Below, one piece after another: positions 1-64,000 of a stretch of 64,000 bases of DNA. Position numbers and translations under genes: made by a program. This stretch comes from Weissella confusa (GTDB lineage: Bacteria; Bacillota; Bacilli; Lactobacillales; Lactobacillaceae), in the NCBI GenBank assembly GCA_014332815.1, contig JACSZT010000020.1:1-64000 (forward strand). The letters are read 5' to 3'. Every line of letters starts with the position of its first letter. Positions within the stretch are counted from its first letter, which is position 1. Under the pieces are notes generated by a model. That model saw only the letters and a program-made list of their open reading frames with translations. It did no database searches and was not told the origin of the DNA.

Positions 1-77
1 GCTAGTTCAGTGTAAGAACGCCCTTGGTTGTGCATCTCGACAAGAGATTGCTTAAATTCTGGTGAATATCGAATCAT
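1..77 (-). CDS. IS3-type transposase OrfA, N-terminal part (runs off left edge)
   Basis: Reading leftwards from an ATG at 77-75, the translation begins MIRYSPEFKQSLVEMHNQG and continues off the window. This is the usual start of the small helix-turn-helix OrfA of IS3-family elements, which binds the element ends. A good ribosome site (AGAGGAG, complement of about 85-95) precedes the ATG. Only 25 codons are visible, so the IS subgroup cannot be named and OrfB is not seen. Confidence 0.7.
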   Translation of the reverse strand, partial: MIRYSPEFKQSLVEMHNQGRSYTEL

Positions 78-143
78 ATAAAAAATGCTCCTCTGCTATT
101 AGTTTACAGGGCAGAGAAAAATCTGTCCGTAAATCTAGCATAA
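1..143 (-). mobile_element. End of an IS3-like insertion sequence
   Basis: The OrfA start, its ribosome site and about 65 bases of AT-rich leader lie here. The outer end is probably near 125-143, because the reading frame of the neighbouring truncated gene opens only after a stop at 141-143. The complement reads GGACAGATTTTTCTCTGCCC, which resembles an IS3-type terminal repeat, but the partner end and target duplication are outside the window, so the exact boundary is inferred. Confidence 0.5.
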
Positions 144-323
144 GAGCAGTCTGATAGTTTCCACCGTGTTCATGTCATTGCAGCTGATATGGAAAGTGCA
201 GCAGTTACCGAAAAGATTAAGGCAGCTGTCGAAGCAGAAATCGCAGCCGGCACCACCGACGAAACAGACGCACGCGACTTCTTGGAGCACTTGATTGTTA
301 CCGATTACGCACAAGAAGATTAA
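144..323 (+). pseudogene. 3' remnant of an unidentified gene cut by the IS element
   Basis: An open frame runs from 144 to a TAA at 321-323 with normal codon use (about 59 residues, ending LIVTDYAQED) and contains ADMESAAVTEKI near its start. It has no ribosome site at any internal ATG; the first, at 189, is deep in the reading frame. A terminator follows directly. This fits the C-terminal end of a gene whose 5' part was removed or separated by the IS at its left. I do not recognise the family. DMESAAV recalls a nucleoside-phosphorylase-like motif, but the rest does not support that. Confidence 0.55.
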
Positions 324-339
324 TACTAACGATAATTCT

Positions 340-385
340 AAATTGCTTGTCTAACAGAAATGTAAGGCAAGCAATTTTTGTTTTA
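340..385 (+). terminator. Rho-independent terminator after the truncated gene
   Basis: AAATTGCTTG at 340-349 pairs with CAAGCAATTT at 368-377, followed by a T-rich tract (TTTGTTTT). Confidence 0.8.
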
Positions 386-439
386 TAGATGTTTCTACTA
401 TATATAGTGGGAACCTTTTTCTATGACTATCAAACGAAC

Positions 440-700
440 AGAGAATATCTCGGCTGCTGGCATGGTGGGTGGTTGGGCTGATGGTGCGGAGCTCCTGCGA
501 TATTAGCCGGTGACCAAGCAAGGACAGGGGCACCAGTTATCACTTAGCAGCAGTGGATTTCAAGCCGGTAGGCGCCGAAACACGTTGAGGCGTAGTGAGA
601 ACGGGACCCCGTTGCCACCAGCTTATATTGCAGGACGGAGCACCGCCAGCCCAACCACCCACCATGCCTCGGCGCGCAAGCGACGACCCGCACACAAACC
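440..700. ncRNA. Candidate structured non-coding RNA (GC-rich, long basal stem)
   Basis: Bases 459-480 are perfectly complementary to 647-668 (22 bp). The pairing continues with interruptions (483-487 with 640-644, 494-498 with 630-634, 499-507 with 621-629), giving an arm of nearly 50 positions around a 113-base interior. The interior has its own small helices, for example around AACGGGACCCCGTT at 600-613. The stretch is much richer in GC than its surroundings and no frame looks coding. I compared it from memory with tmRNA, RNase P RNA, SRP RNA and T-box leaders and saw none of their conserved cores. Strand is unresolved because the stem is symmetric. A Weissella-restricted RNA family has been described (Weissella-1 motif), but I cannot test that match here. 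Confidence 0.5.
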
Positions 701-780
701 AAACCGTTAAAAACACTCTGGTAAATAACCTTAAAGTGTAGTACCATGGAATCACTAATTTTAGCTGGAGGGGACCCAGT

Positions 781-3063
781 ATGGAACCATACGAAGCCGA
801 GCAACAACGCTTGGATGTGGTCTTGGAAAAGATTCAAGACGCAAAGGTAAAAAATGATTTAGATCGACAAAATAATGAGCAAAAGCAGGCTGATGTTGAA
901 GCTGGATGGAACGACGTCCGCTTCAAGTCATCTACTTACGGTAGCTTGTTCGAAACAGCCATGTCTGTTCGCCAACAACAACAAATGTTGCAAGAACGCG
1001 AATTGGCCATGAACTCAGTTGAACACCAAGCTGTGGTATTGGACCGCTTGCAAGCTCGTCCATACTTTGCCCGCATTGATGTGCAAGAAAACGGTTCTGA
1101 GACGGTTGAGCCAATTTATATTGGTTTGGCATCATTCTCAGATTCACCTGACAATTTCTTGATTTACGACTGGCGTGCACCAATTTCTTCTATTTACTAT
1201 GATGCTGGTTTGGGTCAAGTGACTTATGAGACACCAGATGGTAAGCAAGAAGCAACGGTTCACTTGAAGCGTCAATTCCAAATTGAAGACGGTAAGATTG
1301 TCACCATCTTTGATACGGACGAAGCGGTTGGTGATCAAATGTTGTTGAACGCCGTTTCTGGTGAGTCGACGACGAAGATGAAGTCAATCGTTACGACCAT
1401 TCAAAAGGAACAAAACAAGATTATCCGTAACACGGCAGCTGATTTGTTGTTCGTGCAAGGAGCGGCTGGTTCTGGTAAGACATCTGCCGTGCTACAACGT
1501 GTGGCTTACTTGCTATACCGTTACCGCGGTCACTTGACATCTGGTCAAGTCGTAATGTTCTCACCAAACCAATTGTTCAATGACTATATTGATCAAGTGT
1601 TGCCTGAATTGGGTGAGCAAAATATGGTGCAAATGACGTACTACCAATATGCATCACGTCGTTTGCCTAAGTTGCAACTTGAGACGCTACAAGAGCGTTT
1701 CGAAGCCCAACCAGAAGGTGCTCAAAAGGCTATCATCGACATGAAGGGTACAAGTGACTACTTCAACGTGATGAACGCATATGCCGATGGCTTGAACAAG
1801 GCTGATATTAAGGTGCGCCCAATTAAGTTCCGTGGCCAGGAAATCATTTCAAAGGCTAAGATTGAAGAGATTTACTACTCATTCAACGAGAACTATAAGT
1901 TGGGTAACCGTCTCCAAGCAACCAAGGAACGTTTGATGAAGATGTTGCAAGGTCGTATCGGAACGGAAATGCAAGCGGATTGGGTTGAAGCTGAAATCCA
2001 AAACTTGACCAAGGAACAATATGACTCAATGTTGGGTGATAACCCACGTGAGTTTAAGTCTGACGAAGAAGAGACAAAGTTCTTGGCTAAGATTATCGTG
2101 ACGAACGCTTTGGCACCAATTGCAAAGGGTGTTAACCGTAATCGTTTCATTAACATTAACAACCAATTCATTCACTTCTTGCGTACGGTGCCTAAGTTGA
2201 TGGATCTGTCTGCATATGGCATCACGCTAGAAGATTGGACAAAGTCTGTTGAGAACACAATCAACAAGAGGAAGAATGGTGAATTGCCAATGGCGGATAT
2301 GACGCCATTCATGTTGTTGTTCGACTTGATTAAGGGTAGTCGTGGTGAACGTGACATCCGCTTTGTCTTCATTGATGAAATTCAAGATTACACGCCATTC
2401 CAATTGGCTTTCTTGAAGTTCAGCTTCCCACGTGCGCGCTTTACGATGTTGGGTGACTTGAATCAAGCCATCTTCACAAAGGAAAACGCTGTTAGTTTGC
2501 AAGAAGAGTTGTCACGCTTATTTGATCCAGAGAAGTCTGAGTATGTGCAATTGACACAAACTTACCGTTCAACGCAACAAATTACGGACTACTCAAAGGC
2601 CATTTTGATTAACGGTGCGCAAATTGATGCCTTCGAACGTGAAGGGGACAAGCCGTTGGTTAAGGTTTTGCCGGATCAAGACGCCATGATTGCGGCCACG
2701 CTGTCACAATTGGCAGCTAATGATGCAGCTGAAGAGACGACGGCAATCATCACTAAGACGTTGGCCGACGCAGAAGCTGCTTATGCGGCTTTGCGTGATC
2801 AAGCTGATGTCACAATTATTCGTACGGAAAACCAACGCTTGGTACCAGGTACAATCATTGTGCCGGCCTACTTGGCTAAGGGACTTGAATTTGATGCCGT
2901 TATTATGTGGGATGCCTCAGAAGGGGTTTACCACGGCGATGACGAGCGTCAACTGGTTTACACCATTGCATCACGTGCTATGCACCAATTGACGGTTCTT
3001 GCGATTAACAAGCTAACGCCATTGTTGGCAAACGTGGATTCACAATTATATGAAATGGGGTAA
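781..3063 (+). CDS. helD: HelD-like RNA polymerase recycling ATPase (UvrD/Rep-type)
   Basis: This 760-residue protein has the HelD layout: an N-terminal coiled coil, then a segment with DWRAPISSIYYD typical of the family, a Walker A loop GAAGSGKT near residue 227, a Walker B-like FIDEIQD near residue 530 and C-terminal helicase motifs (TYRST; GLEFDAVI). HelD proteins bind RNA polymerase and release stalled or non-productive complexes using ATP. The start is supported by GGAGGGG eight to nine bases before the ATG. coaA follows without a gap, so the two are probably co-transcribed. The function is family knowledge and the identification is confident. Confidence 0.9.
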   Translation: MEPYEAEQQRLDVVLEKIQDAKVKNDLDRQNNEQKQADVEAGWNDVRFKSSTYGSLFETAMSVRQQQQMLQERELAMNSVEHQAVVLDRLQARPYFARIDVQENGSETVEPIYIGLASFSDSPDNFLIYDWRAPISSIYYDAGLGQVTYETPDGKQEATVHLKRQFQIEDGKIVTIFDTDEAVGDQMLLNAVSGESTTKMKSIVTTIQKEQNKIIRNTAADLLFVQGAAGSGKTSAVLQRVAYLLYRYRGHLTSGQVVMFSPNQLFNDYIDQVLPELGEQNMVQMTYYQYASRRLPKLQLETLQERFEAQPEGAQKAIIDMKGTSDYFNVMNAYADGLNKADIKVRPIKFRGQEIISKAKIEEIYYSFNENYKLGNRLQATKERLMKMLQGRIGTEMQADWVEAEIQNLTKEQYDSMLGDNPREFKSDEEETKFLAKIIVTNALAPIAKGVNRNRFININNQFIHFLRTVPKLMDLSAYGITLEDWTKSVENTINKRKNGELPMADMTPFMLLFDLIKGSRGERDIRFVFIDEIQDYTPFQLAFLKFSFPRARFTMLGDLNQAIFTKENAVSLQEELSRLFDPEKSEYVQLTQTYRSTQQITDYSKAILINGAQIDAFEREGDKPLVKVLPDQDAMIAATLSQLAANDAAEETTAIITKTLADAEAAYAALRDQADVTIIRTENQRLVPGTIIVPAYLAKGLEFDAVIMWDASEGVYHGDDERQLVYTIASRAMHQLTVLAINKLTPLLANVDSQLYEMG

Positions 3064-3069
3064 TTGACT

Positions 3070-4014
3070 ATGAGTCAGGCACCACTTAACTATGCGGTTT
3101 TTAATCGTGATGATTGGTCTGTTTTAGTTGAGCCACCAGTAGAACGCGACGTCTCTCACGTCACGCCATCTATTTTGGGTGAGATTAAGGCGTTTAATGA
3201 CCAAATTTCTATGGCCGACGTGGCAATGTTCTATGATCCATTAGTTCACTACATCAAGCTACGCCACGCGCAATACTTGCGTGATCGTGAAGAGCGTCAA
3301 CGCTTTTTGGGACGTAACACGAAGCCAAGTCCGTTTGTAATTGGAATCGCCGGTTCTGTCGCCGTTGGTAAGTCAACGACAGCCCGTTTGTTGCAATTTA
3401 TGTTGCAAGCTGAATACGGTGAAGATAACGTTGCCTTGACGACAACGGACGGTTTCTTGTTGCCTAATGACGAATTGAAGGCTCAGGGCCTGTTCGATCG
3501 TAAGGGGTTCCCAGAATCATATGACATGCCTGCATTGCTAGAATTTATGAATGCAGTGAAAGATGGCGAAGAGGTTGTCCATTCACCAAAGTACTCACAC
3601 GACATTTCTGATGTGTTGACGGATGAGTTCGATACATTTGAGCGTCCTGAAATCTTTATTGTTGAAGGCATCAATACATTGCAGGCTGCGCCAAACTCGC
3701 CAGTCTATTTGTCAGACTTCTTTGATTTGTCGATTTACGTCGACGCAGAGACGGAATTGATTGAACATTGGTACTTGGATCGCTTCGAAGCTTTGCTGCA
3801 ACAAACAGCTGAAGCCCATGATCCTGACAATTTCTTTTACGCCTGGACGCAGGTACCACGCGAAACGGCGATTGATGCGGCCAAGAAAGTGTGGGAAACC
3901 GTTAACTTGCCTAATCTGGTTGACTACATTTTGCCAACGCGTGAACGTGCTGATTTGATCCTACACAAGACAATTGGGCATGGAATTGATGAAGTTTGGT
4001 TACGAAAATTCTAA
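3070..4014 (+). CDS. coaA: Type I pantothenate kinase
   Basis: The 314-residue protein contains the P-loop GSVAVGKST near residue 92 and the long conserved body of prokaryotic type I pantothenate kinase (YDMPALLEF, SPKYSHD, FIVEGIN). It phosphorylates pantothenate in the first committed step of CoA synthesis in the cytoplasm. The start is set at ATG 3070, nine bases after GGGG at 3057-3060. A TTG at 3064 is possible but poorly spaced. It sits directly downstream of helD and ends in a clear terminator. Confidence 0.95.
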   Translation: MSQAPLNYAVFNRDDWSVLVEPPVERDVSHVTPSILGEIKAFNDQISMADVAMFYDPLVHYIKLRHAQYLRDREERQRFLGRNTKPSPFVIGIAGSVAVGKSTTARLLQFMLQAEYGEDNVALTTTDGFLLPNDELKAQGLFDRKGFPESYDMPALLEFMNAVKDGEEVVHSPKYSHDISDVLTDEFDTFERPEIFIVEGINTLQAAPNSPVYLSDFFDLSIYVDAETELIEHWYLDRFEALLQQTAEAHDPDNFFYAWTQVPRETAIDAAKKVWETVNLPNLVDYILPTRERADLILHKTIGHGIDEVWLRKF

Positions 4015-4055
4015 AATCATTACTTTTCAACGTGACGCTAATATGACAAAAAACG

Positions 4056-4093
4056 TTAAACGCCGAGAAACAACCGTTTCTTGGCGTTTATTT
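4056..4093 (+). terminator. Terminator of helD-coaA
   Basis: AAACGCCGAGAAAC at 4058-4071 pairs with GTTTCTTGGCGTTT at 4076-4089, followed by a T-rich end. It may work in both directions because A-rich sequence precedes it. Confidence 0.85.
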
Positions 4094-4122
4094 TATGAGT
4101 TTCGTTACAAAATTTGCGTTAT

Positions 4123-4134
4123 TTAACCGGTTAA
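4123..4134. promoter_or_regulatory. Palindrome TTAACCGGTTAA, possible LacI-family operator
   Basis: A perfect 12-base palindrome sits in the 369-base gap before the LysM gene. The same 12-mer occurs twice more between genes, at 16896 and 16952. Its shape suits a LacI/GalR-type regulator. The cognate protein is not identifiable in the window. Confidence 0.4.
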
Positions 4135-4242
4135 ACAAATCAAGAAGAACCCTTAAATGATGCGGGTTTACAAGTGTAACGGCCTCTATATGACGACAAT
4201 GTAACGAACAAAACGGGTCGTTTGGCTAGTTTCGACATCAAG

Positions 4243-4259
4243 TGTAATGAATCTGTAAT
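4243..4259 (+). promoter_or_regulatory. WalR (YycF)-type box
   Basis: TGTAAT-GAATC-TGTAAT matches the WalR consensus TGTWAH-N5-TGTWAH exactly. It lies about 125 bases before a secreted LysM wall protein, the typical target class of the essential WalRK system. A possible -10 (TAAACT, 4280-4285) follows. The rest of the 4094-4383 gap holds no gene that I can see. Confidence 0.6.
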
Positions 4260-4383
4260 TTTAAGCCTTGTCAGCTTGGTAAACTATGTCTTGTGGTTGA
4301 GGCGAGGTAAGCCTCATATAGAGAAGTGCTTGAGCAATAGTGTTCGCACATGAAAAACAATCCGTAGGAGCGTTATAACAGAT

Positions 4384-5130
4384 ATGAACAAGATGAAAGA
4401 AACAGCATTGACGGTTGCCGGTTTGGCATCAGTATTGGTAGCAGGACAACAAGTTGTTCACGCTGCTTCAACATACACGGTACAAAACGGTGACACTTTG
4501 TCAGAATTGGCCGACAAGTTTAACATGACGGTTGAAGACTTGGTTAAGACAAACAAGATTTCAGACGCCAACATGATCTTCACTGACCAACAAATTCAAG
4601 TACCAACTTCAGCAGAAGTTAACCAAGCTACTTTGGATTCAGCTGCTGCTTCATCAGCAAATTCAGCTGCTGCTAACGCTGCTTCAGTTGCCGCATCAGA
4701 AGCTGCTTCATCAGCTGCCGCTGCCTCAAGTGTAGCCGCATCAGAAGCCGCTGCTTCAGAGTCTGCTGCATCATCAGCCGCAGCATCATCAGCCGCTGCA
4801 TCTAAGGCAGCCGCTTCATCAGCTGCTGCTTCAGCACAACAAGCTACGACAGTGACTGTTTCAACGGCTGCTGGTTCAGGATCAGTTTATGACCAATTTA
4901 TCGCTGCTGGTGGTACTGCAGCTTTGTGGAACGCTATCGTTTTGCCTGAATCAGGTGGTAACCCTAACGCCGTTTCACCAAACGGTTACCGTGGCTTGGG
5001 TCAAACTAAGCAAGCTTGGGGAACTGGTTCAGTTGCACAACAAACTGCTGGTTTGGTTAACTACGCTGTTTCACGTTACGGTTCAATCGATGGTGCCATC
5101 CAATTCCGTTTGGCTAACGGTTGGTGGTAA
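4384..5130 (+). CDS. Secreted LysM protein with Ala/Ser linker and transglycosylase-like (Apf-type) C-terminus
   Basis: The 248-residue protein has a signal peptide (hydrophobic AGLASVLVAGQQVVHA), one LysM (YTVQNGDTLSELADKF, about residues 31-75), a roughly 75-residue linker almost entirely Ala and Ser, and a C-terminal 75-residue lytic-transglycosylase-like domain (WNAIVLPESGGNPNAVSPNGYRGLGQT, here cited only by its ends W-NAIV and GLGQT). That layout is known from aggregation-promoting factor and related wall proteins of lactobacilli. LysM binds peptidoglycan; the C-terminal Glu in LPESGG is the likely catalytic acid. AGGAG lies 12 bases before the ATG. The upstream WalR box suggests control by the wall-stress two-component system. 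Confidence 0.85.
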   Translation: MNKMKETALTVAGLASVLVAGQQVVHAASTYTVQNGDTLSELADKFNMTVEDLVKTNKISDANMIFTDQQIQVPTSAEVNQATLDSAAASSANSAAANAASVAASEAASSAAAASSVAASEAAASESAASSAAASSAAASKAAASSAAASAQQATTVTVSTAAGSGSVYDQFIAAGGTAALWNAIVLPESGGNPNAVSPNGYRGLGQTKQAWGTGSVAQQTAGLVNYAVSRYGSIDGAIQFRLANGWW

Positions 5131-5156
5131 GATTTTACCCAATACAATAGACTATT

Positions 5157-5196
5157 CAAATCGCATCTGGTTTTCGACCGGGTGCGATTTTTTTGT
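5157..5196 (+). terminator. Terminator of the LysM gene
   Basis: AAATCGCATCTGGT pairs with ACCGGGTGCGATTT (5158-5190), followed by TTTTTTG. Confidence 0.85.
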
Positions 5197-5203
5197 CGTT
5201 TAG

Positions 5204-5246
5204 TTTGTATTCTCACAATCTATATGCCATAATTGGCATATAGATT
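5204..5246 (+). promoter_or_regulatory. Promoter overlapped by a 13-bp inverted-repeat operator (metal-sensing ArsR type)
   Basis: A -35 candidate TTGTAT (5205-5210) and a -10 CATAAT (5228-5233) are 17 bases apart. Over the -10 lies AATCTATATGCCA-TAAT-TGGCATATAGATT (5217-5246), a perfect 13-bp inverted repeat with a 4-base centre. The position would let a bound repressor block RNA polymerase. The operon downstream encodes a metal exporter and an ArsR repressor, which makes autoregulation the simple reading. Confidence 0.7.
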
Positions 5247-5272
5247 AGTTTAGGATTACGGGGGAACTTGTC

Positions 5273-6169
5273 ATGGGGCATGAACATCATCATCACGAAT
5301 TTGAACAAAACAAGCAGGCACCATATTTGATTGGTATCGGCCTTAATTTGGCGTTTATTATTGGCGAAATGATTTTTGCCAAGTTAGCTGGCTCGACTGC
5401 TTTGTTTGCGGATGCCTTGCACAGTGTCAGCGACGTTGCGTCATTAATTTTGTCGTGGCTCGCAGTGCTTGTGTTTGGTTTGAAGGCGACGCGTAGGCGC
5501 ACATATGGTTTCCACAACACGACCATCTTGGCGAGTGCGGTGAATGCCATTTTGCTATTGATTGCGGTGGGTATTATTTGGTTTGAGGCCATTGTGAAGC
5601 TGATCAACGGTAAAAGCCATGTCGACGGTGACATCATCATTTGGGTGGCGCTAGTTGGTATCGTGATTAATTTTCTATCAGCATACTTCTTTGCGAAAAG
5701 TGGTCAACAGGAACATGACTTGAACGCTAAAGGGGCTTACATTCACTTGTTGGCTGATGCTGGTGTGTCAGTCGGCGTGGTGGTCTCGGGTGTCCTAATC
5801 GCATTTACCGGCTGGAACTGGATTGATCCGATTGTTTCAGTTATCATCGGAATTGTGATTGTCATTAGCTCCTGGGATGTCTTTAAGCAGTCGTTGAACT
5901 TGTTGTTAAATGGTGTGCCGGCTGGTATTGATGAAGCTGGTATCGAAACGTATCTTGCTAATCATCCGGCAGTAAAATCAGTCCACGATTTGCACATTTG
6001 GGGCATCTCAACAACTGAGGCGGCGTTAACGGCTCATTTAGGGGTGCAGGAGAGCTTTAACGACGCTGACCTGGATGAAATCACAGAGACGTTAAAACAC
6101 GAGTCCGGTATCGCACACACGACGATTCAGACTGAGCTGCACACAGAGGTCAACTGCAATAGCATTTAA
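5273..6169 (+). CDS. Cation diffusion facilitator, CzcD/ZitB type (zinc/cobalt/cadmium exporter)
   Basis: The 298-residue membrane protein opens with a His-rich tail (GHEHHHHEF) and has six predicted membrane segments. The Asp/His site residues of CDF zinc exporters are present in helices II and V (FADALHSVSD; HLLADAGVS). A cytoplasmic C-terminal domain has the usual HDLHIW. CDF proteins export divalent metal in exchange for protons. A G-rich ribosome site (ACGGGGGAAC) precedes the ATG. It forms an operon with the ArsR gene 12 bases downstream. Metal identity is inferred from the regulator. Confidence 0.88.
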   Translation: MGHEHHHHEFEQNKQAPYLIGIGLNLAFIIGEMIFAKLAGSTALFADALHSVSDVASLILSWLAVLVFGLKATRRRTYGFHNTTILASAVNAILLLIAVGIIWFEAIVKLINGKSHVDGDIIIWVALVGIVINFLSAYFFAKSGQQEHDLNAKGAYIHLLADAGVSVGVVVSGVLIAFTGWNWIDPIVSVIIGIVIVISSWDVFKQSLNLLLNGVPAGIDEAGIETYLANHPAVKSVHDLHIWGISTTEAALTAHLGVQESFNDADLDEITETLKHESGIAHTTIQTELHTEVNCNSI

Positions 6170-6181
6170 CGAGGAAATAAG

Positions 6182-6493
6182 ATGACACAGGAACAACAAT
6201 TAATCAGTGCCGTGGCTGCTTTTTACAAAGTGCTAAGCCATGAAAGTCGGGTGCAATTGTTGGATTATATGGTGATGCATCCTGGTCCGGTGCATGTGAG
6301 TGAGTTGGTTGAACAGGCAGGCATTTCACAGCCAAATGTGTCAAAGCATTTAGCGGTATTGTTGAAACAACAAGTGGTGACGCGTGAAGAAGTGGGTAAC
6401 CGGGTTTACTACGAAATATATGATCAGCACCTCAAACAGACACTTGAAGCAACATTCGTTCACATGAAACACATGCTGTCGGACCAACAATAA
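6182..6493 (+). CDS. ArsR/SmtB-family metal-sensing repressor, CzrA-like
   Basis: The 103-residue winged-helix protein has the recognition helix QPNVSKHLAVL. Its last helix contains D-x-H-x10-H-x2-H (DQHLKQTLEATFVHMKH), the same spacing as the alpha-5 zinc/cobalt site of Staphylococcus CzrA. This predicts derepression of the upstream exporter by Zn(II) or Co(II). The 13-bp inverted repeat in the operon promoter is its likely operator. GAGGAAA precedes the ATG. No cysteine-based cadmium/lead site is visible. Confidence 0.88.
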   Translation: MTQEQQLISAVAAFYKVLSHESRVQLLDYMVMHPGPVHVSELVEQAGISQPNVSKHLAVLLKQQVVTREEVGNRVYYEIYDQHLKQTLEATFVHMKHMLSDQQ

Positions 6494-6557
6494 CAAGGAT
6501 TTGTGAAATTAAAAAATAATTGGTCGAAACTCACTATATCTTTATCAGGAAACGCGT

Positions 6558-6668
6558 GCTATACTAATCACATAGTTTAAAAGATTTTGTTTTATGTTTC
6601 ACCGAAATATCTGGCATTTTCGTTTTGGATTATTAGAAAATTTGGCAATGTGCCAGGAGGTTTCAGAC
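6558..6668 (+). promoter_or_regulatory. Extended -10 promoter and long 5' leader of the cold-shock gene
   Basis: TGCTATACT (6557-6565) is an extended -10 element. Roughly 95-100 untranslated bases then precede the ATG. Long leaders that fold differently with temperature are typical of csp genes. An open frame from 6594 joins in-frame to the gene but lacks a ribosome site, while CCAGGAGG precedes the ATG at 6669. Confidence 0.6.
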
Positions 6669-6869
6669 ATGGAACAAGGAACAGTAAAGTGGTTTAACGC
6701 AGACAAGGGATTCGGTTTCCTTTCACGTGAGTCAGGTGACGATGTATTCGTTCACTTCTCAGCTATCCAAGGTGACGGCTTCAAGTCATTGGAAGAAGGA
6801 CAAGCTGTATCATTCGAAGTTCAACAAGGTGACCGTGGCTTGCAAGCTGCTAACGTTACTAAGTTGTAA
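6669..6869 (+). CDS. csp: Cold-shock protein (CspA/CspB family)
   Basis: This 66-residue single cold-shock domain has the RNA-binding motifs RNP1 (KGFGFLS) and RNP2 (VFVHFS). It is an RNA chaperone that binds single-stranded nucleic acid. The start is fixed by AGGAGG ten bases upstream and by the family length. The gene is monocistronic between its own promoter and terminator. Confidence 0.96.
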
Positions 6870-6878
6870 TAACGGCTT

Positions 6879-6910
6879 AAAGGCAACCTGGTAAAACAGG
6901 TTGCCTTTTT
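6879..6910 (+). terminator. Terminator of csp
   Basis: AAAGGCAACCTG (6879-6890) pairs with CAGGTTGCCTTT (6897-6908), followed by a T run. Confidence 0.9.
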
Positions 6911-6936
6911 GTATACATATCAAAAGGAGGTTGCCC

Positions 6937-7830
6937 ATGGATTCTTGGACAAAGCAGATTGTCTTGCCGTCTGATCAACCGGCAATTTCAATTAAAGAAC
7001 AATTAACCCGATGGCTGGTACCACGTCGCATTCGTGGTAATTTTCGTATGGAACGTCGTATCTTGTTGAACGGCACTTACCAACCGACATCAACAATTCT
7101 AAAGCCAGGGGATATTTTGACGATGACGTGGTTGCCAGATGATTTTGAGGTGGCAACTTCAAATTACGTAATGGACGATAGCCGGCCAGTTGACGTCTTG
7201 TTTGAGAATGAGGATTTAATAGTCGTCAACAAAATCAAAGGGGTGAAGACGCACCCGAACTCACCTGTTGAAGATGGCACGATGATGAATTTCGCCCAGT
7301 CATACTTGCAAGCGCAAGGAAAGGCTGCTTACATGGTACATCGCTTGGACGGTGACACAACGGGTGCGCTGATTATTGCCAAGAACCCGTACGTGGTGCC
7401 GATGCTGAACCAGATGCTGCGTGACAAAACAATTCGTCGCACATACTTAGCCTGGGTTCGTGGTGCGATTAATGAGCCTTCAGGGGTGATTACGGCAGCG
7501 ATTGGGGAAAACCCTGATGATAGCCGTACGCGCCGTGTAGATGGCCCTAACGCAGTTCCTGCGGTGACTCATTGGGCGAAGGTGCACACGGTGTACCAAA
7601 ATACGCTCGTTCGTCTGGACTTGGAAACGGGGCGCACCCATCAAATTAGATTACACATGCAATCGATTGGCCACCCATTAGTTGGGGATCCGCTTTATAA
7701 TCCAACTGATGATTATGAGGGCGGATTATTGTTACATGCGGCTTCAATTAAGATACCTTTGCCATTCTCAAATGAAGTGAAATCGATTGGTGCGCCATTG
7801 CCAGCATCTTTTCCACGTAATTTTAAATAA
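6937..7830 (+). CDS. RluA/RluD-family pseudouridine synthase
   Basis: The 297-residue protein has an N-terminal S4-like segment (RMERRILLNGT, PGDILTM) and the catalytic motif HRLDGDTTGALI with the conserved Asp. The C-terminal RTHQIRLHMQSIGHPLVGDPLY is typical of the family. It converts specific uridines of rRNA or tRNA to pseudouridine; the target site cannot be read from sequence. The start is set at ATG 6937, six bases after AAAGGAGG. The longer frame back to 6901 has no start signal and overlaps the csp terminator. Confidence 0.92.
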   Translation: MDSWTKQIVLPSDQPAISIKEQLTRWLVPRRIRGNFRMERRILLNGTYQPTSTILKPGDILTMTWLPDDFEVATSNYVMDDSRPVDVLFENEDLIVVNKIKGVKTHPNSPVEDGTMMNFAQSYLQAQGKAAYMVHRLDGDTTGALIIAKNPYVVPMLNQMLRDKTIRRTYLAWVRGAINEPSGVITAAIGENPDDSRTRRVDGPNAVPAVTHWAKVHTVYQNTLVRLDLETGRTHQIRLHMQSIGHPLVGDPLYNPTDDYEGGLLLHAASIKIPLPFSNEVKSIGAPLPASFPRNFK

Positions 7831-7896
7831 CGTTAAAAAATTCAGCTGTTAGATTTAGTTATCCCTTGTTACCCTGGGGGACAGAGGATGAGATTT

Positions 7897-8226
7897 ATGG
7901 CAGAGATGATTAAGATTGAGACCGATGTTCTAGACAATACCGGCGAGGCAGTGCCGCTATATGTCTATCAAACAGTTAGTTTATTTGGCGAGCGGGTGGC
8001 TATCACGGATGGTGGTTACTTCATTGAAGATTTGTTGAATGCCAAAGGGCAAGATCGGTTATGTGATGCTGATATCCGACGCATTCAGCAGCTTCTAAAA
8101 GGGACTCCAATGACGTTTGATATGCGAAATCAGACCCTGCAATTGAAATGTTCAATTAAAAAAGCGGATGCCAATATTACATTAGCAACAAAGGTATTAA
8201 AACGTCTGCAGAATGCAACTAAATGA
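7897..8226 (+). CDS. Hypothetical protein, possibly DUF1828-like
   Basis: A small soluble protein of 109 residues (112 from the ATG at 7888). The N-terminal part predicts beta-strands around ITDGGYFIEDLL, the C-terminal half is helical. The TDGG...L pattern recalls DUF1828 proteins, but I am not sure. GAGG nine bases before ATG 7897 favours that start, although GGGG before 7888 could serve. It lies alone between the pseudouridine synthase and a terminator. No function is assigned. Confidence 0.7.
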   Translation: MAEMIKIETDVLDNTGEAVPLYVYQTVSLFGERVAITDGGYFIEDLLNAKGQDRLCDADIRRIQQLLKGTPMTFDMRNQTLQLKCSIKKADANITLATKVLKRLQNATK

Positions 8227-8237
8227 ATTATTTTTGT

Positions 8238-8268
8238 AAACCAATGTCGAAAAGACATTGGTTTTTTC
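8238..8268 (+). terminator. Terminator of the hypothetical gene
   Basis: AAACCAATGTC pairs with GACATTGGTTT (8238-8263), followed by TTTTC. Confidence 0.88.
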
Positions 8269-8275
8269 TTGAAGA

Positions 8276-8308
8276 TGTAATGAATTTGTTAAAATGATTT
8301 GCTATACT
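8276..8308 (+). promoter_or_regulatory. WalR-type box overlapping an extended -10 promoter
   Basis: TGTAAT-GAATT-TGTTAA (8276-8292) matches TGTWAH-N5-TGTWAH and covers the -35 region of a promoter with TGCTATACT (8300-8308). It precedes a secreted LysM protein. The box position relative to -10 would suit activation or repression. Confidence 0.6.
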
Positions 8309-8377
8309 AAGAAAACGTTAGAGATAACGATAAAAATGTATTTGAATCAATTGTAGATTTAAGGGGAATTAATAACC

Positions 8378-9364
8378 ATGGAGTTGAAGAAACACTACAA
8401 GATGTATAAGTCAGGTAAGCAATTGGTTGTTGCAGCAGTTGCTGCCGTAGCCGCTGGTGTTATGTTCGCCGGAAACCAATCAGCATCAGCTGATACGTGG
8501 CAAGCAAAGTCAGTTGATGAAGTCGCAGCAGAATTGCAACAAGCTGGTGACGTTCACAACTACACGTTCCAAGAAGGTGACACTGTCTGGGCATTGGCAA
8601 CTGCATTGCACATGTCAGTTGAAGATTTCTCAGCACAATACAGCATTGCTAACCCTGAAGTTATCGTGACTGGTCAAGCTGTTAACGGCCAATTTGTTGT
8701 GCCTGTATCATCAGATGCAACGGTTGATTCAGATGCCGACGCTGCTGCATCACAAGCTGCCGACGAGTCAGCTGCAGCCGCATCACAAGCCGCTGCTGAT
8801 TCAGTAGCCGCCGCATCACAGGCTGCCGCTGATTCAGCATACGCTGCCTCAGTTGCTGCTGCTCAAGAAGCACAAGCAGAATCAGCTGCAGCCGCTTCAG
8901 TAGCCGCCGCACAAGCTGCCCAAGCAACTGTCGCATCAGATGATTCACAAACGAACGCACCTGCTGCTGACCAAACTGCAACGGTTAACACACCAGCTCA
9001 AGATAACTCTTCAGTATCAGTTGCTACTGGCGCATACGCTGACGCACTTAACCAATTGAACGCTTACCGTCATGCAAATGGTTTGGCACCTGTAACGTTG
9101 GATGCTGGTTTGTCAGCTAAGGCACAATCACGTGCACAACAATTGGCTGGTACTGTTGATGCAGCACACTGGAGCCAATCTTACGGCCCAGAAGTAATTG
9201 CTATCCAATTCGGCGCTGGTGCCGGTGCAATTGACGCTTGGTACAACGAGACGAACATGTGGGGCGCACCTGCTCACAAGAACTGGATTTTGAAGGCAAG
9301 CACGACGAGTGTTGGATTCGGTTACGATCAAGCAACTGGAACATTTGTTGGTGAGTCAAACTAA
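8378..9364 (+). CDS. Secreted LysM and CAP/SCP-domain protein with Ala-rich linker
   Basis: The 328-residue protein begins with KHYKMYKSGKQLV, close to the KxYKxGKxW motif of long signal peptides (Leu replaces Trp), then a hydrophobic core ending SASA. A LysM follows (YTFQEGDTVWALATAL, about residues 68-110), then a 100-residue Ala/Ser/Gln linker. The C-terminal CAP domain of about 115 residues contains LNAYRHANGLAPV and AHWSQSYGPEVI. CAP domains occur in secreted bacterial proteins of mostly unknown activity. It is paired in layout and promoter box with the LysM protein at 4384. Confidence 0.85.
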   Translation: MELKKHYKMYKSGKQLVVAAVAAVAAGVMFAGNQSASADTWQAKSVDEVAAELQQAGDVHNYTFQEGDTVWALATALHMSVEDFSAQYSIANPEVIVTGQAVNGQFVVPVSSDATVDSDADAAASQAADESAAAASQAAADSVAAASQAAADSAYAASVAAAQEAQAESAAAASVAAAQAAQATVASDDSQTNAPAADQTATVNTPAQDNSSVSVATGAYADALNQLNAYRHANGLAPVTLDAGLSAKAQSRAQQLAGTVDAAHWSQSYGPEVIAIQFGAGAGAIDAWYNETNMWGAPAHKNWILKASTTSVGFGYDQATGTFVGESN

Positions 9365-9379
9365 TCATTAACCATAATT

Positions 9380-9420
9380 GAGGTTGTAAAGGAATTATTC
9401 CTTTGCAACCTCTTTTTTTG
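9380..9420 (+). terminator. Terminator of the LysM-CAP gene
   Basis: GAGGTTGTAAAGGAAT pairs with ATTCCTTTGCAACCTC, followed by a run of seven T. Confidence 0.9.
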
Positions 9421-9427
9421 TTCATGA

Positions 9428-9460
9428 CAAAAAAGCCATCCACGAAAACGTGAATGACTT
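9428..9460 (-). terminator. Terminator of pepS
   Basis: On the minus strand AAGTCATTCACG pairs with CGTGGATGGCTT (9433-9460, two G-U pairs), followed by TTTTTT. It stands back to back with the terminator of the LysM-CAP gene. Confidence 0.8.
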
Positions 9461-9473
9461 AAAAAAATTTTTA

Positions 9474-10712
9474 TTATGCCCAATCTCCATTGCGGAAGAC
9501 CGGTACGACTTGACCATCAAATGTAATACCATCGATATCCATGTCAGCTGATCCCATCATGAAATCAACGTGAACAAGTGAATCGTTTTGTCCCTTTGCC
9601 TTGCGAGCTTCAACGTCCATTTGTGTACCACCCTTCAAATTGAAGGGGTAAGCAGCACCAAGGGCCAAGTGATCTGAGGCGTTCTCGTCAATCAATGTGT
9701 TGTAGAAAACAATCCCTGATTGTGAGATAGGTGATGGATCTGGGACCAATGACACTTCGCCAAGTGATGAAGCACCTTCGTCGGTCTTGATCAACTGTTG
9801 CAACACAGCTTCACCAGTTGAGGCGTGGGCTTCAACAACGTGACCGTTCTCAAACGTCAACTTGATGTCGTTAATCAAGACACCAGCGTATGACAAAGGC
9901 TTCGTTGATGTCACGGTACCGTGAATGTTGCGGTAGTCAGGAGATGTGAAGACTTCTTCAGTTGGCATGTTGGCGACGAACATGTTACCAGCCTTGTCGA
10001 TTGAGTCAGCAGCTTCCCACAAGTGGTCCTCGGCCAAACCAACCGTCAGATCAGTCACAGCTGACTTGTAGTGGAGTTCCTTGAAGTTCAAGTCGTTCAA
10101 CCATTGGGCCTTTTCCTTCAACTTGTTAACGTGAGCCATCCAGTCGGCGATAACATCGTTTTCAACACCGACACGGGTAATCTTGAAGATTTCTTCCCAC
10201 AAGCGATCAGTTGCAGCTTCACCTGACAATTCGGGGAAGACCTTTTCGGCCCAGGCCTGACCAGAAGCAGCCACAACCAACCATGACACGTCGTTGTTCA
10301 TCGTTGCCTTGCGAACGGCTTGGTTAGCACGTTGGTAGGCTTGTTGGTAGGCTGACACACGGTCACCATCAACTGTACCAAGACCGTCTGGATCAGCAGA
10401 AATCAATGAGATACGTGTTGTGTGCTTGCCCATCAATTCTTCGGCACGCACTGACACCCAGGCAGGGATGTTTGTTAGAGAATCCTCACTGGCGTGCTTC
10501 AAGAATTCACGTTGAATGTGAATGTCTTGCCATTCAATCATGACGTTGTTTGCGCCACGAGCATAAGCGGAGTCCACGATTTTGTGTACCAATGGTACCT
10601 GCTCAACATCAGCGTAAATAACAATGTCTTGGCCCTTTTGGACATTCACACCAACTGATGTAATCAAGTCAGCGTACTTTTGTGACAGAATGTCAAAGTT
10701 TGCGAGAGTCAT
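9474..10712 (-). CDS. pepS: M29-family aminopeptidase (PepS/AmpS type)
   Basis: The 412-residue cytoplasmic protein matches the thermophilic aminopeptidase family M29 over its whole length. It has the N-terminal domain (YADLITSVGVNVQKGQDIVI) and the conserved C-terminal metal region with EVSLVPDPSPIS, FYNTLIDENASDHLALG and HVDFMMGS. It removes N-terminal residues from peptides, a standard step in nitrogen nutrition of lactic acid bacteria. It is the only minus-strand housekeeping gene between 4 and 38 kb and is monocistronic. Confidence 0.92.
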   Translation of the reverse strand: MTLANFDILSQKYADLITSVGVNVQKGQDIVIYADVEQVPLVHKIVDSAYARGANNVMIEWQDIHIQREFLKHASEDSLTNIPAWVSVRAEELMGKHTTRISLISADPDGLGTVDGDRVSAYQQAYQRANQAVRKATMNNDVSWLVVAASGQAWAEKVFPELSGEAATDRLWEEIFKITRVGVENDVIADWMAHVNKLKEKAQWLNDLNFKELHYKSAVTDLTVGLAEDHLWEAADSIDKAGNMFVANMPTEEVFTSPDYRNIHGTVTSTKPLSYAGVLINDIKLTFENGHVVEAHASTGEAVLQQLIKTDEGASSLGEVSLVPDPSPISQSGIVFYNTLIDENASDHLALGAAYPFNLKGGTQMDVEARKAKGQNDSLVHVDFMMGSADMDIDGITFDGQVVPVFRNGDWA

Positions 10713-10854
10713 AAGAATTCCCCGTTTCTATTATTAAGATATTCTCATTTTACACTAAAAAGCCGGTTTGCATAGCCGATTAGGGAATCTGTTCATAAAT
10801 TATCCGTTTTCTTATCGTATGATTGACATAGTGAAAGTGACGGGAAGAAAAATC

Positions 10855-12681
10855 ATGGGGCTACAAAATTTGGCGGCACGCATCAATGAGATTCGCGCCG
10901 AGAAAAATATTACAATTGACGAAATTGAAGCAGCGGGGGTGTCGCGTTCGCAGTACTATCGGTTTATCCGCGGCGAAGCGTCACTAACGGCAGTGGAACT
11001 GTGGCATATCGAAACACTGTTTTCAATTTCGTTTTCTGAGTTGATGGAGGGTGTTGCTGAGAAGCCTTATCAACTAAACATTGGTGAATTAGCGAAAATG
11101 TCGGATGCCGACTTGATTCATGAGCGTGAGCGGGTGATAGCGGCGTATGATGAACAACGTTTTCCGTTAGGGATGCAGGTTATGCGCGTTATCAACATCA
11201 TTTTGGCCCGTCGACAAGGGGCGGATTGTGGGGATGATGTTAAAGCGCTATACGATGATTTTCGTCGACTGAAATCTTTTTCGTTATTTGAAATGCGCGT
11301 AACGTCGTTGATTGGCGTTGATTTAACACCGAAGCGCTTTTTGACGTTGTATCAAAAGTTCATCGAGAGTGTCCAAGTGTTTCGTGATTATATGCCACGC
11401 AGTTTGTTTGAAACGAGTTTGATGATTCATATGACAGCGATTCAGTTGCTGATTATTAAACCTAAACCGCGCGTACCAAAAGTAGCGAATGTATGGCTGA
11501 TTTTGACGGCAATTAAAAATCACCCAGTGCAGGATTCGAATGTCGAATTGTTGGTGCTGAAGCGTTACGGGTATCTAATTGCGACATTTTTGAAGACGAA
11601 TTCGACGGTCACGGAGGCGATGATGGCGACGTTTTTGCTCGCAGCGCGTGAGATGGGCGTTGAGACACTGGAAATGAACTTTGTGAGCGTTTCACTAACA
11701 GATGCTTGGCGAAAAATGCAAGATAAGATTAGCCAATTGCATGCCCAATCACTAAGCCCAGTTGATGACGTCATGTATGATCAATTATCCTTTAAGCCAA
11801 TCAGCCAAACGTTTGGTGAACTGATTCATCAGACAGTGCGTGATAAGGAGATTTCAATTAACCGGTTAACGGTTTTAGGTTTCTCAAAGTCAAAAATGTA
11901 TCGATTGTACGATGATTCACAATCTTTGATGGTTGACGACATGTTAGATTTAATGCGCATCGGGGGTTTGGAAACAGGAGATCTGGATTCGTTGTTAACA
12001 ATGTTGCCGGATAAGAGACTAGATGTCCGTTACAATTTGTACGGGGTCCAACAACATACGCTGGTTGAGACAGCGGAAGAATTACGGCAGAAGTATGCGC
12101 AATCTGGTCATATCCGTGATTTGGAAGGGGCGTACGAACTCGAAACAATTGTCCAATTTCAACACGATACAACTTGGATTGCCTCCGAAGACGCTAAGGT
12201 TCATGCGAAAGACGTCGCCGATTTGTTGCGCCGCATTGATGAATGGCATGAAAATGAATATCGTTTGGTTAAAATCGGGTTAATGGATGTGACAGAACCT
12301 GAGGAGTTGGGGGAGTGGTTACGCCGAATTCGACATGATGGTAATGCAGCCAATCATACCCGGGTGTACACGGACCGCTTGATTGATGCGGTTGAGTTTG
12401 CTATCTTCCGCGCCTTGTTTGAAGGTGATTGGGCGCGTGTGAGAACGTTGGTGGCCAATGCGATTGATGCTAATCCGAAACGTGAAGAATCAAGCCGTTA
12501 CATGGCTTGGCGTTGGCGTATGGCCTCTTACGAAATTTATCGGCGTTTGTCTGATAATCCAGTGGATGCGATTCGTGAGTTGTACGCCTACTACACAAAC
12601 TATGAGGTGTTGCTGGGGCCGAATACGCTGGTAGACCGTTATATTAGCCTGTTTGACAATTTGTGGCGTCAATATCGTTAG
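10855..12681 (+). CDS. Double Rgg-like transcriptional regulator (two HTH plus helical-repeat units)
   Basis: The protein is 608 residues, about twice the usual Rgg/GadR/MutR length. Residues 1-65 form an XRE-type HTH (ARINEIRAEKNITIDEIEAAG), followed by about 250 residues of helical repeats ending like an Rgg C-terminus. A second HTH-like segment at about 318-380 (GELIHQTVRDKEISINRLT) aligns with the first: GVSRSQYYRFI against GFSKSKMYRLY. More helices follow. Rgg proteins are often peptide-controlled activators. The start is set at ATG 10855 after GGAAG; the longer frame from 10768 has no ribosome site. The target is unknown and no short signalling-peptide gene was found beside it. Confidence 0.75.
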   Translation: MGLQNLAARINEIRAEKNITIDEIEAAGVSRSQYYRFIRGEASLTAVELWHIETLFSISFSELMEGVAEKPYQLNIGELAKMSDADLIHERERVIAAYDEQRFPLGMQVMRVINIILARRQGADCGDDVKALYDDFRRLKSFSLFEMRVTSLIGVDLTPKRFLTLYQKFIESVQVFRDYMPRSLFETSLMIHMTAIQLLIIKPKPRVPKVANVWLILTAIKNHPVQDSNVELLVLKRYGYLIATFLKTNSTVTEAMMATFLLAAREMGVETLEMNFVSVSLTDAWRKMQDKISQLHAQSLSPVDDVMYDQLSFKPISQTFGELIHQTVRDKEISINRLTVLGFSKSKMYRLYDDSQSLMVDDMLDLMRIGGLETGDLDSLLTMLPDKRLDVRYNLYGVQQHTLVETAEELRQKYAQSGHIRDLEGAYELETIVQFQHDTTWIASEDAKVHAKDVADLLRRIDEWHENEYRLVKIGLMDVTEPEELGEWLRRIRHDGNAANHTRVYTDRLIDAVEFAIFRALFEGDWARVRTLVANAIDANPKREESSRYMAWRWRMASYEIYRRLSDNPVDAIRELYAYYTNYEVLLGPNTLVDRYISLFDNLWRQYR

Positions 12682-12865
12682 CCAAGTGTTATTACTTGCA
12701 ATTAATACGTACATTAGATAACTTGATAGTAGTGAATTAAATGCGCCACCAATTTGGCGCGAAAAAAGTAAATCATTAAAAGTTACGTCGGCACAAAGTT
12801 CGTCTTCGCGATAAGATGAAATCGTACCATAATGTAACCCCTATGGAATACGTGAGATTGGTTTG

Positions 12866-12897
12866 TGGCGACTTCGTTATGAAGTCGCCTTTTTTTA
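12866..12897 (+). terminator. Terminator downstream of the Rgg-like gene
   Basis: GGCGACTTC (12867-12875) pairs with GAAGTCGCC (12881-12889), followed by seven T. It lies 185 bases after the stop codon. The bases between, 12682-12865, hold a GCGCCA/TGGCGC hairpin near 12741-12758 without a T tract and no open frame that looks coding. Confidence 0.85.
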
Positions 12898-12911
12898 AGC
12901 TATTTCTCAAA

Positions 12912-12947
12912 TAACGGAATTTTTGAACGAGCAAAATAATTCCGTTA
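12912..12947. promoter_or_regulatory. 10-bp inverted repeat before the Mga-like gene
   Basis: TAACGGAATT (12912-12921) and AATTCCGTTA (12938-12947) are perfect complements 16 bases apart, about 65 bases before the regulator's start. With no T tract it is more likely a regulatory site than a terminator. Confidence 0.4.
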
Positions 12948-13012
12948 ATCCAATTTAGTAAAAATATTAGACTGAAATTGTTTAGTACATAAAGAAATGA
13001 GAGACAGAGATC

Positions 13013-14509
13013 ATGGAATGGCTACTACCGAAAAAAGATCAAGAACGTTTGTCATTGCACCGTTACCTCAATGCGCAAGAAAGTAACGCGGTGCTCATAA
13101 AAGATATTATGGCCAATCTAGGTTGGTCGAGATATATGGTATTACAAAACGTAGAAACATTGCGCCTGGATTGCCAACAAATAGGTGACGGCAATATTCC
13201 TTACTTGACCCTGGTGGATGCTAATCGTGCTTTGCAGATTGAACAACTGCAAACAATTAGCGATACCGCGTTAATGGGTTACTACATCCGAAACTCATTG
13301 CGTTTCGATGTGTTGATGGACATCTTTTTTGAAGTGGCACAGTCAAATGAAACGATTGCATTCCGTCATTCATCAAGTACAACTGTTGCCCGTGTGACAA
13401 AAGTGGAAGTGAATGATGAATTAGCTAAGTATGGTATTCACATTTCGAATAACTACCAGCTGGTGGGTGATGAAACGAACATTCGTATCCTCTTGTTTGA
13501 GATGTTGTACACGGCCTACGCTGATCAACCCTCACCATTTCCGGATGATATTAAAGCATTGGCTGCAAAAGCTGAACACTTGGTGGAAGAGCATACGCCA
13601 ATGCGTGCAACGGTTAAGCGGGCGTTCCGTATTTTCTTTGGTATCTGGATGGTTCGTATTCGCAATGGTCACGTTATCCAGCCAAGCGAACCGGATGTCT
13701 TTAAGCCAACCGAGGATTTGACCGCTAATGCCAAGATGATTATTGGCAAGCTAAAGGAGGCACTACAAACGGCGTTTATGGTGAATGAGCCGTGGTGTGA
13801 AACTGAACTCCGCTTTGGTTTGGGGTCGATGTATTCACTCGGTTTGGGATTTGGTACTTACCGAATTGATAATTTGGCACCGGCAGCGGCTGAAACCTTC
13901 GATAATATTTATCGTGATGTTGCCAGTGTGTATGAAGAATTCTTCGGATTAGCAATGACTGAAGCGGAATTAGCAACGATTCGTAAATCACTATTTTCGT
14001 TGAATTTACGATTGCTATACTTTGGTATGACGGGGATTTCGACACAGCCCCGCAAACAATTTTCAGAGCGCGTTTACCCAATTTATGCAGAATTTACGCG
14101 GCGGGTGCTGGAAAAAATTGCACCGTACTTTGACATGCCACATGATAAGATAGTCAAGGCCCTTTACAATGAATACCTAAACACGTTTGTGGTGGCTTTG
14201 GATGTGAGTGAAATTCTGCCGGTGGTAACGGTAACGGTTGATTTAATTGATATGCCTTCATTGGAACGGGTCCTTCGTGAGCGAATTATGGATTGGCATG
14301 CCGTTAATCTGAACTTCACGAAATACTTCACCAACGATACGGATTTATATGTCTCAAATGTTAAGCTGGATGATAAGGTGCCGGGATTTTTCTGGCGTGC
14401 GATTCCAGACCAGATTGCCGTGCAAGCACTGCTCGATAAATTGATTGATATCACAACGACGCGTTTCTACCAGCTCACTGGTAACTCAGCAACTGAATCG
14501 AATAATTAG
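13013..14509 (+). CDS. Mga-type HTH/PRD-like transcriptional regulator
   Basis: The 498-residue protein has an N-terminal winged HTH (about residues 20-60, DIMANLGWSRYMVLQNVETL), a second HTH-like part, long helical PRD-like domains and a C-terminal alpha/beta segment. This is the layout of Mga/AtxA-family regulators of Gram-positive surface and virulence-type genes, whose PRD domains can be controlled by PTS phosphorylation. GAGACAGAG precedes the ATG. It is monocistronic. The target is unknown; nearby envelope genes are candidates only by position. Confidence 0.78.
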   Translation: MEWLLPKKDQERLSLHRYLNAQESNAVLIKDIMANLGWSRYMVLQNVETLRLDCQQIGDGNIPYLTLVDANRALQIEQLQTISDTALMGYYIRNSLRFDVLMDIFFEVAQSNETIAFRHSSSTTVARVTKVEVNDELAKYGIHISNNYQLVGDETNIRILLFEMLYTAYADQPSPFPDDIKALAAKAEHLVEEHTPMRATVKRAFRIFFGIWMVRIRNGHVIQPSEPDVFKPTEDLTANAKMIIGKLKEALQTAFMVNEPWCETELRFGLGSMYSLGLGFGTYRIDNLAPAAAETFDNIYRDVASVYEEFFGLAMTEAELATIRKSLFSLNLRLLYFGMTGISTQPRKQFSERVYPIYAEFTRRVLEKIAPYFDMPHDKIVKALYNEYLNTFVVALDVSEILPVVTVTVDLIDMPSLERVLRERIMDWHAVNLNFTKYFTNDTDLYVSNVKLDDKVPGFFWRAIPDQIAVQALLDKLIDITTTRFYQLTGNSATESNN

Positions 14510-14511
14510 CC

Positions 14512-14546
14512 AAAAAGACCAAACGTTTGCGCGTTTGGTCTTTTTC
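14512..14546 (+). terminator. Terminator of the Mga-like gene
   Basis: AAAAAGACCAAACG pairs with CGTTTGGTCTTTTT (14512-14545). Confidence 0.9.
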
Positions 14547-14619
14547 TGTCGCTGATGACTGCTCAGAAACCCAGCGATTGGCTATAGTCGAGGTAATCAA
14601 CTAAGGAGGTTATCTCGAA

Positions 14620-15668
14620 ATGGCAATGGTGTTAGAAAAGACGGCGGTTGAAACGCCAAAGCGACCAACGAAACGCTGGGTTATCACGAAAGCATTTACA
14701 GACCAAAACGCATTAAATCCGGCAAATGAAGCGATTCGACATTTTGCGACTGAATTAGGATTTCAGTGTTTGGATTGTCCTGATGACATCCTGAATTGGT
14801 CAGATGCCTTAACCATTCAAGCCGGGGATGTTGTCATCTGGCATACCCAACTTTTTATTTGTCGATAGAGACCGATGGTGAATACGAGGTGACCCTCATT
14901 GAGGCATTGCATATGCGCGGCGCCCGCGTGGTGTTGCTTGTGGGTGACAGTTTGATTTTACGTGAAAAAGTAGCATGCAGTCAGAGCGAACTGAACGCGC
15001 TGAATAGCGCGGATGTACTGGTTGTGCCGAATAACAAAATGCGTGATCAATTTACGAACATGGGTGTCACGACGCCAATGTTGCATCAGGGATTGTATCC
15101 GATTAAACCAACGCATGATATGCCGCCGTTAACAACGTTCAACCGTGACAAAGTGTTTTACACCGGCAATCTTGCCAAGGGACCATTCCTAAAGACAATT
15201 CAGCAAGATGCACTGGCGGTGGAAGTGTTCGGGCCAAACGCAGCACCAGAAGTGATTGCCAATCAGAGCATCAGGTATCATGGCGCGCTTTCGCATCATG
15301 ATTTAGCCCAGAAGCTGACGGCTGAAACTGGGTTTGGCTTGATTTGGGATGGCGACAGTTTACCGATGTTGTCACAGCTCGGGCGGTATACGCAGTACAA
15401 CTACCCGTATAAGTCGTCGTTTTACCTAAGCTTGGGGATGCCGTTAATTGCCTGGCGAGGTTCTGCCGTTGCGGATGTTATTACACAATATCGTTGTGGT
15501 ATTGTGTTGAATCGAATTGAAGAATTAGGCACAACGGTTAAAGTGTTAACGACACAACAAGTCAATCGCATGGTTGAGAATGCGCGCAACTTTGGGGAAG
15601 AATTACGGACGGGCCGTCACTTTATGCGCGTGTTGGCTCATGCAGAACTATTTGAGACGGAGGACTAA
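14620..15668 (+). pseudogene. Glycosyltransferase (Gtf3/galactofuranosyltransferase-like) broken by a frameshift
   Basis: The first 82 codons (14620-14868) end in a stop. The next frame, open from before 14796, continues without loss of sequence as SIETDGEYEVTLIEALHMRG and on to 15668. Reading one extra T in the T run at 14852-14856 joins QLF to YLSIETDGEY and restores about 349 residues. The body (KVFYTGNLAKGPFL, YNYPYKSSFYLSLGMPLIAW) resembles the Gtf3-like sugar transferases and beta-1,6-galactofuranosyltransferases of lactic acid bacteria. AAGGAGG lies nine to ten bases before the ATG. It is followed closely by arcA. The lesion may be a true mutation or an assembly error. Confidence 0.75.
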
Positions 15669-15673
15669 TCAAG

Positions 15674-16882
15674 ATGGAACCAGCCTTACAAGTGAATTCT
15701 GAAATCGGCCGTTTAAGGACGGTATTATTAAAACGACCGGGTACCGAGTTGGAAAACATCACACCGGAAACGATGCATGAGCTGTTGTTTGACGACACGC
15801 CGTATCTTAAAATTGCACAAGTTGAGCATGACGAATTTGCGACAACACTGCGTGAACAAGGGGTGGAGACGTTGTATATTGAGCAACTGGTTGCAGATGT
15901 GCTAGCTGATTCGGACGTCAGAAGGCAATTTATAGCGCGGTTCATTGCAGAACAAGGTCATCAGCCGGGGACACCGGAATTTGCGGCGTTAATGGGCTAC
16001 TTGCACGGGTTTAATGTGACGGACCTGGTTGCGAAGCTGTATGCAGGCGTGCGTGTCGACGAATTTGATAATGGCTTAAATCAGCCAGCTCAGCGCTTGT
16101 TCTTATTGCACCCATTGCCGAATGCCTACTTTACGCGTGACCCACAGTCTGTGATTGGTAATGGGTTAACCATTAATCGGATGACCTATCCTGTTCGACA
16201 AGTAGAATCATTATTAACAGAATTGGTGATGACGCACCATCCGCGGTTTGCGGGTCACGTTAATATCTGGCGATCACGTGAGGTCGAGACGTGCCTAGAA
16301 GGTGGCGACGCCTTGATTTTGAATGAGCATACATTAGCAGTTGGTTTATCCGAACGGACGGAACAGGCCGCAGTGACAGAATTAGCGGAAACATTATTCA
16401 AGTCAGCAGATAGTCAGATTGATACGGTTTTGATGATGCAGATTCCACATAGCCATGCCACGATGCATTTGGATACCGTCTTTACGATGGTGAATACCAA
16501 CCAATTCACGATGTATCCGGGTGTGTTAGCTGACGGTAACACATTAGAAATGGTGCTGGCACGCAAAAAGTCATCCGGTGAAGTTGTGCTTGGCCGCCGT
16601 ACTGACTTAATTGCCACGTTGCGTGAAATAACAGGGGAAGTTGATCTTGATTTGATTTTGACTGGTGCAGGTGATTTGGTCCATGCGTTACGTGAACAAT
16701 GGAACGATGGGTCGAACACGTTAACCATCGCACCAGGCGAGGTTGTCACGTATGATCGCAATCATGTTAGTAACGATTTACTACGGGAACACGGCATTAT
16801 CGTGCATGAAGTACGGTCGAGTGAACTCTCACGCGGCCGTGGCGGACCGCGTTGCATGACCCAGCCGATTTGGCGTGATTAG
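15674..16882 (+). CDS. arcA: Arginine deiminase
   Basis: The 402-residue protein carries the full catalytic set of arginine deiminase: YFTRDP, CLEGGD, HLDTVF and the C-terminal nucleophile Cys in GGPRCMTQPI. It hydrolyses arginine to citrulline and ammonia, the first step of the ADI pathway used for ATP and acid resistance. The ATG follows GGAGGAC inside the end of the broken glycosyltransferase gene, so the two are probably co-transcribed. No arcB, arcC or arcD lies within the window, which is unusual for arcA. Confidence 0.95.
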   Translation: MEPALQVNSEIGRLRTVLLKRPGTELENITPETMHELLFDDTPYLKIAQVEHDEFATTLREQGVETLYIEQLVADVLADSDVRRQFIARFIAEQGHQPGTPEFAALMGYLHGFNVTDLVAKLYAGVRVDEFDNGLNQPAQRLFLLHPLPNAYFTRDPQSVIGNGLTINRMTYPVRQVESLLTELVMTHHPRFAGHVNIWRSREVETCLEGGDALILNEHTLAVGLSERTEQAAVTELAETLFKSADSQIDTVLMMQIPHSHATMHLDTVFTMVNTNQFTMYPGVLADGNTLEMVLARKKSSGEVVLGRRTDLIATLREITGEVDLDLILTGAGDLVHALREQWNDGSNTLTIAPGEVVTYDRNHVSNDLLREHGIIVHEVRSSELSRGRGGPRCMTQPIWRD

Positions 16883-16895
16883 TTCATCAAAAAAA

Positions 16896-16963
16896 TTAAC
16901 CGGTTAAAAAGCAAGCGTATTTTTCATGTAAGCGCTTAAAACATTAGTCGTTTAACCGGTTAA
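16896..16963 (+). promoter_or_regulatory. Twin TTAACCGGTTAA palindromes flanking a cre-like site
   Basis: TTAACCGGTTAA occurs at 16896-16907 and again at 16952-16963. Between them TGTAAGCGCTTAAA (16927-16940) is one base from a CcpA cre site. A -10 candidate TATACT is at 16982-16987, upstream of the PucR-type gene. Two identical operators 56 bases apart suggest looping by a tetrameric LacI-family repressor plus catabolite control (inference). Confidence 0.55.
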
Positions 16964-17036
16964 TTTAATGTCCGATATTCGGTATACTCAAGAGGTAGGA
17001 AATGAAGAGTTTCATGAATTAAGGGAGGACAAGCAA

Positions 17037-17756
17037 ATGCTTCAGACATTTATGCAAAACTGGTTGGCTTTACCAGAGAACGACATCATCGCAGATAAGT
17101 CGTTCGTGAATAAGGCACGCGCATACGGGGTCGATTTCAATGAAAAGTATGCTGCGGTTGTTGTTGAGGGCGATAAGCAGCAACTTCCAGATGAACGCCT
17201 GGCATTTGAATTGGATTACTTGCGACGGGTATATGTCTTGCAAGTAGATGACGTGGCTGATTTCTTGCCGAGGTTGCCAAAACGGGCACTCGCAGGGGTG
17301 GGGATGCCACATCATGATATTCAAGAAAGTGTGAAAGAGGGGATTTTCGCGCTAGCTATGACCCATCCAACCGTCGATGAGATGCGGACGATGTTCTATG
17401 AGAACATGATGGATTTGGCTATTATTATTGCTGCGGGGGTTGCTTATCCAGAAACAGAGCAGCTGATTCATGATCATTTGGATGATGAGGTCATGTTGAC
17501 GTTATGGTTGTATGCGACGTTCGGTCAGTCGATGTGCGCTTTGAGTGAGGCACTCCATGTCCATCGTCGTACGATTCAATATCGTCTCGACAAAATTACG
17601 ACAGTGACTGGATTAAACCCACGTGTGACAGCGGAGGCATGTACATTACTGTTGGCGTACGTACGTCGTCGAACATCGGTAATTGTGCCAGCGCTGATTG
17701 GACAGTTAGATCGTGTTGTGATGCAAGGTGACAGTCGCCAGATAGTGAACGCTTAG
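17037..17756 (+). CDS. PucR/CdaR-type regulator with C-terminal HTH
   Basis: The 239-residue protein ends with the PucR-type HTH (about residues 165-220, MCALSEALHVHRRTIQYRLDKI), typical of regulators of purine, sugar-diacid or amino-acid metabolism. The N-terminal region is not a recognised sensor to me. The start is put at ATG 17037, eight bases after GGGAGG. The frame is open back to 16968, but a promoter-like -10 lies inside that extension. It sits 155 bases after arcA with operator-like palindromes between, so arcA or its own gene may be a target (inference). Confidence 0.75.
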   Translation: MLQTFMQNWLALPENDIIADKSFVNKARAYGVDFNEKYAAVVVEGDKQQLPDERLAFELDYLRRVYVLQVDDVADFLPRLPKRALAGVGMPHHDIQESVKEGIFALAMTHPTVDEMRTMFYENMMDLAIIIAAGVAYPETEQLIHDHLDDEVMLTLWLYATFGQSMCALSEALHVHRRTIQYRLDKITTVTGLNPRVTAEACTLLLAYVRRRTSVIVPALIGQLDRVVMQGDSRQIVNA

Positions 17757-17811
17757 GGTTGCGACAGTGTGGTACAATCAAAACAGACTATTTTTGATTG
17801 AGGGTAAACAC

Positions 17812-18225
17812 ATGTCTGCATTGATGCAACTTTTAAGTAAATACCGCGAGCAAATTTCTTATCTTTTTTTTGGTGTAATGACGACGGTTGTTAATATCGT
17901 CGTGTACGCTGTCGTGCGTTATTTAGACGTACCAATTCAAGTTAGTTATTGGATTGCTTGGTTTGTTTCTGTTTTATTTGCGTATCTTACAAATCGAGTT
18001 TGGGTGTTTAAAAGTAATGTAGAGACACCAGGTGAATTCATTCGCGAAATGTTCCAATTTTATTTAGCTCGTTTAGCAACTGGCCTGATAGGATCTGGAA
18101 TCATGTGGTTTGGAACAAGCTTATTGCACCAAAATGACATGCTTTGGAACATTTTACAGAATGTCTTTGTAATTGTATCCAACTATGTTTTGAGTAAGTT
18201 GATTATTTTCAAGTCTAAGAAATAA
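17812..18225 (+). CDS. GtrA-like membrane protein
   Basis: The 137-residue protein has four predicted membrane segments and the GtrA motifs (YLFFGVMTTVVNIVVY, RVWVFKS, NYVLSKLIIFKS). GtrA-type proteins are thought to help flip undecaprenyl-phosphate-linked sugars for wall or teichoic-acid glycosylation. GAGGG precedes the ATG at 17812, and TACAAT at 17773 is a possible -10. A GtrB-like GT2 partner exists in the window at 33886 but is not adjacent. Confidence 0.85.
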   Translation: MSALMQLLSKYREQISYLFFGVMTTVVNIVVYAVVRYLDVPIQVSYWIAWFVSVLFAYLTNRVWVFKSNVETPGEFIREMFQFYLARLATGLIGSGIMWFGTSLLHQNDMLWNILQNVFVIVSNYVLSKLIIFKSKK

Positions 18226-18238
18226 TCCGAAGACTAAA

Positions 18239-18280
18239 CCAAAAACGACGCTTCTGAGATTTATCGGGAGCGTCGTTTTG
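18239..18280 (+). terminator. Terminator of gtrA-like gene
   Basis: AAAACGACGCTTCTGA pairs with TCGGGAGCGTCGTTTT, ending in TTTTG. Confidence 0.85.
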
Positions 18281-18448
18281 CATATAACACCATTGTCTGT
18301 TGTTTAAACTCGTTAGCCGTGCTTGTTAAGTTTGTGTGGAAAGAGGATGCATGTGGTACAATATGTGAAGTGACTAGTACAGTTTGAGCGTTCTAAGTTG
18401 TTGAACGCGTGACAAAATATTAGCTTTTTTGAAAGAAGGACAAAGACG

Positions 18449-19231
18449 TTGATTACGATTAAGTCAGAACGTGAAATCGAAGGCATGCGCAAGTCAGGTG
18501 CAATTATTGCCGGTATGCACAAGGAACTTCGTAACATTATTAAGCCAGGAATTTCAACTTGGGAAATTGAAGAATTCGGTCGTAAGTATATCGAAGATCA
18601 CGGTGGCCGTGCAGCACAAATCGGATTTGAAGGTTTTGAATTTGCGACGACTGTTTCAGTTAATGATGAAGTTGCACACGCGTTCCCTCGTAAAGAATTA
18701 ATTTTGAAAGACGGCGACTTGGTTAAGGTTGATACAGTTGTTGACTTGGATGGCTACTATTCAGATTCAGCTTGGTCATACGCGGTTGGTGAAGTTTCAC
18801 CGGAAGTGCAAAAGTTGATGGATGTGACCTTCAAAGCGTTGTACATCGGAATTGAACAAGCACAAGTCGGTAACCGTATTGGAGATATCGGCGCGGCCAT
18901 CAACAAGTATGTTGAAGATGAAAACGGATTCGGTAATGTTCGAGAGTACATTGGCCATGGTATTCAACCAACAATGCACGAAGAGCCTGCTGTACCACAC
19001 TATGGTAAGGCTGGTCACGGGCTACGTTTGAAGCCTGGTATGACAATTACTATTGAGCCGATGGTTAACATGGGCGGCTGGGAAGTTGAAACGTCTGAAG
19101 AAGATGGTTGGACCGTGACGACTTTGGACGGTTCAGTTTCTGCACAATACGAGCACACTATCGCTATTACGAATGACGGACCTAAGATTTTGACCTCTCA
19201 AGATCCTGAATTTGATAAGAAATATTTGTAA
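18449..19231 (+). CDS. map: Type I methionine aminopeptidase
   Basis: The 260-residue enzyme removes the initiator Met from new proteins. The conserved metal-binding residues are in KVDTVVDLDGYYSDSAW, GHGIQPTMHEEP, TITIEPM and QYEHTIAI. The start is a TTG at 18449 (ITIKSEREIEGMRKSG), eight bases after AAGAAGGA; no ATG fits the family's N-terminus. A promoter may lie at 18332-18362 (TTGTGT ... TACAAT). Confidence 0.93.
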   Translation: MITIKSEREIEGMRKSGAIIAGMHKELRNIIKPGISTWEIEEFGRKYIEDHGGRAAQIGFEGFEFATTVSVNDEVAHAFPRKELILKDGDLVKVDTVVDLDGYYSDSAWSYAVGEVSPEVQKLMDVTFKALYIGIEQAQVGNRIGDIGAAINKYVEDENGFGNVREYIGHGIQPTMHEEPAVPHYGKAGHGLRLKPGMTITIEPMVNMGGWEVETSEEDGWTVTTLDGSVSAQYEHTIAITNDGPKILTSQDPEFDKKYL

Positions 19232-19236
19232 GAAGT

Positions 19237-19274
19237 GGCCACGGCTTGGGCGATACCAGACCGTGGCTTTTTTG
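19237..19274 (+). terminator. Terminator of map
   Basis: GCCACGG pairs with CCGTGGC across the loop at 19245-19260, then six T. Confidence 0.8.
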
Positions 19275-19292
19275 AAGTAAAAGGTTACGCCA

Positions 19293-20063
19293 ATGAAAAT
19301 TTTAATTGCGACACATAAAGACTACAAAATGCCAGATAATTCAATCTACCTACCTGTGATGGTCGGTAGCGAGTTAGTAGATGAAACGTATGGTTTTCAA
19401 CCAGACAACGTTGGGGAAAACATTTCACTTAAGAACCCAATTTATAATGAACTGACAGCCTTATACTGGGCCAAATATAATTTGCAAGATGAAGATGTCA
19501 TAGGTCTTGCGCATTATCGGCGTTATTTAGGTAAGCGTCGATCACATGACTTGGTAGATATTCTGTCTGAAACAGATGTTTATGAGGGACTTAGAAATGC
19601 AGACGTGCTAGTTCCTAAAGCCCGTAATTATTATGTTGAAACGCAGGAGCAACACTATTTAAATGCGCATGCTAATCAGCCATACTATTTGTTGAAAGAG
19701 GTTATCGGAACTACTTTTCCCGCATATGCAGCTGCTTTTGAGCAAGTTGCTCATTCAAAGACAGCATTCTTATTTAACATGTCGATTATGCGTCAAGCTG
19801 ATTTTCAAGATTACACAAATTTTCTTTTTGATGTGTTGGGTCAGGTGGAAGAAAGGCTTGATTGGTCAGAGTTAGAAGGACAGGATATCAGGGCGCTAGG
19901 CTTTATGGCTGAAAGGTTGCTAAATGTCTGGCTTATCGTTAATAATAAGCGCACTAAAGAATATCCAGTTGTGTCAACCGAAAAAACGAATTGGGTGGAT
20001 AAGGGTTTTCATTTCCTAAAACGTCATTTTAGTAAAGAAGGCTCGAGAAAGGTTCATTTTTAA
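19293..20063 (+). CDS. DUF4422 family glycosyltransferase
   Basis: The 256-residue protein starts MKILIATHKDYKMPDN and contains NPIYNELTALYWAKYNL and GLAHYRRYL, the signature of DUF4422 capsule and exopolysaccharide glycosyltransferases. The substrate is unknown. It begins the envelope-glycan region and is followed by the priming transferase. A weak ribosome site (AAAGG, 12-13 bases before the ATG) is present. Confidence 0.85.
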   Translation: MKILIATHKDYKMPDNSIYLPVMVGSELVDETYGFQPDNVGENISLKNPIYNELTALYWAKYNLQDEDVIGLAHYRRYLGKRRSHDLVDILSETDVYEGLRNADVLVPKARNYYVETQEQHYLNAHANQPYYLLKEVIGTTFPAYAAAFEQVAHSKTAFLFNMSIMRQADFQDYTNFLFDVLGQVEERLDWSELEGQDIRALGFMAERLLNVWLIVNNKRTKEYPVVSTEKTNWVDKGFHFLKRHFSKEGSRKVHF

Positions 20064-20073
20064 TGAGTGCTTT

Positions 20074-20082
20074 TGCTATACT
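20074..20082 (+). promoter_or_regulatory. Extended -10 promoter TGCTATACT
   Basis: TGCTATACT at 20074-20082 is identical to the elements at 6557 and 8300. It lies 36 bases before the priming transferase start. Confidence 0.55.
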
Positions 20083-20117
20083 GAAATAGTATTTAAAAAA
20101 ATGAAGTGAAGATAACG

Positions 20118-20747
20118 ATGACAAAATATAGTAAAACCTATGCGTTTTCAAAACGCTTTTTAGATATTTCCGTGTCACTGTTTGCGCTTATTGTCCTATC
20201 GCCAATTTTTCTGGTGGTTGCATTAACTTATTTCTTTGGTAGTGATAAAGGACCGGTATTTTATAAGCAAGAACGTGTCGGATTAAACCACGAGACATTT
20301 TATATGTATAAGTTTCGGTCGATGGTTGTTGGAGCTACTGAGATTTTGCTGAACAATCCTGAACTTTATGCAAAATTTGTTGAAAACGGGTACAAACTTC
20401 CAACTTCGGAAGATCCAAGAATTACAAAATTCGGTGGCTTTTTGCGTAAAACATCTATTGATGAATTGCCTCAGTTTTTAAACGTGTTGCTTGGAGATAT
20501 GACGATAATCGGGCCACGCCCCGTTGTTGAAAATGAACTCAAAGAATACGGGGATGCGGTTGATGTTTTGTTGTCAGTCAAGCCTGGTGCAACCGGTTTA
20601 TGGCAAGCAACTGGCCGAAGCGAAATCCAGTATCCGGAACGTGCACATTTGGAAATAGAATATGCTCAGAATGCGAATCTATGGTTTGATTTTAAAATCA
20701 TGTTTATGACCGTTGGAGCCGTAGTTAGTGGAAAAGGCGCATTTTAG
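20118..20747 (+). CDS. Undecaprenyl-phosphate sugar-1-phosphate transferase (priming enzyme)
   Basis: The 209-residue protein has one N-terminal membrane segment and the catalytic core of bacterial priming sugar transferases: KQERVGLNHETFYMYKFRSM, TSIDELPQFLNVLLGDM and GPRP. It transfers a hexose-1-phosphate from UDP-sugar to undecaprenyl phosphate at the inner face of the membrane, starting a polysaccharide repeat unit. The size matches the short PglC/EpsE-type forms. A GTG start at 20106 is also possible. The sugar cannot be told. Confidence 0.92.
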   Translation: MTKYSKTYAFSKRFLDISVSLFALIVLSPIFLVVALTYFFGSDKGPVFYKQERVGLNHETFYMYKFRSMVVGATEILLNNPELYAKFVENGYKLPTSEDPRITKFGGFLRKTSIDELPQFLNVLLGDMTIIGPRPVVENELKEYGDAVDVLLSVKPGATGLWQATGRSEIQYPERAHLEIEYAQNANLWFDFKIMFMTVGAVVSGKGAF

Positions 20748-20761
20748 GTAGGGTTAACGTT

Positions 20762-21772
20762 TTGAGGATTTCATGGATTGATTTTGGGAAAGGATTTACA
20801 ATCCTTTCAGTTTTGTTAGTACACGTTATGCTTGGCGTAGTAAATTCTGGTGTTCCATATACTGCGCAGCAACTTTGGGTACCGACTATAGTCATTGGCT
20901 TTCTGTTTACGTATGTGATGCCAGTATTTTTTGCGATGTCCGGCTATGTTTACAAGCCAGTTAAAACGTGGCAGCAATTTTTTAAAAAGAGTGGCCAACG
21001 TCTGATAAGTTTGGGTGTGCCATACATTGCCTTTAATGTGGTGATATATATTGTAAAACTGTTTGGTAACGATAAACTAACGCTTTTAGATTTGCTAAAT
21101 ATTTGGAATCAACCAATAGCTTATACATGGTATTTGTTTGCACTGTTTGGTATTTATGTTCTTGTCGATCTTTATCATTTGGTCGGATTACCATTGTGGT
21201 TACAGATTATTCTAGGTGTTGTGACGCTTATTTTGGTGTCATTTGACACGATTCATATAGGACTGCTTAGCCAGGCGTTTCGTTGGGTGTTGCCATTCAT
21301 CCTTGGAATTGCAATTAAAGAATACGCGATATTAAATCGTAAATATTTAACTGTGTTAGCAACTGGTATTTTCATTATTTCAAGCGTGATTGCAATTCGT
21401 CAGTACTTTATGATGATTGAGGCGGTTAATGTTTTGGACATATCGTTGTTGGCTGTTAAAATTTCGTCAGTATTTGTGTTTTTGGCATTGTATCGTTTGA
21501 TTGGAACGGAGCAAAACAGATGGTTGACGTTTATAGGTAAAAATTCATTGATTGTTTATTTAGTACATGTGCCAGTTGGGACATTGGTAATGAAAATCAT
21601 TGAATGGCGGGTACCTGGTTTAACAGTGAGTTACTGGGCTTTTATGGTAGCTACGTTGGTTGTTACGCTTGTCTTTTCGTTAGTTGCGGTTCTAATTGCG
21701 AATCGTTTTAGAGTTGTAAATGTGGTTTTCCAGCCAATCAAAGTAATTGCTAGTCTACGTGAATCACGTTGA
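20762..21772 (+). CDS. Acyltransferase 3 family membrane protein
   Basis: The 336-residue polytopic protein has about ten membrane segments and the acyltransferase-3 pattern (DFGKGFTILSVLLVHVML, FFAMSGYVYKP, ARG-type AFRWVLPFILG). Such proteins O-acetylate or succinylate surface glycans. The start is TTG 20762 eight bases after AGGTAGGG; no ATG is available near it. It follows the priming transferase by 14 bases and is likely in its operon. Confidence 0.82.
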   Translation: MRISWIDFGKGFTILSVLLVHVMLGVVNSGVPYTAQQLWVPTIVIGFLFTYVMPVFFAMSGYVYKPVKTWQQFFKKSGQRLISLGVPYIAFNVVIYIVKLFGNDKLTLLDLLNIWNQPIAYTWYLFALFGIYVLVDLYHLVGLPLWLQIILGVVTLILVSFDTIHIGLLSQAFRWVLPFILGIAIKEYAILNRKYLTVLATGIFIISSVIAIRQYFMMIEAVNVLDISLLAVKISSVFVFLALYRLIGTEQNRWLTFIGKNSLIVYLVHVPVGTLVMKIIEWRVPGLTVSYWAFMVATLVVTLVFSLVAVLIANRFRVVNVVFQPIKVIASLRESR

Positions 21773-21862
21773 ATGCGGGTTCATATAGAGTGATGGTTGC
21801 TACAAATTAGTACTATTAATACATTGTTGCATTGTGAAGCATAAAGAATTGGGAGAACGAAG

Positions 21863-22111
21863 ATGGGTATTATCGTATTTTTGATTATTGCGACATTACT
21901 TGGGAAAATTGTATCCTTGGTAGTGGGTAAAGGATATGGGTTTAGTTGGCCAGTGTCGTTTGTTGGTGGCGTTTTGGGATCATGGCTTGGTACGCGAATT
22001 TTGGGGACTTTTGGCACCCAATGGCTTACATTTAATTGGCTGCCATCATTAATTGGGATTGTGGTGGTGATGGTTGTATTTAAGTTGATTGATAAAAAAT
22101 TATTTGATTAA
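21863..22111 (+). CDS. GlsB/YeaQ/YmgE family small membrane protein
   Basis: The 82-residue protein has three hydrophobic segments and the Gly-rich motif GVLGSWLGTRILG of the transglycosylase-associated/GlsB family, often linked to general stress. The precise function is unknown. GGGAG precedes the ATG and a terminator follows. Confidence 0.85.
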   Translation: MGIIVFLIIATLLGKIVSLVVGKGYGFSWPVSFVGGVLGSWLGTRILGTFGTQWLTFNWLPSLIGIVVVMVVFKLIDKKLFD

Positions 22112-22115
22112 TTAA

Positions 22116-22152
22116 AATCGGATGTAAGAAAATTTACATCCGATTTTTAAGT
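22116..22152 (+). terminator. Terminator of the GlsB-like gene
   Basis: AAAATCGGATGTAA pairs with TTACATCCGATTTTT (22115-22149). Confidence 0.88.
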
Positions 22153-22193
22153 GTTCAAAAATATATTAGAAATTTTATCGCTGTCTTGGTGAG

Positions 22194-23831
22194 ATGGCGG
22201 TGCTTGGAAAGAAGATTGGTATCGTGGGTAAGAATAAGGTTTTGTGGTTGAAATGGGTTTCGTTCGGTTTAATTCTCGTATACGGAATGGCGATGTTTTA
22301 TCGGTTAGGGACAGTTCCGTCTCTATATGTTGATGAGTCAAATTATGCTAATGAGGTAATTAGTCTCGCAAAATTTGGCACAGATATACACGGATTTCAT
22401 CATCCAGTGTACTTTGGTAGTGTGTGGGGGCAAGGCCAAAGTGTTTTGTATGCAACGTTAGTTACACCTATAGTAAAACTGTTCGGATTTAGCATGACTA
22501 GTTTTCGCTCGCTGATGGTAATGACGACGCTAGCGATGCTAATAGGTGTTTACGTAATCGTTCGGCGAATTTCAAAAAATGAATTAGTGGCCTTTGTTGT
22601 TTTGGCGGCATTTATTACATCACCTTGGATTTGGATAAGCGGACGATGGGTTTTAGACGCCAACTACGGACCATTAATGTTTACTATTGCATTACTATTT
22701 ATGCTGGCGGCGTTGCAAATAAATAATGGTAAGACTTTGAGATGGTTTTTTATCGTTCTTTCAGCTGTTGCAATTGCATTAACTGTTTATGGCTACTTGG
22801 CCAGTTGGATTTATTTACCTGTATTTTTAGGCATATTATTTTTTTGGAATAGAAGACGAGCAAATCTTAGCGTTGTTGAAATAATTGTTTCGGGCATCAT
22901 CATTATGGTTCTTTCAGTGCCAGCTATATATTTTGCTATTCAAGTTAACGTTTTTCATATCACAACAGCGAAAACATTTTTAGGATTAGATATTCCGCCA
23001 TTACCACGCAATAGAGCAGGTTCACTAATTAATTTTAAGCACAATGTTTTGAATCACGTGGTAATGAATGTCGTACACGGGATTGAAGACTATATTTTGG
23101 GGAGTGATAAATTACCGTGGAATTCTGCGGCCCCTTTTGGTGTTGTCTTCCCTTGGTTTTTACCTTTTGCGATAGTTGGGTTCAGTACCAAATGGAGAGC
23201 TGTTTTTGAAAAGCAATTTTTAGACGTTGTGAGTTTGTTTAGAATAGCGTTAGTTGCAAATTTGCCAATTATTTTAATTGTTAAACCGAATTATAATCAT
23301 TGGAATTTTCTTAACATTCCGATGATGTTTTTTGTGGGGTTAGGACTTGCTAGAATTTTGATGGAGACTAATTCTCGAAATGTTAGATTGGGATTCCTGA
23401 GCGTGCTGTTTGTTTCGTTTTTTGTGTTTTTATCTTTCTATTTCTCACCAAAATCGTATTTCGAGAACCAAGGAGTACAGTATTCAGAGGTGAAAGTAAT
23501 CGATAAGTTTATGCAACTTCATCCGAAAAGTCATCTTTATGCGCTGGGGTTATCCTATAATGCCTCGTATTGGCGTTTGGCGGAAAAACCTGTTGATCAT
23601 GAAAGGTACTTGAAGCTGGCCAATAATTATCCGGAATTTAAAGCGAAAAAAATGGGGCCACAACACCAATATGGTTACTTGCGAGATGCAATGGATTTCG
23701 GCGAAAAAGGAACGAAACGAGATTATATTTTGATTCCGAAAAACGAATACGGTAGCCAAAAGACGATATACTCAGACGAAAAAAATATCGTTTTTTCACA
23801 TGAGCCATATGTTATCGCGAAGTTGAAGTGA
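22194..23831 (+). CDS. GT39/ArnT-like polytopic glycosyltransferase
   Basis: The 545-residue protein has about eleven membrane segments and an early luminal loop with FYRLGTVPSLYVDESNYANE, where the conserved acidic residues match the PMT/ArnT family, followed by FHHPVYFGSVWGQGQSVLY. GT-C enzymes of this type use a lipid-linked sugar to glycosylate proteins or glycans outside the membrane. The ribosome site is weak (GGTGAG). Codons are AT-richer than the housekeeping genes nearby. Confidence 0.75.
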   Translation: MAVLGKKIGIVGKNKVLWLKWVSFGLILVYGMAMFYRLGTVPSLYVDESNYANEVISLAKFGTDIHGFHHPVYFGSVWGQGQSVLYATLVTPIVKLFGFSMTSFRSLMVMTTLAMLIGVYVIVRRISKNELVAFVVLAAFITSPWIWISGRWVLDANYGPLMFTIALLFMLAALQINNGKTLRWFFIVLSAVAIALTVYGYLASWIYLPVFLGILFFWNRRRANLSVVEIIVSGIIIMVLSVPAIYFAIQVNVFHITTAKTFLGLDIPPLPRNRAGSLINFKHNVLNHVVMNVVHGIEDYILGSDKLPWNSAAPFGVVFPWFLPFAIVGFSTKWRAVFEKQFLDVVSLFRIALVANLPIILIVKPNYNHWNFLNIPMMFFVGLGLARILMETNSRNVRLGFLSVLFVSFFVFLSFYFSPKSYFENQGVQYSEVKVIDKFMQLHPKSHLYALGLSYNASYWRLAEKPVDHERYLKLANNYPEFKAKKMGPQHQYGYLRDAMDFGEKGTKRDYILIPKNEYGSQKTIYSDEKNIVFSHEPYVIAKLK

Positions 23832-23890
23832 ATGTATCTCGCTTTCAACGATAAGTTGTCTTTTAACACAAAATCGTACGTTTGCAAAAA

Positions 23891-23930
23891 TGTAAACAAT
23901 GTGTAACTAAAAAAAGAAGAGTGCTATATC
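23891..23930 (+). promoter_or_regulatory. WalR-type box and -10 region before the LTA-synthase-like gene
   Basis: TGTAAA-CAATG-TGTAAC (23891-23907) matches TGTWAH-N5-TGTWAH. TGCTATATC (23922-23930) is a possible extended -10. The resulting leader is short and shows no clear ribosome site before ATG 23953. Confidence 0.55.
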
Positions 23931-23952
23931 TGTGTATGTTATATTTCATATT

Positions 23953-25904
23953 ATGAAAAAAGATATAAGAAAATTGCTTTTATATAGCCTTCTTTTTGGA
24001 TGGTTAACGGCGTTGATATTTGAAATAGCTACGTCGTGGCAAGAAAATGGGTTAGCAGGACAGGGTACCGAGTTAAATCACTTGCTTAATCATTTGGTTG
24101 TTATGCAAACGTATCCAATGTTTTGGCTAAATACAATATGGTTGACGCTATTTTTCGTTCTTATGTATATGATTTTCGGAAGGCTATACCGCGCGTTCGC
24201 AGTATACGGTGTTATTGCTTTTGCGATTTCGGTTGCATTGTACGAAAAGATGAAATTAAGAAATGATGCCATTGTGCCAAGTGATTTACATGAACTTGGA
24301 TCTGTAAAGAATTATTGGGAATGGTAAATCGAAGCACGGTGGTTATCAGCTTTTTGCTAGTGGCACTATTAGTGATTGTCTCAATATTATTTGAGGTGTT
24401 CCTAAAAAATAAATATGAAAACAACCCGTTTATTAAAGTCCCTAAAATCAAAGTAAGTATACGCTTGGCGATTATCGCGTCATTAACGGTTGTGCTGGCG
24501 CTGCCTGTGATTGTTCCGGATAAAAACATGGAACGCGTTTACGATGCGTTGAGGTTTAAACATTCCCCATGGTCTAATGCAGAGGAAGCTAATCAAAACG
24601 GGGCTTTGTTCATATTCTTACGTCAAGCAAACTTGTTTGTTAAGACTATGGAAGAGCCAGCTGGTTATAGCCAGGCAAAAATGACGGAAATTAGTAATAA
24701 ATATCGGGATATTGCCGCAGATTTAAATCAAAACAGGAAGAATTCAGATTTAAAAGGGCAGACGGTGATTTACGTTCTTAGCGAGTCATTGATGAACCCT
24801 GCTCATATATCAAGCCTCGAAACCAGTAAAGAGGTTGCACCTAATTTTGCGAAGGCTGTGTCAGAAAACCCAAGTGGCACAATGGTTTCATATGGCGTTG
24901 GGGGTGGAACGGCAGTTGTAGAATACATGACATTAACTGGTCTGCCGGTTGCTGGGTACAATAGTAATGTGGCTTCTCCATATAAGGATGTTGTGCCACA
25001 TGCTAATGAAACGCCATCTATTTTAGATTATTTTAATGATAAAACGATGATTCACCCATTTAACTTGTCGTTCTATAATCGTAAGCAAGCCTATAAACAA
25101 ATTGGCATGGATCAGACCATCGCGAATGACGGCGGCGCAAATGAGAATCCTAAATATATGGGACAAATCCCGGGGACTATTTATACGTCTGACGCAGAGG
25201 CTTATAAGGACTTGTATGCAGAAATTAACGGGAAGAATAACAATCAGAGTCAATTCATACAGCTTATGACAATGCAAAATCATACACCGTATTGGGGCGG
25301 ACAATATGAGCATATTCGGCAAAATGATGAAAAAGATTTTATTTACATCGAAAAGCATGCTAAGCAAGATGATAAAAATGAGCTTGATGGGTATGTGAAT
25401 GGTGTTCATCAAACCGATAATCTTTTTCCAGGGCTGTTTAAAAAGTTGAATAGCTATTCAAGACCTATTACGATGTTGTTTTATGGTGATCATTGGCCTG
25501 GAATTTTTAATTCCATTCCAGAAAATAAAAACGCCGTGTTTAAACACAGTACGGAGTTTTTCGTTTGGCAGAATAAGGCTGCAAAAAAAGCTAATGGTCA
25601 GGCAAAAACTTCAAGCGAATTTTTGGCGCCAAATGATTTTTCATCTCTAATGTTAGCTAATACAAATACTAAGGTGACACCATATTTTGCATTGCAGACG
25701 GAAATGATGAATAACGGTATTGTTGTGGCTAACTATGCTAGAGATAGTCATGGACGTATGCAGTATGTCGATAATGAAGGACATCAGATTAAATATTCAA
25801 GTTTGACAAAAAAGCAAAAGCGATTGGTCGATGACTTGAGACTAGTACAATACGACATATCTGATGGACAGAATTATTTGAGCCGTAAAAAATTTTGGCA
25901 TTAA
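23953..25904 (+). pseudogene. LTA synthase family (sulfatase-like) protein broken by a frameshift
   Basis: The first frame (23953-24327) gives membrane segments and ends KLRNDAIVPSDLHELGSVKNYWEW. The second frame, usable from 24315, gives a further membrane segment and the extracellular phosphatase-like domain (VIYVLSESLMNPAHI with the metal-ligand Glu; VEYMTLTGLPVAGYN at the nucleophile position; FYGDHWPG). Inserting one T after AAT at about 24309 gives ...SVKNLLGMVNRS... and joins them into about 650 residues, the normal family length. Intact enzymes polymerise glycerol phosphate or transfer phosphoglycerol from phosphatidylglycerol. The second part lacks its own ribosome site, so it is unlikely to be a real split gene. 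Confidence 0.78.
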
Positions 25905-26206
25905 CCTGAAATATATTGCGAAAAAGTTGCTCGCAGATGCGCTATTCCTGAAAGTTTAACAAGCTTTTGGGATGATTGTGCGTTTGACGGGTGGCTTTTT
26001 GTGTTTGTTACAATAAATCGAGAATGTTACCAACAGGTGGCGAATTTTTTAAGGATTATTTTTATGGTTTGGGTATTAAGCATTTAAGATAGATTATGTC
26101 GTATACTTAATTGGTTACTGAAAAAAGACTATAAAAAAGACAAAAAAACAACAAAAAAATTGTGAATATTAAATAAGCTATTTATGACATGAAGTAGGAA
26201 CGGTGT
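25905..26206 (+). other. AT-rich intergenic region
   Basis: This 302-base gap holds no plausible gene and no clear terminator. TATACT at 26102-26107 is a candidate -10 for the following glucosaminidase gene. Short A-runs (26133-26160) precede the gene. Confidence 0.4.
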
Positions 26207-28948
26207 ATGGCAAAAATAAATAAAAAAATAAAAGTTGCTTTGGGACTGTTTACCGTGGTTGGTGGAGTTACCCTGGGTGAGCACAATGCTGCGGCAAGCG
26301 TGCCGAATGACTTTATTAACAAGATAAAGCAACCGGTAAAGACTGTTTCTAAAAAGTATAATTTGTATGGTTCGATCATGATGGCTCAGGCATCATTAGA
26401 AAGTGGGTGGGGTCAGAGTGCACTCTCTGTTCAAGCCAACAACTTTTTTGGAATAAAAGGGTCATACAACGGCCAATCGGTAACGATGCTGACGGCTGAG
26501 GATGATGGATATGGAAACCTCTACTATGTGAATGCGCAGTTTAAAAAATACCCGAATTTTGAAGCATCATTGAATGACAATGGTAATTTGCTCAGAAATG
26601 GACTGGATTGGAGTAGCACTTATTACAGCGGTGCATGGCGAGAAAATGCAAAAACCTATCAAGACGCAGCACGCGCATTGACTGGAACATACGCTACAGA
26701 TACCGGTTATGCTACTAGGTTGATTGATCTTATCCAGTCATACGGGATGGACAAACTAGTAGATAATCTCGGAGATACCGTTGTTTCTTCAAAGGACATT
26801 TATAGAGTAGCGGTATTTAATCAGGATCACCGAAATGACGGCTTGTATCAAGATGGTATTTGGAATACTGGTGGAGAAGTTTACGTCGGCGGCGCGTCAC
26901 AATACAATGGTAAGAGTGTCACGTTGGTCCAAGAAGCCACAACTAGCAAAGGCACAAAGTGGTACGCATTTAAGCGCGACGGTCATTTGATTTGGGTTGA
27001 TTCTGCAGCGTTCAAGAGTGTTAGTGACATAACGGCGCGAAACACACGGACAATGTTCATTCAAAACAATCGAAATGATGGTTTATACAAAAATGCGCCC
27101 TATGGCTTTGTGAATGCAACACATATTGGTACGGTATCTTCTACGAATAACAATCGTCAATCGATTACAATCGAAAAGGAAGCCAAAGTTAATGGTACTC
27201 TGTGGTATGCAGGCTACTTGAACGGGGAACTATATTGGTTTGATTCAAAGGCGGTTGTAGTAGATAACTCAGTAGCTAAAGACGCAAATTATGTTACTAA
27301 AATCACCCAGAGCGGTCGTAATGATGGTATCTACATTGATAAGCCATGGGAGTACAGAACAGATTACTTTGGTAGCGCAAAGCAGTTTGATGGTAAGTAT
27401 GTTTTGGTTACGGGTGAGTGGAAGACGCCTGAGGGTGTGACGTGGATTCGTTTTAATTACAACGGTAAGACACTCTGGATGGACAAGACAGGAGCGTCAT
27501 CAAAGGTTGCTATCTCAAATGTATATCAACGTGCACTGTTTAATGCATACAAAAATCAAGACGATGGTTTGTACGAAAAGCAGCCAGGTGTGATTTTGGG
27601 TTCAAAGTCAATCGGCACGACTAAGAGTACGGACAATGAGCGAAAGTCAATTACCCTTGAGAAGAAAATGGTATTTGATGGGCAAACTTGGTACGCTGGA
27701 AAACTTAACGGAAAAGAATATTGGTTTAAGTCTCAGCTGGTTCAAAATGATAACTCGGCTCCGGTTGGAAAGTCTTACACGGCAGTCGTAGATCAAGATC
27801 AACGTAATGATGGTATGTATCTGGATAAGCCATGGGAATATCGAACGGACTTTTATAAGAGCGCTAAAGACATCAATGGGCGAAAAATCAACGTGAAGCA
27901 GGAGTGGAAGACACCAGATGGCGTGACGTGGGTTAACTTCGTTGTTGATGGTAAAAGTGTTTGGCTAGACAAGGCAGGTATTCAATCGACCTCTCTAGAA
28001 ACTACGAACACATATAAAAGAGCAATGTTTATTCAAAATGGTCGTAATGACGGTTTGTATCTAAATGAGCCACACGGCATAGAAGGATCAGAATTTACTG
28101 GCACGGTTTCTTCTACAGGTAATGATCGAAAGTCAATTACGGTAGAAAAAATGCTCACGTATAAGGGTGTTACTTGGTATGGCGGTTATTTGAATGGTAA
28201 ATTGTATTGGTTTGATTCAAAAGCTGTTGTAGAAGACACATCAACTGCTGTTGCTGCGAATTATCAAGTTGTAATCAACCAAAATGGTCGTAATGACGGA
28301 TTGTACCTTGATAAGCCATGGGAGTACCGTTCAACATACTTTAGTGGTGCACAAAAATATAATGGACAAAAAGTTACGGTTAAACAACAATGGACAACGC
28401 CTGATGGTGTAACTTGGATTAATTTTGTTATTGATGGTAAAAGCGTTTGGATGGATGCAAATGGTTCGGCAAGCCCTATGTATCAACGTGCAATGTTTAT
28501 CCAAGGTAATCGTAACGATGGCCTTTATGAGAATGCACCTTACGGAGACAGCGCAGCGAAGTATCTTGGTAGTGTGAAAGCGACTGGTAATGATCAAAAA
28601 TCGATTACCATTGAAATGTCTAGAGTGCTTAACGGTGTGCTATGGTATGCTGGATATTTGGATGGACGAGTTTACTGGTTTGATTCAGCTGCGGTAGTGA
28701 ACGATGCTACGGCGCCAGTTTCAGTGAATTATGCAGCCACAGTTAGTCAAAGTAATCGAAACGATGGTTTGTACTTTGATATGCCATGGGAATACCGTGC
28801 ACAATATGCCGGAACTGCTAAGGCTTTGGACAATCAAAGGGTAACTGTGACTCAAGAATGGCGTACACCTGATGGCGTCGTTTGGGCTGCTTTTGTTAAA
28901 GATGGACGAACGATTTGGGTAGATAAAAACGCATTAAAGATGAACTAA
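26207..28948 (+). CDS. Secreted GH73 N-acetylglucosaminidase with nine GW-like wall-binding repeats
   Basis: The 913-residue protein has a signal peptide, then a GH73 domain at about residues 35-190 (GSIMMAQASLESGWGQS with the catalytic Glu; NNFFGIKG; YPNFEASL). Nine repeats of about 75 residues follow. The first is NRND-type with IWNTGG. The other eight alternate between an A form (NRNDGLY-NAPYG ... YWFDSKAVV) and a B form (RNDGIY-DKPWEYR ... TPDGVTW ... LWMDK). These SH3/GW-like modules should hold the enzyme on wall polymers such as lipoteichoic acid. It cleaves between GlcNAc and MurNAc in peptidoglycan and likely acts in cell separation. Confidence 0.87.
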   Translation: MAKINKKIKVALGLFTVVGGVTLGEHNAAASVPNDFINKIKQPVKTVSKKYNLYGSIMMAQASLESGWGQSALSVQANNFFGIKGSYNGQSVTMLTAEDDGYGNLYYVNAQFKKYPNFEASLNDNGNLLRNGLDWSSTYYSGAWRENAKTYQDAARALTGTYATDTGYATRLIDLIQSYGMDKLVDNLGDTVVSSKDIYRVAVFNQDHRNDGLYQDGIWNTGGEVYVGGASQYNGKSVTLVQEATTSKGTKWYAFKRDGHLIWVDSAAFKSVSDITARNTRTMFIQNNRNDGLYKNAPYGFVNATHIGTVSSTNNNRQSITIEKEAKVNGTLWYAGYLNGELYWFDSKAVVVDNSVAKDANYVTKITQSGRNDGIYIDKPWEYRTDYFGSAKQFDGKYVLVTGEWKTPEGVTWIRFNYNGKTLWMDKTGASSKVAISNVYQRALFNAYKNQDDGLYEKQPGVILGSKSIGTTKSTDNERKSITLEKKMVFDGQTWYAGKLNGKEYWFKSQLVQNDNSAPVGKSYTAVVDQDQRNDGMYLDKPWEYRTDFYKSAKDINGRKINVKQEWKTPDGVTWVNFVVDGKSVWLDKAGIQSTSLETTNTYKRAMFIQNGRNDGLYLNEPHGIEGSEFTGTVSSTGNDRKSITVEKMLTYKGVTWYGGYLNGKLYWFDSKAVVEDTSTAVAANYQVVINQNGRNDGLYLDKPWEYRSTYFSGAQKYNGQKVTVKQQWTTPDGVTWINFVIDGKSVWMDANGSASPMYQRAMFIQGNRNDGLYENAPYGDSAAKYLGSVKATGNDQKSITIEMSRVLNGVLWYAGYLDGRVYWFDSAAVVNDATAPVSVNYAATVSQSNRNDGLYFDMPWEYRAQYAGTAKALDNQRVTVTQEWRTPDGVVWAAFVKDGRTIWVDKNALKMN

Positions 28949-28971
28949 GAAGTAAGAGGATAAAGAGCTGA

Positions 28972-31885
28972 ATGAGAATGAATAAAATGAAGTACCTTGT
29001 TTTGGGAACTTCGGTAGGAGTTGCCTTATTAGGGACTGCATATTTTGCGAATAATGTTTGGGGAGCTGATGATGGTATTCCAGTCATTTCGGCTGGTGAT
29101 TCTAGCCGTCCAAGAATGGATGTCGTTGATATCTCCTCTCACCAAGGTAACGTGACCGTTGGAATGTTCAACACCATGAAAAAATATGGTGTAAAGATGA
29201 TCATTGTGAAATTGTCTGAAGGTAATTACTATCGAAACCCCTATGCGGCGGAACAAATTGCCAATGCTAGGGCAGCAGGACTTCGAGTGGGGGGCTTACC
29301 ACTACTCTACGTATTCAACGACAAGCGAAGCCACTGCTGAAGCAAATTATTTTGTTGATACAGCACAAAGCCTTGGCCTAAGTGATACAACTTACATGGT
29401 TGACGATTTGGAAGCTGAATCGACAAAAACGAGTAATACTACGCAACTAGCAGAGACCTTCAAACGACAAGTGAATAACAGAGGCTATGGTAAAACACTT
29501 CTTTACACTTATGCGTCGTATACGCAGCAACAAGGATTGAAGTTCAATGCTTGGGATGATAAAAATGTTTGGATGGCCTCGTACCCAGCAAAGCCAAGTA
29601 AGGATAATTTGTGGTACACAAATTATGGTATGTGGCAATGGAATTCTAAAACGAATTTCCCAGGTATTACAGGAACATATGATGTGTCTATTGACTATGA
29701 CAACTTGTCTGCAAGTGGGGATTATGTAACTACGCAACGGGATGTCAATTATTTTGGAACTTTTAACCAAAGTAACCGAAACGATGGATTGTACCCAGAT
29801 TATCCTTGGAATACCGGTGGTGATCAATATGTTGGAAGTGCAACGCAGTACAATGGACAACAAGTTGTAATTACTAAAGAGGCCGTGACAAATAAGGGGA
29901 CGACTTGGGCAGGATTTTACCTGAACGGTCGTCTGATTTGGGTTGATAAGGCGGCGCTATCTAACGTTTCAACTGGAATTAGCATTAACAAACGAGCTAT
30001 GTTTATTCAGAAGAATCGAAACGATGGTTTGTTCACAAACGCACCATACGGAATGATTAATCCTTCTGGTATTGGCAGTGTGAGTGCAACTGGAAATGAC
30101 CGCAAGGCAGTTACTGTTGAACGACAGATAACGGTCAATGGCGTGTTATGGTACGGTGGTTATATTGATGGGATTATGACGTGGTTTGATGCGCAGGCTG
30201 TGGTCCAAGATGATACAGCACCGGTGGATAAGAATTACGTTGCAACTATTAATGAAAACGGCCGTAACGATTCGATTTATGAAGATAAGCCTTGGGAGTA
30301 TCGATCAAAGAGCTTGGGACTTGCAAATCAATTGTCAGGTCGCACAATTTTGGTGACGGGCGAATGGACAACGCCTGATGGCGTAACATGGGTTCGTTTT
30401 AGCTGGAATGGCAAGACGGTCTGGGTTGATAAACAAGCTGTTAGTCAATCATCGATTAGTGATGTTCAGTCAATTCAAAAAAGAGCTTTGTTTGAACAAA
30501 ATGGTCGTAACGACTCATTCTATTCGAATGCGCCGTATGGTGTGCTAGGTGCTAGCGGCGCTGGTATGGTAGGTACGTCAAATCAACATAAGTCTATTAC
30601 GGTTGAGAAGAAGGTCGTTGTAAACGGTGTTCTGTGGTACGGCGGTTACATTGATGGTAAATTCCTTTGGTTTGATTCTAAGGCAGTAATCGAAGATAAT
30701 AGTGCGCCGAAGCCGGTTAAGTACTCAATGGAGATTACACAGTCGAAGCGAAATGATTCGTTATATCTAGAGAAGCCTTGGGAGTATCGAAGTGACTATT
30801 ACAAGGCTGCGAAGGAATTTGAAGGTCAAGTTGTTCAAGTAAGAAACGAATGGAAAACACCAGACGGTGTAACTTGGATTAACTTTACTGTTGATAATCG
30901 TAATGTTTGGATGGATAAAAGCGGTGCATCTACGGTAGATGCTGCGGATGTTCATCAACGAGCAATGTTTATCCAGAATGATCGCAATGATGGCTTGTAC
31001 TTAAACGCACCATACGGTTCTAAGGGCGCACAGTATGTCGGTAGCGTTAAGTCGACAGGCAATGACCGTAAGTCAATTACAGTTGAAAAGTCTGTCATCA
31101 AAAATAACGTTACATGGTACGGTGGAAATTTGGATGGCAAATTCTATTGGTTTGATTCCGCTGCGGTGGTTGAAGATAATTCAAATCCAGTTGCAGTAAA
31201 CAAGCAAATGGTAATTAGTCAATTCAATCGAAATGACGGTATTTATGAGGGTAAGCCTTGGGAGTATCGCTCAAATTACGTCCAAAGCGCAACCCAATTG
31301 AATAATAAGACTGTTACTGTTACGCAAGAATGGACAACACCTGATGGGGTTACTTGGTCAGGATTCCAACTAAATGGACGTTTGGTTTGGATTGACAGTC
31401 AGGGTATCACAAATTCGATTTCAAAACGTGCGTTGTTCATTCAAAATGGACGAAATGACGGTTTGTACAAGGATGCGCCATATGGCTTGCAAGGGGCACA
31501 TTATATCGGTTCGGTAGACAGCACAAATAATACTCGCCATTCAATTACGGTTGAACGAGAAGTTGTCCTCAATGGAGTGACATGGTATGGTGGTTATTTG
31601 AACGGAGAGTTATATTGGTTTGATTCGCTGGCAGTTGTAGAAGATAATTCTTCAGCCGTTGCAGCAAACTATGACGCCGTAGTTCGTCAAGATGGACGAA
31701 ATGATGGTCTCTATCGTGATAAGCCATGGGAGTATAGAACACAGTGGATTTCTTCTGCACAGAAGTTAGCTGGTCAAAAAATTCACGTTGTTAGTGAATG
31801 GCAAACGCCTGACGGTGTGACTTGGGTAGGATTTAACTGGAATAACCAATTAGTTTGGCTAGATAAGGCTGGAATCGCCCAGTAA
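28972..31885 (+). pseudogene. GH25 lysozyme with nine GW-like repeats, broken by a frameshift
   Basis: The frame from 28972 gives a signal/anchor segment and the first part of a GH25 domain (VVDISSHQGNVTV with the catalytic Asp; IVKLSEGNYYRNPYA) and then fails after GLRVG. The other frame continues AYHYSTYSTTSEATAEANYF and TYMVDDLE. A run of six G at 29288-29293 explains it: five G would read GLRVGAYHYS and give about 971 residues. Nine repeats follow with the same 1 + 4x(A,B) order as the GH73 protein upstream. GH25 enzymes cut the MurNAc-GlcNAc bond. The gap from the GH73 gene is 23 bases, so they form an operon. Confidence 0.8.
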
Positions 31886-31906
31886 ACGCATTGAACAACA
31901 AAAGTT

Positions 31907-31948
31907 AAAGCAGCTAATTTCGAATGTTGGAATTAGCTGCTTTTTCAT
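31907..31948 (+). terminator. Terminator of the wall-hydrolase operon
   Basis: AAAGCAGCTAATTT pairs with AATTAGCTGCTTTTT (31907-31945). Confidence 0.88.
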
Positions 31949-32002
31949 TTGGCAGAGTGCCATACATGGAAAATTTGAGAACGTGTTAAGCAATTTTTGA
32001 AT

Positions 32003-32033
32003 TTGTCATGTTAGGAAGAATTTTAGTTATAAT
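32003..32033 (+). promoter_or_regulatory. Promoter of the polytopic membrane protein gene
   Basis: TTGTCA (32003-32008) and a consensus TATAAT (32028-32033) with a 19-base spacer. Confidence 0.55.
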
Positions 32034-32072
32034 GAATAGTCAATTGTTTAGTAATTTTTCAGGAGTAGTAAA

Positions 32073-33737
32073 GTGCATATATTGAGAAAATTATCAAAAA
32101 ATTCTGTTTTTTGGATAGGGATAATTGCGATTATTGAAACGCTTTTATTTTTTAAGCGTGGTTATTTTTCAATTGCGGGGAACGATTTATCGTTTCAATT
32201 TACGCGAATTGAAAGTTTGGTCAATGCATTTAGTCATGGTGAATGGCCAGGACTTGTTAGTTTTTGGGGAAATTCGAATACCGGTGCAGCAATAAATGGT
32301 ATGTACCCATGGCTGACATCAATGCTCTTTGTGATTCCACGCTTGGTGTTTGCAGGACACGTCTATTTTGGCTGGATGGTTGGCATTGCAATCGTGCAAT
32401 TTTTGTCAGGATTGACAATGTTTGTCACTGTTAAAAGGATGTTTAGCAGAAATGGTGTCGGCTTTATGGCGGGTGTGCTATACATGTCTAGCGCATATCA
32501 CTTGATCCTTATTTATCAACGATTTGCGCTAGCGGAGTTTTTAGCATATTCTTTCGTGCCATTAGTGTTTTTAGGATTGTATCAAATTCTAGATGGTGAT
32601 CGACACGGTAAGTACACATTGGCCCTAGGAATGGCGCTAATCATTAACACGCATATGTTAACAGCGGTCACTGTTATTCCGTTTGGCGCATTGTATGTGT
32701 TACTAATGTGGACAAAAAAGCATCCAAATTGGCAGCAAATTATAGAGGCTTTCAAAGCGGTATTGATGACCATAATCATGATGCTTGCTGTCTTAGTTCC
32801 TATGCTGATTATTTCTCAAAAGAATCATATTTTGATGCAACAAAAATTTTGGGGAATTGATGCATCTGCCGTGGATTTAGTGGGTGCAGGGAAAGAAGCG
32901 ATTACCTTTAATCTATTCGGCACATCAAGCCCATGGACGTGGCACTTGGACATAGTAATTTTAGCAGTGTTTGTTATTGCGATTATTGCTTGGCTTGTGC
33001 AACTATTTCGCGGGAAAGAAAAGGTTTTGAGTGAATCAACAATTCTGGCACTTCTAGCAATTTTTGCGGCTATTCTACCTTCAAACGTGGTGGATTGGAG
33101 CTTGTTGGAGAAATTTGGCTTTGCCTTGATTCAATTTCCAGGACGTTTGCTGACATACTCAGGCTTTTTCATCATCATTTTTGCCGCCTCTGTATTTGTA
33201 AAGTTGAACAACAAAGCGATACTAACTAGTTTTATTTCCGTTAGTGCAGTCGTTGTAGCTGTCATTTCGATTAATCTTCAAGTTAATCGGTTGCAAGAAC
33301 GCGGCGGTCTACAGCCAGATATTAATAATATTGTGACGGCTAAGAGTTCGTTTTTAGATTATTCTATTATGCCAACCGGTATGAAGGACAAAGAGGCACG
33401 TATCTTTGCTGATACGGTGGCAAACAATCAGGTTTCAGACAAATATGATATTGTGGCTAAAAATGTTAAATCTAATGAACTTGGTATGACAATTAATGTA
33501 AAGAATGCTGGCGAACAAACTCTCCCGGTCTTTGTATATAAAGGCGTCAAGTATAAGGTGCGTGTAGATGGAAGTGTACAACCTGTCGAAACAAAGCAGG
33601 GATTGTTAACGGTCCATGCAGACAAAATCGGCGAGACGGCCATTACTATTTCTGCAGTTACTCCAACGTGGCTGATTATAGTTGATGTGCTGACATTGAT
33701 TTCAATTGGGTTCGTTTTGTATAAGATGGCTAAGTAG
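32073..33737 (+). CDS. Polytopic membrane protein, 6-pyruvoyl-tetrahydropterin-synthase-related type (GT-C-like)
   Basis: The 554-residue protein has about twelve membrane segments. The first loop carries GNDLSFQFTRIESLVNAFSHGEWP, and the last 130 residues form an extracellular domain (VKNAGEQTLPVFVYKGVKYKV) before a final membrane helix. This resembles the PTPS-related/YfhO-like membrane family thought to modify surface glycans or teichoic acids. The start is GTG 32073, seven bases after AGGAG. A paralogue lies at 36283. The reaction is unknown. Confidence 0.72.
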   Translation: MHILRKLSKNSVFWIGIIAIIETLLFFKRGYFSIAGNDLSFQFTRIESLVNAFSHGEWPGLVSFWGNSNTGAAINGMYPWLTSMLFVIPRLVFAGHVYFGWMVGIAIVQFLSGLTMFVTVKRMFSRNGVGFMAGVLYMSSAYHLILIYQRFALAEFLAYSFVPLVFLGLYQILDGDRHGKYTLALGMALIINTHMLTAVTVIPFGALYVLLMWTKKHPNWQQIIEAFKAVLMTIIMMLAVLVPMLIISQKNHILMQQKFWGIDASAVDLVGAGKEAITFNLFGTSSPWTWHLDIVILAVFVIAIIAWLVQLFRGKEKVLSESTILALLAIFAAILPSNVVDWSLLEKFGFALIQFPGRLLTYSGFFIIIFAASVFVKLNNKAILTSFISVSAVVVAVISINLQVNRLQERGGLQPDINNIVTAKSSFLDYSIMPTGMKDKEARIFADTVANNQVSDKYDIVAKNVKSNELGMTINVKNAGEQTLPVFVYKGVKYKVRVDGSVQPVETKQGLLTVHADKIGETAITISAVTPTWLIIVDVLTLISIGFVLYKMAK

Positions 33738-33885
33738 TACGTGTGTAATAGAATAAAGAGTCGTTTGTACAGATGCGGTCTTTATGTCTGTAAAAGATTG
33801 GTATATACTAAATTGGAGTTATTAAAAATTCTTGTTGGACTTTAATCAAGAAATTAAAAGTTAGAAAATTCAGTTGGGAAAAAAT

Positions 33886-34821
33886 ATGCAAACGTTATCA
33901 ATCATTGTTCCGGTATGGAACGAACAAGAAACAGTGCCGGTATTCTTGGAAACTATGAATAAGGTACACACTGAGTCATTGGCAGATTATGCTTTTGAGT
34001 ATTGGTTTATTGATGATGGGTCAAAGGACGACACTTTGAAGGTGCTACGTGAGGAACAAGCGAAGAACCCAGCAGAAGTTCACTATCTGTCATTCTCACG
34101 CAATTTCGGAAAAGAAGCTGGTTTATATGCTGGACTTGAACAAGCCACTGGTGAATATGTTGTTGTAATGGATGTTGACTTACAGGATCCGCCAGAGCTA
34201 TTGCCGGAAATGCTGGCTGGAGTAGCGTCTGGGGAGTGGGATGCGGTCGGAACACGACGAGTAACACGAGCAGGTGAACCACCAATTCGTACGTTCTTCA
34301 GTGAACTTTTCTATAAGTTGGTAAACCGAATTTCGGATACACAAATTGTAGAAGGTGCTCGTGATTATCGTGTTATGTCACGTCAGATGGTTGATTCTTT
34401 GCTTTCTATGACGGAGTACAATCGTTTCTCAAAGGGAATGTTCTCGTGGATTGGATTTAAGCAAAAGTATCTTGAATTTGAAAACCGCGACCGAGTGGCT
34501 GGTCAAACGTCATGGTCTTTTTGGAGCCTCTTCAAGTACTCTATCGAGGGAATCGTTGCGTTTTCTCAGGTGCCATTGGCCTTTGTATCGTTTCTCGGGG
34601 TACTCTCATTTGTAACGGCTATTATTGGTGCTTTGGTAATTGTTATTCGAGCATTACTTGTCGCTAATTCATCTGTAGCTGGTTGGCCTTCATTGGTGAT
34701 TATCATCTTGTTTATGGGTGGCATACAATTGCTTAGTTTAGGAATTGTTGGTCGCTACATCTCAAGTATCTACCTAGAGGTCAAGAATCGTCCAATCTAT
34801 ATCGCACGCGAAAAGAAATAG
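33886..34821 (+). CDS. GT2 glycosyltransferase, GtrB/polyprenyl-phosphate type
   Basis: The 311-residue protein has a GT-A domain (SIIVPVWNEQETVP, DVDLQDPPELLPEM, FSRNFGKEAGLYAGLEQA) and two C-terminal membrane helices. This is the layout of dolichol-phosphate-mannose synthase-like GtrB enzymes that load a sugar onto undecaprenyl phosphate for use outside the cell. GtrA (17812) and a GT-C enzyme such as those at 22194, 32073 or 36283 would complete a three-component glycosylation route (inference). ATG 33886 follows a weak GGGAA. Confidence 0.88.
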   Translation: MQTLSIIVPVWNEQETVPVFLETMNKVHTESLADYAFEYWFIDDGSKDDTLKVLREEQAKNPAEVHYLSFSRNFGKEAGLYAGLEQATGEYVVVMDVDLQDPPELLPEMLAGVASGEWDAVGTRRVTRAGEPPIRTFFSELFYKLVNRISDTQIVEGARDYRVMSRQMVDSLLSMTEYNRFSKGMFSWIGFKQKYLEFENRDRVAGQTSWSFWSLFKYSIEGIVAFSQVPLAFVSFLGVLSFVTAIIGALVIVIRALLVANSSVAGWPSLVIIILFMGGIQLLSLGIVGRYISSIYLEVKNRPIYIAREKK

Positions 34822-34906
34822 GACCACCCGAAAAAATGACATTAAAATCTGCCCAGTTTTGGAGCAGTAATATTTTTCAGGTAAAAAATTAAAAGCATGG
34901 TGACCA

Positions 34907-35002
34907 TTGTAAAGTCAGAAATCTGGTTTTAATAATGGTATGGTCATTTTGTATCCCAAATCTTCTGAAACTATGGTAAAGTTGTTTCAGAAGATTTTTT
35001 AT
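34907..35002 (+). promoter_or_regulatory. Promoter-like element and leader hairpin before glf
   Basis: TTGTAA (34907-34912), a 17-base gap and TAATAA (34930-34935) suggest a promoter. AAATCTTCTGAAAC (34958-34971) pairs with GTTTCAGAAGATTT (34984-34997) and is followed by T6, only 28 bases before the glf start. It may simply end transcription from the GT2 gene, but if the promoter is real it would be an attenuator of glf. Confidence 0.45.
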
Positions 35003-35025
35003 ATTCTGAAAGGAAATCATCAAAA

Positions 35026-36204
35026 ATGACTTTGAATGATAAAAACTACGATTACCTTATCGTAGGTGCCGGACCATTTGGTTCAATTTTTGCCTACGAG
35101 GCGGCCAAGCGTGGTAAGCGCTCATTGATTATTGAGAAGCGCGCGCACATTGCTGGAAACATGTACACACACACGGAGCACGGAATTACGGTTCACGACT
35201 TCGGTGCACACATCTTCCACACTGATAACAAGGAAGTCTGGGACTACATTCGTCAATTCGCTGAGTTTAACGGATACCAAAACCAAGTTGTGGCAAACTA
35301 CAAGGGTACGTTGTACAACTTGCCATTCAACATGAACACGTTCTACGAGATGTGGGGAACGAAGACTCCTGCAGAAGCTAAGGCTAAGATCGAAGAACAA
35401 AAGAACGCCGCTTTGGCTGATTTGGGTGACCGTGAGCCACGTAACTTGGAAGAGCAAGCTATCTCATTGATTGGTACTGATATCTACGAGAAGTTGATTA
35501 AGGGTTACACTGAAAAGCAATGGGGACGTAAGGCAACTGAGTTGCCAGCGTTCATCATTAAGCGTTTGCCAGTTCGTTTCATTTACGACAATAACTACTT
35601 TAACCACCGTTACCAAGGTATTCCAATTGGTGGATACACTCAAATCTTTGAGAAGATGTTGGATAACGATTTGATCGATGTTCGTTTGAACTCAGACTTC
35701 TTCGAGCACAAGGATGAGTACATTGCAGAATTTCCACGTATCTTGTACACGGGAATGATTGACCAATTCTTCGACTACAAGTTCGGTGAGTTGGAGTACC
35801 GTTCATTGCGATTCGAACACGAAGTTATCGAATCAGACAACTACCAAGGTAACTCAGTTATCAACTACACGGATGCTGAGACGCCATACACGCGTGTGAT
35901 GGAGTGGAAGCACTTCGATGGTTTGTCAGACGATGGTGTGACGATTATTACGAAGGAATACCCACAAACATGGGACCGTTCAAAGGAAGCATATTACCCA
36001 GTTAACGACGAGAAGAACACGAACTTGTACAAGGAATACGCTAAGGAAGCGCGCCAACACAAGGACCAATTCATCTTCGGTGGCCGTTTGGGACAATACC
36101 GATACTTTGACATGGACCAAGTATTCAACGCAGCATTGAACGAAGTACGTAAGGAATTCAAGATTCCATCAAGCTTCAACTTTGCTCACGATGAAGAGCA
36201 CTAA
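35026..36204 (+). CDS. glf: UDP-galactopyranose mutase
   Basis: The 392-residue FAD enzyme has the dinucleotide motif VGAGPFGSIFAYEAAKRGK, the substrate-region HIFHTDNKEVWDYI and the C-terminal FGGRLGQYRYFDMDQ. It interconverts UDP-galactopyranose and UDP-galactofuranose, the donor for galactofuranose glycans. AAAGGAAA precedes the ATG. Codon use is strongly biased (AAG, CAC, TTG), as in highly expressed genes, unlike the AT-rich flanking membrane-protein genes. It is monocistronic by its terminator. Confidence 0.96.
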   Translation: MTLNDKNYDYLIVGAGPFGSIFAYEAAKRGKRSLIIEKRAHIAGNMYTHTEHGITVHDFGAHIFHTDNKEVWDYIRQFAEFNGYQNQVVANYKGTLYNLPFNMNTFYEMWGTKTPAEAKAKIEEQKNAALADLGDREPRNLEEQAISLIGTDIYEKLIKGYTEKQWGRKATELPAFIIKRLPVRFIYDNNYFNHRYQGIPIGGYTQIFEKMLDNDLIDVRLNSDFFEHKDEYIAEFPRILYTGMIDQFFDYKFGELEYRSLRFEHEVIESDNYQGNSVINYTDAETPYTRVMEWKHFDGLSDDGVTIITKEYPQTWDRSKEAYYPVNDEKNTNLYKEYAKEARQHKDQFIFGGRLGQYRYFDMDQVFNAALNEVRKEFKIPSSFNFAHDEEH

Positions 36205-36216
36205 TTTTATTTGATG

Positions 36217-36255
36217 AACGACCAATCATTGGCGACAAGGTTGGTCGTTTTTTAC
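36217..36255 (+). terminator. Terminator of glf
   Basis: AACGACCAA (36217-36225) pairs with TTGGTCGTT (36241-36249), followed by TTTT. Confidence 0.85.
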
Positions 36256-36282
36256 TGAAATAACATGTACTGGGTGATATTT

Positions 36283-37977
36283 ATGATTAATTTTTTTAAG
36301 AAGCATAAACGTTCATTGGGAGCGTATGCTTTGTTTGCATTTCTTTCGTTCGTAGCGATTGTGCCTTTTTTTGCGGCAAATCGTATTTTCGGACAAGGAG
36401 ATTTGTTGTTCCATTTAAACAGAATTCTAGGAATTGCTGAAGGTTTGAAGCAGGGTGAGTTGCCGTATCGTGTGTTTAATGTTTTAGCAGATACCGGAAG
36501 CGCGGTTAATTTTTTCTATCCATTCGTTTATATTTTGGGCTTTTCAGTGTTATTTAATGCCATTAATAACGTTGTAATGGCATTTTATATAGGTGAAATG
36601 ATTCTGCTGTTTGTGACTTTAATTGTGGCATATCAAGTCATGATGTCATTCTCAAAGAAGAATCAATTACAGTCGATTTTATTTGCTGTTTTGTATGGCT
36701 TTGCTTCATACCGTAGCTATTTGGCGTTTGATCAATTTGTTTTGGGCGAAGCGTTTGCATATGCATTCTTGCCAATTGCCTTTTTGGGCCTATACCACGT
36801 GGTGTTGGGCGATTATAAAAAGTGGCCAACTTTAGCTGTTGGAGTAGCATTGGTACTCTACGCACACATGTTGAGTGTAGTTTTGATGATTGCTGCATTC
36901 ATTGCATTAGTTTTGATTGCTGTGCTGTTCCGTCAAGTGACCGACTATGGTCGTCGCCTTTTTGCATTGATTAAGGCAGTTGTATTGGCGCTAGCATTGT
37001 CGGCGGTTGTGTATATTCCTTTTTTGTATGCACTGCGACAAACCAGCATTACAACGACGATTCAACAGCCAATTATTTTTTTGAATGGTTTAGGAGAAAA
37101 CATTCTACGTTCTTTGAATGACCAATATCAAAATATTGGTGTTTTGGGTATCATGGCTGTGATTATTGGAATTGTTGTCTTATTCCAAAAAAAGTACACA
37201 CAGAATGCCGTTTGGTGGGGAATTGGTACTGCACTATTTGTAATGGGAACGACCGTTTTCCCTTGGCATGCTTTACCAATGTCGATTCAAGCGTTGGTTC
37301 AATTTCCGTATCGCGTGTTCGGAATGGCGACGCTATTCTTGATGGTGTTCTTGTCTAAAGCGTTGGTTGATTTATTCGGAGATCGCAAGTCGATTCGATG
37401 GGTAGTTATCATAATTACATTGTTTGCAATGGTAGGCTGGTTCGGAAAAGCTACGGAATTGAAAAACACACGTAGCGAGCAACCAGTACTAACGGCGGCA
37501 AATCAAGATAAAAACCAAATGACAAGTTTCAGCGCTAATTCTGATGAGGTAAAGTCAATCATAAACACAGACTATAACTATATTGGTATGGTGGACTACG
37601 CTCCGAATGCCTCTTGGGTGCCTGTTAATCGTGATTCGATTTTGCGAGGTGAGACGTTAGTGAACGACCGCGTTACTTCTGTGAAGGAAAAGGCTGGTGT
37701 TACGAGAACACGATTTACTGTGGAAACGACCCAACCGAGCGTTGTTGATGTACCTATTTTCCGTTACGGAAACGAGTCCGTAAAATTGGATGGTAAAAAG
37801 ACAGCGGCATCTACTTCGAAGCGTGGAACTGTTGCAGTTTCAGTTGGTGCGGGGCAACACACTATCTCTGTTGGGTATAAGACGCCAACGTGGATTGGAT
37901 TTGCTTGGATTTTGAGCATTGCAACTTGGCTTGGTCTAGCTGTAACAGCTGCAATTCGTCGATTCAGGAATAAATAA
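36283..37977 (+). CDS. Polytopic membrane protein, paralogue of the one at 32073
   Basis: The 564-residue protein has about twelve membrane segments, a first loop GQGDLLFHLNRILGIAEGLKQGELPYR and an extracellular C-terminal domain of about 120 residues before a last helix. It shares the layout of the 32073 protein (GNDLSFQFTRI; LAEFLAYSFVPLVFLGLY against LGEAFAYAFLPIAFLGLY). A role in surface-glycan modification is inferred from context. ATG 36283 is chosen because GGGTGA precedes it; ATG 36265 lacks a ribosome site. Confidence 0.72.
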   Translation: MINFFKKHKRSLGAYALFAFLSFVAIVPFFAANRIFGQGDLLFHLNRILGIAEGLKQGELPYRVFNVLADTGSAVNFFYPFVYILGFSVLFNAINNVVMAFYIGEMILLFVTLIVAYQVMMSFSKKNQLQSILFAVLYGFASYRSYLAFDQFVLGEAFAYAFLPIAFLGLYHVVLGDYKKWPTLAVGVALVLYAHMLSVVLMIAAFIALVLIAVLFRQVTDYGRRLFALIKAVVLALALSAVVYIPFLYALRQTSITTTIQQPIIFLNGLGENILRSLNDQYQNIGVLGIMAVIIGIVVLFQKKYTQNAVWWGIGTALFVMGTTVFPWHALPMSIQALVQFPYRVFGMATLFLMVFLSKALVDLFGDRKSIRWVVIIITLFAMVGWFGKATELKNTRSEQPVLTAANQDKNQMTSFSANSDEVKSIINTDYNYIGMVDYAPNASWVPVNRDSILRGETLVNDRVTSVKEKAGVTRTRFTVETTQPSVVDVPIFRYGNESVKLDGKKTAASTSKRGTVAVSVGAGQHTISVGYKTPTWIGFAWILSIATWLGLAVTAAIRRFRNK

Positions 37978-38025
37978 AAATAGCCGTGTTCTGAAATTTT
38001 TTTCGGAACACGGCTATTTTTTATT
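37976..38025. terminator. Bidirectional terminator between convergent genes
   Basis: AAAAATAGCCGTGTTC (37976-37991) pairs with GAACACGGCTATTTTT (38006-38021), with A and T tracts on both sides. Confidence 0.9.
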
Positions 38026-38487
38026 TTATGGGTGGAAGTTTTCCTTAGCGACTTCGGCCACTGATTGACCGGTTTCCGAAGCTTGCTTGATAAGTTCTTT
38101 AATGTCCGACGGCGCAAATGTATCAGCAGGAATACCAGCTGCATTGATTTCATCTCGCGCTTTTTGAATCATGTCAGTTGTAATTTCTTGACCTGATTGG
38201 GTGACATTTGGATCGTATGAATCAGCTTGACTAGGTTGTTGACTTGAAGATGAAGGGACTACAGTGCTAGAGCTCGTTTCTGTGCTTTGAGAGACAGATG
38301 AAGAACTGCTGATTTGAACAGAAGAGGACTTAGTAGATGATTCATTACTAGAAGTACTCTTGCTGGTAGTTGTCTCGGTTGAACTTTTGCCTGTATTCTT
38401 CGTATGGTTATTTGAGGCGAAGAATACGCCGACGCCAATGATTACAACAGCAATGGCGGATACTAAGATAGTTATTGTTTTTTTCAT
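38026..38487 (-). CDS. Membrane-anchored Ser/Thr-rich extracellular protein, unknown function
   Basis: The 153-residue protein starts MKKTITILVSAIAVVIIGVG (one N-terminal membrane helix or uncleaved signal), then a 65-residue stretch almost only Ser, Thr and Lys/Gln, then a helical C-terminus (TTDMIQKARDEINAAGIPA, DIKELIKQASETGQSVAEVA). No known domain is recognised. GGGG lies six bases before the ATG at 38487. It is the only minus-strand gene inside the glycan region. Confidence 0.75.
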   Translation of the reverse strand: MKKTITILVSAIAVVIIGVGVFFASNNHTKNTGKSSTETTTSKSTSSNESSTKSSSVQISSSSSVSQSTETSSSTVVPSSSSQQPSQADSYDPNVTQSGQEITTDMIQKARDEINAAGIPADTFAPSDIKELIKQASETGQSVAEVAKENFHP

Positions 38488-38653
38488 GAAATTCCCCTTA
38501 TAATAACGTGTATGCACATATGTTATTAAGTTATAACATATATTGCATTTTGCATTGCAGGAGTGCATCGCGTTTTGCTGGGAACGACTTTAATGCTAAG
38601 TGTGTCATACATGGATGTCAGGAAAACTTCCCGACTATGAAATAGATTTATTT

Positions 38654-38689
38654 AAAACCGAGTATAACTCGGCTTTTTTCGTGTATACT
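38654..38689 (+). promoter_or_regulatory. Small hairpin with T tract followed by a -10 element
   Basis: CCGAGTATAACTCGG is followed by CTTTTTTC, then TATACT at 38684-38689. The hairpin could end an upstream transcript, and the -10 could serve the GT2 gene at 38731. Nothing else is seen between 38488 and 38653. Confidence 0.45.
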
Positions 38690-38730
38690 ATTTACTAGTT
38701 TAAACAATAATAGAAATTGGAAATTTGAAA

Positions 38731-39714
38731 ATGTTAAAGTATGCTGCACTGATTGTAACGTTTAATCGAAAAGATAAGCTGGTAAAGGCTCTGGATTCAT
38801 TGCTGAGTCAATCAATTCTTCCTGAGAAGATTGTTTTGGTTGATAACGCCTCAACTGACGGCACGCAAGACATGTTGAAGGCAGGTGGTTATTTGGATAA
38901 CGAACGTCTTCAATTCATTGAATTGCCCACTAATGTTGGTGGATCGGGCGGCTTTTATGCTGCTTTTGAGGCCGCCAAGCAATTAGATGTTGATTGGGTA
39001 TCAATTAGTGACGACGACGCAAATTTTGGTCCAGATTACTTTGCAGCAATGGCTAAGGCGATTGATCGTCACCCGGATGCGGGTGGTTTCACATCAGAAG
39101 TAAAGTTGCCAGATGGCCGAATTGATGTCACACACCGCTTTCACATGATTGATAAGCGCCTTTTGCGTTGGCGAGAGATTCCAGCTGAAAATTACGACAC
39201 GGATTTCAAAGTGGATGGCTTTACATTCGTTGGGTCTTTCTTATCGATGCATACCATCAAGGAAGTGGATTCACCTGAAAAGGACTTTTTCATTTGGTGG
39301 GATGATTTGGACTACTCAGTACGTGTAACGAAGACAACGGATGTTTACAACGCCCCTGGGGCAGTGATTAATCACGATACACCTTCAAATGCGATGGATT
39401 TGAAACATTCATACCATCCGGATTGGCGAAACTACTATGGAACGAGAAATATGTTCTTTGCTTTTTGGAAGAATGCTCATCCAGTATTGAAGTACCCGTA
39501 CTTGTTGTATAAGATAGCACGGTTGTATCTGAATCTAGTATCACCACGCCTGAAGTATGGACGTAAGTATGAGCTCTTTACGGCCAATCAAGCGATGAAA
39601 GATTTCTTCCGTGGTAAAAAGGGGTTGAATGAGCACTTTTTGCCAGGTAGTTCTAAGCAACGCGAAGCAGAATATGCTGAAAAAGTGGCGGCTGAGCAAT
39701 CAAAGATGAAATAA
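38731..39714 (+). CDS. GT2 glycosyltransferase, galactofuranosyltransferase-like
   Basis: The 327-residue protein opens with AALIVTFNRKDKLVKALDSL and carries NVGGSGGFYAAFEAAKQL, SISDDDANFGPDYF and FFIWWDDLDYS. The Asn-x-Gly-Gly-x-Gly-Gly-Phe and DDD signatures occur in RfbF/GlfT-like GT2 enzymes, including galactofuranosyltransferases. With glf 3 kb upstream, transfer of galactofuranose is a reasonable inference. ATG 38731 has only a weak ribosome site. It is 17 bases before a second enzyme of the same kind. Confidence 0.83.
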   Translation: MLKYAALIVTFNRKDKLVKALDSLLSQSILPEKIVLVDNASTDGTQDMLKAGGYLDNERLQFIELPTNVGGSGGFYAAFEAAKQLDVDWVSISDDDANFGPDYFAAMAKAIDRHPDAGGFTSEVKLPDGRIDVTHRFHMIDKRLLRWREIPAENYDTDFKVDGFTFVGSFLSMHTIKEVDSPEKDFFIWWDDLDYSVRVTKTTDVYNAPGAVINHDTPSNAMDLKHSYHPDWRNYYGTRNMFFAFWKNAHPVLKYPYLLYKIARLYLNLVSPRLKYGRKYELFTANQAMKDFFRGKKGLNEHFLPGSSKQREAEYAEKVAAEQSKMK

Positions 39715-39731
39715 CTGAAGGAGAGTGCGAA

Positions 39732-40628
39732 ATGACGGTTAGCGCAGTAATAGTGACTTATAACCGATTGGAAATGCTAAAAGAAGTTATTTCTGCCATT
39801 GAGGCATCAGATACCCCGGTTAATCATATTATTGTTGTCGACAATAATAGTGATCAACCAACGCAAGAGTTTTTAACGGGCCTAGGTAATCGAATCAACT
39901 ATGTTCGTTTGACGGAAAACTTAGGTGGCGCGGGTGGATTTAACCGGGGTGTTCGTTACTTTATGGAGCAAACAGATGATGAGTTTGTTTGGCTAATGGA
40001 TGATGATACAGTGCCACATAAAGATACGCTGACTGAACTGCTAGCTTTTGCAGATAAGATGCCAAACTTTGGATTCTTATCATCAGACATTCGTTGGATA
40101 GACGGTCAGCGTACAAAGATGAACTTGCCCGTGCCTAAGTCTGGAATCGGACATATTGCTGATGATGCAACGGAACCAGAAGAAATGCTGAATGCAACTT
40201 TTGTGTCATTGCTGATGCGTCGTGGCATCGTTCGTCAAATTGGGTTGCCAATTACAGACTTCTTTATTTGGGGCGATGATATCGAGTACACTGAGCGCGC
40301 AAGCAGAGTTGCGCCTGGGTACTTCATTCCTTCGGCTAGAGTGACACATAAGATGGCGACAAATGTAGGTTCAAGTGTCGCTAAAGACGATATGGGACGA
40401 CTGAACCGGTACTACTATTCGTATCGAAATAAAGTGTATTACGGGGCTAAGCGTTCGTTTTTCGGACACGTGAAGTCTAATGTCCGAATCGCTTTAGACG
40501 CCACGAAACTGTTACTTGGTCGCGGTGTCGATCACAAAAGGAAGCGGTTTGGTATTATAGCTAAAGGTGTTAAAGATGGCTTGACTTTCAAGCCTGAAAT
40601 TGAATACGCAAATGAAAAGCAACGGTAA
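39732..40628 (+). CDS. GT2 glycosyltransferase, galactofuranosyltransferase-like
   Basis: The 298-residue protein has SAVIVTYNRLEMLKEVISAI, NLGGAGGFNRGVRYF, FVWLMDDDTVP and FFIWGDDIEYTERA, the same subfamily as its neighbours at 38731 and 42544. It probably extends the same lipid-linked glycan. AAGGAGAG precedes the ATG. Three related enzymes in one cluster suggest alternating linkages, as in bifunctional or paired galactan polymerases. Confidence 0.85.
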   Translation: MTVSAVIVTYNRLEMLKEVISAIEASDTPVNHIIVVDNNSDQPTQEFLTGLGNRINYVRLTENLGGAGGFNRGVRYFMEQTDDEFVWLMDDDTVPHKDTLTELLAFADKMPNFGFLSSDIRWIDGQRTKMNLPVPKSGIGHIADDATEPEEMLNATFVSLLMRRGIVRQIGLPITDFFIWGDDIEYTERASRVAPGYFIPSARVTHKMATNVGSSVAKDDMGRLNRYYYSYRNKVYYGAKRSFFGHVKSNVRIALDATKLLLGRGVDHKRKRFGIIAKGVKDGLTFKPEIEYANEKQR

Positions 40629-40645
40629 CCTTAAGTTACGTTGAT

Positions 40646-40688
40646 AAGCACCAGTGGTTATGGTAATCTTAATTCTGGTGCTTTTTTG
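40646..40688 (+). terminator. Terminator after the second GT2 gene
   Basis: AAGCACCAG (40646-40654) pairs with CTGGTGCTT (40675-40683), followed by TTTTG. Confidence 0.85.
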
Positions 40689-40727
40689 TGCACTTATGGT
40701 TATTTTATAGAACAAAAAGTGAGAAAA

Positions 40728-41699
40728 ATGGCTAATTTAGAAAACAACATTCGTGTCAGTGCGAAAGGAATCACGAAGGATTTCCAATTGTACAAGACAC
40801 AATCAGAAAAACTAAAAGCAATTTTCAAGGGAAACCAAGGCGAAGCTTCATTTTGGGCTTTACGTGGCTTGTCATTTGATATTGAAGAAGGTGACATGGT
40901 TGGTATTGTCGGAACTAATGGTTCTGGTAAGTCAACTTTGTTGAATATTTTGAGTGGGGTTATTCCGCAAACGTCTGGTGTTCTAGAGTTGAACGGTACC
41001 ATTGGTGTTGTTGCTATCAACGAAGGCTTGAACTGGGAGTTGACCGGTCGTGAGAACATTCGATTGAAGCAATTGATGATGGGAAAGACCAATAAGGAGA
41101 TTGATGCGGCAATGCCGGATATTATCGAATTCTCAGAGTTGGGTGAGTTTATTGATCAACCAGTCAAGAATTATTCATCTGGTATGCGTTCAAAGCTTGG
41201 TTTTTCAATCGTTACCCACAACGATCCGGATATCTTAATTGTCGACGAAGCATTGTCAGTTGGTGACTCAAACTTTTCAACCAAAGCATTGGGTAAGATT
41301 CGCGAATTCATGGCTCAAAAGAAGACTATCTTCTTTGTGAGTCACGATTTGGAACAAGTCCGTGAATTTACCAACAAGGTAATGTGGATTCAGTACGGTG
41401 AAATGCGTGCATTTGGTCCAACTGCAGAAGTTGCCGATATGTATGAGGAGTTCACGAAGCATCTTGATGAAATGTCTGTTGAAGAGCGTGATGCTTACGT
41501 GGCAGATCAAAAACACCAACAACAAATGTGGACATTGGCACAATTTGGTGACGAATTGGCTGAAGCAGGTGATTCAAAGGAAGAGGTTCGTCGCGTTACG
41601 AAATTGAAGAGTTTCGACGGCTTTTCACCGGTAGTGCTCTGGTCTTCAATTTTGGTCATCTTTGCATTGATGGCCTGGGTTATCTGGATGGGTAGGTGA
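40728..41699 (+). CDS. Polysaccharide/teichoic acid ABC exporter, ATPase subunit (TagH-like)
   Basis: The 323-residue protein has Walker A GTNGSGKST, signature YSSGMRSKL and Walker B DILIVDEAL, preceded by FWALRGLSFDIEEGDMVGIV. That is the class of polysaccharide and teichoic-acid exporters. The C-terminus has a charged linker and one membrane helix (SSILVILFALMAWVIW-like), as in TagH, and no carbohydrate-binding Wzt domain. It energises export of a lipid-linked glycan made in the cytoplasm. It overlaps or nearly touches the permease gene. Confidence 0.9.
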   Translation: MANLENNIRVSAKGITKDFQLYKTQSEKLKAIFKGNQGEASFWALRGLSFDIEEGDMVGIVGTNGSGKSTLLNILSGVIPQTSGVLELNGTIGVVAINEGLNWELTGRENIRLKQLMMGKTNKEIDAAMPDIIEFSELGEFIDQPVKNYSSGMRSKLGFSIVTHNDPDILIVDEALSVGDSNFSTKALGKIREFMAQKKTIFFVSHDLEQVREFTNKVMWIQYGEMRAFGPTAEVADMYEEFTKHLDEMSVEERDAYVADQKHQQQMWTLAQFGDELAEAGDSKEEVRRVTKLKSFDGFSPVVLWSSILVIFALMAWVIWMGR

Positions 41700-41704
41700 G
41701 AACG

Positions 41705-42532
41705 ATGTTTGTAATGATTAAATCGATGTTTCAGTTGGCATTCGAACAAATTCGTTATTTTCCGATGACGGTTCGCTTGGCTGCTTATGATACACACGCT
41801 AATAATGCGCACAAGTATCTTGGTTCATTTTGGGAGATTTTGGATCCTTTGTTCCAAGTGTTAACGTATGCAGTTATTTTCGGCGGTGGCTTTCAATCAA
41901 GGGCGCCACAAGAAGGATTGCCTTACTTTGTTTGGATGTCAGTTGGATTTACTGCGTGGTACTTAGTTAATCAAGGTTTCTCTGATACGATTCGTTCGAT
42001 TCAGACACAAATCTTCATGGTACGAAATGTTAAGTTCCCAGTATCGATATTGCCAAGTATTCGAGTTGTGCAGGTGACGCCGGCCGTCTTATCAATTTCA
42101 GTGGTTGCTGGGATTTCAATGGCCGTAACGGGGCATTTCCACATAAGTGTTTATTGGTTGCAAATTTTTTACTATTTGTTTGCGGCGTTAGTAATGCTAT
42201 TCTTCTTAGGGTTGTTTAGTGCTACTATTAATATTTTGATTCCCGATTATGATTTAGCAATCCGACAAGTGTTGCGACTACTGTTCTTTGTGTCGGGCAT
42301 CTTGTTTGAGCCTGTTAAAGGCGGCACTTTCCAAACGATGATTTACTATATTTCACGAGTTAATCCGTTTTATTACATTGTTAACGGATGGCGTGAGACG
42401 TTCTTGACGCAACAGTGGTTCTGGAATAGCCCATCGATGATGGCGATATTCTGGTTAGAAATCCTGTTCTTTGCGATTGTGGGTTCACACTTGTATTTGA
42501 AGTTTAAGGATCAACTGATTGATTTTATTTAA
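41705..42532 (+). CDS. Polysaccharide/teichoic acid ABC exporter, permease (TagG-like)
   Basis: The 275-residue membrane protein belongs to the ABC-2 type (SFWEILDPLFQVLTYAVIFGGGF, RNVKFPVSILPSIRVVQ, FFVSGILFEPV, NPFYYIVNGWRE) with six predicted helices. It pairs with the ATPase just upstream. GGTGAG at 41694-41699, inside the end of that gene, is the ribosome site for ATG 41705. Together they match TagGH/Wzm-Wzt exporters. Confidence 0.92.
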   Translation: MFVMIKSMFQLAFEQIRYFPMTVRLAAYDTHANNAHKYLGSFWEILDPLFQVLTYAVIFGGGFQSRAPQEGLPYFVWMSVGFTAWYLVNQGFSDTIRSIQTQIFMVRNVKFPVSILPSIRVVQVTPAVLSISVVAGISMAVTGHFHISVYWLQIFYYLFAALVMLFFLGLFSATINILIPDYDLAIRQVLRLLFFVSGILFEPVKGGTFQTMIYYISRVNPFYYIVNGWRETFLTQQWFWNSPSMMAIFWLEILFFAIVGSHLYLKFKDQLIDFI

Positions 42533-42543
42533 GGAATAGAGAA

Positions 42544-43680
42544 ATGACAGGAAATAAAGTTTCTGCCGCGATTGTAACGTACAACCGTTTGGAGTTGTTG
42601 AAGGAATCGCTAGCGGCGGTGTTGAATCAAACGGACTACCTAAGTCATGTTATTGTGATTAATAACATGTCTAATGATGGTACCGAGGAATATTTGAACA
42701 GTTTAGATGACGACCGATTGGTTGTATTCCATTCACAAGAAAATTTGGGTGGGGCCGGTGGCTTTAACCAAGCGGTACGTATGTTCATGACTGATACGGA
42801 AGACGATTTCGTGTGGTTGATGGATGATGATACGATTGCGCAACCTGATGCTTTGAAGTACATGGTTGATTTTGCTAATGCTAACGCGCCTGTGGGGTTT
42901 GTGAACTCCTTGGTTCGTTGGGGAAGCCTTGATGGTCGACCTTCTTGGATGAATGTTCAAGGTCCGCGTGTGTTTGCATGGCCAATGCACCTTAATGATG
43001 TTGAAAATCCTGGGATTGAAGTCGTTAATTCATCATTTGTGTCAGTTATGATTCCGCGAGAAATTGTTGAGATGGTCGGATTGCCTCAGAAGGAATACTT
43101 TATTTGGGGTGATGATATCGAGTATACCAACCGTATTGCGGACATTCACCGCGGTTACACTGCTACTCGATCGGTTGTTGTCCACAAGTCAAAGGAAAAT
43201 ACGATGCCTGGGGATATTGTCCGTGAAGAGGATGAAAATCGTTTGTGGCGTTATGAGTACGAGTTCCGTAATCGTATGTTAACCGCTCGTCGCATTAAAA
43301 AGCGTGATATGCTCAATGTGGCAAAGGCGGGGATTCGTTTTGACCTTCGAGCTGTTCTATTGGCGAAGGGGGTTAAGTTCCGCTTGAAAAAAGCAGGAAT
43401 GATTATCAAAGGAACGTGGCGTGGCTTCTTCTTCAATCCTGAAATCCAATTTGTTCCAGGCATGAAGAATTATGATGTTCGTTCAATTAATGATTTGCTT
43501 AATGCGCGTTACTTAGCTAATCCGACGAAGCGAATTACTCTTGATGAAGAGATGGATATCGTTGATAACGGGAAGTTGTCAGATTATGCTGGTAAAAATG
43601 CTAAGGTAGATGCTTTCTTGGATCAAATCGAAGCTGATAAGCAAGCTCGTATCGCTGCGGATCAAAAGAAATCAAATTAA
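42544..43680 (+). CDS. GT2 glycosyltransferase, galactofuranosyltransferase-like
   Basis: The 378-residue protein has VSAAIVTYNRLELLKESLAA, NLGGAGGFNQAVRMF, FVWLMDDDTIAQ and YFIWGDDIEYTNRI. It is the closest relative of the 39732 enzyme, with about 80 extra charged C-terminal residues (DQIEADKQARIAADQKKSN). It lies 11 bases after the ABC permease, so synthesis and export genes are in one operon. Galactofuranose transfer is inferred, not shown. Confidence 0.86.
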   Translation: MTGNKVSAAIVTYNRLELLKESLAAVLNQTDYLSHVIVINNMSNDGTEEYLNSLDDDRLVVFHSQENLGGAGGFNQAVRMFMTDTEDDFVWLMDDDTIAQPDALKYMVDFANANAPVGFVNSLVRWGSLDGRPSWMNVQGPRVFAWPMHLNDVENPGIEVVNSSFVSVMIPREIVEMVGLPQKEYFIWGDDIEYTNRIADIHRGYTATRSVVVHKSKENTMPGDIVREEDENRLWRYEYEFRNRMLTARRIKKRDMLNVAKAGIRFDLRAVLLAKGVKFRLKKAGMIIKGTWRGFFFNPEIQFVPGMKNYDVRSINDLLNARYLANPTKRITLDEEMDIVDNGKLSDYAGKNAKVDAFLDQIEADKQARIAADQKKSN

Positions 43681-43690
43681 TTTAAACTAA

Positions 43691-43726
43691 AAGTCTGGAA
43701 GTGTTTAAACTTCTAGGCTTTTTTTG
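43691..43726 (+). terminator. Terminator of the exporter/GT operon
   Basis: AAGTCTGGAAGT (43691-43702) pairs with ACTTCTAGGCTT (43709-43720, two G-U pairs), followed by TTTTT. Confidence 0.8.
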
Positions 43727-43772
43727 CTATGATTGTCTAAGTCAATTATTGAACAACAAGGGCGTGGGGTTT

Positions 43773-45257
43773 ATGCAGTTATTAAAAGTTTATATACAAG
43801 AAACGGTCATGCGCCTGACAACAGAGTTGGTACCGCTATTTTTCTTGACGTATGTCGCGCATATTTTGCACGTACAAGCGTTGGGGATGCAAGCGGGAAC
43901 CTTTGCGCTTGTTATGCTAAGCATCGGTGTAGTTGCAACGGCGATACGAATCTATGCGCAAAGCGAATTGAGTAAAATGGCGCCGGATAAACGAACTAAT
44001 TCATCATTTTTTTGGGGCGTGTGGTCGATACAAGTCAGCGTGCTTGCGATTCTTGCGCTCGTGACGTGGGGGTTAATAAACGGGCTTAACTTGCCGTTCG
44101 AAAGTGTGTTCAAAGCGCAAGTGCTATTCTATGTGGGCGCCATGTTGGATATTTCATGGCTTTACAATGGAATTAATAAGACGCGAGTGATAGTCAGGCG
44201 TGATGCACTGGTCCAGATGCTTAGATTTGTGCCGTTGATTATTTTTGTGAAAAGTCCCTCAGATTTAACACACTTTATAATTTTGTTAGCAATGACAACT
44301 ATTATTGCTAATTTGCTACTATGGGCTCGTTTGCCAAAAGTACTTGTTCGAGTGAATGTCACAAACTTGCCTGTGAAGCTACATTACAAAGCACTGGGAT
44401 TTTTTCTAGCAATCGCGCTTTTGCCCCAACTATCTTTGTATCTGAATAAGGCGGTTTTATTTGTTTCGCGTGGCACTCATGAAGTGGCCCTGTATTACAG
44501 TGCTGAACTGTTAATTAAGGTGGGAATTGCTTTTGTACTCGGTATTGCAATGGCAATGATGACCAAGGTGCAGGAACAAAGGCGAGCCGGTGATTCAGCA
44601 GGGGTTGAAAAATCCTTTTATGAGGCCATAGAGTATAGCTCAGCGCTCAGTGTCATTGTGGCAGTCGGGGTTGCAACGGTCGGACCGCAGGCGGTGTACT
44701 GGTTTTTGGGGCCGACGTTTGTTGGTGTAGGCGAAGTGTTGCGTATTTTAGCCTTTATTATCATTGTAGCGTCGTGGCGATACAGTTTGGCGCTCCAACA
44801 AATGGCAGCGGATCGTGGCTTCCGGAATGTTTCAATCCCGGTTCAGGTCGGGGCGGCGATTAACGTCGTATTGAGTCTGGCGTTGATTCCGCATTTTGGT
44901 ATGCTGATGGCTGCCTGGGTGGCGTTAATTAGTGAAATAGTGGCGCTATTATTGCAAGTGATGGTGTTGCGACACGTATTAAATCCTTGGCAATTCATTC
45001 GCTTTGTTTGGCGTTATATTGTGGCGGGTGCTGTGGCGTGGTTGGCAATCACCTTGGTTATTCATGGTGTGCCAGGACCATATCCGAAGTTTTCGGCCTT
45101 AGAAGCTGCAGTTGGACTCATTGTTTATACAATTGTGGTCTTTGTATTTAGTACCCAAGTGGCAAAGGTGGTTAATACGGTGATTGTGCTGGCTGTTCAC
45201 CGCATGTTTGAATCGACGATTGAATTTATTCGAATCATGCTGAGAATTAAAAAATAG
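43773..45257 (+). CDS. Oligosaccharide flippase (Wzx/MOP superfamily)
   Basis: The 494-residue protein has about fourteen membrane segments and the polysaccharide-transport layout (TTELVPLFFLTYVAHILHV at the N-terminus, YYSAELLIKVGIAF, WRYSLALQQMAADRGFRNV). Flippases of this type turn lipid-linked repeat units to the outer leaflet. ATG 43773 follows CGTGGGG; TATGAT at 43727 in a TGCTATGAT context is a possible extended -10. With a Wzx here and a TagGH exporter next door, the region may serve two different glycans. No Wzy polymerase was recognised. Confidence 0.82.
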   Translation: MQLLKVYIQETVMRLTTELVPLFFLTYVAHILHVQALGMQAGTFALVMLSIGVVATAIRIYAQSELSKMAPDKRTNSSFFWGVWSIQVSVLAILALVTWGLINGLNLPFESVFKAQVLFYVGAMLDISWLYNGINKTRVIVRRDALVQMLRFVPLIIFVKSPSDLTHFIILLAMTTIIANLLLWARLPKVLVRVNVTNLPVKLHYKALGFFLAIALLPQLSLYLNKAVLFVSRGTHEVALYYSAELLIKVGIAFVLGIAMAMMTKVQEQRRAGDSAGVEKSFYEAIEYSSALSVIVAVGVATVGPQAVYWFLGPTFVGVGEVLRILAFIIIVASWRYSLALQQMAADRGFRNVSIPVQVGAAINVVLSLALIPHFGMLMAAWVALISEIVALLLQVMVLRHVLNPWQFIRFVWRYIVAGAVAWLAITLVIHGVPGPYPKFSALEAAVGLIVYTIVVFVFSTQVAKVVNTVIVLAVHRMFESTIEFIRIMLRIKK

Positions 45258-45263
45258 AAACGT

Positions 45264-45294
45264 AAGCGTCGCAAGGTTTTGCGGCGCTTTTTAG
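45264..45294 (+). terminator. Terminator of the flippase gene
   Basis: AAGCGTCGCA (45264-45273) pairs with TGCGGCGCTT (45280-45289, one G-U pair), followed by TTTT. It directly adjoins the first CIRCE. Confidence 0.82.
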
Positions 45295-45317
45295 CACTCT
45301 AAAAATTAGAGTGCTAA
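45291..45317 (+). promoter_or_regulatory. CIRCE element 1 (HrcA operator)
   Basis: TTAGCACTC-N9-GAGTGCTAA is a perfect CIRCE inverted repeat. It lies just upstream of the -35 of the hrcA promoter. Confidence 0.97.
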
Positions 45318-45322
45318 AATTG

Positions 45323-45354
45323 TTGACAAGGGTCTATGAGGCGTGTATTATAAT
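45323..45354 (+). promoter_or_regulatory. hrcA operon promoter
   Basis: TTGACA (45323-45328) with TATTAT (45346-45351, 17-base spacer); the overlapping TATAAT at 45349 would give a 20-base spacer. It lies between two CIRCE elements. Confidence 0.85.
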
Positions 45355-45359
45355 AATCG

Positions 45360-45386
45360 TTAGCACGAAGTAGTTGAGAGTGCTAA
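45360..45386 (+). promoter_or_regulatory. CIRCE element 2 (one arm imperfect)
   Basis: TTAGCACGA-N9-GAGTGCTAA differs from the perfect repeat at the last two bases of the left arm. It covers the transcription start region, so HrcA can bind on both sides of the promoter. Confidence 0.9.
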
Positions 45387-45400
45387 GAGAGGTGAAGCGT

Positions 45401-46426
45401 ATGTTAACAGAACGGCAGCGGTTAATTTTGGCCGCAATAATTCAAGATTACGCAAAAACCGGTAAAGCTGTTGGATCAAAAACGTTGCTTGAAGAATTAG
45501 GGTTGGCAGTCAGTTCAGCCACGGTTCGTAATGAGATGGCCTCATTGGAAGAGCAAGGTTTGTTGCAAAAGGAACATACATCGTCAGGACGGGTACCTTC
45601 ACAACGTGGTTATCGTTACTATGTAGATAAGATTATGCGTAGTGAACACATGACCCAGGTTGCCCAGCAATCCCGTGAACGCGTTTTCAATCGTAATTTT
45701 CAACAAATTGACGATTTGATGCAGACGATGGTGACTGAATTAGCAAATATAACAGGTTACACGGTGGTTGCATTGAAGCCGGAATCAGTTGACACGCGAT
45801 TGTCTGGGTTCCGGCTGGTACCGGTCGACGGTCAACAAGTGATGGCAATTATCGTCACGAACGACGGCCAGGTGACAAGTCAGAGTTTTAGACTACCCGA
45901 GGGAATGGATGTACGTGGTCTGGATGACATGGTGCGCTACATTAATCAAACGTTGGTTAACCAACCGATTGTTGATGTGTTGCGAACGTTGTCAGGAGAT
46001 TTACCATTGAAGATGGAGCGAACGATTCGCACGCCAGTTGCATTCTTGCAATTGTTCGGTGACGTTTTGGCCCGCTCAATTCGCGATAAGGTGTTTGTCG
46101 GTGGTCGACTGAATGTGTTGGACTACACGGATGACACAGAGTTGCAAGAAATCAAGCAATTATTGCAATTGCTTGATGCGCCAAGTGCAATGCGCCAGGT
46201 AATGGGGAACGCAAACGATGGGGTGTTAATTCAAATTGGGGATGAAAACGGGAACAGCTTGTTGTCACCATACAGTTTGATTTCAGCCACATATCGTGTG
46301 CCACAACATGGTGTTGGTGCACTGGCAGTACTTGGGCCGACGGCAATGCGTTACGCGGATGTTGTTAATTTGGTAGATGCTTACCGCAGTACATTATCAA
46401 CACAGTTATTAGAATATTATCGTTAG
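45401..46426 (+). CDS. hrcA: Heat-inducible transcription repressor HrcA
   Basis: The 341-residue repressor has an N-terminal winged HTH (TERQRLILAAIIQDYAKTGK, SSATVRNEMASLEEQGLL) and the HrcA signature SSGRVPSQRGYRYYVDKI. It binds CIRCE and represses the dnaK operon, with its activity normally tuned by GroEL. ATG 45401 follows AGAGGTG. It is the first gene of hrcA-grpE-dnaK-dnaJ. Confidence 0.97.
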   Translation: MLTERQRLILAAIIQDYAKTGKAVGSKTLLEELGLAVSSATVRNEMASLEEQGLLQKEHTSSGRVPSQRGYRYYVDKIMRSEHMTQVAQQSRERVFNRNFQQIDDLMQTMVTELANITGYTVVALKPESVDTRLSGFRLVPVDGQQVMAIIVTNDGQVTSQSFRLPEGMDVRGLDDMVRYINQTLVNQPIVDVLRTLSGDLPLKMERTIRTPVAFLQLFGDVLARSIRDKVFVGGRLNVLDYTDDTELQEIKQLLQLLDAPSAMRQVMGNANDGVLIQIGDENGNSLLSPYSLISATYRVPQHGVGALAVLGPTAMRYADVVNLVDAYRSTLSTQLLEYYR

Positions 46427-46441
46427 AAAAGAGGTGTTAGC

Positions 46442-47002
46442 ATGGCAGAGGATAAGCAAACTCCTGAAGAAGAAGTTGTAGAGGAAACGGTTGAGACACC
46501 GGATGTTGACACCGACGCAACGGCGGATGTAGATCCAATTGTTGCGCTAGAAACGAAGATTGCAGAAGCGGAAGAAAAAATCGCTGAAGCAGAAGACAAG
46601 TACTTGCGTGCTCACGCAGAAATGCAAAACATGCAAACACGTTATGCAAAGGAACAAGCGACGGCAGTGAAGTATGCTAGCCAAAACTTGGCAAAGTCTG
46701 TTTTGCCAGCACTTGATAATTTGGAACGTGCTTTGCAAGTTGAAGCGGATGATGCAGCGGCACAACAAATCAAGACGGGAGTCGAGATGGTGTACAAGAC
46801 GCTTGTATCTGCTTTGGAAGATAACGACATCAAGGCTGTTGGAGCCGAAGGTGAACCGTTTGACCCTAACTTCCACCAAGCAATTCAATCTGTACCGGCG
46901 GATGATGATCACCCGGCAGATACGATTGCTCAGGTTCTTCAAAAGGGTTATGTCTTGGCGGACCGTGTGATTCGTCCAGCAATGGTAGCTGTTTATAACT
47001 AA
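46442..47002 (+). CDS. grpE: Nucleotide exchange factor GrpE
   Basis: The 186-residue protein has an acidic N-terminus, a long coiled coil (about residues 35-90, LETKIAEAEEKIAEAEDKYL) and the GrpE C-terminal beta domain (DPNFHQAIQSVP, VLQKGYVLADRVIRPAMV). It releases ADP from DnaK. AGAGGTG precedes the ATG. It is 15 bases after hrcA. Confidence 0.97.
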   Translation: MAEDKQTPEEEVVEETVETPDVDTDATADVDPIVALETKIAEAEEKIAEAEDKYLRAHAEMQNMQTRYAKEQATAVKYASQNLAKSVLPALDNLERALQVEADDAAAQQIKTGVEMVYKTLVSALEDNDIKAVGAEGEPFDPNFHQAIQSVPADDDHPADTIAQVLQKGYVLADRVIRPAMVAVYN

Positions 47003-47055
47003 ACAACTAGTTATTTATTAAAACAAAAAACTGATCAATAAGAGGTAAAGTAATT

Positions 47056-48885
47056 ATGTCAAAGATCATTGGAATTGATTTGGGAACTACAAACTCAGCT
47101 GTTGCCGTTTTGGAAGGTGGACAACCAAAGGTTATCACTAACCCTAATGGCGGTCGCACGACACCATCAGCTGTTTCATTTAAGAACGGCGAAGTGCAAG
47201 TTGGTGACACGGCAAAGCGCCAAGCCATCACAAACCCTGACACGATTTTGTCAATCAAGTCACACATGGGTGATGCCAACTACAAGGTGACTGTAGACGG
47301 TAAGGACTACACACCACAAGAAATCTCAGCAATGATCTTGCAATACATCAAGAAGTACGCTGAAGACTACCTAGGTGAGACGGTTGATAAGGCTGTTATC
47401 ACGGTTCCTGCATACTTTAACGATGCTCAACGTCAAGCTACGAAGGACGCCGGAAAGATTGCTGGATTGGAAGTTGAACGTATCATCAACGAGCCAACGG
47501 CTGCCGCTTTGGCATACGGTTTGGACAAGTTGGAGAACGACGAAAAGGTTCTTGTTTACGACTTGGGTGGTGGAACGTTTGACGTTTCTATCCTTGAGTT
47601 GGGTGATGGTGTCTTCGAAGTTTTGTCAACGAACGGTGACACGCACCTTGGTGGTGACGACTTCGATGAAAAGGTTATCGACTGGTTGGCCGAGAACTTT
47701 AAGAACGAACACGGTGTTGACTTGAAGGCTGACAAGTTGGCCTTGCAACGTTTGAAGGATGCTGCAGAGACGGCAAAGAAGACGTTGTCATCAGCTAACG
47801 AAGCACAAATCGACTTGCCATTTATCACGGCAACGAACGAAGGTCCTTTGCACATTCAAACGACTTTGACGCGTGCCCAATTTAACCAATTGACGGCTGA
47901 CTTGGTAAAGCGTGCTGAAGAGCCGGTCCGCAACGCTTTGAAGGACGCTGGTTTGACGATGAACGACATCGACAAGGTTATCTTGAACGGTGGTTCAACG
48001 CGTATCCCTGCTGTGCAAGAGTCTGTTAAGGCCTTGACTGGTAAGGAGCCAGATCACTCAATCAACCCTGACGAAGCTGTTGCTTTGGGTGCTGCCGTAC
48101 AAGGTGGTGTTATCACTGGTGACGTTAAGGATGTTGTTTTGCTTGACGTTACGCCATTGTCATTGGGTATCGAAACGATGGGTGGTGTGTTCACGAAGTT
48201 GATCGACCGCAACACGACGATTCCTACGTCAAAGTCACAAGTGTTCTCAACGGCTGCTGATAACCAACCAGCTGTTGATATCCACGTTTTGCAAGGTGAG
48301 CGTTCAATGGCTGCCGACAACAAGACGTTGGGTCGCTTCCAATTGACTGACATTCCTGCTGCACCACGTGGTGTACCACAAATCGAAGTTAAGTTTGACA
48401 TCGACCGTAACGGTATCGTTTCTGTATCTGCTAAGGATTTGGGAACGAACAAGGAGCAAAAGATTACGATCCAAAGCTCAGGTTCATTGTCAGACGAAGA
48501 AATTGAGCGTATGATGAATGACGCTAAGGCTAACGAAGAGGCCGACAAGAAGCGTAAGGAAGAAGTTGACTTGCGTAACGATGTTGACCAATTGATCTTC
48601 CAATCAGAAAAGACTTTGGAAGAAGTTGGCGACAAGTTGCCTGATTCTGATAAGAAGCCAGTTGAAGACGCTGTTGCTGAGTTGAAGGCTGCTAAGGAAG
48701 CTGACAACTTGGATGATATGAAGACGAAGAAGGAAGCTTTGGAGAAGGTCGCCCAAGAATTGGCAGTTAAGTTGTATCAACAAGCTGCTCCTGAACAAGG
48801 CGCCCAAGCTGCTGACGGTGCTGCATCAAACGATGACAACACGGTTGACGGTGACTTCGAAGACGTTTCTGACGACAAGAAGTAA
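47056..48885 (+). CDS. dnaK: Chaperone DnaK (Hsp70)
   Basis: The 609-residue Hsp70 has [34 protein letters not shown], the substrate-binding domain and a C-terminal lid ending [12 protein letters not shown]. It lacks the 24-residue insert of Gram-negative DnaK, as expected for Gram-positives. ATP-driven folding of proteins is the known role. AGAGGTAA precedes the ATG, and codons are strongly biased as for high expression. Confidence 0.98.
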
Positions 48886-48934
48886 TTTAGTAACTAAAAA
48901 CACACTCTTAACTACCCCTATGGTTACTGAGTGA

Positions 48935-48966
48935 CACGAAGCGAGGCCGCAATGCCTCGCTTTGTG
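48935..48966 (+). promoter_or_regulatory. Strong hairpin between dnaK and dnaJ
   Basis: CACGAAGCGAGGC (48935-48947) pairs with GCCTCGCTTTGTG (48954-48966) over 13 bp with one G-U. No T run follows. It could be a processing or partial-termination site that lowers dnaJ relative to dnaK. Confidence 0.65.
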
Positions 48967-48999
48967 ATACATATTGAGAAAATTGGGAGGATTGGCCTC

Positions 49000-49911
49000 A
49001 TGAACAACACAGAGTTCTACGAGCGTTTGGGCGTTGATAAGAGCGCTTCACAAGATGAGATTAAGAAGGCTTACCGTAAGCTATCAAAGAAGTATCACCC
49101 AGACATCAACCACGAGGAAGGTGCCGAGGCGAAGTACAAGGAAATTCAAGAAGCTTATGAGACGCTAGGTGACGAGCAAAAGCGTGCCATGTACGACCAA
49201 TACGGCGCAACCGATGGTCAAGCTGGTGGTTTTGGTGGTCAAGGCGGTTTCGGCGGCTTTGGTGGTGGCCAATACGGCGACTTCTCAGACCTTGGTGACA
49301 TCTTTAGCCAAATGTTTGGCGGTGGCTTCCAAGATCCTAACCGTCCTCGCAAGGGTCAAGATTTGCAATATCGCATGAACTTGACGTTCGAGGAAGCTGT
49401 CTTTGGAAAGGAAACGACGATTTCATACACGCGTTCAACGGAGAACGGTGGCCAAGAGAGCAAGGAGTTGAAGGTGACGGTGCCAGCTGGTGTCGAGAAC
49501 GGTCAACAAATGCGCTTGTCTGGTCAAGGTGAGGCTGGCTACAACGGTGGACCTTACGGAGATTTGTTCGTGGTCTTCCGTGTTGCACCTTCAAAGGATG
49601 GCTTTGAGCGCGACGGTGGCACAATTTACTCACGTGTTGCGATTGATTATGCCACGGCTGTCCTTGGTGGTGAAATTGAGGTTAAGACCGTAAATGGCTT
49701 GAAGAAGTTGAAGATTCCAGCCGGAACGCCAACCGAGGCGAACTTCCGTCTCCGTGGTCAAGGTGCGCCATTTATGCGTGGTGGTCAAGGTGATCACATT
49801 GTAACGATTTACGTGGATGTGCCTAAGAAGTTGAACAAGGACCAAAAGAAGGCTCTTGAAGCCTTCCAAGCTGCGATGAGCGGTGAGCACAAGAAAGGGT
49901 TCTTCGGTTAA
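49000..49911 (+). CDS. dnaJ: DnaJ lacking the zinc-finger domain
   Basis: The 303-residue protein has a normal J domain ([10 protein letters not shown] with HPD; residues 1-70), a Gly/Phe-rich region with [15 protein letters not shown], and both C-terminal substrate domains ([38 protein letters not shown]). The usual four CxxCxGxG repeats between them are absent: the protein contains no cysteine, and the reading goes from [11 protein letters not shown] straight to [19 protein letters not shown]. It is about 70-80 residues shorter than standard DnaJ. GGGAGG precedes the ATG. This is a type II (DjlA/CbpA-like) layout in the genuine dnaK operon. Confidence 0.93.
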
Positions 49912-49931
49912 TTAATCGAAAATTTTAAGTT

Positions 49932-49968
49932 AAGATGGCAGCCTTTTAAGGTTCGTCATCTTTTTTTA
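49932..49968 (+). terminator. Terminator of the dnaK operon
   Basis: AAGATGGC (49932-49939) pairs with GTCATCTT (49955-49962) with an inner helix, followed by a T run. Confidence 0.8.
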
Positions 49969-50003
49969 TGGCAAAATAGGCTAATAGGAAAAAGGTGATT
50001 CAC

Positions 50004-50276
50004 ATGTTGCTAGCAGATTTTAAATTGTCGACGGCTGGTATGCCAGTTGACCGGCTGTTGGCAGCTAGAGTTGATGACAACATTGTGCCGCTGCGGCTGG
50101 TCGGGATTGATGCTAACCAATTGGTTTTTGGAACTGATGTCGACCGGCAAGTCACGTTGGCGGATGTCATTGCTTTAGAAGATAATAATTTAAACCTGAT
50201 TGTGCGTGATGAAGCACAACAACTGCACCCTGTGTTTGGCTATCGGGTGGTGGCAGAACAATTGGTGCTGGGTTAA
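50004..50276 (+). CDS. Small hypothetical protein
   Basis: The 90-residue soluble protein is rich in Asp, Leu and Val with an alternating pattern suggesting a small beta barrel (RLVGIDANQLVFGTDVDRQV, TLADVIAL). No family is recognised. AAAAGGTGATT fits the start at ATG 50004. It ends 12 bases before the first of two anchored proteins, so the three are probably one operon. Confidence 0.7.
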   Translation: MLLADFKLSTAGMPVDRLLAARVDDNIVPLRLVGIDANQLVFGTDVDRQVTLADVIALEDNNLNLIVRDEAQQLHPVFGYRVVAEQLVLG

Positions 50277-50288
50277 TTGGAGAAAGAC

Positions 50289-51035
50289 ATGCAGAAACGT
50301 TTAGGATGGCTGATTTTCAGCTTACTAGTGATTGTGATTGGGAGTGTCGGCATATTCTTTTATGTCTCAGATCATAATCAGGACCGAAAAAATACGATTG
50401 CTGAAAACATCGTGACTAAACAAACGAAATCAATGATAAAGTCCTCGGAAGCTTCTTCTGGTGATGGTGGCCAGGCAACAGATGTGGATCGAGAATCTTC
50501 AAATTTTGTTGGCGAAGGTCAATTGAGTCGGGTTGGGCAATACCGTCTGACAGCCGATGGTATCGAACAAAAATTAGTGAAGCTTAAGTCGGTTGATGAG
50601 CGTTTGCAGGATGGCGACATGTCATATACAGTGACTGGTGTTGCTGTTGTTCGAGAAAAAGCCCGTGACGACAAGGCTTTAAATGTTGCACGTCGCTTGT
50701 ATAATGTGCCTGATTTGCCAGCAACGTATTACACGGTTACGATGTCTTATGTGCTGATGAATAACTCGCTTCGGATAGTTACCACGCGTGGTGTGACGAC
50801 AGCGTCATTTAGACATGCTGAGACGATGTCGCGTTTGACTGGATTGATTAACAATGGTCAAATTTTAAGTATGGGTATTGTGCCGGGTGACAGTTTGAGC
50901 GGTTCTGTAACAGCGGTTGTTCCTAAGAAGCTGGGTAAGCGAGTAAATGAAATGTCGCTACAATTTTCAGCGGTGTTTGATGCACAGGGTGCTCAAGTGG
51001 TAAACGCGACGCGACCGTTAAAGGTAAAGTTTTAA
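50289..51035 (+). CDS. Membrane-anchored extracellular protein, DUF4352/DUF5067-like, first paralogue
   Basis: The 248-residue protein has one N-terminal membrane helix (WLIFSLLVIVIGSVGIFFYV), a Ser/Lys-rich linker and a C-terminal immunoglobulin-like domain (VGQYRLTADGIEQKLVKL, YTVTMSYVLMNNSLRIV, GSVTAVVPKKLGKRVNEMSL). It lacks a lipobox Cys and is likely anchored by its helix. The fold resembles DUF4352/DUF5067 proteins, which often accompany envelope or secretion genes. GGAGAAA precedes ATG 50289. Its paralogue follows at 51052. Confidence 0.75.
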   Translation: MQKRLGWLIFSLLVIVIGSVGIFFYVSDHNQDRKNTIAENIVTKQTKSMIKSSEASSGDGGQATDVDRESSNFVGEGQLSRVGQYRLTADGIEQKLVKLKSVDERLQDGDMSYTVTGVAVVREKARDDKALNVARRLYNVPDLPATYYTVTMSYVLMNNSLRIVTTRGVTTASFRHAETMSRLTGLINNGQILSMGIVPGDSLSGSVTAVVPKKLGKRVNEMSLQFSAVFDAQGAQVVNATRPLKVKF

Positions 51036-51051
51036 AGGTGAGGTATTTGAA

Positions 51052-51783
51052 ATGAAAAAGGCGGTAATCGGATCGCTGATAGTTGTTTTGGTTGTCGGTG
51101 GTGGTGCGGCAGCAGTTTTGCTAACGCATGACACTAATGGTGGCCAAGCGAAGGGTGAGGCTAGTAAAGCGACTGTCACAAAGCCTTTGCAAGATGGCAA
51201 GGTCGCAAAGAAGAGCAGCTATTCAATTCCAGAAAAAGATTTGAAGAGTAGTTCATATGTCTCTTCTGGTGCAGCCAGCAAAGTCGGTGAATACACCATT
51301 AACGAACAAGGTAATAAGGCTGAGTTGGCGGCGCAGTCGAAAGTGACGGGTCAATTGGATAATGGTCAAGTGTCATATAAGGTTGACTCTATTAGAAAAA
51401 TGGCGAATACACCTGCGACTGATGAAGCAATTCAAATGGCACAAATGGCGTTTAATACGCGTGATATTACCGGCGATTATACAACGTTAATTGTTCGCTA
51501 TACACTAACCAATAATGCCGCTAAAACACTAGTTACTGATGGCGTCAACGCGGCTAAATTTACAGATGGCACGGTTGTTTCTGTGCAAGGTGGCGGTTTG
51601 GACAACGATCACACGCTTACGACTGGCGTTGAAGCCGGACAAACGAAGGAAACGTTTGTCGTGTTGCTTGTGCCAAAATCGCTAGCCGTTTCCGTGAATA
51701 GTGTTGCCTTGCAGTTTGCACCAACCTATCAGGATGGCCAACAATTGACGGATGCGTCAAAGCCGCTCGAAGTTAAATTCTAA
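51052..51783 (+). CDS. Membrane-anchored extracellular protein, DUF4352/DUF5067-like, second paralogue
   Basis: The 243-residue protein has a helix at the N-terminus (AVIGSLIVVLVVGGGAAAVL), a linker and the same C-terminal domain (VGEYTINEQGNKAELAAQSK, YTTLIVRYTLTNNAAKTLV, TFVVLLVPKSLAVSVNSVAL). Both proteins end in ASKPLEVKF or ATRPLKVKF-type strands, so they are a tandem duplication. The gap is 16 bases with AAAGGTGAGG. No function is known. Confidence 0.75.
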   Translation: MKKAVIGSLIVVLVVGGGAAAVLLTHDTNGGQAKGEASKATVTKPLQDGKVAKKSSYSIPEKDLKSSSYVSSGAASKVGEYTINEQGNKAELAAQSKVTGQLDNGQVSYKVDSIRKMANTPATDEAIQMAQMAFNTRDITGDYTTLIVRYTLTNNAAKTLVTDGVNAAKFTDGTVVSVQGGGLDNDHTLTTGVEAGQTKETFVVLLVPKSLAVSVNSVALQFAPTYQDGQQLTDASKPLEVKF

Positions 51784-51836
51784 CGGGCACAGACTGTCAA
51801 ACACTTGTTAAAAATGGTAAACTAATAGTTAGCTTT

Positions 51837-51862
51837 AAACCGTCAGTATGGCGGTTTTTTAT
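51837..51862 (+). terminator. Terminator of the paralogue operon
   Basis: AAACCGTC (51837-51844) pairs with GGCGGTTT (51850-51857), then T run. Confidence 0.78.
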
Positions 51863-51896
51863 TTGGTAGAGATGAAAGATAAGGAGTTCCGAAGCC

Positions 51897-52886
51897 ATGC
51901 AAATCGAGTTTTTAGGAACTGGTGCCGGCGTTCCGGCGCGTTTTCGTAATGTGACGAGTATCGCGCTACGCCTGCTTGAAGAAATTAATTCCGTTTGGTT
52001 GTTTGATGCCGGTGAAGGTACACAAATCCAAATGTTGAGTTCAACAATTCGACCACGAAAGGTTGATAAGATTTTTGTGACACACTTGCACGGTGATCAC
52101 ATTTATGGATTGCCAGGATTGTTGTCATCACGCTCATTCCAAGGCGGTGAAGATGAATTGGTAATCTATGGACCTCATGGCATCAAGCAATTCGTTGAAA
52201 CGAGTTTGCGTGTTGCGCAAACGCACCTGACATATCCACTTAAGTTTGTGGAATTGCCTAATGAAGGTGGCGAAGTATTGCGCACGGACAAATTTACGGT
52301 GACGGCTTTGCCTTTGGACCACAAGATTTTGTCATTTGGTTACCGCGTTGTAGAACATGATCATGCCGGTGAGTTGTTGGTTGATCGTTTGCGTGAAATG
52401 GCTGTGCCAGCTGGACCACTTTACGGTGAGCTGAAGCGTGGTAAGGACGTCACGTTGCCTGATGGACGCACAATCAAGAGTGCTGACGTGATTGGACCAG
52501 CCAAGAAAGGCCGTACAGTGACAATTCTAGGTGATACACGTAAGACGCCTAATTCTGTTGTTTTGGGGCGTGATGCTGATGTTTTGGTGCACGAATCAAC
52601 TTACGGTAAGGGTGAAGGCAAGCAAGCCCGTAATCACTACCACTCAACGAGCATGCAGGCAGCTGATGTGGCGAAGGAAGCTGGTGCTGGGCGTTTGCTA
52701 TTGACGCACATTTCAGCACGCTATGCGGGTAAGTCAGCGAATGAGTTGGCCTATCAAGCGCGTACGACGTTTGAAAACACGCGGGTTGTGAATGACTTTG
52801 ATGTCTTTGAAATTCCATTCGGGAAGCAAAGCAACAGCAAGCCAATCAAATTAACGCCAGTCGATGATGAAGAACTAGAAGGATAG
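51897..52886 (+). CDS. rnz: Ribonuclease Z
   Basis: The 329-residue metallo-beta-lactamase protein has [14 protein letters not shown], the zinc motif [15 protein letters not shown] and the later HESTYG and LTHISARY motifs of tRNase Z. It removes the 3' trailer of tRNA precursors. AAGGAG lies ten bases before the ATG. The recJ gene follows 12 bases later. Confidence 0.96.
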
Positions 52887-52898
52887 GAGGACCAAATA

Positions 52899-55205
52899 AT
52901 GATTTCACCACGCTATCAATGGGATTTTCCAGCTGTAGCCAATGAAGGGGCTGCCAAAGAAATCGCTGAGACATTCGGTGTTTCAGATTTGGTCGCTAAA
53001 ATCTTAGTTAATCGTGGCTATGACACTGTTGAAAGCGCCAATGCCTTTTTGCGTCCGGGGATGGATGCGCTATATGATCCGTTTTTGTTGCACGACATGG
53101 ATGTGGCAATCGAACGGATTATGACCGCTATCGACAATGGTGAAAAGATTGTTGTGTACGGTGATTATGATGTCGACGGTATTACCAGTACAGCCATTAT
53201 GACGTGGGCCCTTGAGTTGATGGGTGCCGATGTGAGTTATTATGTGCCAAACCGTTTTAACGACGGCTACGGGCCTAATATGGTGCAATATCAGCGTTTG
53301 GCTAGCGAAGGGATGCAGTTGTTGATTACAGTCGATAACGGTGTCTCTGGTCGTGAAGAAGTGAATTGGTTGATGGCCAATGGTGTGGATGTCATCGTGA
53401 CTGATCACCACGAATTGCCAGAACAATTACCCGATGCAGTTGCAGTTGTGCACCCACGACACCCGGAAGGCAATTATCCATTCGGCGGTCTTTCTGGTGC
53501 CGGTGTGGCCTTTAAGGTGGCATCAGCGTTGCTAGAAGAACCAGCCGATGAGGTGATGGACTTAGCGGCCTTGGGTGCAGTGGCTGACGTCATGGAGCTG
53601 GTCGATGAAAATCGCGCGATTGTGGCGATGGGCTTGGCGAACTTGAAAGAAGACCCACGCCCTGGTTTGGCGGCTTTGTTAGAGGTCGCTGGCACTGCCC
53701 AAGCAGATATCGACTCTATGACCATTGGATTTACAATTGGACCACGTTTGAACGCATTGGGACGTATGGCTGATGCAACGGACGGTGTGCGTCTATTGTT
53801 GTCAGATGATCCTGAGGAAGCCAGTGAACTAGCTAAGCGCATCGATAAGTTGAATCGCGAGCGCCAAGACTTGGTGGCATCGATTTCTGAAGAAGCACTT
53901 ACTCAAGCAGCCGAGCTAACAACTGATCCAGTATTGGTGGTTGCCGGTAGTGGCTGGCACGAAGGTGTACTGGGTATTGTTGCTAGTAAGTTAGTTGAAG
54001 CGACGGGTAAGCCTGCGATTGTCTTGAATAACGAAGATGGTCAAATGAAGGGGTCTGGTCGTTCGGTGGCCGCCTTCGATTTGTTCGCGGCACTTGATGG
54101 CCACCGTGATCTGTTGACGGCGTTTGGTGGTCACGCGAGCGCGGCTGGTATGACGATTCCAACGGCCAACTTGCAAGCGGTACGTGATGTTTTGCGCGAA
54201 GAGGCAGCTAATCAACAGTTGGCGGAAGCTGGTTTGCCAGAAATTCGAATCGCTGCTGAAGTGACAGCCAAGGACTTTAACCGGCAAAACTACGAGCAAT
54301 TGCAGGTGCTGGCACCATTTGGTGAAGGGAATCCTGAACCATTGTTCGCCGTTAATTTGGCAGGCGTCCAGAACGTTAAGACAATGAGTGAAGGTAAGCA
54401 CTTGCGCTTTACGGCTGAAACATCTGCTGGTACATTGCCGGTAGTCGCGTTTGGTCGCGGGCCGCTTGCTGAAGATTTATCGGGCCGTTTTGAGTCAATT
54501 CGCCTTGTTGGGACGATGAGTGAAAATAGTTTCCGCGGAGATGTGTCATATCAAATGATGCTCACGGATATTGAAGCTAAGGGATCTTCATTGTTGGATT
54601 GGCGTACGACACGTTTGACGACGCAAACGTTTGCTAACCCAGCCACGTATATTTTCTTTAACAAGAAGCATTATGAACAACTAGCGCCAACAATTAAGGC
54701 ACCAGCTGAAGCGTTGTATTGGGAAGATGCCTTTAACCGTACAAGTGTCGGCACAATGGCCTTTGTGGATGTTCCTGACGATATGTCACAATTGGCCGAC
54801 TTGCTAAAGTTTGTGCCAGCGGGTCGTTTGGCACCAATATTTTATGCGAAAACACCGGCCTATTTGCAAAAAGTCCCTTCAAAAGCCGACTTTGCGAAGG
54901 TGTACAAGTTTGCCCGTTCGTTCCAAAATATCGCACTGAGAACGCAATATGATGCGGTTTTGGCGCACTTGGGGATGGAACGTTCGATGTTAACGTTGAT
55001 ATTACAGGTGTTTTTGGACGCAAAGTTTGTTACAATAGTTGATGGTGTTTTAAATGCCGTACCTGAGCCAGCGCCAATGGCGCTAGAGGAAACTGCTAGT
55101 TATCAGCAATTCCTGGCTCGTCGGCAACTTGAAGAGCAATTGATTTACAGTTCAACTTCTGAATTGGAGTCATTGCTCACGAACCTAAGTAAGCAGGAGA
55201 GCTAA
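52899..55205 (+). CDS. recJ: Single-stranded-DNA exonuclease RecJ
   Basis: The 768-residue protein has the DHH phosphoesterase motifs ([34 protein letters not shown]), DHHA1 ([22 protein letters not shown]), an OB domain and a C-terminal extension typical of Firmicutes. It degrades single-stranded DNA 5'-3' in recombination and repair. AGGAGG precedes the ATG. It is in an operon with rnz and apt. Confidence 0.95.
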
Positions 55206-55209
55206 GCAG

Positions 55210-55725
55210 ATGTTGGATTTGCATGATTACGTTGCCTCAATCCCTAACTTCCCAGAAGAAGGGGTTACGTTCCGCGACATTACGCCTTTGTTGGCTGATG
55301 GTGCCGCTTATGCGGAAGCAACGCGTCAAATTACTGAATTCGCCAAGGAACGTGGTGTTAACCTTATCGTTGGCCCAGAGTCACGTGGATTCTTGGTTGG
55401 GGCACCAGTTGCCCACCAAATGGGCATTGGATTGATTCCAGCCCGTAAGCCAGGCAAGTTGCCTCGCGAAGTTATTAGCCAAAGCTACAAGCTAGAATAT
55501 GGTGAAGCAACTTTGGAAATGCACAAGGACGCTATCAAGCCTGGTGATAAGGTGTTGATTACGGACGACTTGTTGGCCACTGGTGGTACAATTGAAGCCA
55601 CGATTAAGTTGGTTGAAGCCCTTGGCGGTGAAGTCGTTGGTTTGGCTTTCTTGATTGAACTTAACGCTTTGCACGGTCGTGATCGTCTTGACGGTTATGA
55701 GTTGTTGGCATTGATGAATTACTAA
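55210..55725 (+). CDS. apt: Adenine phosphoribosyltransferase
   Basis: The 171-residue enzyme has [20 protein letters not shown], the PRPP motif [13 protein letters not shown] and [14 protein letters not shown]. It salvages adenine to AMP with PRPP. The length is normal. AGGAGAGC overlaps the end of recJ four bases upstream. Confidence 0.97.
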
Positions 55726-55730
55726 TAAAA

Positions 55731-55776
55731 ATAGGACCATCTGTTCAGGATTTGAACGGATGGTCCCTTATTTTTT
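55731..55776. terminator. Bidirectional terminator between apt and lexA-like gene
   Basis: AGGACCATC-TGTTCA pairs with TTGAAC-GGATGGTCC (with a small internal difference), with A-rich sequence on the left and T run on the right. Confidence 0.85.
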
Positions 55777-56407
55777 AATAAATTGAATCGCGATACAGCC
55801 CCACAACTTTACCCAAAATGGTAATGCCAGTAGTGATAACTGGTTCGTGGTTGTCATTTTCTGGTTGTAAGCGATATTGTGAGGCCTCGCGGAAGAAGCG
55901 TTTGATTTGTGTTTGACCGTTGTCGGGCTTTGCGACAACGATATCACCGTTATCCGCATCATTCTGACGACGAACAATCATGTAATCACCATCTAGAATC
56001 CCGATGTTAATCATGGCATTGCCACGATTGCGAATCATAAACAAGTCACCTTCAAAACGAATCAAATCATCTGGCACAGGGAAGTAATCGACAATATGAT
56101 TACTCAAATGTTCATCAGACGCGATGGGCTCGTTTTCGTCCATAATTGGCATCATGGTCTTATTTGGTTCGTGGAGACCAAGTGCTTTGATGCCTTCTGG
56201 CGTGACATCGATTGCACGCGGTTTGTCTGGGTCCTTATGAATGAAACCTTTCTTTTGTAAACGACTTAAGTGGCCGTGTACGGTTGATGATGATGATAAA
56301 CCAACACCTTCACCAATTTCACGAACGGTTGGTGGATAACCTTTTTCGAGTTGTTTTTCGTAAACAAAACGGAGGATTGCAATTTGATTACTTTCTTTTT
56401 CGGTCAT
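55775..56407 (-). CDS. lexA: LexA-like repressor lacking catalytic Ser and cleavage site
   Basis: The 210-residue protein has the LexA winged HTH (YPPTVREIGEGVGLSSSSTV, HLSRLQKKGFI) and a peptidase-fold C-terminus (NIGILDGDYMIVRRQ, NGDIVVAK, IKRFF with the Lys at 169, ILGKVVGLYR). Where LexA has G-D-S-M, this protein has RGNAM (Ala131; codon GCC), so the nucleophile is missing. The Ala-Gly bond region is replaced by MPIMDENEPIASDEHLSNHI with no AG. Self-cleavage should therefore be impossible. ATG 56407 is favoured because AGGAGG is only two bases from the outer ATG at 56416. No GAAC-N4-GTTC box is seen upstream. Confidence 0.9.
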   Translation of the reverse strand: MTEKESNQIAILRFVYEKQLEKGYPPTVREIGEGVGLSSSSTVHGHLSRLQKKGFIHKDPDKPRAIDVTPEGIKALGLHEPNKTMMPIMDENEPIASDEHLSNHIVDYFPVPDDLIRFEGDLFMIRNRGNAMINIGILDGDYMIVRRQNDADNGDIVVAKPDNGQTQIKRFFREASQYRLQPENDNHEPVITTGITILGKVVGLYRDSIY

Positions 56408-56541
56408 AAGTGGCATAACCTCCTAATTTGAATTAATTACTATCTATTTTACTTTTAATTCGGGCGGAAATAAAGTGGAGGCGGGAATGATTGCGTTTTC
56501 GTGTTAAAATAGATGAAAAGCAGATAAAGGTGGTGAAAACC

Positions 56542-56796
56542 ATGGCAGAAACAGAACGTATGATGGCTGTGCGTACCCGCATTAATGAATTGGCAGCCAA
56601 GGCGAAGACGCCTGAAGGATTGACTGACGACGAAATCGCAGAGCGTGCAGAATTGCGTACGGAGTTCTTGGATAACTTCAAGGCTGCTTTCCGTTCACAA
56701 GTTGAGATGTTGCAAGTTTTCGATGAAAACGGTAATGAAGTCACACCTGAAAAGGTGAAGGACATTCAACGTGATAAGGGATTACGTGACAACTAG
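56542..56796 (+). CDS. DUF896/UPF0291 family protein (YnzC-like)
   Basis: The 84-residue protein has the DUF896 pattern RINELAAKAKTPEGLTDDEI and RAELRTEFLDNFKAAFRSQV with DENGNEVTPEKV. In Bacillus subtilis ynzC lies divergent from lexA with yneA and yneB in an SOS operon; here yneA and yneB are missing. AAAGGTGGTGA precedes the ATG. Function is unknown. Confidence 0.88.
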   Translation: MAETERMMAVRTRINELAAKAKTPEGLTDDEIAERAELRTEFLDNFKAAFRSQVEMLQVFDENGNEVTPEKVKDIQRDKGLRDN

Positions 56797-56886
56797 TGAA
56801 TATTTTGGGAAGAAACCCAGGATAACCTAGTCAAACAGGCGTTTATTCGCTACAATAATATACGAATAACATAATGGAGTAATATC

Positions 56887-57120
56887 ATGAGCACTAGTAT
56901 TTGGATTTTGATTGTTATCCTTGCCGCAGTCTTGGGTGCAGTTGCAGGGTTCTTCTTGGCACGTCGCTCAATGCAAACGTACTTGAAGAACAACCCACCT
57001 ATCTCAGAAGAGATGATGAAGTCAATGATGGCTTCAATGGGTCAAAAGCCTTCACAAAAGCGTTTGAACCAAATGATGGCTCAAATGAAGGCACAATCAC
57101 AAGCTTCTTCAAAGAAGTAA
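56887..57120 (+). CDS. UPF0154 family small membrane protein (YneF-like)
   Basis: The 77-residue protein has one N-terminal membrane helix (IWILIVILAAVLGAVAGFFLA) and the family motif NPPISEEMMKSMMASMGQKPS. Its role is unknown. TACAAT at 56850 is a possible -10; TGGAG precedes the ATG. Confidence 0.92.
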   Translation: MSTSIWILIVILAAVLGAVAGFFLARRSMQTYLKNNPPISEEMMKSMMASMGQKPSQKRLNQMMAQMKAQSQASSKK

Positions 57121-57125
57121 TTTGG

Positions 57126-57157
57126 TTAAAAGGCTACTTCGGTAGCCTTTTTGTTTT
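57126..57157 (+). terminator. Terminator of the YneF-like gene
   Basis: AAAAGGCTAC pairs with GTAGCCTTTTT around TTCG (57127-57152). Confidence 0.9.
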
Positions 57158-57172
57158 CTAGGAGAGATTGCA

Positions 57173-58792
57173 ATGACGTTAAAGCGGATTTTTCAACGGA
57201 TTGGACGAGCGCAGCGACCGGACGTAGATTATTTTGATTACCTAATGAACAATATTTTTTCTTTTGGACGATTGAATCAGCTTCCTTACACGAAGGCTAT
57301 GGCTTTTCATGTAAATGGTGAGATATCATTCGGCGGAGAGCGAAGTGTTAATGAGGCGTACTGGCGTATTCAAAATGATGAGCTATTACTATTGGATGAG
57401 GAAGGCAAAATATCGACATCCTTCTTATTGCCGAAAGGATCAGACGTTCCCAAATCGTTGGTTGGTGACTTTAAGCTAGAGAAGACTGACGAGCCTATTC
57501 AACACGAATTGAGATTAATGGGTCAGGCTGAAGTGCTAGACTACCTCACAAATGCTTTGTCTGTTCGTGTTAATCAATCGGAAAATAAAACAAAAGAGTT
57601 ACTTAAGGCCCCCATTCTAAAGACGCAGCATGCCCGAGTTCGATTGTTGTTTATATTGAATGCGGCAGAAACCTTAGAAGCCGTGTTGCCACTGATAAAA
57701 GCAGCGAAGGTAGATAGCAGATTTGAAGTTAAAGTCATTCAGGTTGCACGACTATTTCGCAATCAGGTTCGAGAAGATGCTTTTGAACAGTTGGCAAGCC
57801 GATTGAAAGCTGAAGACATTCAAACGGTAAATTTGTCGGCGAGCGATGAAATTAATTTCTCACGAATCAAAAATTGGCAACCGGATTTTGTTTTGCGCCA
57901 GTCAGAATGGGATCAAGATTTCCCGGATGAGTACGCGATAGAAAATTTCTATTGGACGAAAGTCATTTATGTGCCCTATATTGTACTTGAGGAATTTATT
58001 GAGAATCCCAATTCAAATTTGCCATTATTTACGATGGATTTCTATGAACACGTGTGGCGTATGTATTTAGCGATGGAACCAAGTTCGAAAGCCATGAATA
58101 CGCTAGATAAAACATTTATATCTTCTGATATTTTTAAGCCAGTAGGGTCTATGAAAGCAGAAATGATTCGTAACGTAGTTCCTAGTTGGCCAGAGAATAA
58201 TTTGAATAAACGAGTACTTTGGATGCCACACCATTCAATTGGTGATGGTTGGTTTAATATGGGAACTTTCAATCACGTCTATACGGATATGTTAAACTGG
58301 ACGCGAAATCATCCGAATATATCAGTCGTTCTAAATCCGCACCCTTCGTTGCCTGATGTGATTGGCAGCAGTGATTTTGACTCTATAAATACTGAAAAAT
58401 ATAATCAGTTTTTGGACGAATGGAACGCATTGCCTAATGCGGGATTTATTGTTGGTGAATCTAACTATCCATATTCAGCGGCTGCAGACGTTGTTTTAAC
58501 GGACGGCATTAGTTCGCTGTATGAGGTCCAGTTACAAGATACACCAATTGTTTATCTTGAACGATTTGATCATGTGGCATTTTCAGAAATCGGTGAGAAG
58601 TGGATGACAGGTGTTCACCGCGAACAGAGTTTAGACGGAGCGCTGAACAGCGTCGAAACGTTGTTGGGTGCCGATGATTCCTTACGTGAACAACAAATTG
58701 AAAATGCTAAGATGGTTCTCAGTGAAACAAATGTAGCTACAAAAATCCTGGATGACATGGTTGCAGAATTCGAGAGCGAGAAATTAAAATGA
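57173..58792 (+). CDS. CDP-glycerol glycerophosphotransferase-like protein (TagF/TagB family)
   Basis: The 539-residue protein has a variable N-terminal half and a C-terminal TagF-type domain: RVLWMPHHSIGDGWFNMGTF (His of HxxH type), PNISVVLNPHPSL, AADVVLTDGISSLYEVQLQDTPIVY. Such enzymes add glycerol-phosphate units from CDP-glycerol to a wall teichoic-acid or glycan primer at the membrane. The tagD gene overlapping its end makes CDP-glycerol. It is shorter than full TagF polymerases (about 750 residues), so it may add one or few units. Confidence 0.85.
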   Translation: MTLKRIFQRIGRAQRPDVDYFDYLMNNIFSFGRLNQLPYTKAMAFHVNGEISFGGERSVNEAYWRIQNDELLLLDEEGKISTSFLLPKGSDVPKSLVGDFKLEKTDEPIQHELRLMGQAEVLDYLTNALSVRVNQSENKTKELLKAPILKTQHARVRLLFILNAAETLEAVLPLIKAAKVDSRFEVKVIQVARLFRNQVREDAFEQLASRLKAEDIQTVNLSASDEINFSRIKNWQPDFVLRQSEWDQDFPDEYAIENFYWTKVIYVPYIVLEEFIENPNSNLPLFTMDFYEHVWRMYLAMEPSSKAMNTLDKTFISSDIFKPVGSMKAEMIRNVVPSWPENNLNKRVLWMPHHSIGDGWFNMGTFNHVYTDMLNWTRNHPNISVVLNPHPSLPDVIGSSDFDSINTEKYNQFLDEWNALPNAGFIVGESNYPYSAAADVVLTDGISSLYEVQLQDTPIVYLERFDHVAFSEIGEKWMTGVHREQSLDGALNSVETLLGADDSLREQQIENAKMVLSETNVATKILDDMVAEFESEKLK

Positions 58793-59193
58793 AACGAGTA
58801 ATAACATACGGTACGTTTGATTTGCTGCATTACGGCCACATAAATTTATTGCGTAGAGCCAAAGAGCTAGGTGATTACTTAATCGTTGCGCTTTCAACAG
58901 ATGAATTTAATGAGCATGAAAAAGGGAAGAAGACATACTTTTCATTTGAACAACGTAAGCAATTGTTAGAAGCGATTCGTTATGTTGATTTGGTGATTCC
59001 AGAAGAAAATTGGGATCAAAAGGTTGATGATGTTAATCTTTATCAAGCAGATGTTTTTGTAATGGGTGATGATTGGATTGGAAAATTTGACGATGTCGGC
59101 GAGAAGACCGATGCCGAGGTAGTATATCTTCGCAGAACACCAGAAATATCAACAACACAAATTAAAAAGTCGTTGAATGAGAAAAAGTATTAA
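58789..59193 (+). CDS. tagD: Glycerol-3-phosphate cytidylyltransferase
   Basis: The 134-residue enzyme has the nucleotidyltransferase motifs VITYGTFDLLHYGHINLLRR and RTPEISTTQIKKSL, with VMGDDWIGKFD as in TagD/TarD. It makes CDP-glycerol from CTP and glycerol-3-phosphate. The ATG overlaps the stop of the polymerase-like gene (ATGA), so the two are translationally coupled. Confidence 0.96.
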   Translation: MKRVITYGTFDLLHYGHINLLRRAKELGDYLIVALSTDEFNEHEKGKKTYFSFEQRKQLLEAIRYVDLVIPEENWDQKVDDVNLYQADVFVMGDDWIGKFDDVGEKTDAEVVYLRRTPEISTTQIKKSLNEKKY

Positions 59194-59204
59194 AAACACT
59201 TTTA

Positions 59205-59245
59205 TAAGTGGAGCTTCTACGGTGAAGTTCCGCTTTTTATTTTTG
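59205..59245 (+). terminator. Terminator of tagD operon
   Basis: AAGTGGAGCTTC pairs with GAAGTTCCGCTT (two G-U pairs), then TTTATTTTT. Confidence 0.82.
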
Positions 59246-59319
59246 CAAAAATTCCCACCCGACCAATTTTGCCACTTCTGCTAAAGTTAGGTTGTTATTT
59301 AAATAACGGAGGTGAGGCA

Positions 59320-61521
59320 ATGCGAAAGGTGCTGAATACAGTGCTAGCCATGCTGCTGGTGATTGCTTGTGGGATTGGATTGATGAGTGTTCATGCATCG
59401 GCAAAGGCCGGAGATGATCCGGGCGTGTCAATTTCAGCTAATTCACCAATCCAATCAAATGGAAATGTTGATTTAACGGTTACAGTGGCCGGGTCGGCAG
59501 GCAAGTTCAAAAAGCCGGGTGAGATACGGGTTGTCATTCCTAAAACCATTGTGGCAGACCAGAAGCAACTGCAAACTGGGTTGCGAATTGATCAGCCGTT
59601 TTATGTTAGTGACAACGCTGTTAGTGATGACGGAAAAGGTCATTTCGTTCTGACGGTGAATTATGATCCGAGTCAAATTAATCAACAAGCCGCTAATGGC
59701 TACACGTTTGCGTTACGCTTCCGAGCGTCATATTTCGAGAACAATAGCACCGTGCCTGAACAAATCAGTTTTAGTGATGCGCTGGTTATCAACGGAACGA
59801 CAGTAAGCACTGATCAAACGACAGTTAATACCGTGCCATCAAAATCAGACCATCCTGCGTTTACGAAATTCACAAATGCGCCCGGAACTAGCGTTGGTGG
59901 TGAATTTAAGTATGTGATGAACACAACGAATCCGAGTGAAAATAATTTTGTTTTAATTGTTAACTACAACGAACAAAGTTATTCGGATTTGACAGTTGTT
60001 GATCAATTGCCAAAGGGGCTATCGTTGGCTGATTCGTACAGTGTTTTCCCGGATGCAACCGGAAATGATGCCGATATCAAGCACTTGAAGATTTATCGTG
60101 TTACCTTTGATGCAAAAGGTAATAAGCATGCAAAGTATGTCACTGATCAATTCGCTAACGATATCACGGTAACTGATAAATCGTTATCCGTTCACTTTGG
60201 CCGTGTTGAATCTGACGAAAGTTATGTCATCTCTTACGGTGCCTCAGTTGATGATGACTATCTAGACACTAATAAGTTTGGCACAGAGTACAATCACGCT
60301 GAGATGCGTGAGAATGACAATACGCTATACGAGGCAAAAGTGCCGTTGATTTTGTCGGATACGAATTTCCAAAAGAATTATTTGTTGAAGACGGTTGATA
60401 AAACGCAAATCGCATCTGAAACGGCAACGTTACAATACGGATTGGATTTGGAAAGCCGCGAAGGTGTTATTCCGGCGGGCACTGTGATTAAGGATTCATT
60501 GCCTGAAGGTGTGACGTTCAGCAAAACGGTTCAGAATACTGATTATTCTGAGGCAACGTTTGATAAGTCGACACGAACGGTCAGTTATGTTTTGAAACAT
60601 GATTTGAATTCTGGTCAAAATGCGAAGGTTGTCTTTGATGTTCAGCTAGTCGGGGATGACAGTGTCGATAAGGTTGTTAATAAAGCTAGTTACACGTATG
60701 CAGGGTCAACAATCTTTAGTAATGATGTCACAACGTTCATTGACTCAGCACTTTTGCATAAAGTTGATGAAACAACCGGTAATCCTTTAGCGGGGGCCGT
60801 CTTTAAGTTGGTTGATGCTAAGGGCCGAACGGTAAAAGAAAATTTGACGACGGATGAGAGTGGTACAATCCACTCAGGCGTTTTGCGTCCTGGTGATTAC
60901 GCTTTTATTGAGACGAAAGCACCAACGGGGTATGTGTTAGATACGACGCCGGTTAGGTTTACCGTCGTAGATGGTCAACTGGTGACACTTGATTTAACCA
61001 TGTTTAATCACCAGCCAAGAAACATTTCGGTATCTGGACAGAGGACGTGGCAAGATCAAAATAATCTGATGAACACGCGCCCAGATACGACTACCGTTGA
61101 TCTTTACCGTGATGGTCAAAAGATTGATAGTCAGCGGGTTAGTGCAGCGACGCAATGGCAGTATCATTTCGATAATTTGCCAGGAGCGGCTGATAACGGA
61201 ACGCCATATGACTATACGGTCCGTGAAGAAAAGGTCGCAGGTTATACAACGGAGCAAAATGGTTATAACTTTACGAACGTCTTGAATCCAATTGAACCAA
61301 TCGTGCCTAACCAGCCGAATAAACCTGATGCACCAGCTAATTCAGAACAATCCGAGACGCCAATGTTAACGGGCAATGCAACGTCGCAACCGACCTTATC
61401 ACCAAATTCAAAGGTGAACTTACCTGATACAAGCGCAAAGTCATCTTTTTGGCTCACGTCATTGCTTTTGTCGGTGATTATCAGTGTAGGTGTTGGGTTG
61501 TCGATTAAGTATAAGCCATAA
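59320..61521 (+). CDS. LPxT-anchored surface adhesin-like protein with Cna-type and SpaA-type domains
   Basis: The 733-residue protein has a signal peptide ending ASA, an N-terminal beta-sandwich (about 30-190), an isopeptide-rich adhesin part, a SpaA/prealbumin-like domain (KVDETTGNPLAGAVFKLVDA; GDYAFIETKAPTGYVLD), a Cna_B domain (TWQDQNNLMNTRPDTTTVDL), a Pro-rich linker and a sorting signal NLPDTSAKSSFW plus helix and KYKP tail. The motif is LPDTS, with Ser in place of the usual Gly. It should be attached to the wall by a sortase. AACGGAGGTG precedes ATG 59320, and a 14-base palindrome GTTATTTAAATAAC lies at 59294-59307. Confidence 0.85.
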   Translation: MRKVLNTVLAMLLVIACGIGLMSVHASAKAGDDPGVSISANSPIQSNGNVDLTVTVAGSAGKFKKPGEIRVVIPKTIVADQKQLQTGLRIDQPFYVSDNAVSDDGKGHFVLTVNYDPSQINQQAANGYTFALRFRASYFENNSTVPEQISFSDALVINGTTVSTDQTTVNTVPSKSDHPAFTKFTNAPGTSVGGEFKYVMNTTNPSENNFVLIVNYNEQSYSDLTVVDQLPKGLSLADSYSVFPDATGNDADIKHLKIYRVTFDAKGNKHAKYVTDQFANDITVTDKSLSVHFGRVESDESYVISYGASVDDDYLDTNKFGTEYNHAEMRENDNTLYEAKVPLILSDTNFQKNYLLKTVDKTQIASETATLQYGLDLESREGVIPAGTVIKDSLPEGVTFSKTVQNTDYSEATFDKSTRTVSYVLKHDLNSGQNAKVVFDVQLVGDDSVDKVVNKASYTYAGSTIFSNDVTTFIDSALLHKVDETTGNPLAGAVFKLVDAKGRTVKENLTTDESGTIHSGVLRPGDYAFIETKAPTGYVLDTTPVRFTVVDGQLVTLDLTMFNHQPRNISVSGQRTWQDQNNLMNTRPDTTTVDLYRDGQKIDSQRVSAATQWQYHFDNLPGAADNGTPYDYTVREEKVAGYTTEQNGYNFTNVLNPIEPIVPNQPNKPDAPANSEQSETPMLTGNATSQPTLSPNSKVNLPDTSAKSSFWLTSLLLSVIISVGVGLSIKYKP

Positions 61522-61545
61522 TTTTTCGTGTCTAACCAAATGATT

Positions 61546-61578
61546 AAAACGACTTGCACAGGCAGGTCGTTTTTTATT
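61546..61578 (+). terminator. Terminator of the adhesin gene
   Basis: AAAACGACTTGC (61546-61557) pairs with GCAGGTCGTTTT (61562-61573), then T run. Confidence 0.88.
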
Positions 61579-61719
61579 TTTGGCGAATTTTTTTATTTAA
61601 AATAAATAATCAAATTGCGACGTACCGTATACACAGTAGGCTTATTACATGTACTCAGTGACTTATTTTTTCACACCAAGCTACTGAAACATCACAACAT
61701 CTTTATAAGGAGAATTATT

Positions 61720-62523
61720 ATGATTCGTTCAATTTTGAAGTCAACGGCTGTATTGGGCTTAACTGCAGTCGGTATGGGGGTCGCAATGCCAACGGTTGCT
61801 AACGCAGCTGAAGGTGGTACGTATAAGACGGATGCAGGTGTCTTGTTCACACCGTCTACTGATACGACTAACCCAACTAACCCAGATGATGTTGATCCAT
61901 CAAACCCAACAACACCAGTTGGACCTGATGGTAATGAAGACGGTGGTAAGGGAACGCAAGGACCTTTGTCAATCGACTATGTGTCATGATTTGACTTTGG
62001 TAAGCAAAAGATTTCATCAGCAAATCAAACTTACTACGCTAAGGCACAATCATACAAGGATGGTTCACCAGCTGATACTGCCTTGTTTGCTCAAATAACT
62101 GATAACCGTGGAACTGGTGCCGGTTGGACGTTGACAGTTGCGCAAGATGCACAATTGAATAACGGTACCTCAGACCTTAAAGGGGCTCAAATTAGTATCG
62201 CTGATTTGAACGCCACAACACAAAAGGGTTCAGAAGCTGGTGCTGCATTGGCTGGACAAAACATCGCATTGGTTCCTGGTGAAGGTGGCCAAACGGTCAT
62301 GTCTGCCGCAAAGGATGCTGGACAAGGAACTTGGGTGGCACGTATGGGTGACACGACTAAGCTGACGACAGAAAAGGGAACGGCTGTTGATGGTTCAGAT
62401 CGTACTGTCGACAAGAGTGTTTCATTGTCTGTACCAGGTACATCTAATAAGATTGCCGATTCAAAGTACACGGCTAAGTTGACTTGGACGTTGACTGACA
62501 CGCCTGCTAACTCAGCAAACTAA
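61720..62523 (+). pseudogene. WxL-domain secreted protein with an in-frame TGA
   Basis: The protein begins MIRSILKSTAVLGLTAVG with a signal peptide ending NAA, followed by a Pro/Asn/Asp linker and the WxL start LSIDYVS. A TGA at 61987-61989 follows, then the frame continues FDFGKQKISSANQTYYAKAQ to GTGAGWTLTVAQ and TAKLTWTLTDTP, the two WxL motifs. Without the stop it would be 267 residues. WxL domains bind peptidoglycan non-covalently. AAGGAG precedes the ATG. The stop may be real or a base error; the downstream frame is otherwise clean. No transcript terminator follows before the DUF916 gene. Confidence 0.8.
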
Positions 62524-62565
62524 AATCATTTAACGATGTTGAATGATACGCGGGAGGTTTAGGTA

Positions 62566-63630
62566 GTGAAACAAAATGGGGTAATTAAGCGGATTTTCCT
62601 ATTTGTAGTCGCGATGATTAGCGTTATTTTAGTGGGCGTGACATCAACTGTTTCGGCTAATCAGATGAATTTTGCGGTGATTCCTAACCTTCCAGATAAC
62701 CAAGTAGACAAGAATCATAGCTATTTTGATTTGCAACTGGATCCGGGTCAAACTCAGACGGTCAGTGTGACGTTGCGAAATGACACCGATAAGGACGTTG
62801 TTGTTGCGATTACAATGGCTCGTGCAACGACTAATACATCAGGCGTGGTCCAGTACTCAAGTACAAGTGACGCTGATGTAAAGTCAAAAATGGATAAATC
62901 GTTTGCTAATGACATCGTGAAGGCAGTGAGCGTGCCAGATAAACAGACGATTCCAGCAAAATCATCGATTGAAGTGCCGGTGACGATTAAAATGCCTGAT
63001 CAACGGTTTGATGGATTGATGGCGGGTGGTTTGACTTTCAAACAAACAAACCTCAAGCAAAAGGAAGGTCGTGGTCAAACGAATATCGTAAACCAGTACG
63101 CTTACACAATGGGTGTAACGCTACGTAATAACCAAGCAAAAGTAACGCCGAATTTGCGGTTGAGTGGTGTGAGTGCTAAGCAAATAAATTACCGTACGGC
63201 GATAGTTGCGAGTGTCCACAATACCACACCAACTTATATTAACAACGTGGCTATTGATGGTTTTATTACGAAACGTGGTAGCGATAAGAAGTTGTACAAG
63301 GTTAAGGTTGATGCCGATAAGCATAATGCTGGTAAACAAATTGCGCCACAAAGTGTCTATGATTTGCCATTTTACCTGTCGGGTGACAGCCTAAAACCTG
63401 GTAAATACACCTTGGACTTAACGATGAAATCGCATGGTCATGTTTGGCACTTTAAACAACACTTTACGATTGTTGGCAAGCAAGCTGATAAGCTGAACAA
63501 GACTGACGTTGATTTAGTCAAGATCAACTGGTGGCTAATCGTTGGTATTTTGTTGCTTATTCTTTTGCTATTGATTCTGATGTACTGGTTATGGCAGAAA
63601 AAGAGGAAACGTGACGATGAAGATAACTAA
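62566..63630 (+). CDS. DUF916/DUF3324 (WxL-interacting) membrane-anchored protein
   Basis: The 354-residue protein has a signal sequence (FVVAMISVILVGVTSTVSA), a DUF916 beta domain (NFAVIPNLPDNQVDKNHSYF; DLQLDPGQTQTVSVTLRN), a DUF3324 domain (VTPNLRLSGVSAKQINYRTA; GDSLKPGKYTLDLTMKSHG) and a C-terminal membrane helix with a basic tail. This is the WxLIP type, which binds peptidoglycan and partner surfaces and is always found with WxL proteins. Start is GTG 62566 eight bases after GGGAGG. It overlaps the next gene by 14 bases. Confidence 0.92.
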   Translation: MKQNGVIKRIFLFVVAMISVILVGVTSTVSANQMNFAVIPNLPDNQVDKNHSYFDLQLDPGQTQTVSVTLRNDTDKDVVVAITMARATTNTSGVVQYSSTSDADVKSKMDKSFANDIVKAVSVPDKQTIPAKSSIEVPVTIKMPDQRFDGLMAGGLTFKQTNLKQKEGRGQTNIVNQYAYTMGVTLRNNQAKVTPNLRLSGVSAKQINYRTAIVASVHNTTPTYINNVAIDGFITKRGSDKKLYKVKVDADKHNAGKQIAPQSVYDLPFYLSGDSLKPGKYTLDLTMKSHGHVWHFKQHFTIVGKQADKLNKTDVDLVKINWWLIVGILLLILLLLILMYWLWQKKRKRDDEDN

Positions 63631-64000
63631 AATGTTTATGACCGTCAGTGCAGCAATGATTCTGCTTGCTGGAACTGGCCTGACGTCTGCTAGTGCGGAT
63701 GGTGGTTCATATGATACAGATGGGACAGTCTCGTTCGTTGTTAATCCTGATGATCCTAGCCAGTCAGTTGTGCCGGATGATAATTCTGGTAACGTGACAG
63801 GTACAGTGCAAGATGATGGTGGCTCGACGTCGCACAGCTATGTACAGCCTAGTCATGATTTGACGGTTAAGACTGATTCGACACGTGATGAGGTGGTGCT
63901 GCCAGAAACGGGTGTTGAACGAACTGAAGATTGGCCTCTGACTTTGTTCACTGTGCTTGGACTAGTAGGACTTGGTTTTGTGTCATATCATGCATTAAAA
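63617..64000 (+). CDS. Small LPXTG surface protein of the WxL cluster (runs off right edge)
   Basis: From ATG 63617 (within the end of the previous gene) 128 codons are visible. They give a signal peptide (FMTVSAAMILLAGTGLTSASA), an Asp/Ser/Val-rich stretch and the sorting signal VVLPETGVERTEDW followed by a hydrophobic helix and SYHALK at the edge. This matches the small LPXTG protein of csc-type WxL clusters. The stop codon lies beyond the window but must be close. Confidence 0.85.
   Translation, partial: MKITKMFMTVSAAMILLAGTGLTSASADGGSYDTDGTVSFVVNPDDPSQSVVPDDNSGNVTGTVQDDGGSTSHSYVQPSHDLTVKTDSTRDEVVLPETGVERTEDWPLTLFTVLGLVGLGFVSYHALK

Follow-up and report, generated by a model that had tools for sequence, protein, structure and literature searches.

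A LexA homologue of Weissella without its self-cleavage parts: a probable genus-wide dismantling of the SOS circuit

Introduction

A gene for a homologue of the repressor LexA lies in a stretch of 64,000 nucleotides from Weissella confusa (GenBank assembly GCA_014332815.1, contig JACSZT010000020.1), called the window below. A preliminary description, made from the letters of the sequence, held that its product should be unable to cleave itself and regarded it as a former SOS repressor that has become independent of RecA. The locus thus raises the question of what such a protein is: an artefact of one assembly, a gene in decay, or a repressor with another task. It also raises the question of how far the change reaches among the relatives of the strain. 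In the consulted part of a survey of 15 genomes of the Lactobacillaceae group, the LexA regulon is called universal across those genomes, and Weissella was not found mentioned there (PMC3616900). No report of a LexA loss of this kind was found in the titles and abstract openings of the open-access papers that literature searches listed.

Results

The protein and its neighbourhood

The window protein reaches 163.2 bits against the lexA equivalog TIGR00498, above the cut-off of 110.95, and is 96% identical to the LexA of three W. confusa records. Both LexA domains are recognised in it (Table 1), and the recognition-helix region SSSSTVHGHL is intact. The open reading frame, the codons and the Pfam matches agree with the preliminary description that the DNA-binding domain and the catalytic lysine are kept and that the catalytic serine is replaced by alanine. 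The same description had reported the cleavage region to be free of Ala-Gly, and no Ala-Gly scissile bond was found in the linker of the window protein. Its residue numbers, 131 for the alanine and 169 for the lysine, hold when counted from Met4, which is probably the true start as it aligns with the start of W. confusa proteins; from the first ATG the residues are 134 and 172. An AlphaFold model, for which 28 related sequences were used, has a pLDDT of 82.9 and a pTM of 0.56. A fold search with this model returned LexA and related S24 structures; the top PDB hits are LexA proteins, the laboratory mutant S119A (1jhh) included.

Table 1. Features of the lexA region in the window
Feature	Position	Strand	Remarks
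apt, adenine phosphoribosyltransferase-like	55210..55725	+	open reading frame, named by eye; convergent with lexA
lexA homologue, predicted protease-dead	55775..56416	-	213 aa from the first ATG; 210 aa from Met4, the probable start
S24 peptidase domain	55802..56104	-	residues 105-205; PF00717 Peptidase_S24, 84.8 bits
Catalytic Lys codon AAA, kept	55901..55903	-	read from the DNA
Ala codon GCC (RGNAM) at the catalytic Ser position	56015..56017	-	read from the DNA
Linker MPIMDENEPIASDEHLSNHI	56093..56152	-	occupies the place of the Ala-Gly cleavage site in other LexAs
LexA DNA-binding domain	56213..56389	-	residues 10-68; PF01726 LexA_DNA_bind, 67.4 bits
lexA / DUF896 divergent intergenic region	56417..56541	.	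without SOS box
DUF896 (YnzC) gene	56542..56796	+	PF05979; conserved divergent neighbour
UPF0154 (YneF) gene	56887..57120	+	PF03672

The absence of yneA and yneB beside lexA had been taken as a sign of change. DUF896/YnzC and UPF0154/YneF do adjoin in place of these two, but this layout is family-wide. In the sampled flanks of 29 lexA loci from other genera, a YneF relative lies near lexA in 29/29 and a YnzC relative in 23/29, and the first divergent open reading frame of at least 60 aa is one of the two in 22. The absence of yneA and yneB at this place was therefore rejected as a marker. Within Weissella the DUF896 gene is present in all 28 genomes of the genus. In one genome (G006; L317 / G006:C1:909488-912453) about 2 kb separate lexA and DUF896, against a short intergenic region in its relatives. 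Further along the window, the open reading frame at 59269-61521 (+) reads, by eye, as a large surface protein that carries an LPDTS-like anchor at its C-terminus.

Reliability of the sequence

The assembly of the window is prone to frameshifts (completeness 66.51). Its own recA (G000:C14:128699-129493) and dinB (G000:C15:1949-2578) are read in pieces in several frames, and the absence or breakage of genes there needs care. The breakage of these two genes might suggest that the altered LexA is a sequencing or assembly error as well. However, the lexA frame is whole, unlike recA and dinB, and the alanine and the linker without Ala-Gly recur in three W. confusa records (L057-L059) and in a W. cibaria SP7 record (L060), which makes such an error unlikely. 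Since assemblies made independently within the clade share these residues and the loss runs across the genus, an error is refuted at the protein level, and its probability is practically nil. Two of the records, L057 and L058, carry the title W. confusa DSM 20196, yet their lexA regions diverge by about 7% (L005 versus L007); one of them may be mislabelled.

Distribution of the loss in Weissella and the family

A search of the genus found a lexA homologue in 25 of 28 Weissella genomes. None of the 25 aligned proteins has the Ala-Gly; the serine is present in four (L015, L016, L020, L026) and the lysine in six (L003-L008), and the two never occur together (0/25). In the same alignment, Ala-Gly, Ser and Lys are all present in 109/109 LexAs of Lactobacillaceae outside Weissella (36 genera), and likewise in 10/10 LexAs of distant phyla. 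The 109 proteins were taken from 143 non-Weissella genomes with a match; the 34 left out were further species of the same genera, plus G044 with its weak match. Ala-Gly and a complete Ser/Lys dyad thus stand at 0/25 in Weissella against 109/109 in the other genera, and these counts indicate that the loss of self-cleavage is genus-wide rather than a one-off event.

The residues at the dyad vary by lineage within the genus. The serine position carries A, N, T, S, H or D, and the lysine is replaced by Y, A, G, L, D or S, as would be expected of a protease no longer in use. The DNA-binding columns R32, E33, T45, R67, T72 and G75 are invariant in all 25 proteins. Some copies are damaged: L021 (G026) is broken by a stop codon and ends before the dyad, and L026 and L027 (G016, G017), at 174 and 172 aa, are too short, their C-terminal domain being degraded. 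In the remaining three genomes (G002, G014, G024) lexA is cleanly lost; apt borders the empty site, and the interval from apt to DUF896 is otherwise intact.

The preliminary description had also allowed for a true paralogous LexA elsewhere in the genome. An S24 profile run on the genome of the window matched the lexA described here and one signal-peptidase fragment only. On the 28 genomes of the genus it matched 23 LexAs, those of G016 and G017 being absent because of their shortened C-terminal domain, and gave 21 further partial matches. Eight of these 21 were read; they are signal-peptidase-like, one of them SipW-like, and the two that were scanned are Peptidase_S26 in Pfam. Neither a true LexA nor UmuD nor an S24 phage repressor was recognised in the 28 genomes, with eight of the 21 partial matches read. 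A second LexA of the true kind, whether in the genome of the window or elsewhere in the genus, was rejected on these grounds.

Selection on lexA

Six pairs of the confusa clade (L003-L007) give a lexA dN/dS of 0.006-0.020 at a dS of 0.68-1.1, with 0-0.010 for the C-terminal domain. For pairs with canonical LexA, taken as controls, the range is 0.005-0.052 at unsaturated dS, so the ratios of the clade are as low as those of most pairs with intact LexA. Judging from these values, strong purifying selection acts on the entire protein in this clade, and the dead protease domain is no exception. Together with the motif counts, this bears out the earlier claim that both parts of autoproteolysis are lost in an intact gene. 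In L017/L019/L023 the C-terminal domain has a dN/dS of 0.16-0.24 and the DNA-binding domain 0.02-0.05, which indicates that the dead C-terminal domain is relaxing there. Such a pattern would be expected if DNA binding were still in use and lineages differed in their use of the C-terminal domain.

SOS boxes at lexA, recA and dinB

The SOS box was searched as GAACN4GTTC within 250 bp upstream, with matches of at least 7 of 8 bases accepted and chance expectation obtained by first-order resampling. None was found in the 250 bp upstream of the window lexA, where the best match has 6 of 8 bases, in line with the earlier remark that no box is visible there. The box stands upstream of lexA at 106/109 loci of other genera and at 4/25 Weissella loci, with 1.1 expected by chance (Fisher p 1e-17). 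Upstream of recA it was found in 35 of 39 other genera, 31 times in perfect form; among 27 Weissella loci it occurs once at 7 of 8 bases and never in perfect form, with 1.9 expected (p 4e-13 versus the others). The recA of the window genome (G000), broken in the assembly, is outside these 27. Upstream of dinB, counted in Weissella only, 7 of 8 bases are matched at 2/27 loci, and no conclusion was drawn from this.

The four other genera without a box at recA are G054 and G060, where LexA was not found, G044 with its weak LexA match, and G062 with an intact LexA. G062 (L138, L272) has canonical LexA motifs and a box at neither lexA nor recA; it is an exception to the coupling of LexA and the recA box, and perhaps another rewiring. 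The upstream regions of Weissella recA (L151-L177) carry strongly conserved blocks, AATTAGGTTA...ACT and TTAAGTTAAAGTTAA, around the promoter. These blocks were rejected as LexA sites, as they are also found in genomes without lexA.

A candidate operator

In three genomes the perfect GAACN4GTTC occurs at 32, 18 and 33 sites, and the reversed pattern at 49, 30 and 66. No genome-wide enrichment was found in them; the motif is rarer than its reversed control, and its count was dropped as a sign of a regulon. All sites were read in two genomes. One of 18 lies outside open reading frames in G003, near a contig end, with the other 17 inside, and four of 33 do so in G006. Of these four, one belongs to a terminator-like hairpin, one sits in a palindrome on a 30-kb contig, and one (L288) precedes a regulator-like gene, where the genomes are too alike for a judgement. 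The last precedes, by 115 bp, the probable ATG of a cell-wall hydrolase with LysM and NlpC/P60 domains (L290:46-1410; site 1507-1518). Its arms are unchanged in five genomes of the confusa clade. The site comes in two alleles, GAACTTATGTTC in G006, G007 and G010 and GAACAAACGTTC in G005 and G000, which differ at three of the four spacer bases. Across the surrounding 220 bp, identity to the G006 copy is 84-97%. Kept arms with a changed spacer are the pattern that a selected operator would leave, and the site is accordingly named a candidate, a single one that was picked after looking. The hydrolase region was not found in W. cibaria SP7 (G003).

Divergence of RecA

The RecA of Weissella is strongly diverged as well. 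The loop after the RR motif is longer by 6 to 9 residues in 27/27 Weissella proteins, and an insertion is present in 0/39 other genera; loop lengths were taken by pattern for 23 Weissella and 35 others and counted by eye for the rest. In an alignment with PDB structures the insertion sits between G229 and R243 of the E. coli protein, presumably numbered without the first Met. These two residues are listed among the RecA positions of strong LexA contact in the part of the source consulted (PMC3834820). A longer loop is not unique to Weissella, since RecA of G464 has one of +4; G464 is guessed to be Streptococcus-like from its loop, which resembles that of S. pneumoniae.

The ratio of RecA to GroEL distances is 1.72-1.96 in 13/13 Weissella and 0.76-1.26 in 25/27 other genera. 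The exceptions are G052 (1.66) and G057 (1.50), both with intact LexA. G052 and G057 were excluded from the list of conserved RecA columns, and G052, G054 and G060 from one average of the comparison. In quick trees built from different row sets, the stem branch of Weissella measures 1.39 for RecA and 0.055 for GroEL. The RecA tree joins Weissella to G057, with a long-branch warning. The GroEL tree places the genus among G045, G055, G034, G065, G054 and G050 (SH-aLRT 96), of which G045, G055, G034, G065 and G050 have canonical LexA motifs. The divergence may be read as an acceleration after the loss of a duty; a transfer is also possible.

Discussion

The gene is kept in most of the Weissella species examined and the parts for self-cleavage are lost, so the protein probably has a different, damage-independent job. 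In our preferred explanation, which we consider probable, LexA lost its self-cleavage on the Weissella stem, the SOS circuit was dismantled, and the protein is now a RecA-independent repressor of a changed set of genes. RecA-stimulated self-cleavage would have been lost on that stem, the operators at lexA and recA would have vanished, and RecA would have been altered in a region implicated in LexA contact. LexA would now be a stable dimeric repressor, blind to DNA damage, acting on a small, changed set of non-SOS genes of which the LysM-NlpC/P60 hydrolase is one candidate. Any regulation of it would act through its amount, through modification or through another protease. The conversion of an SOS repressor into a RecA-independent regulator, as the preliminary description had it, is thus partly supported; the genus-wide extent of the loss, the missing boxes at recA and lexA across the genus and the altered RecA had escaped it. 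Some findings speak against this explanation. The losses, the stop codon, the shortened proteins and the relaxing domains reported above would also fit slow decay. The motif is not enriched and the candidate operator is known from five close genomes only. The divergence of RecA may have another cause, as it is milder in G052 and G057, where LexA is intact.

The same damaged copies, with the dyad residues that differ among lineages, are what a decaying relic would leave, its SOS operators gone and lexA slowly eroding with nothing important to do. Against this stand the dN/dS of the confusa clade, like that of most controls with intact LexA, and the DNA-binding columns conserved across the genus, and we regard a relic as quite improbable. 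It is somewhat less doubtful, and still unlikely, that RecA came by transfer from a distant donor unable to cleave LexA, with the loss of the dyad following. The very long RecA stem beside the short one of GroEL would agree with a transfer, as would a Weissella RecA that is about equally identical to those of Lactobacillaceae and of other Bacilli. However, no close donor was found among 299 genomes of the phylum, where the best reached 69%, and on a common alignment the highest identities are to Lactobacillaceae (71.2% to G055). The donor could possibly be one outside the sample.

Two narrower proposals, both to be taken with reserve, refine the preferred explanation of a damage-blind repressor. 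LexA may have been repurposed under the control of a ligand, of phosphorylation or of another protease, a sub-case of that explanation. This is conceivable, and rather doubtful as it stands. The C-terminal domain is dead and yet conserved in the confusa clade, and a change in phosphorylation has been proposed for the LexA of Synechocystis in the consulted part of PMC7567884; the fold search, in contrast, gave just LexA and related S24 structures. The other proposal, offered tentatively, is that the LexA-RecA partnership was dissolved from both sides in one episode. RecA would have been freed of its co-protease role and its contact loop remodelled, and LexA, its cleavage lost, would have become a damage-blind regulator of cell-wall remodelling, acting through the GAACN4GTTC operator kept in front of the LysM-NlpC/P60 hydrolase.

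Among known systems, the protein shares with LexA/DinR of Bacillota (TIGR00498, MEROPS S24) its full-length homology, the DNA-binding domain, the S24 fold and the YnzC/YneF neighbourhood seen in other Lactobacillaceae. It differs from them in the missing Ala-Gly, the replacement of Ser by Ala, and the absence of the SOS box at lexA and recA. The closest precedent, as far as its source was consulted, is the LexA of Synechocystis sp. PCC 6803, which likewise has neither Ala-Gly nor the dyad serine and is described as standing outside SOS (PMC7567884). The window protein fits this type of natural non-cleavable LexA, with both parts missing. However, Synechocystis belongs to another phylum, whereas Weissella is a whole genus inside a family with canonical LexA, with a matching loss of boxes and a change in RecA. 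IrvR of Streptococcus mutans, a RecA-independent LexA-like member of the superfamily, still cleaves itself with an intact dyad according to the part of the source consulted (PMC7101444), whereas the LexA of Weissella has no dyad. The laboratory mutant LexA S119A and its equivalents (PDB 1jhh and 6a2s, by their entry titles) share the Ser-to-Ala change, its position given by alignment; unlike them, the window protein is natural and has lost the cleavage site too. The LexA-less genomes G054 and G060 likewise have no SOS box at recA. Streptococcaceae are a LexA-less lineage; in contrast to them and to G002, G014, G024, G054 and G060, most Weissella keep lexA.

The finding also touches published proposals on LexA. 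The consulted part of one report proposes, from an E. coli RegulonDB motif, that LexA represses the gene for dextransucrase in the W. cibaria strains C2-32 and SP7 (PMC9498152), and the part consulted of another puts forward LexA as a repressor of levLX in Leuconostoc mesenteroides (PMC10177778). From its residues, the LexA of SP7 (L060, G003) would not be expected to serve as a damage-inducible switch. This suggests that control of dextransucrase by LexA, if real, could not be relieved by SOS cleavage. More broadly, if the preferred explanation is true, Weissella would offer an experiment of nature: the SOS switch removed across a genus, the repressor retained, and relatives with the full circuit beside it. 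It would let one ask what constraint remains on RecA without its co-protease role and what LexA does without RecA, and it would bear on DNA-damage handling and prophage induction in this genus of fermentation bacteria.
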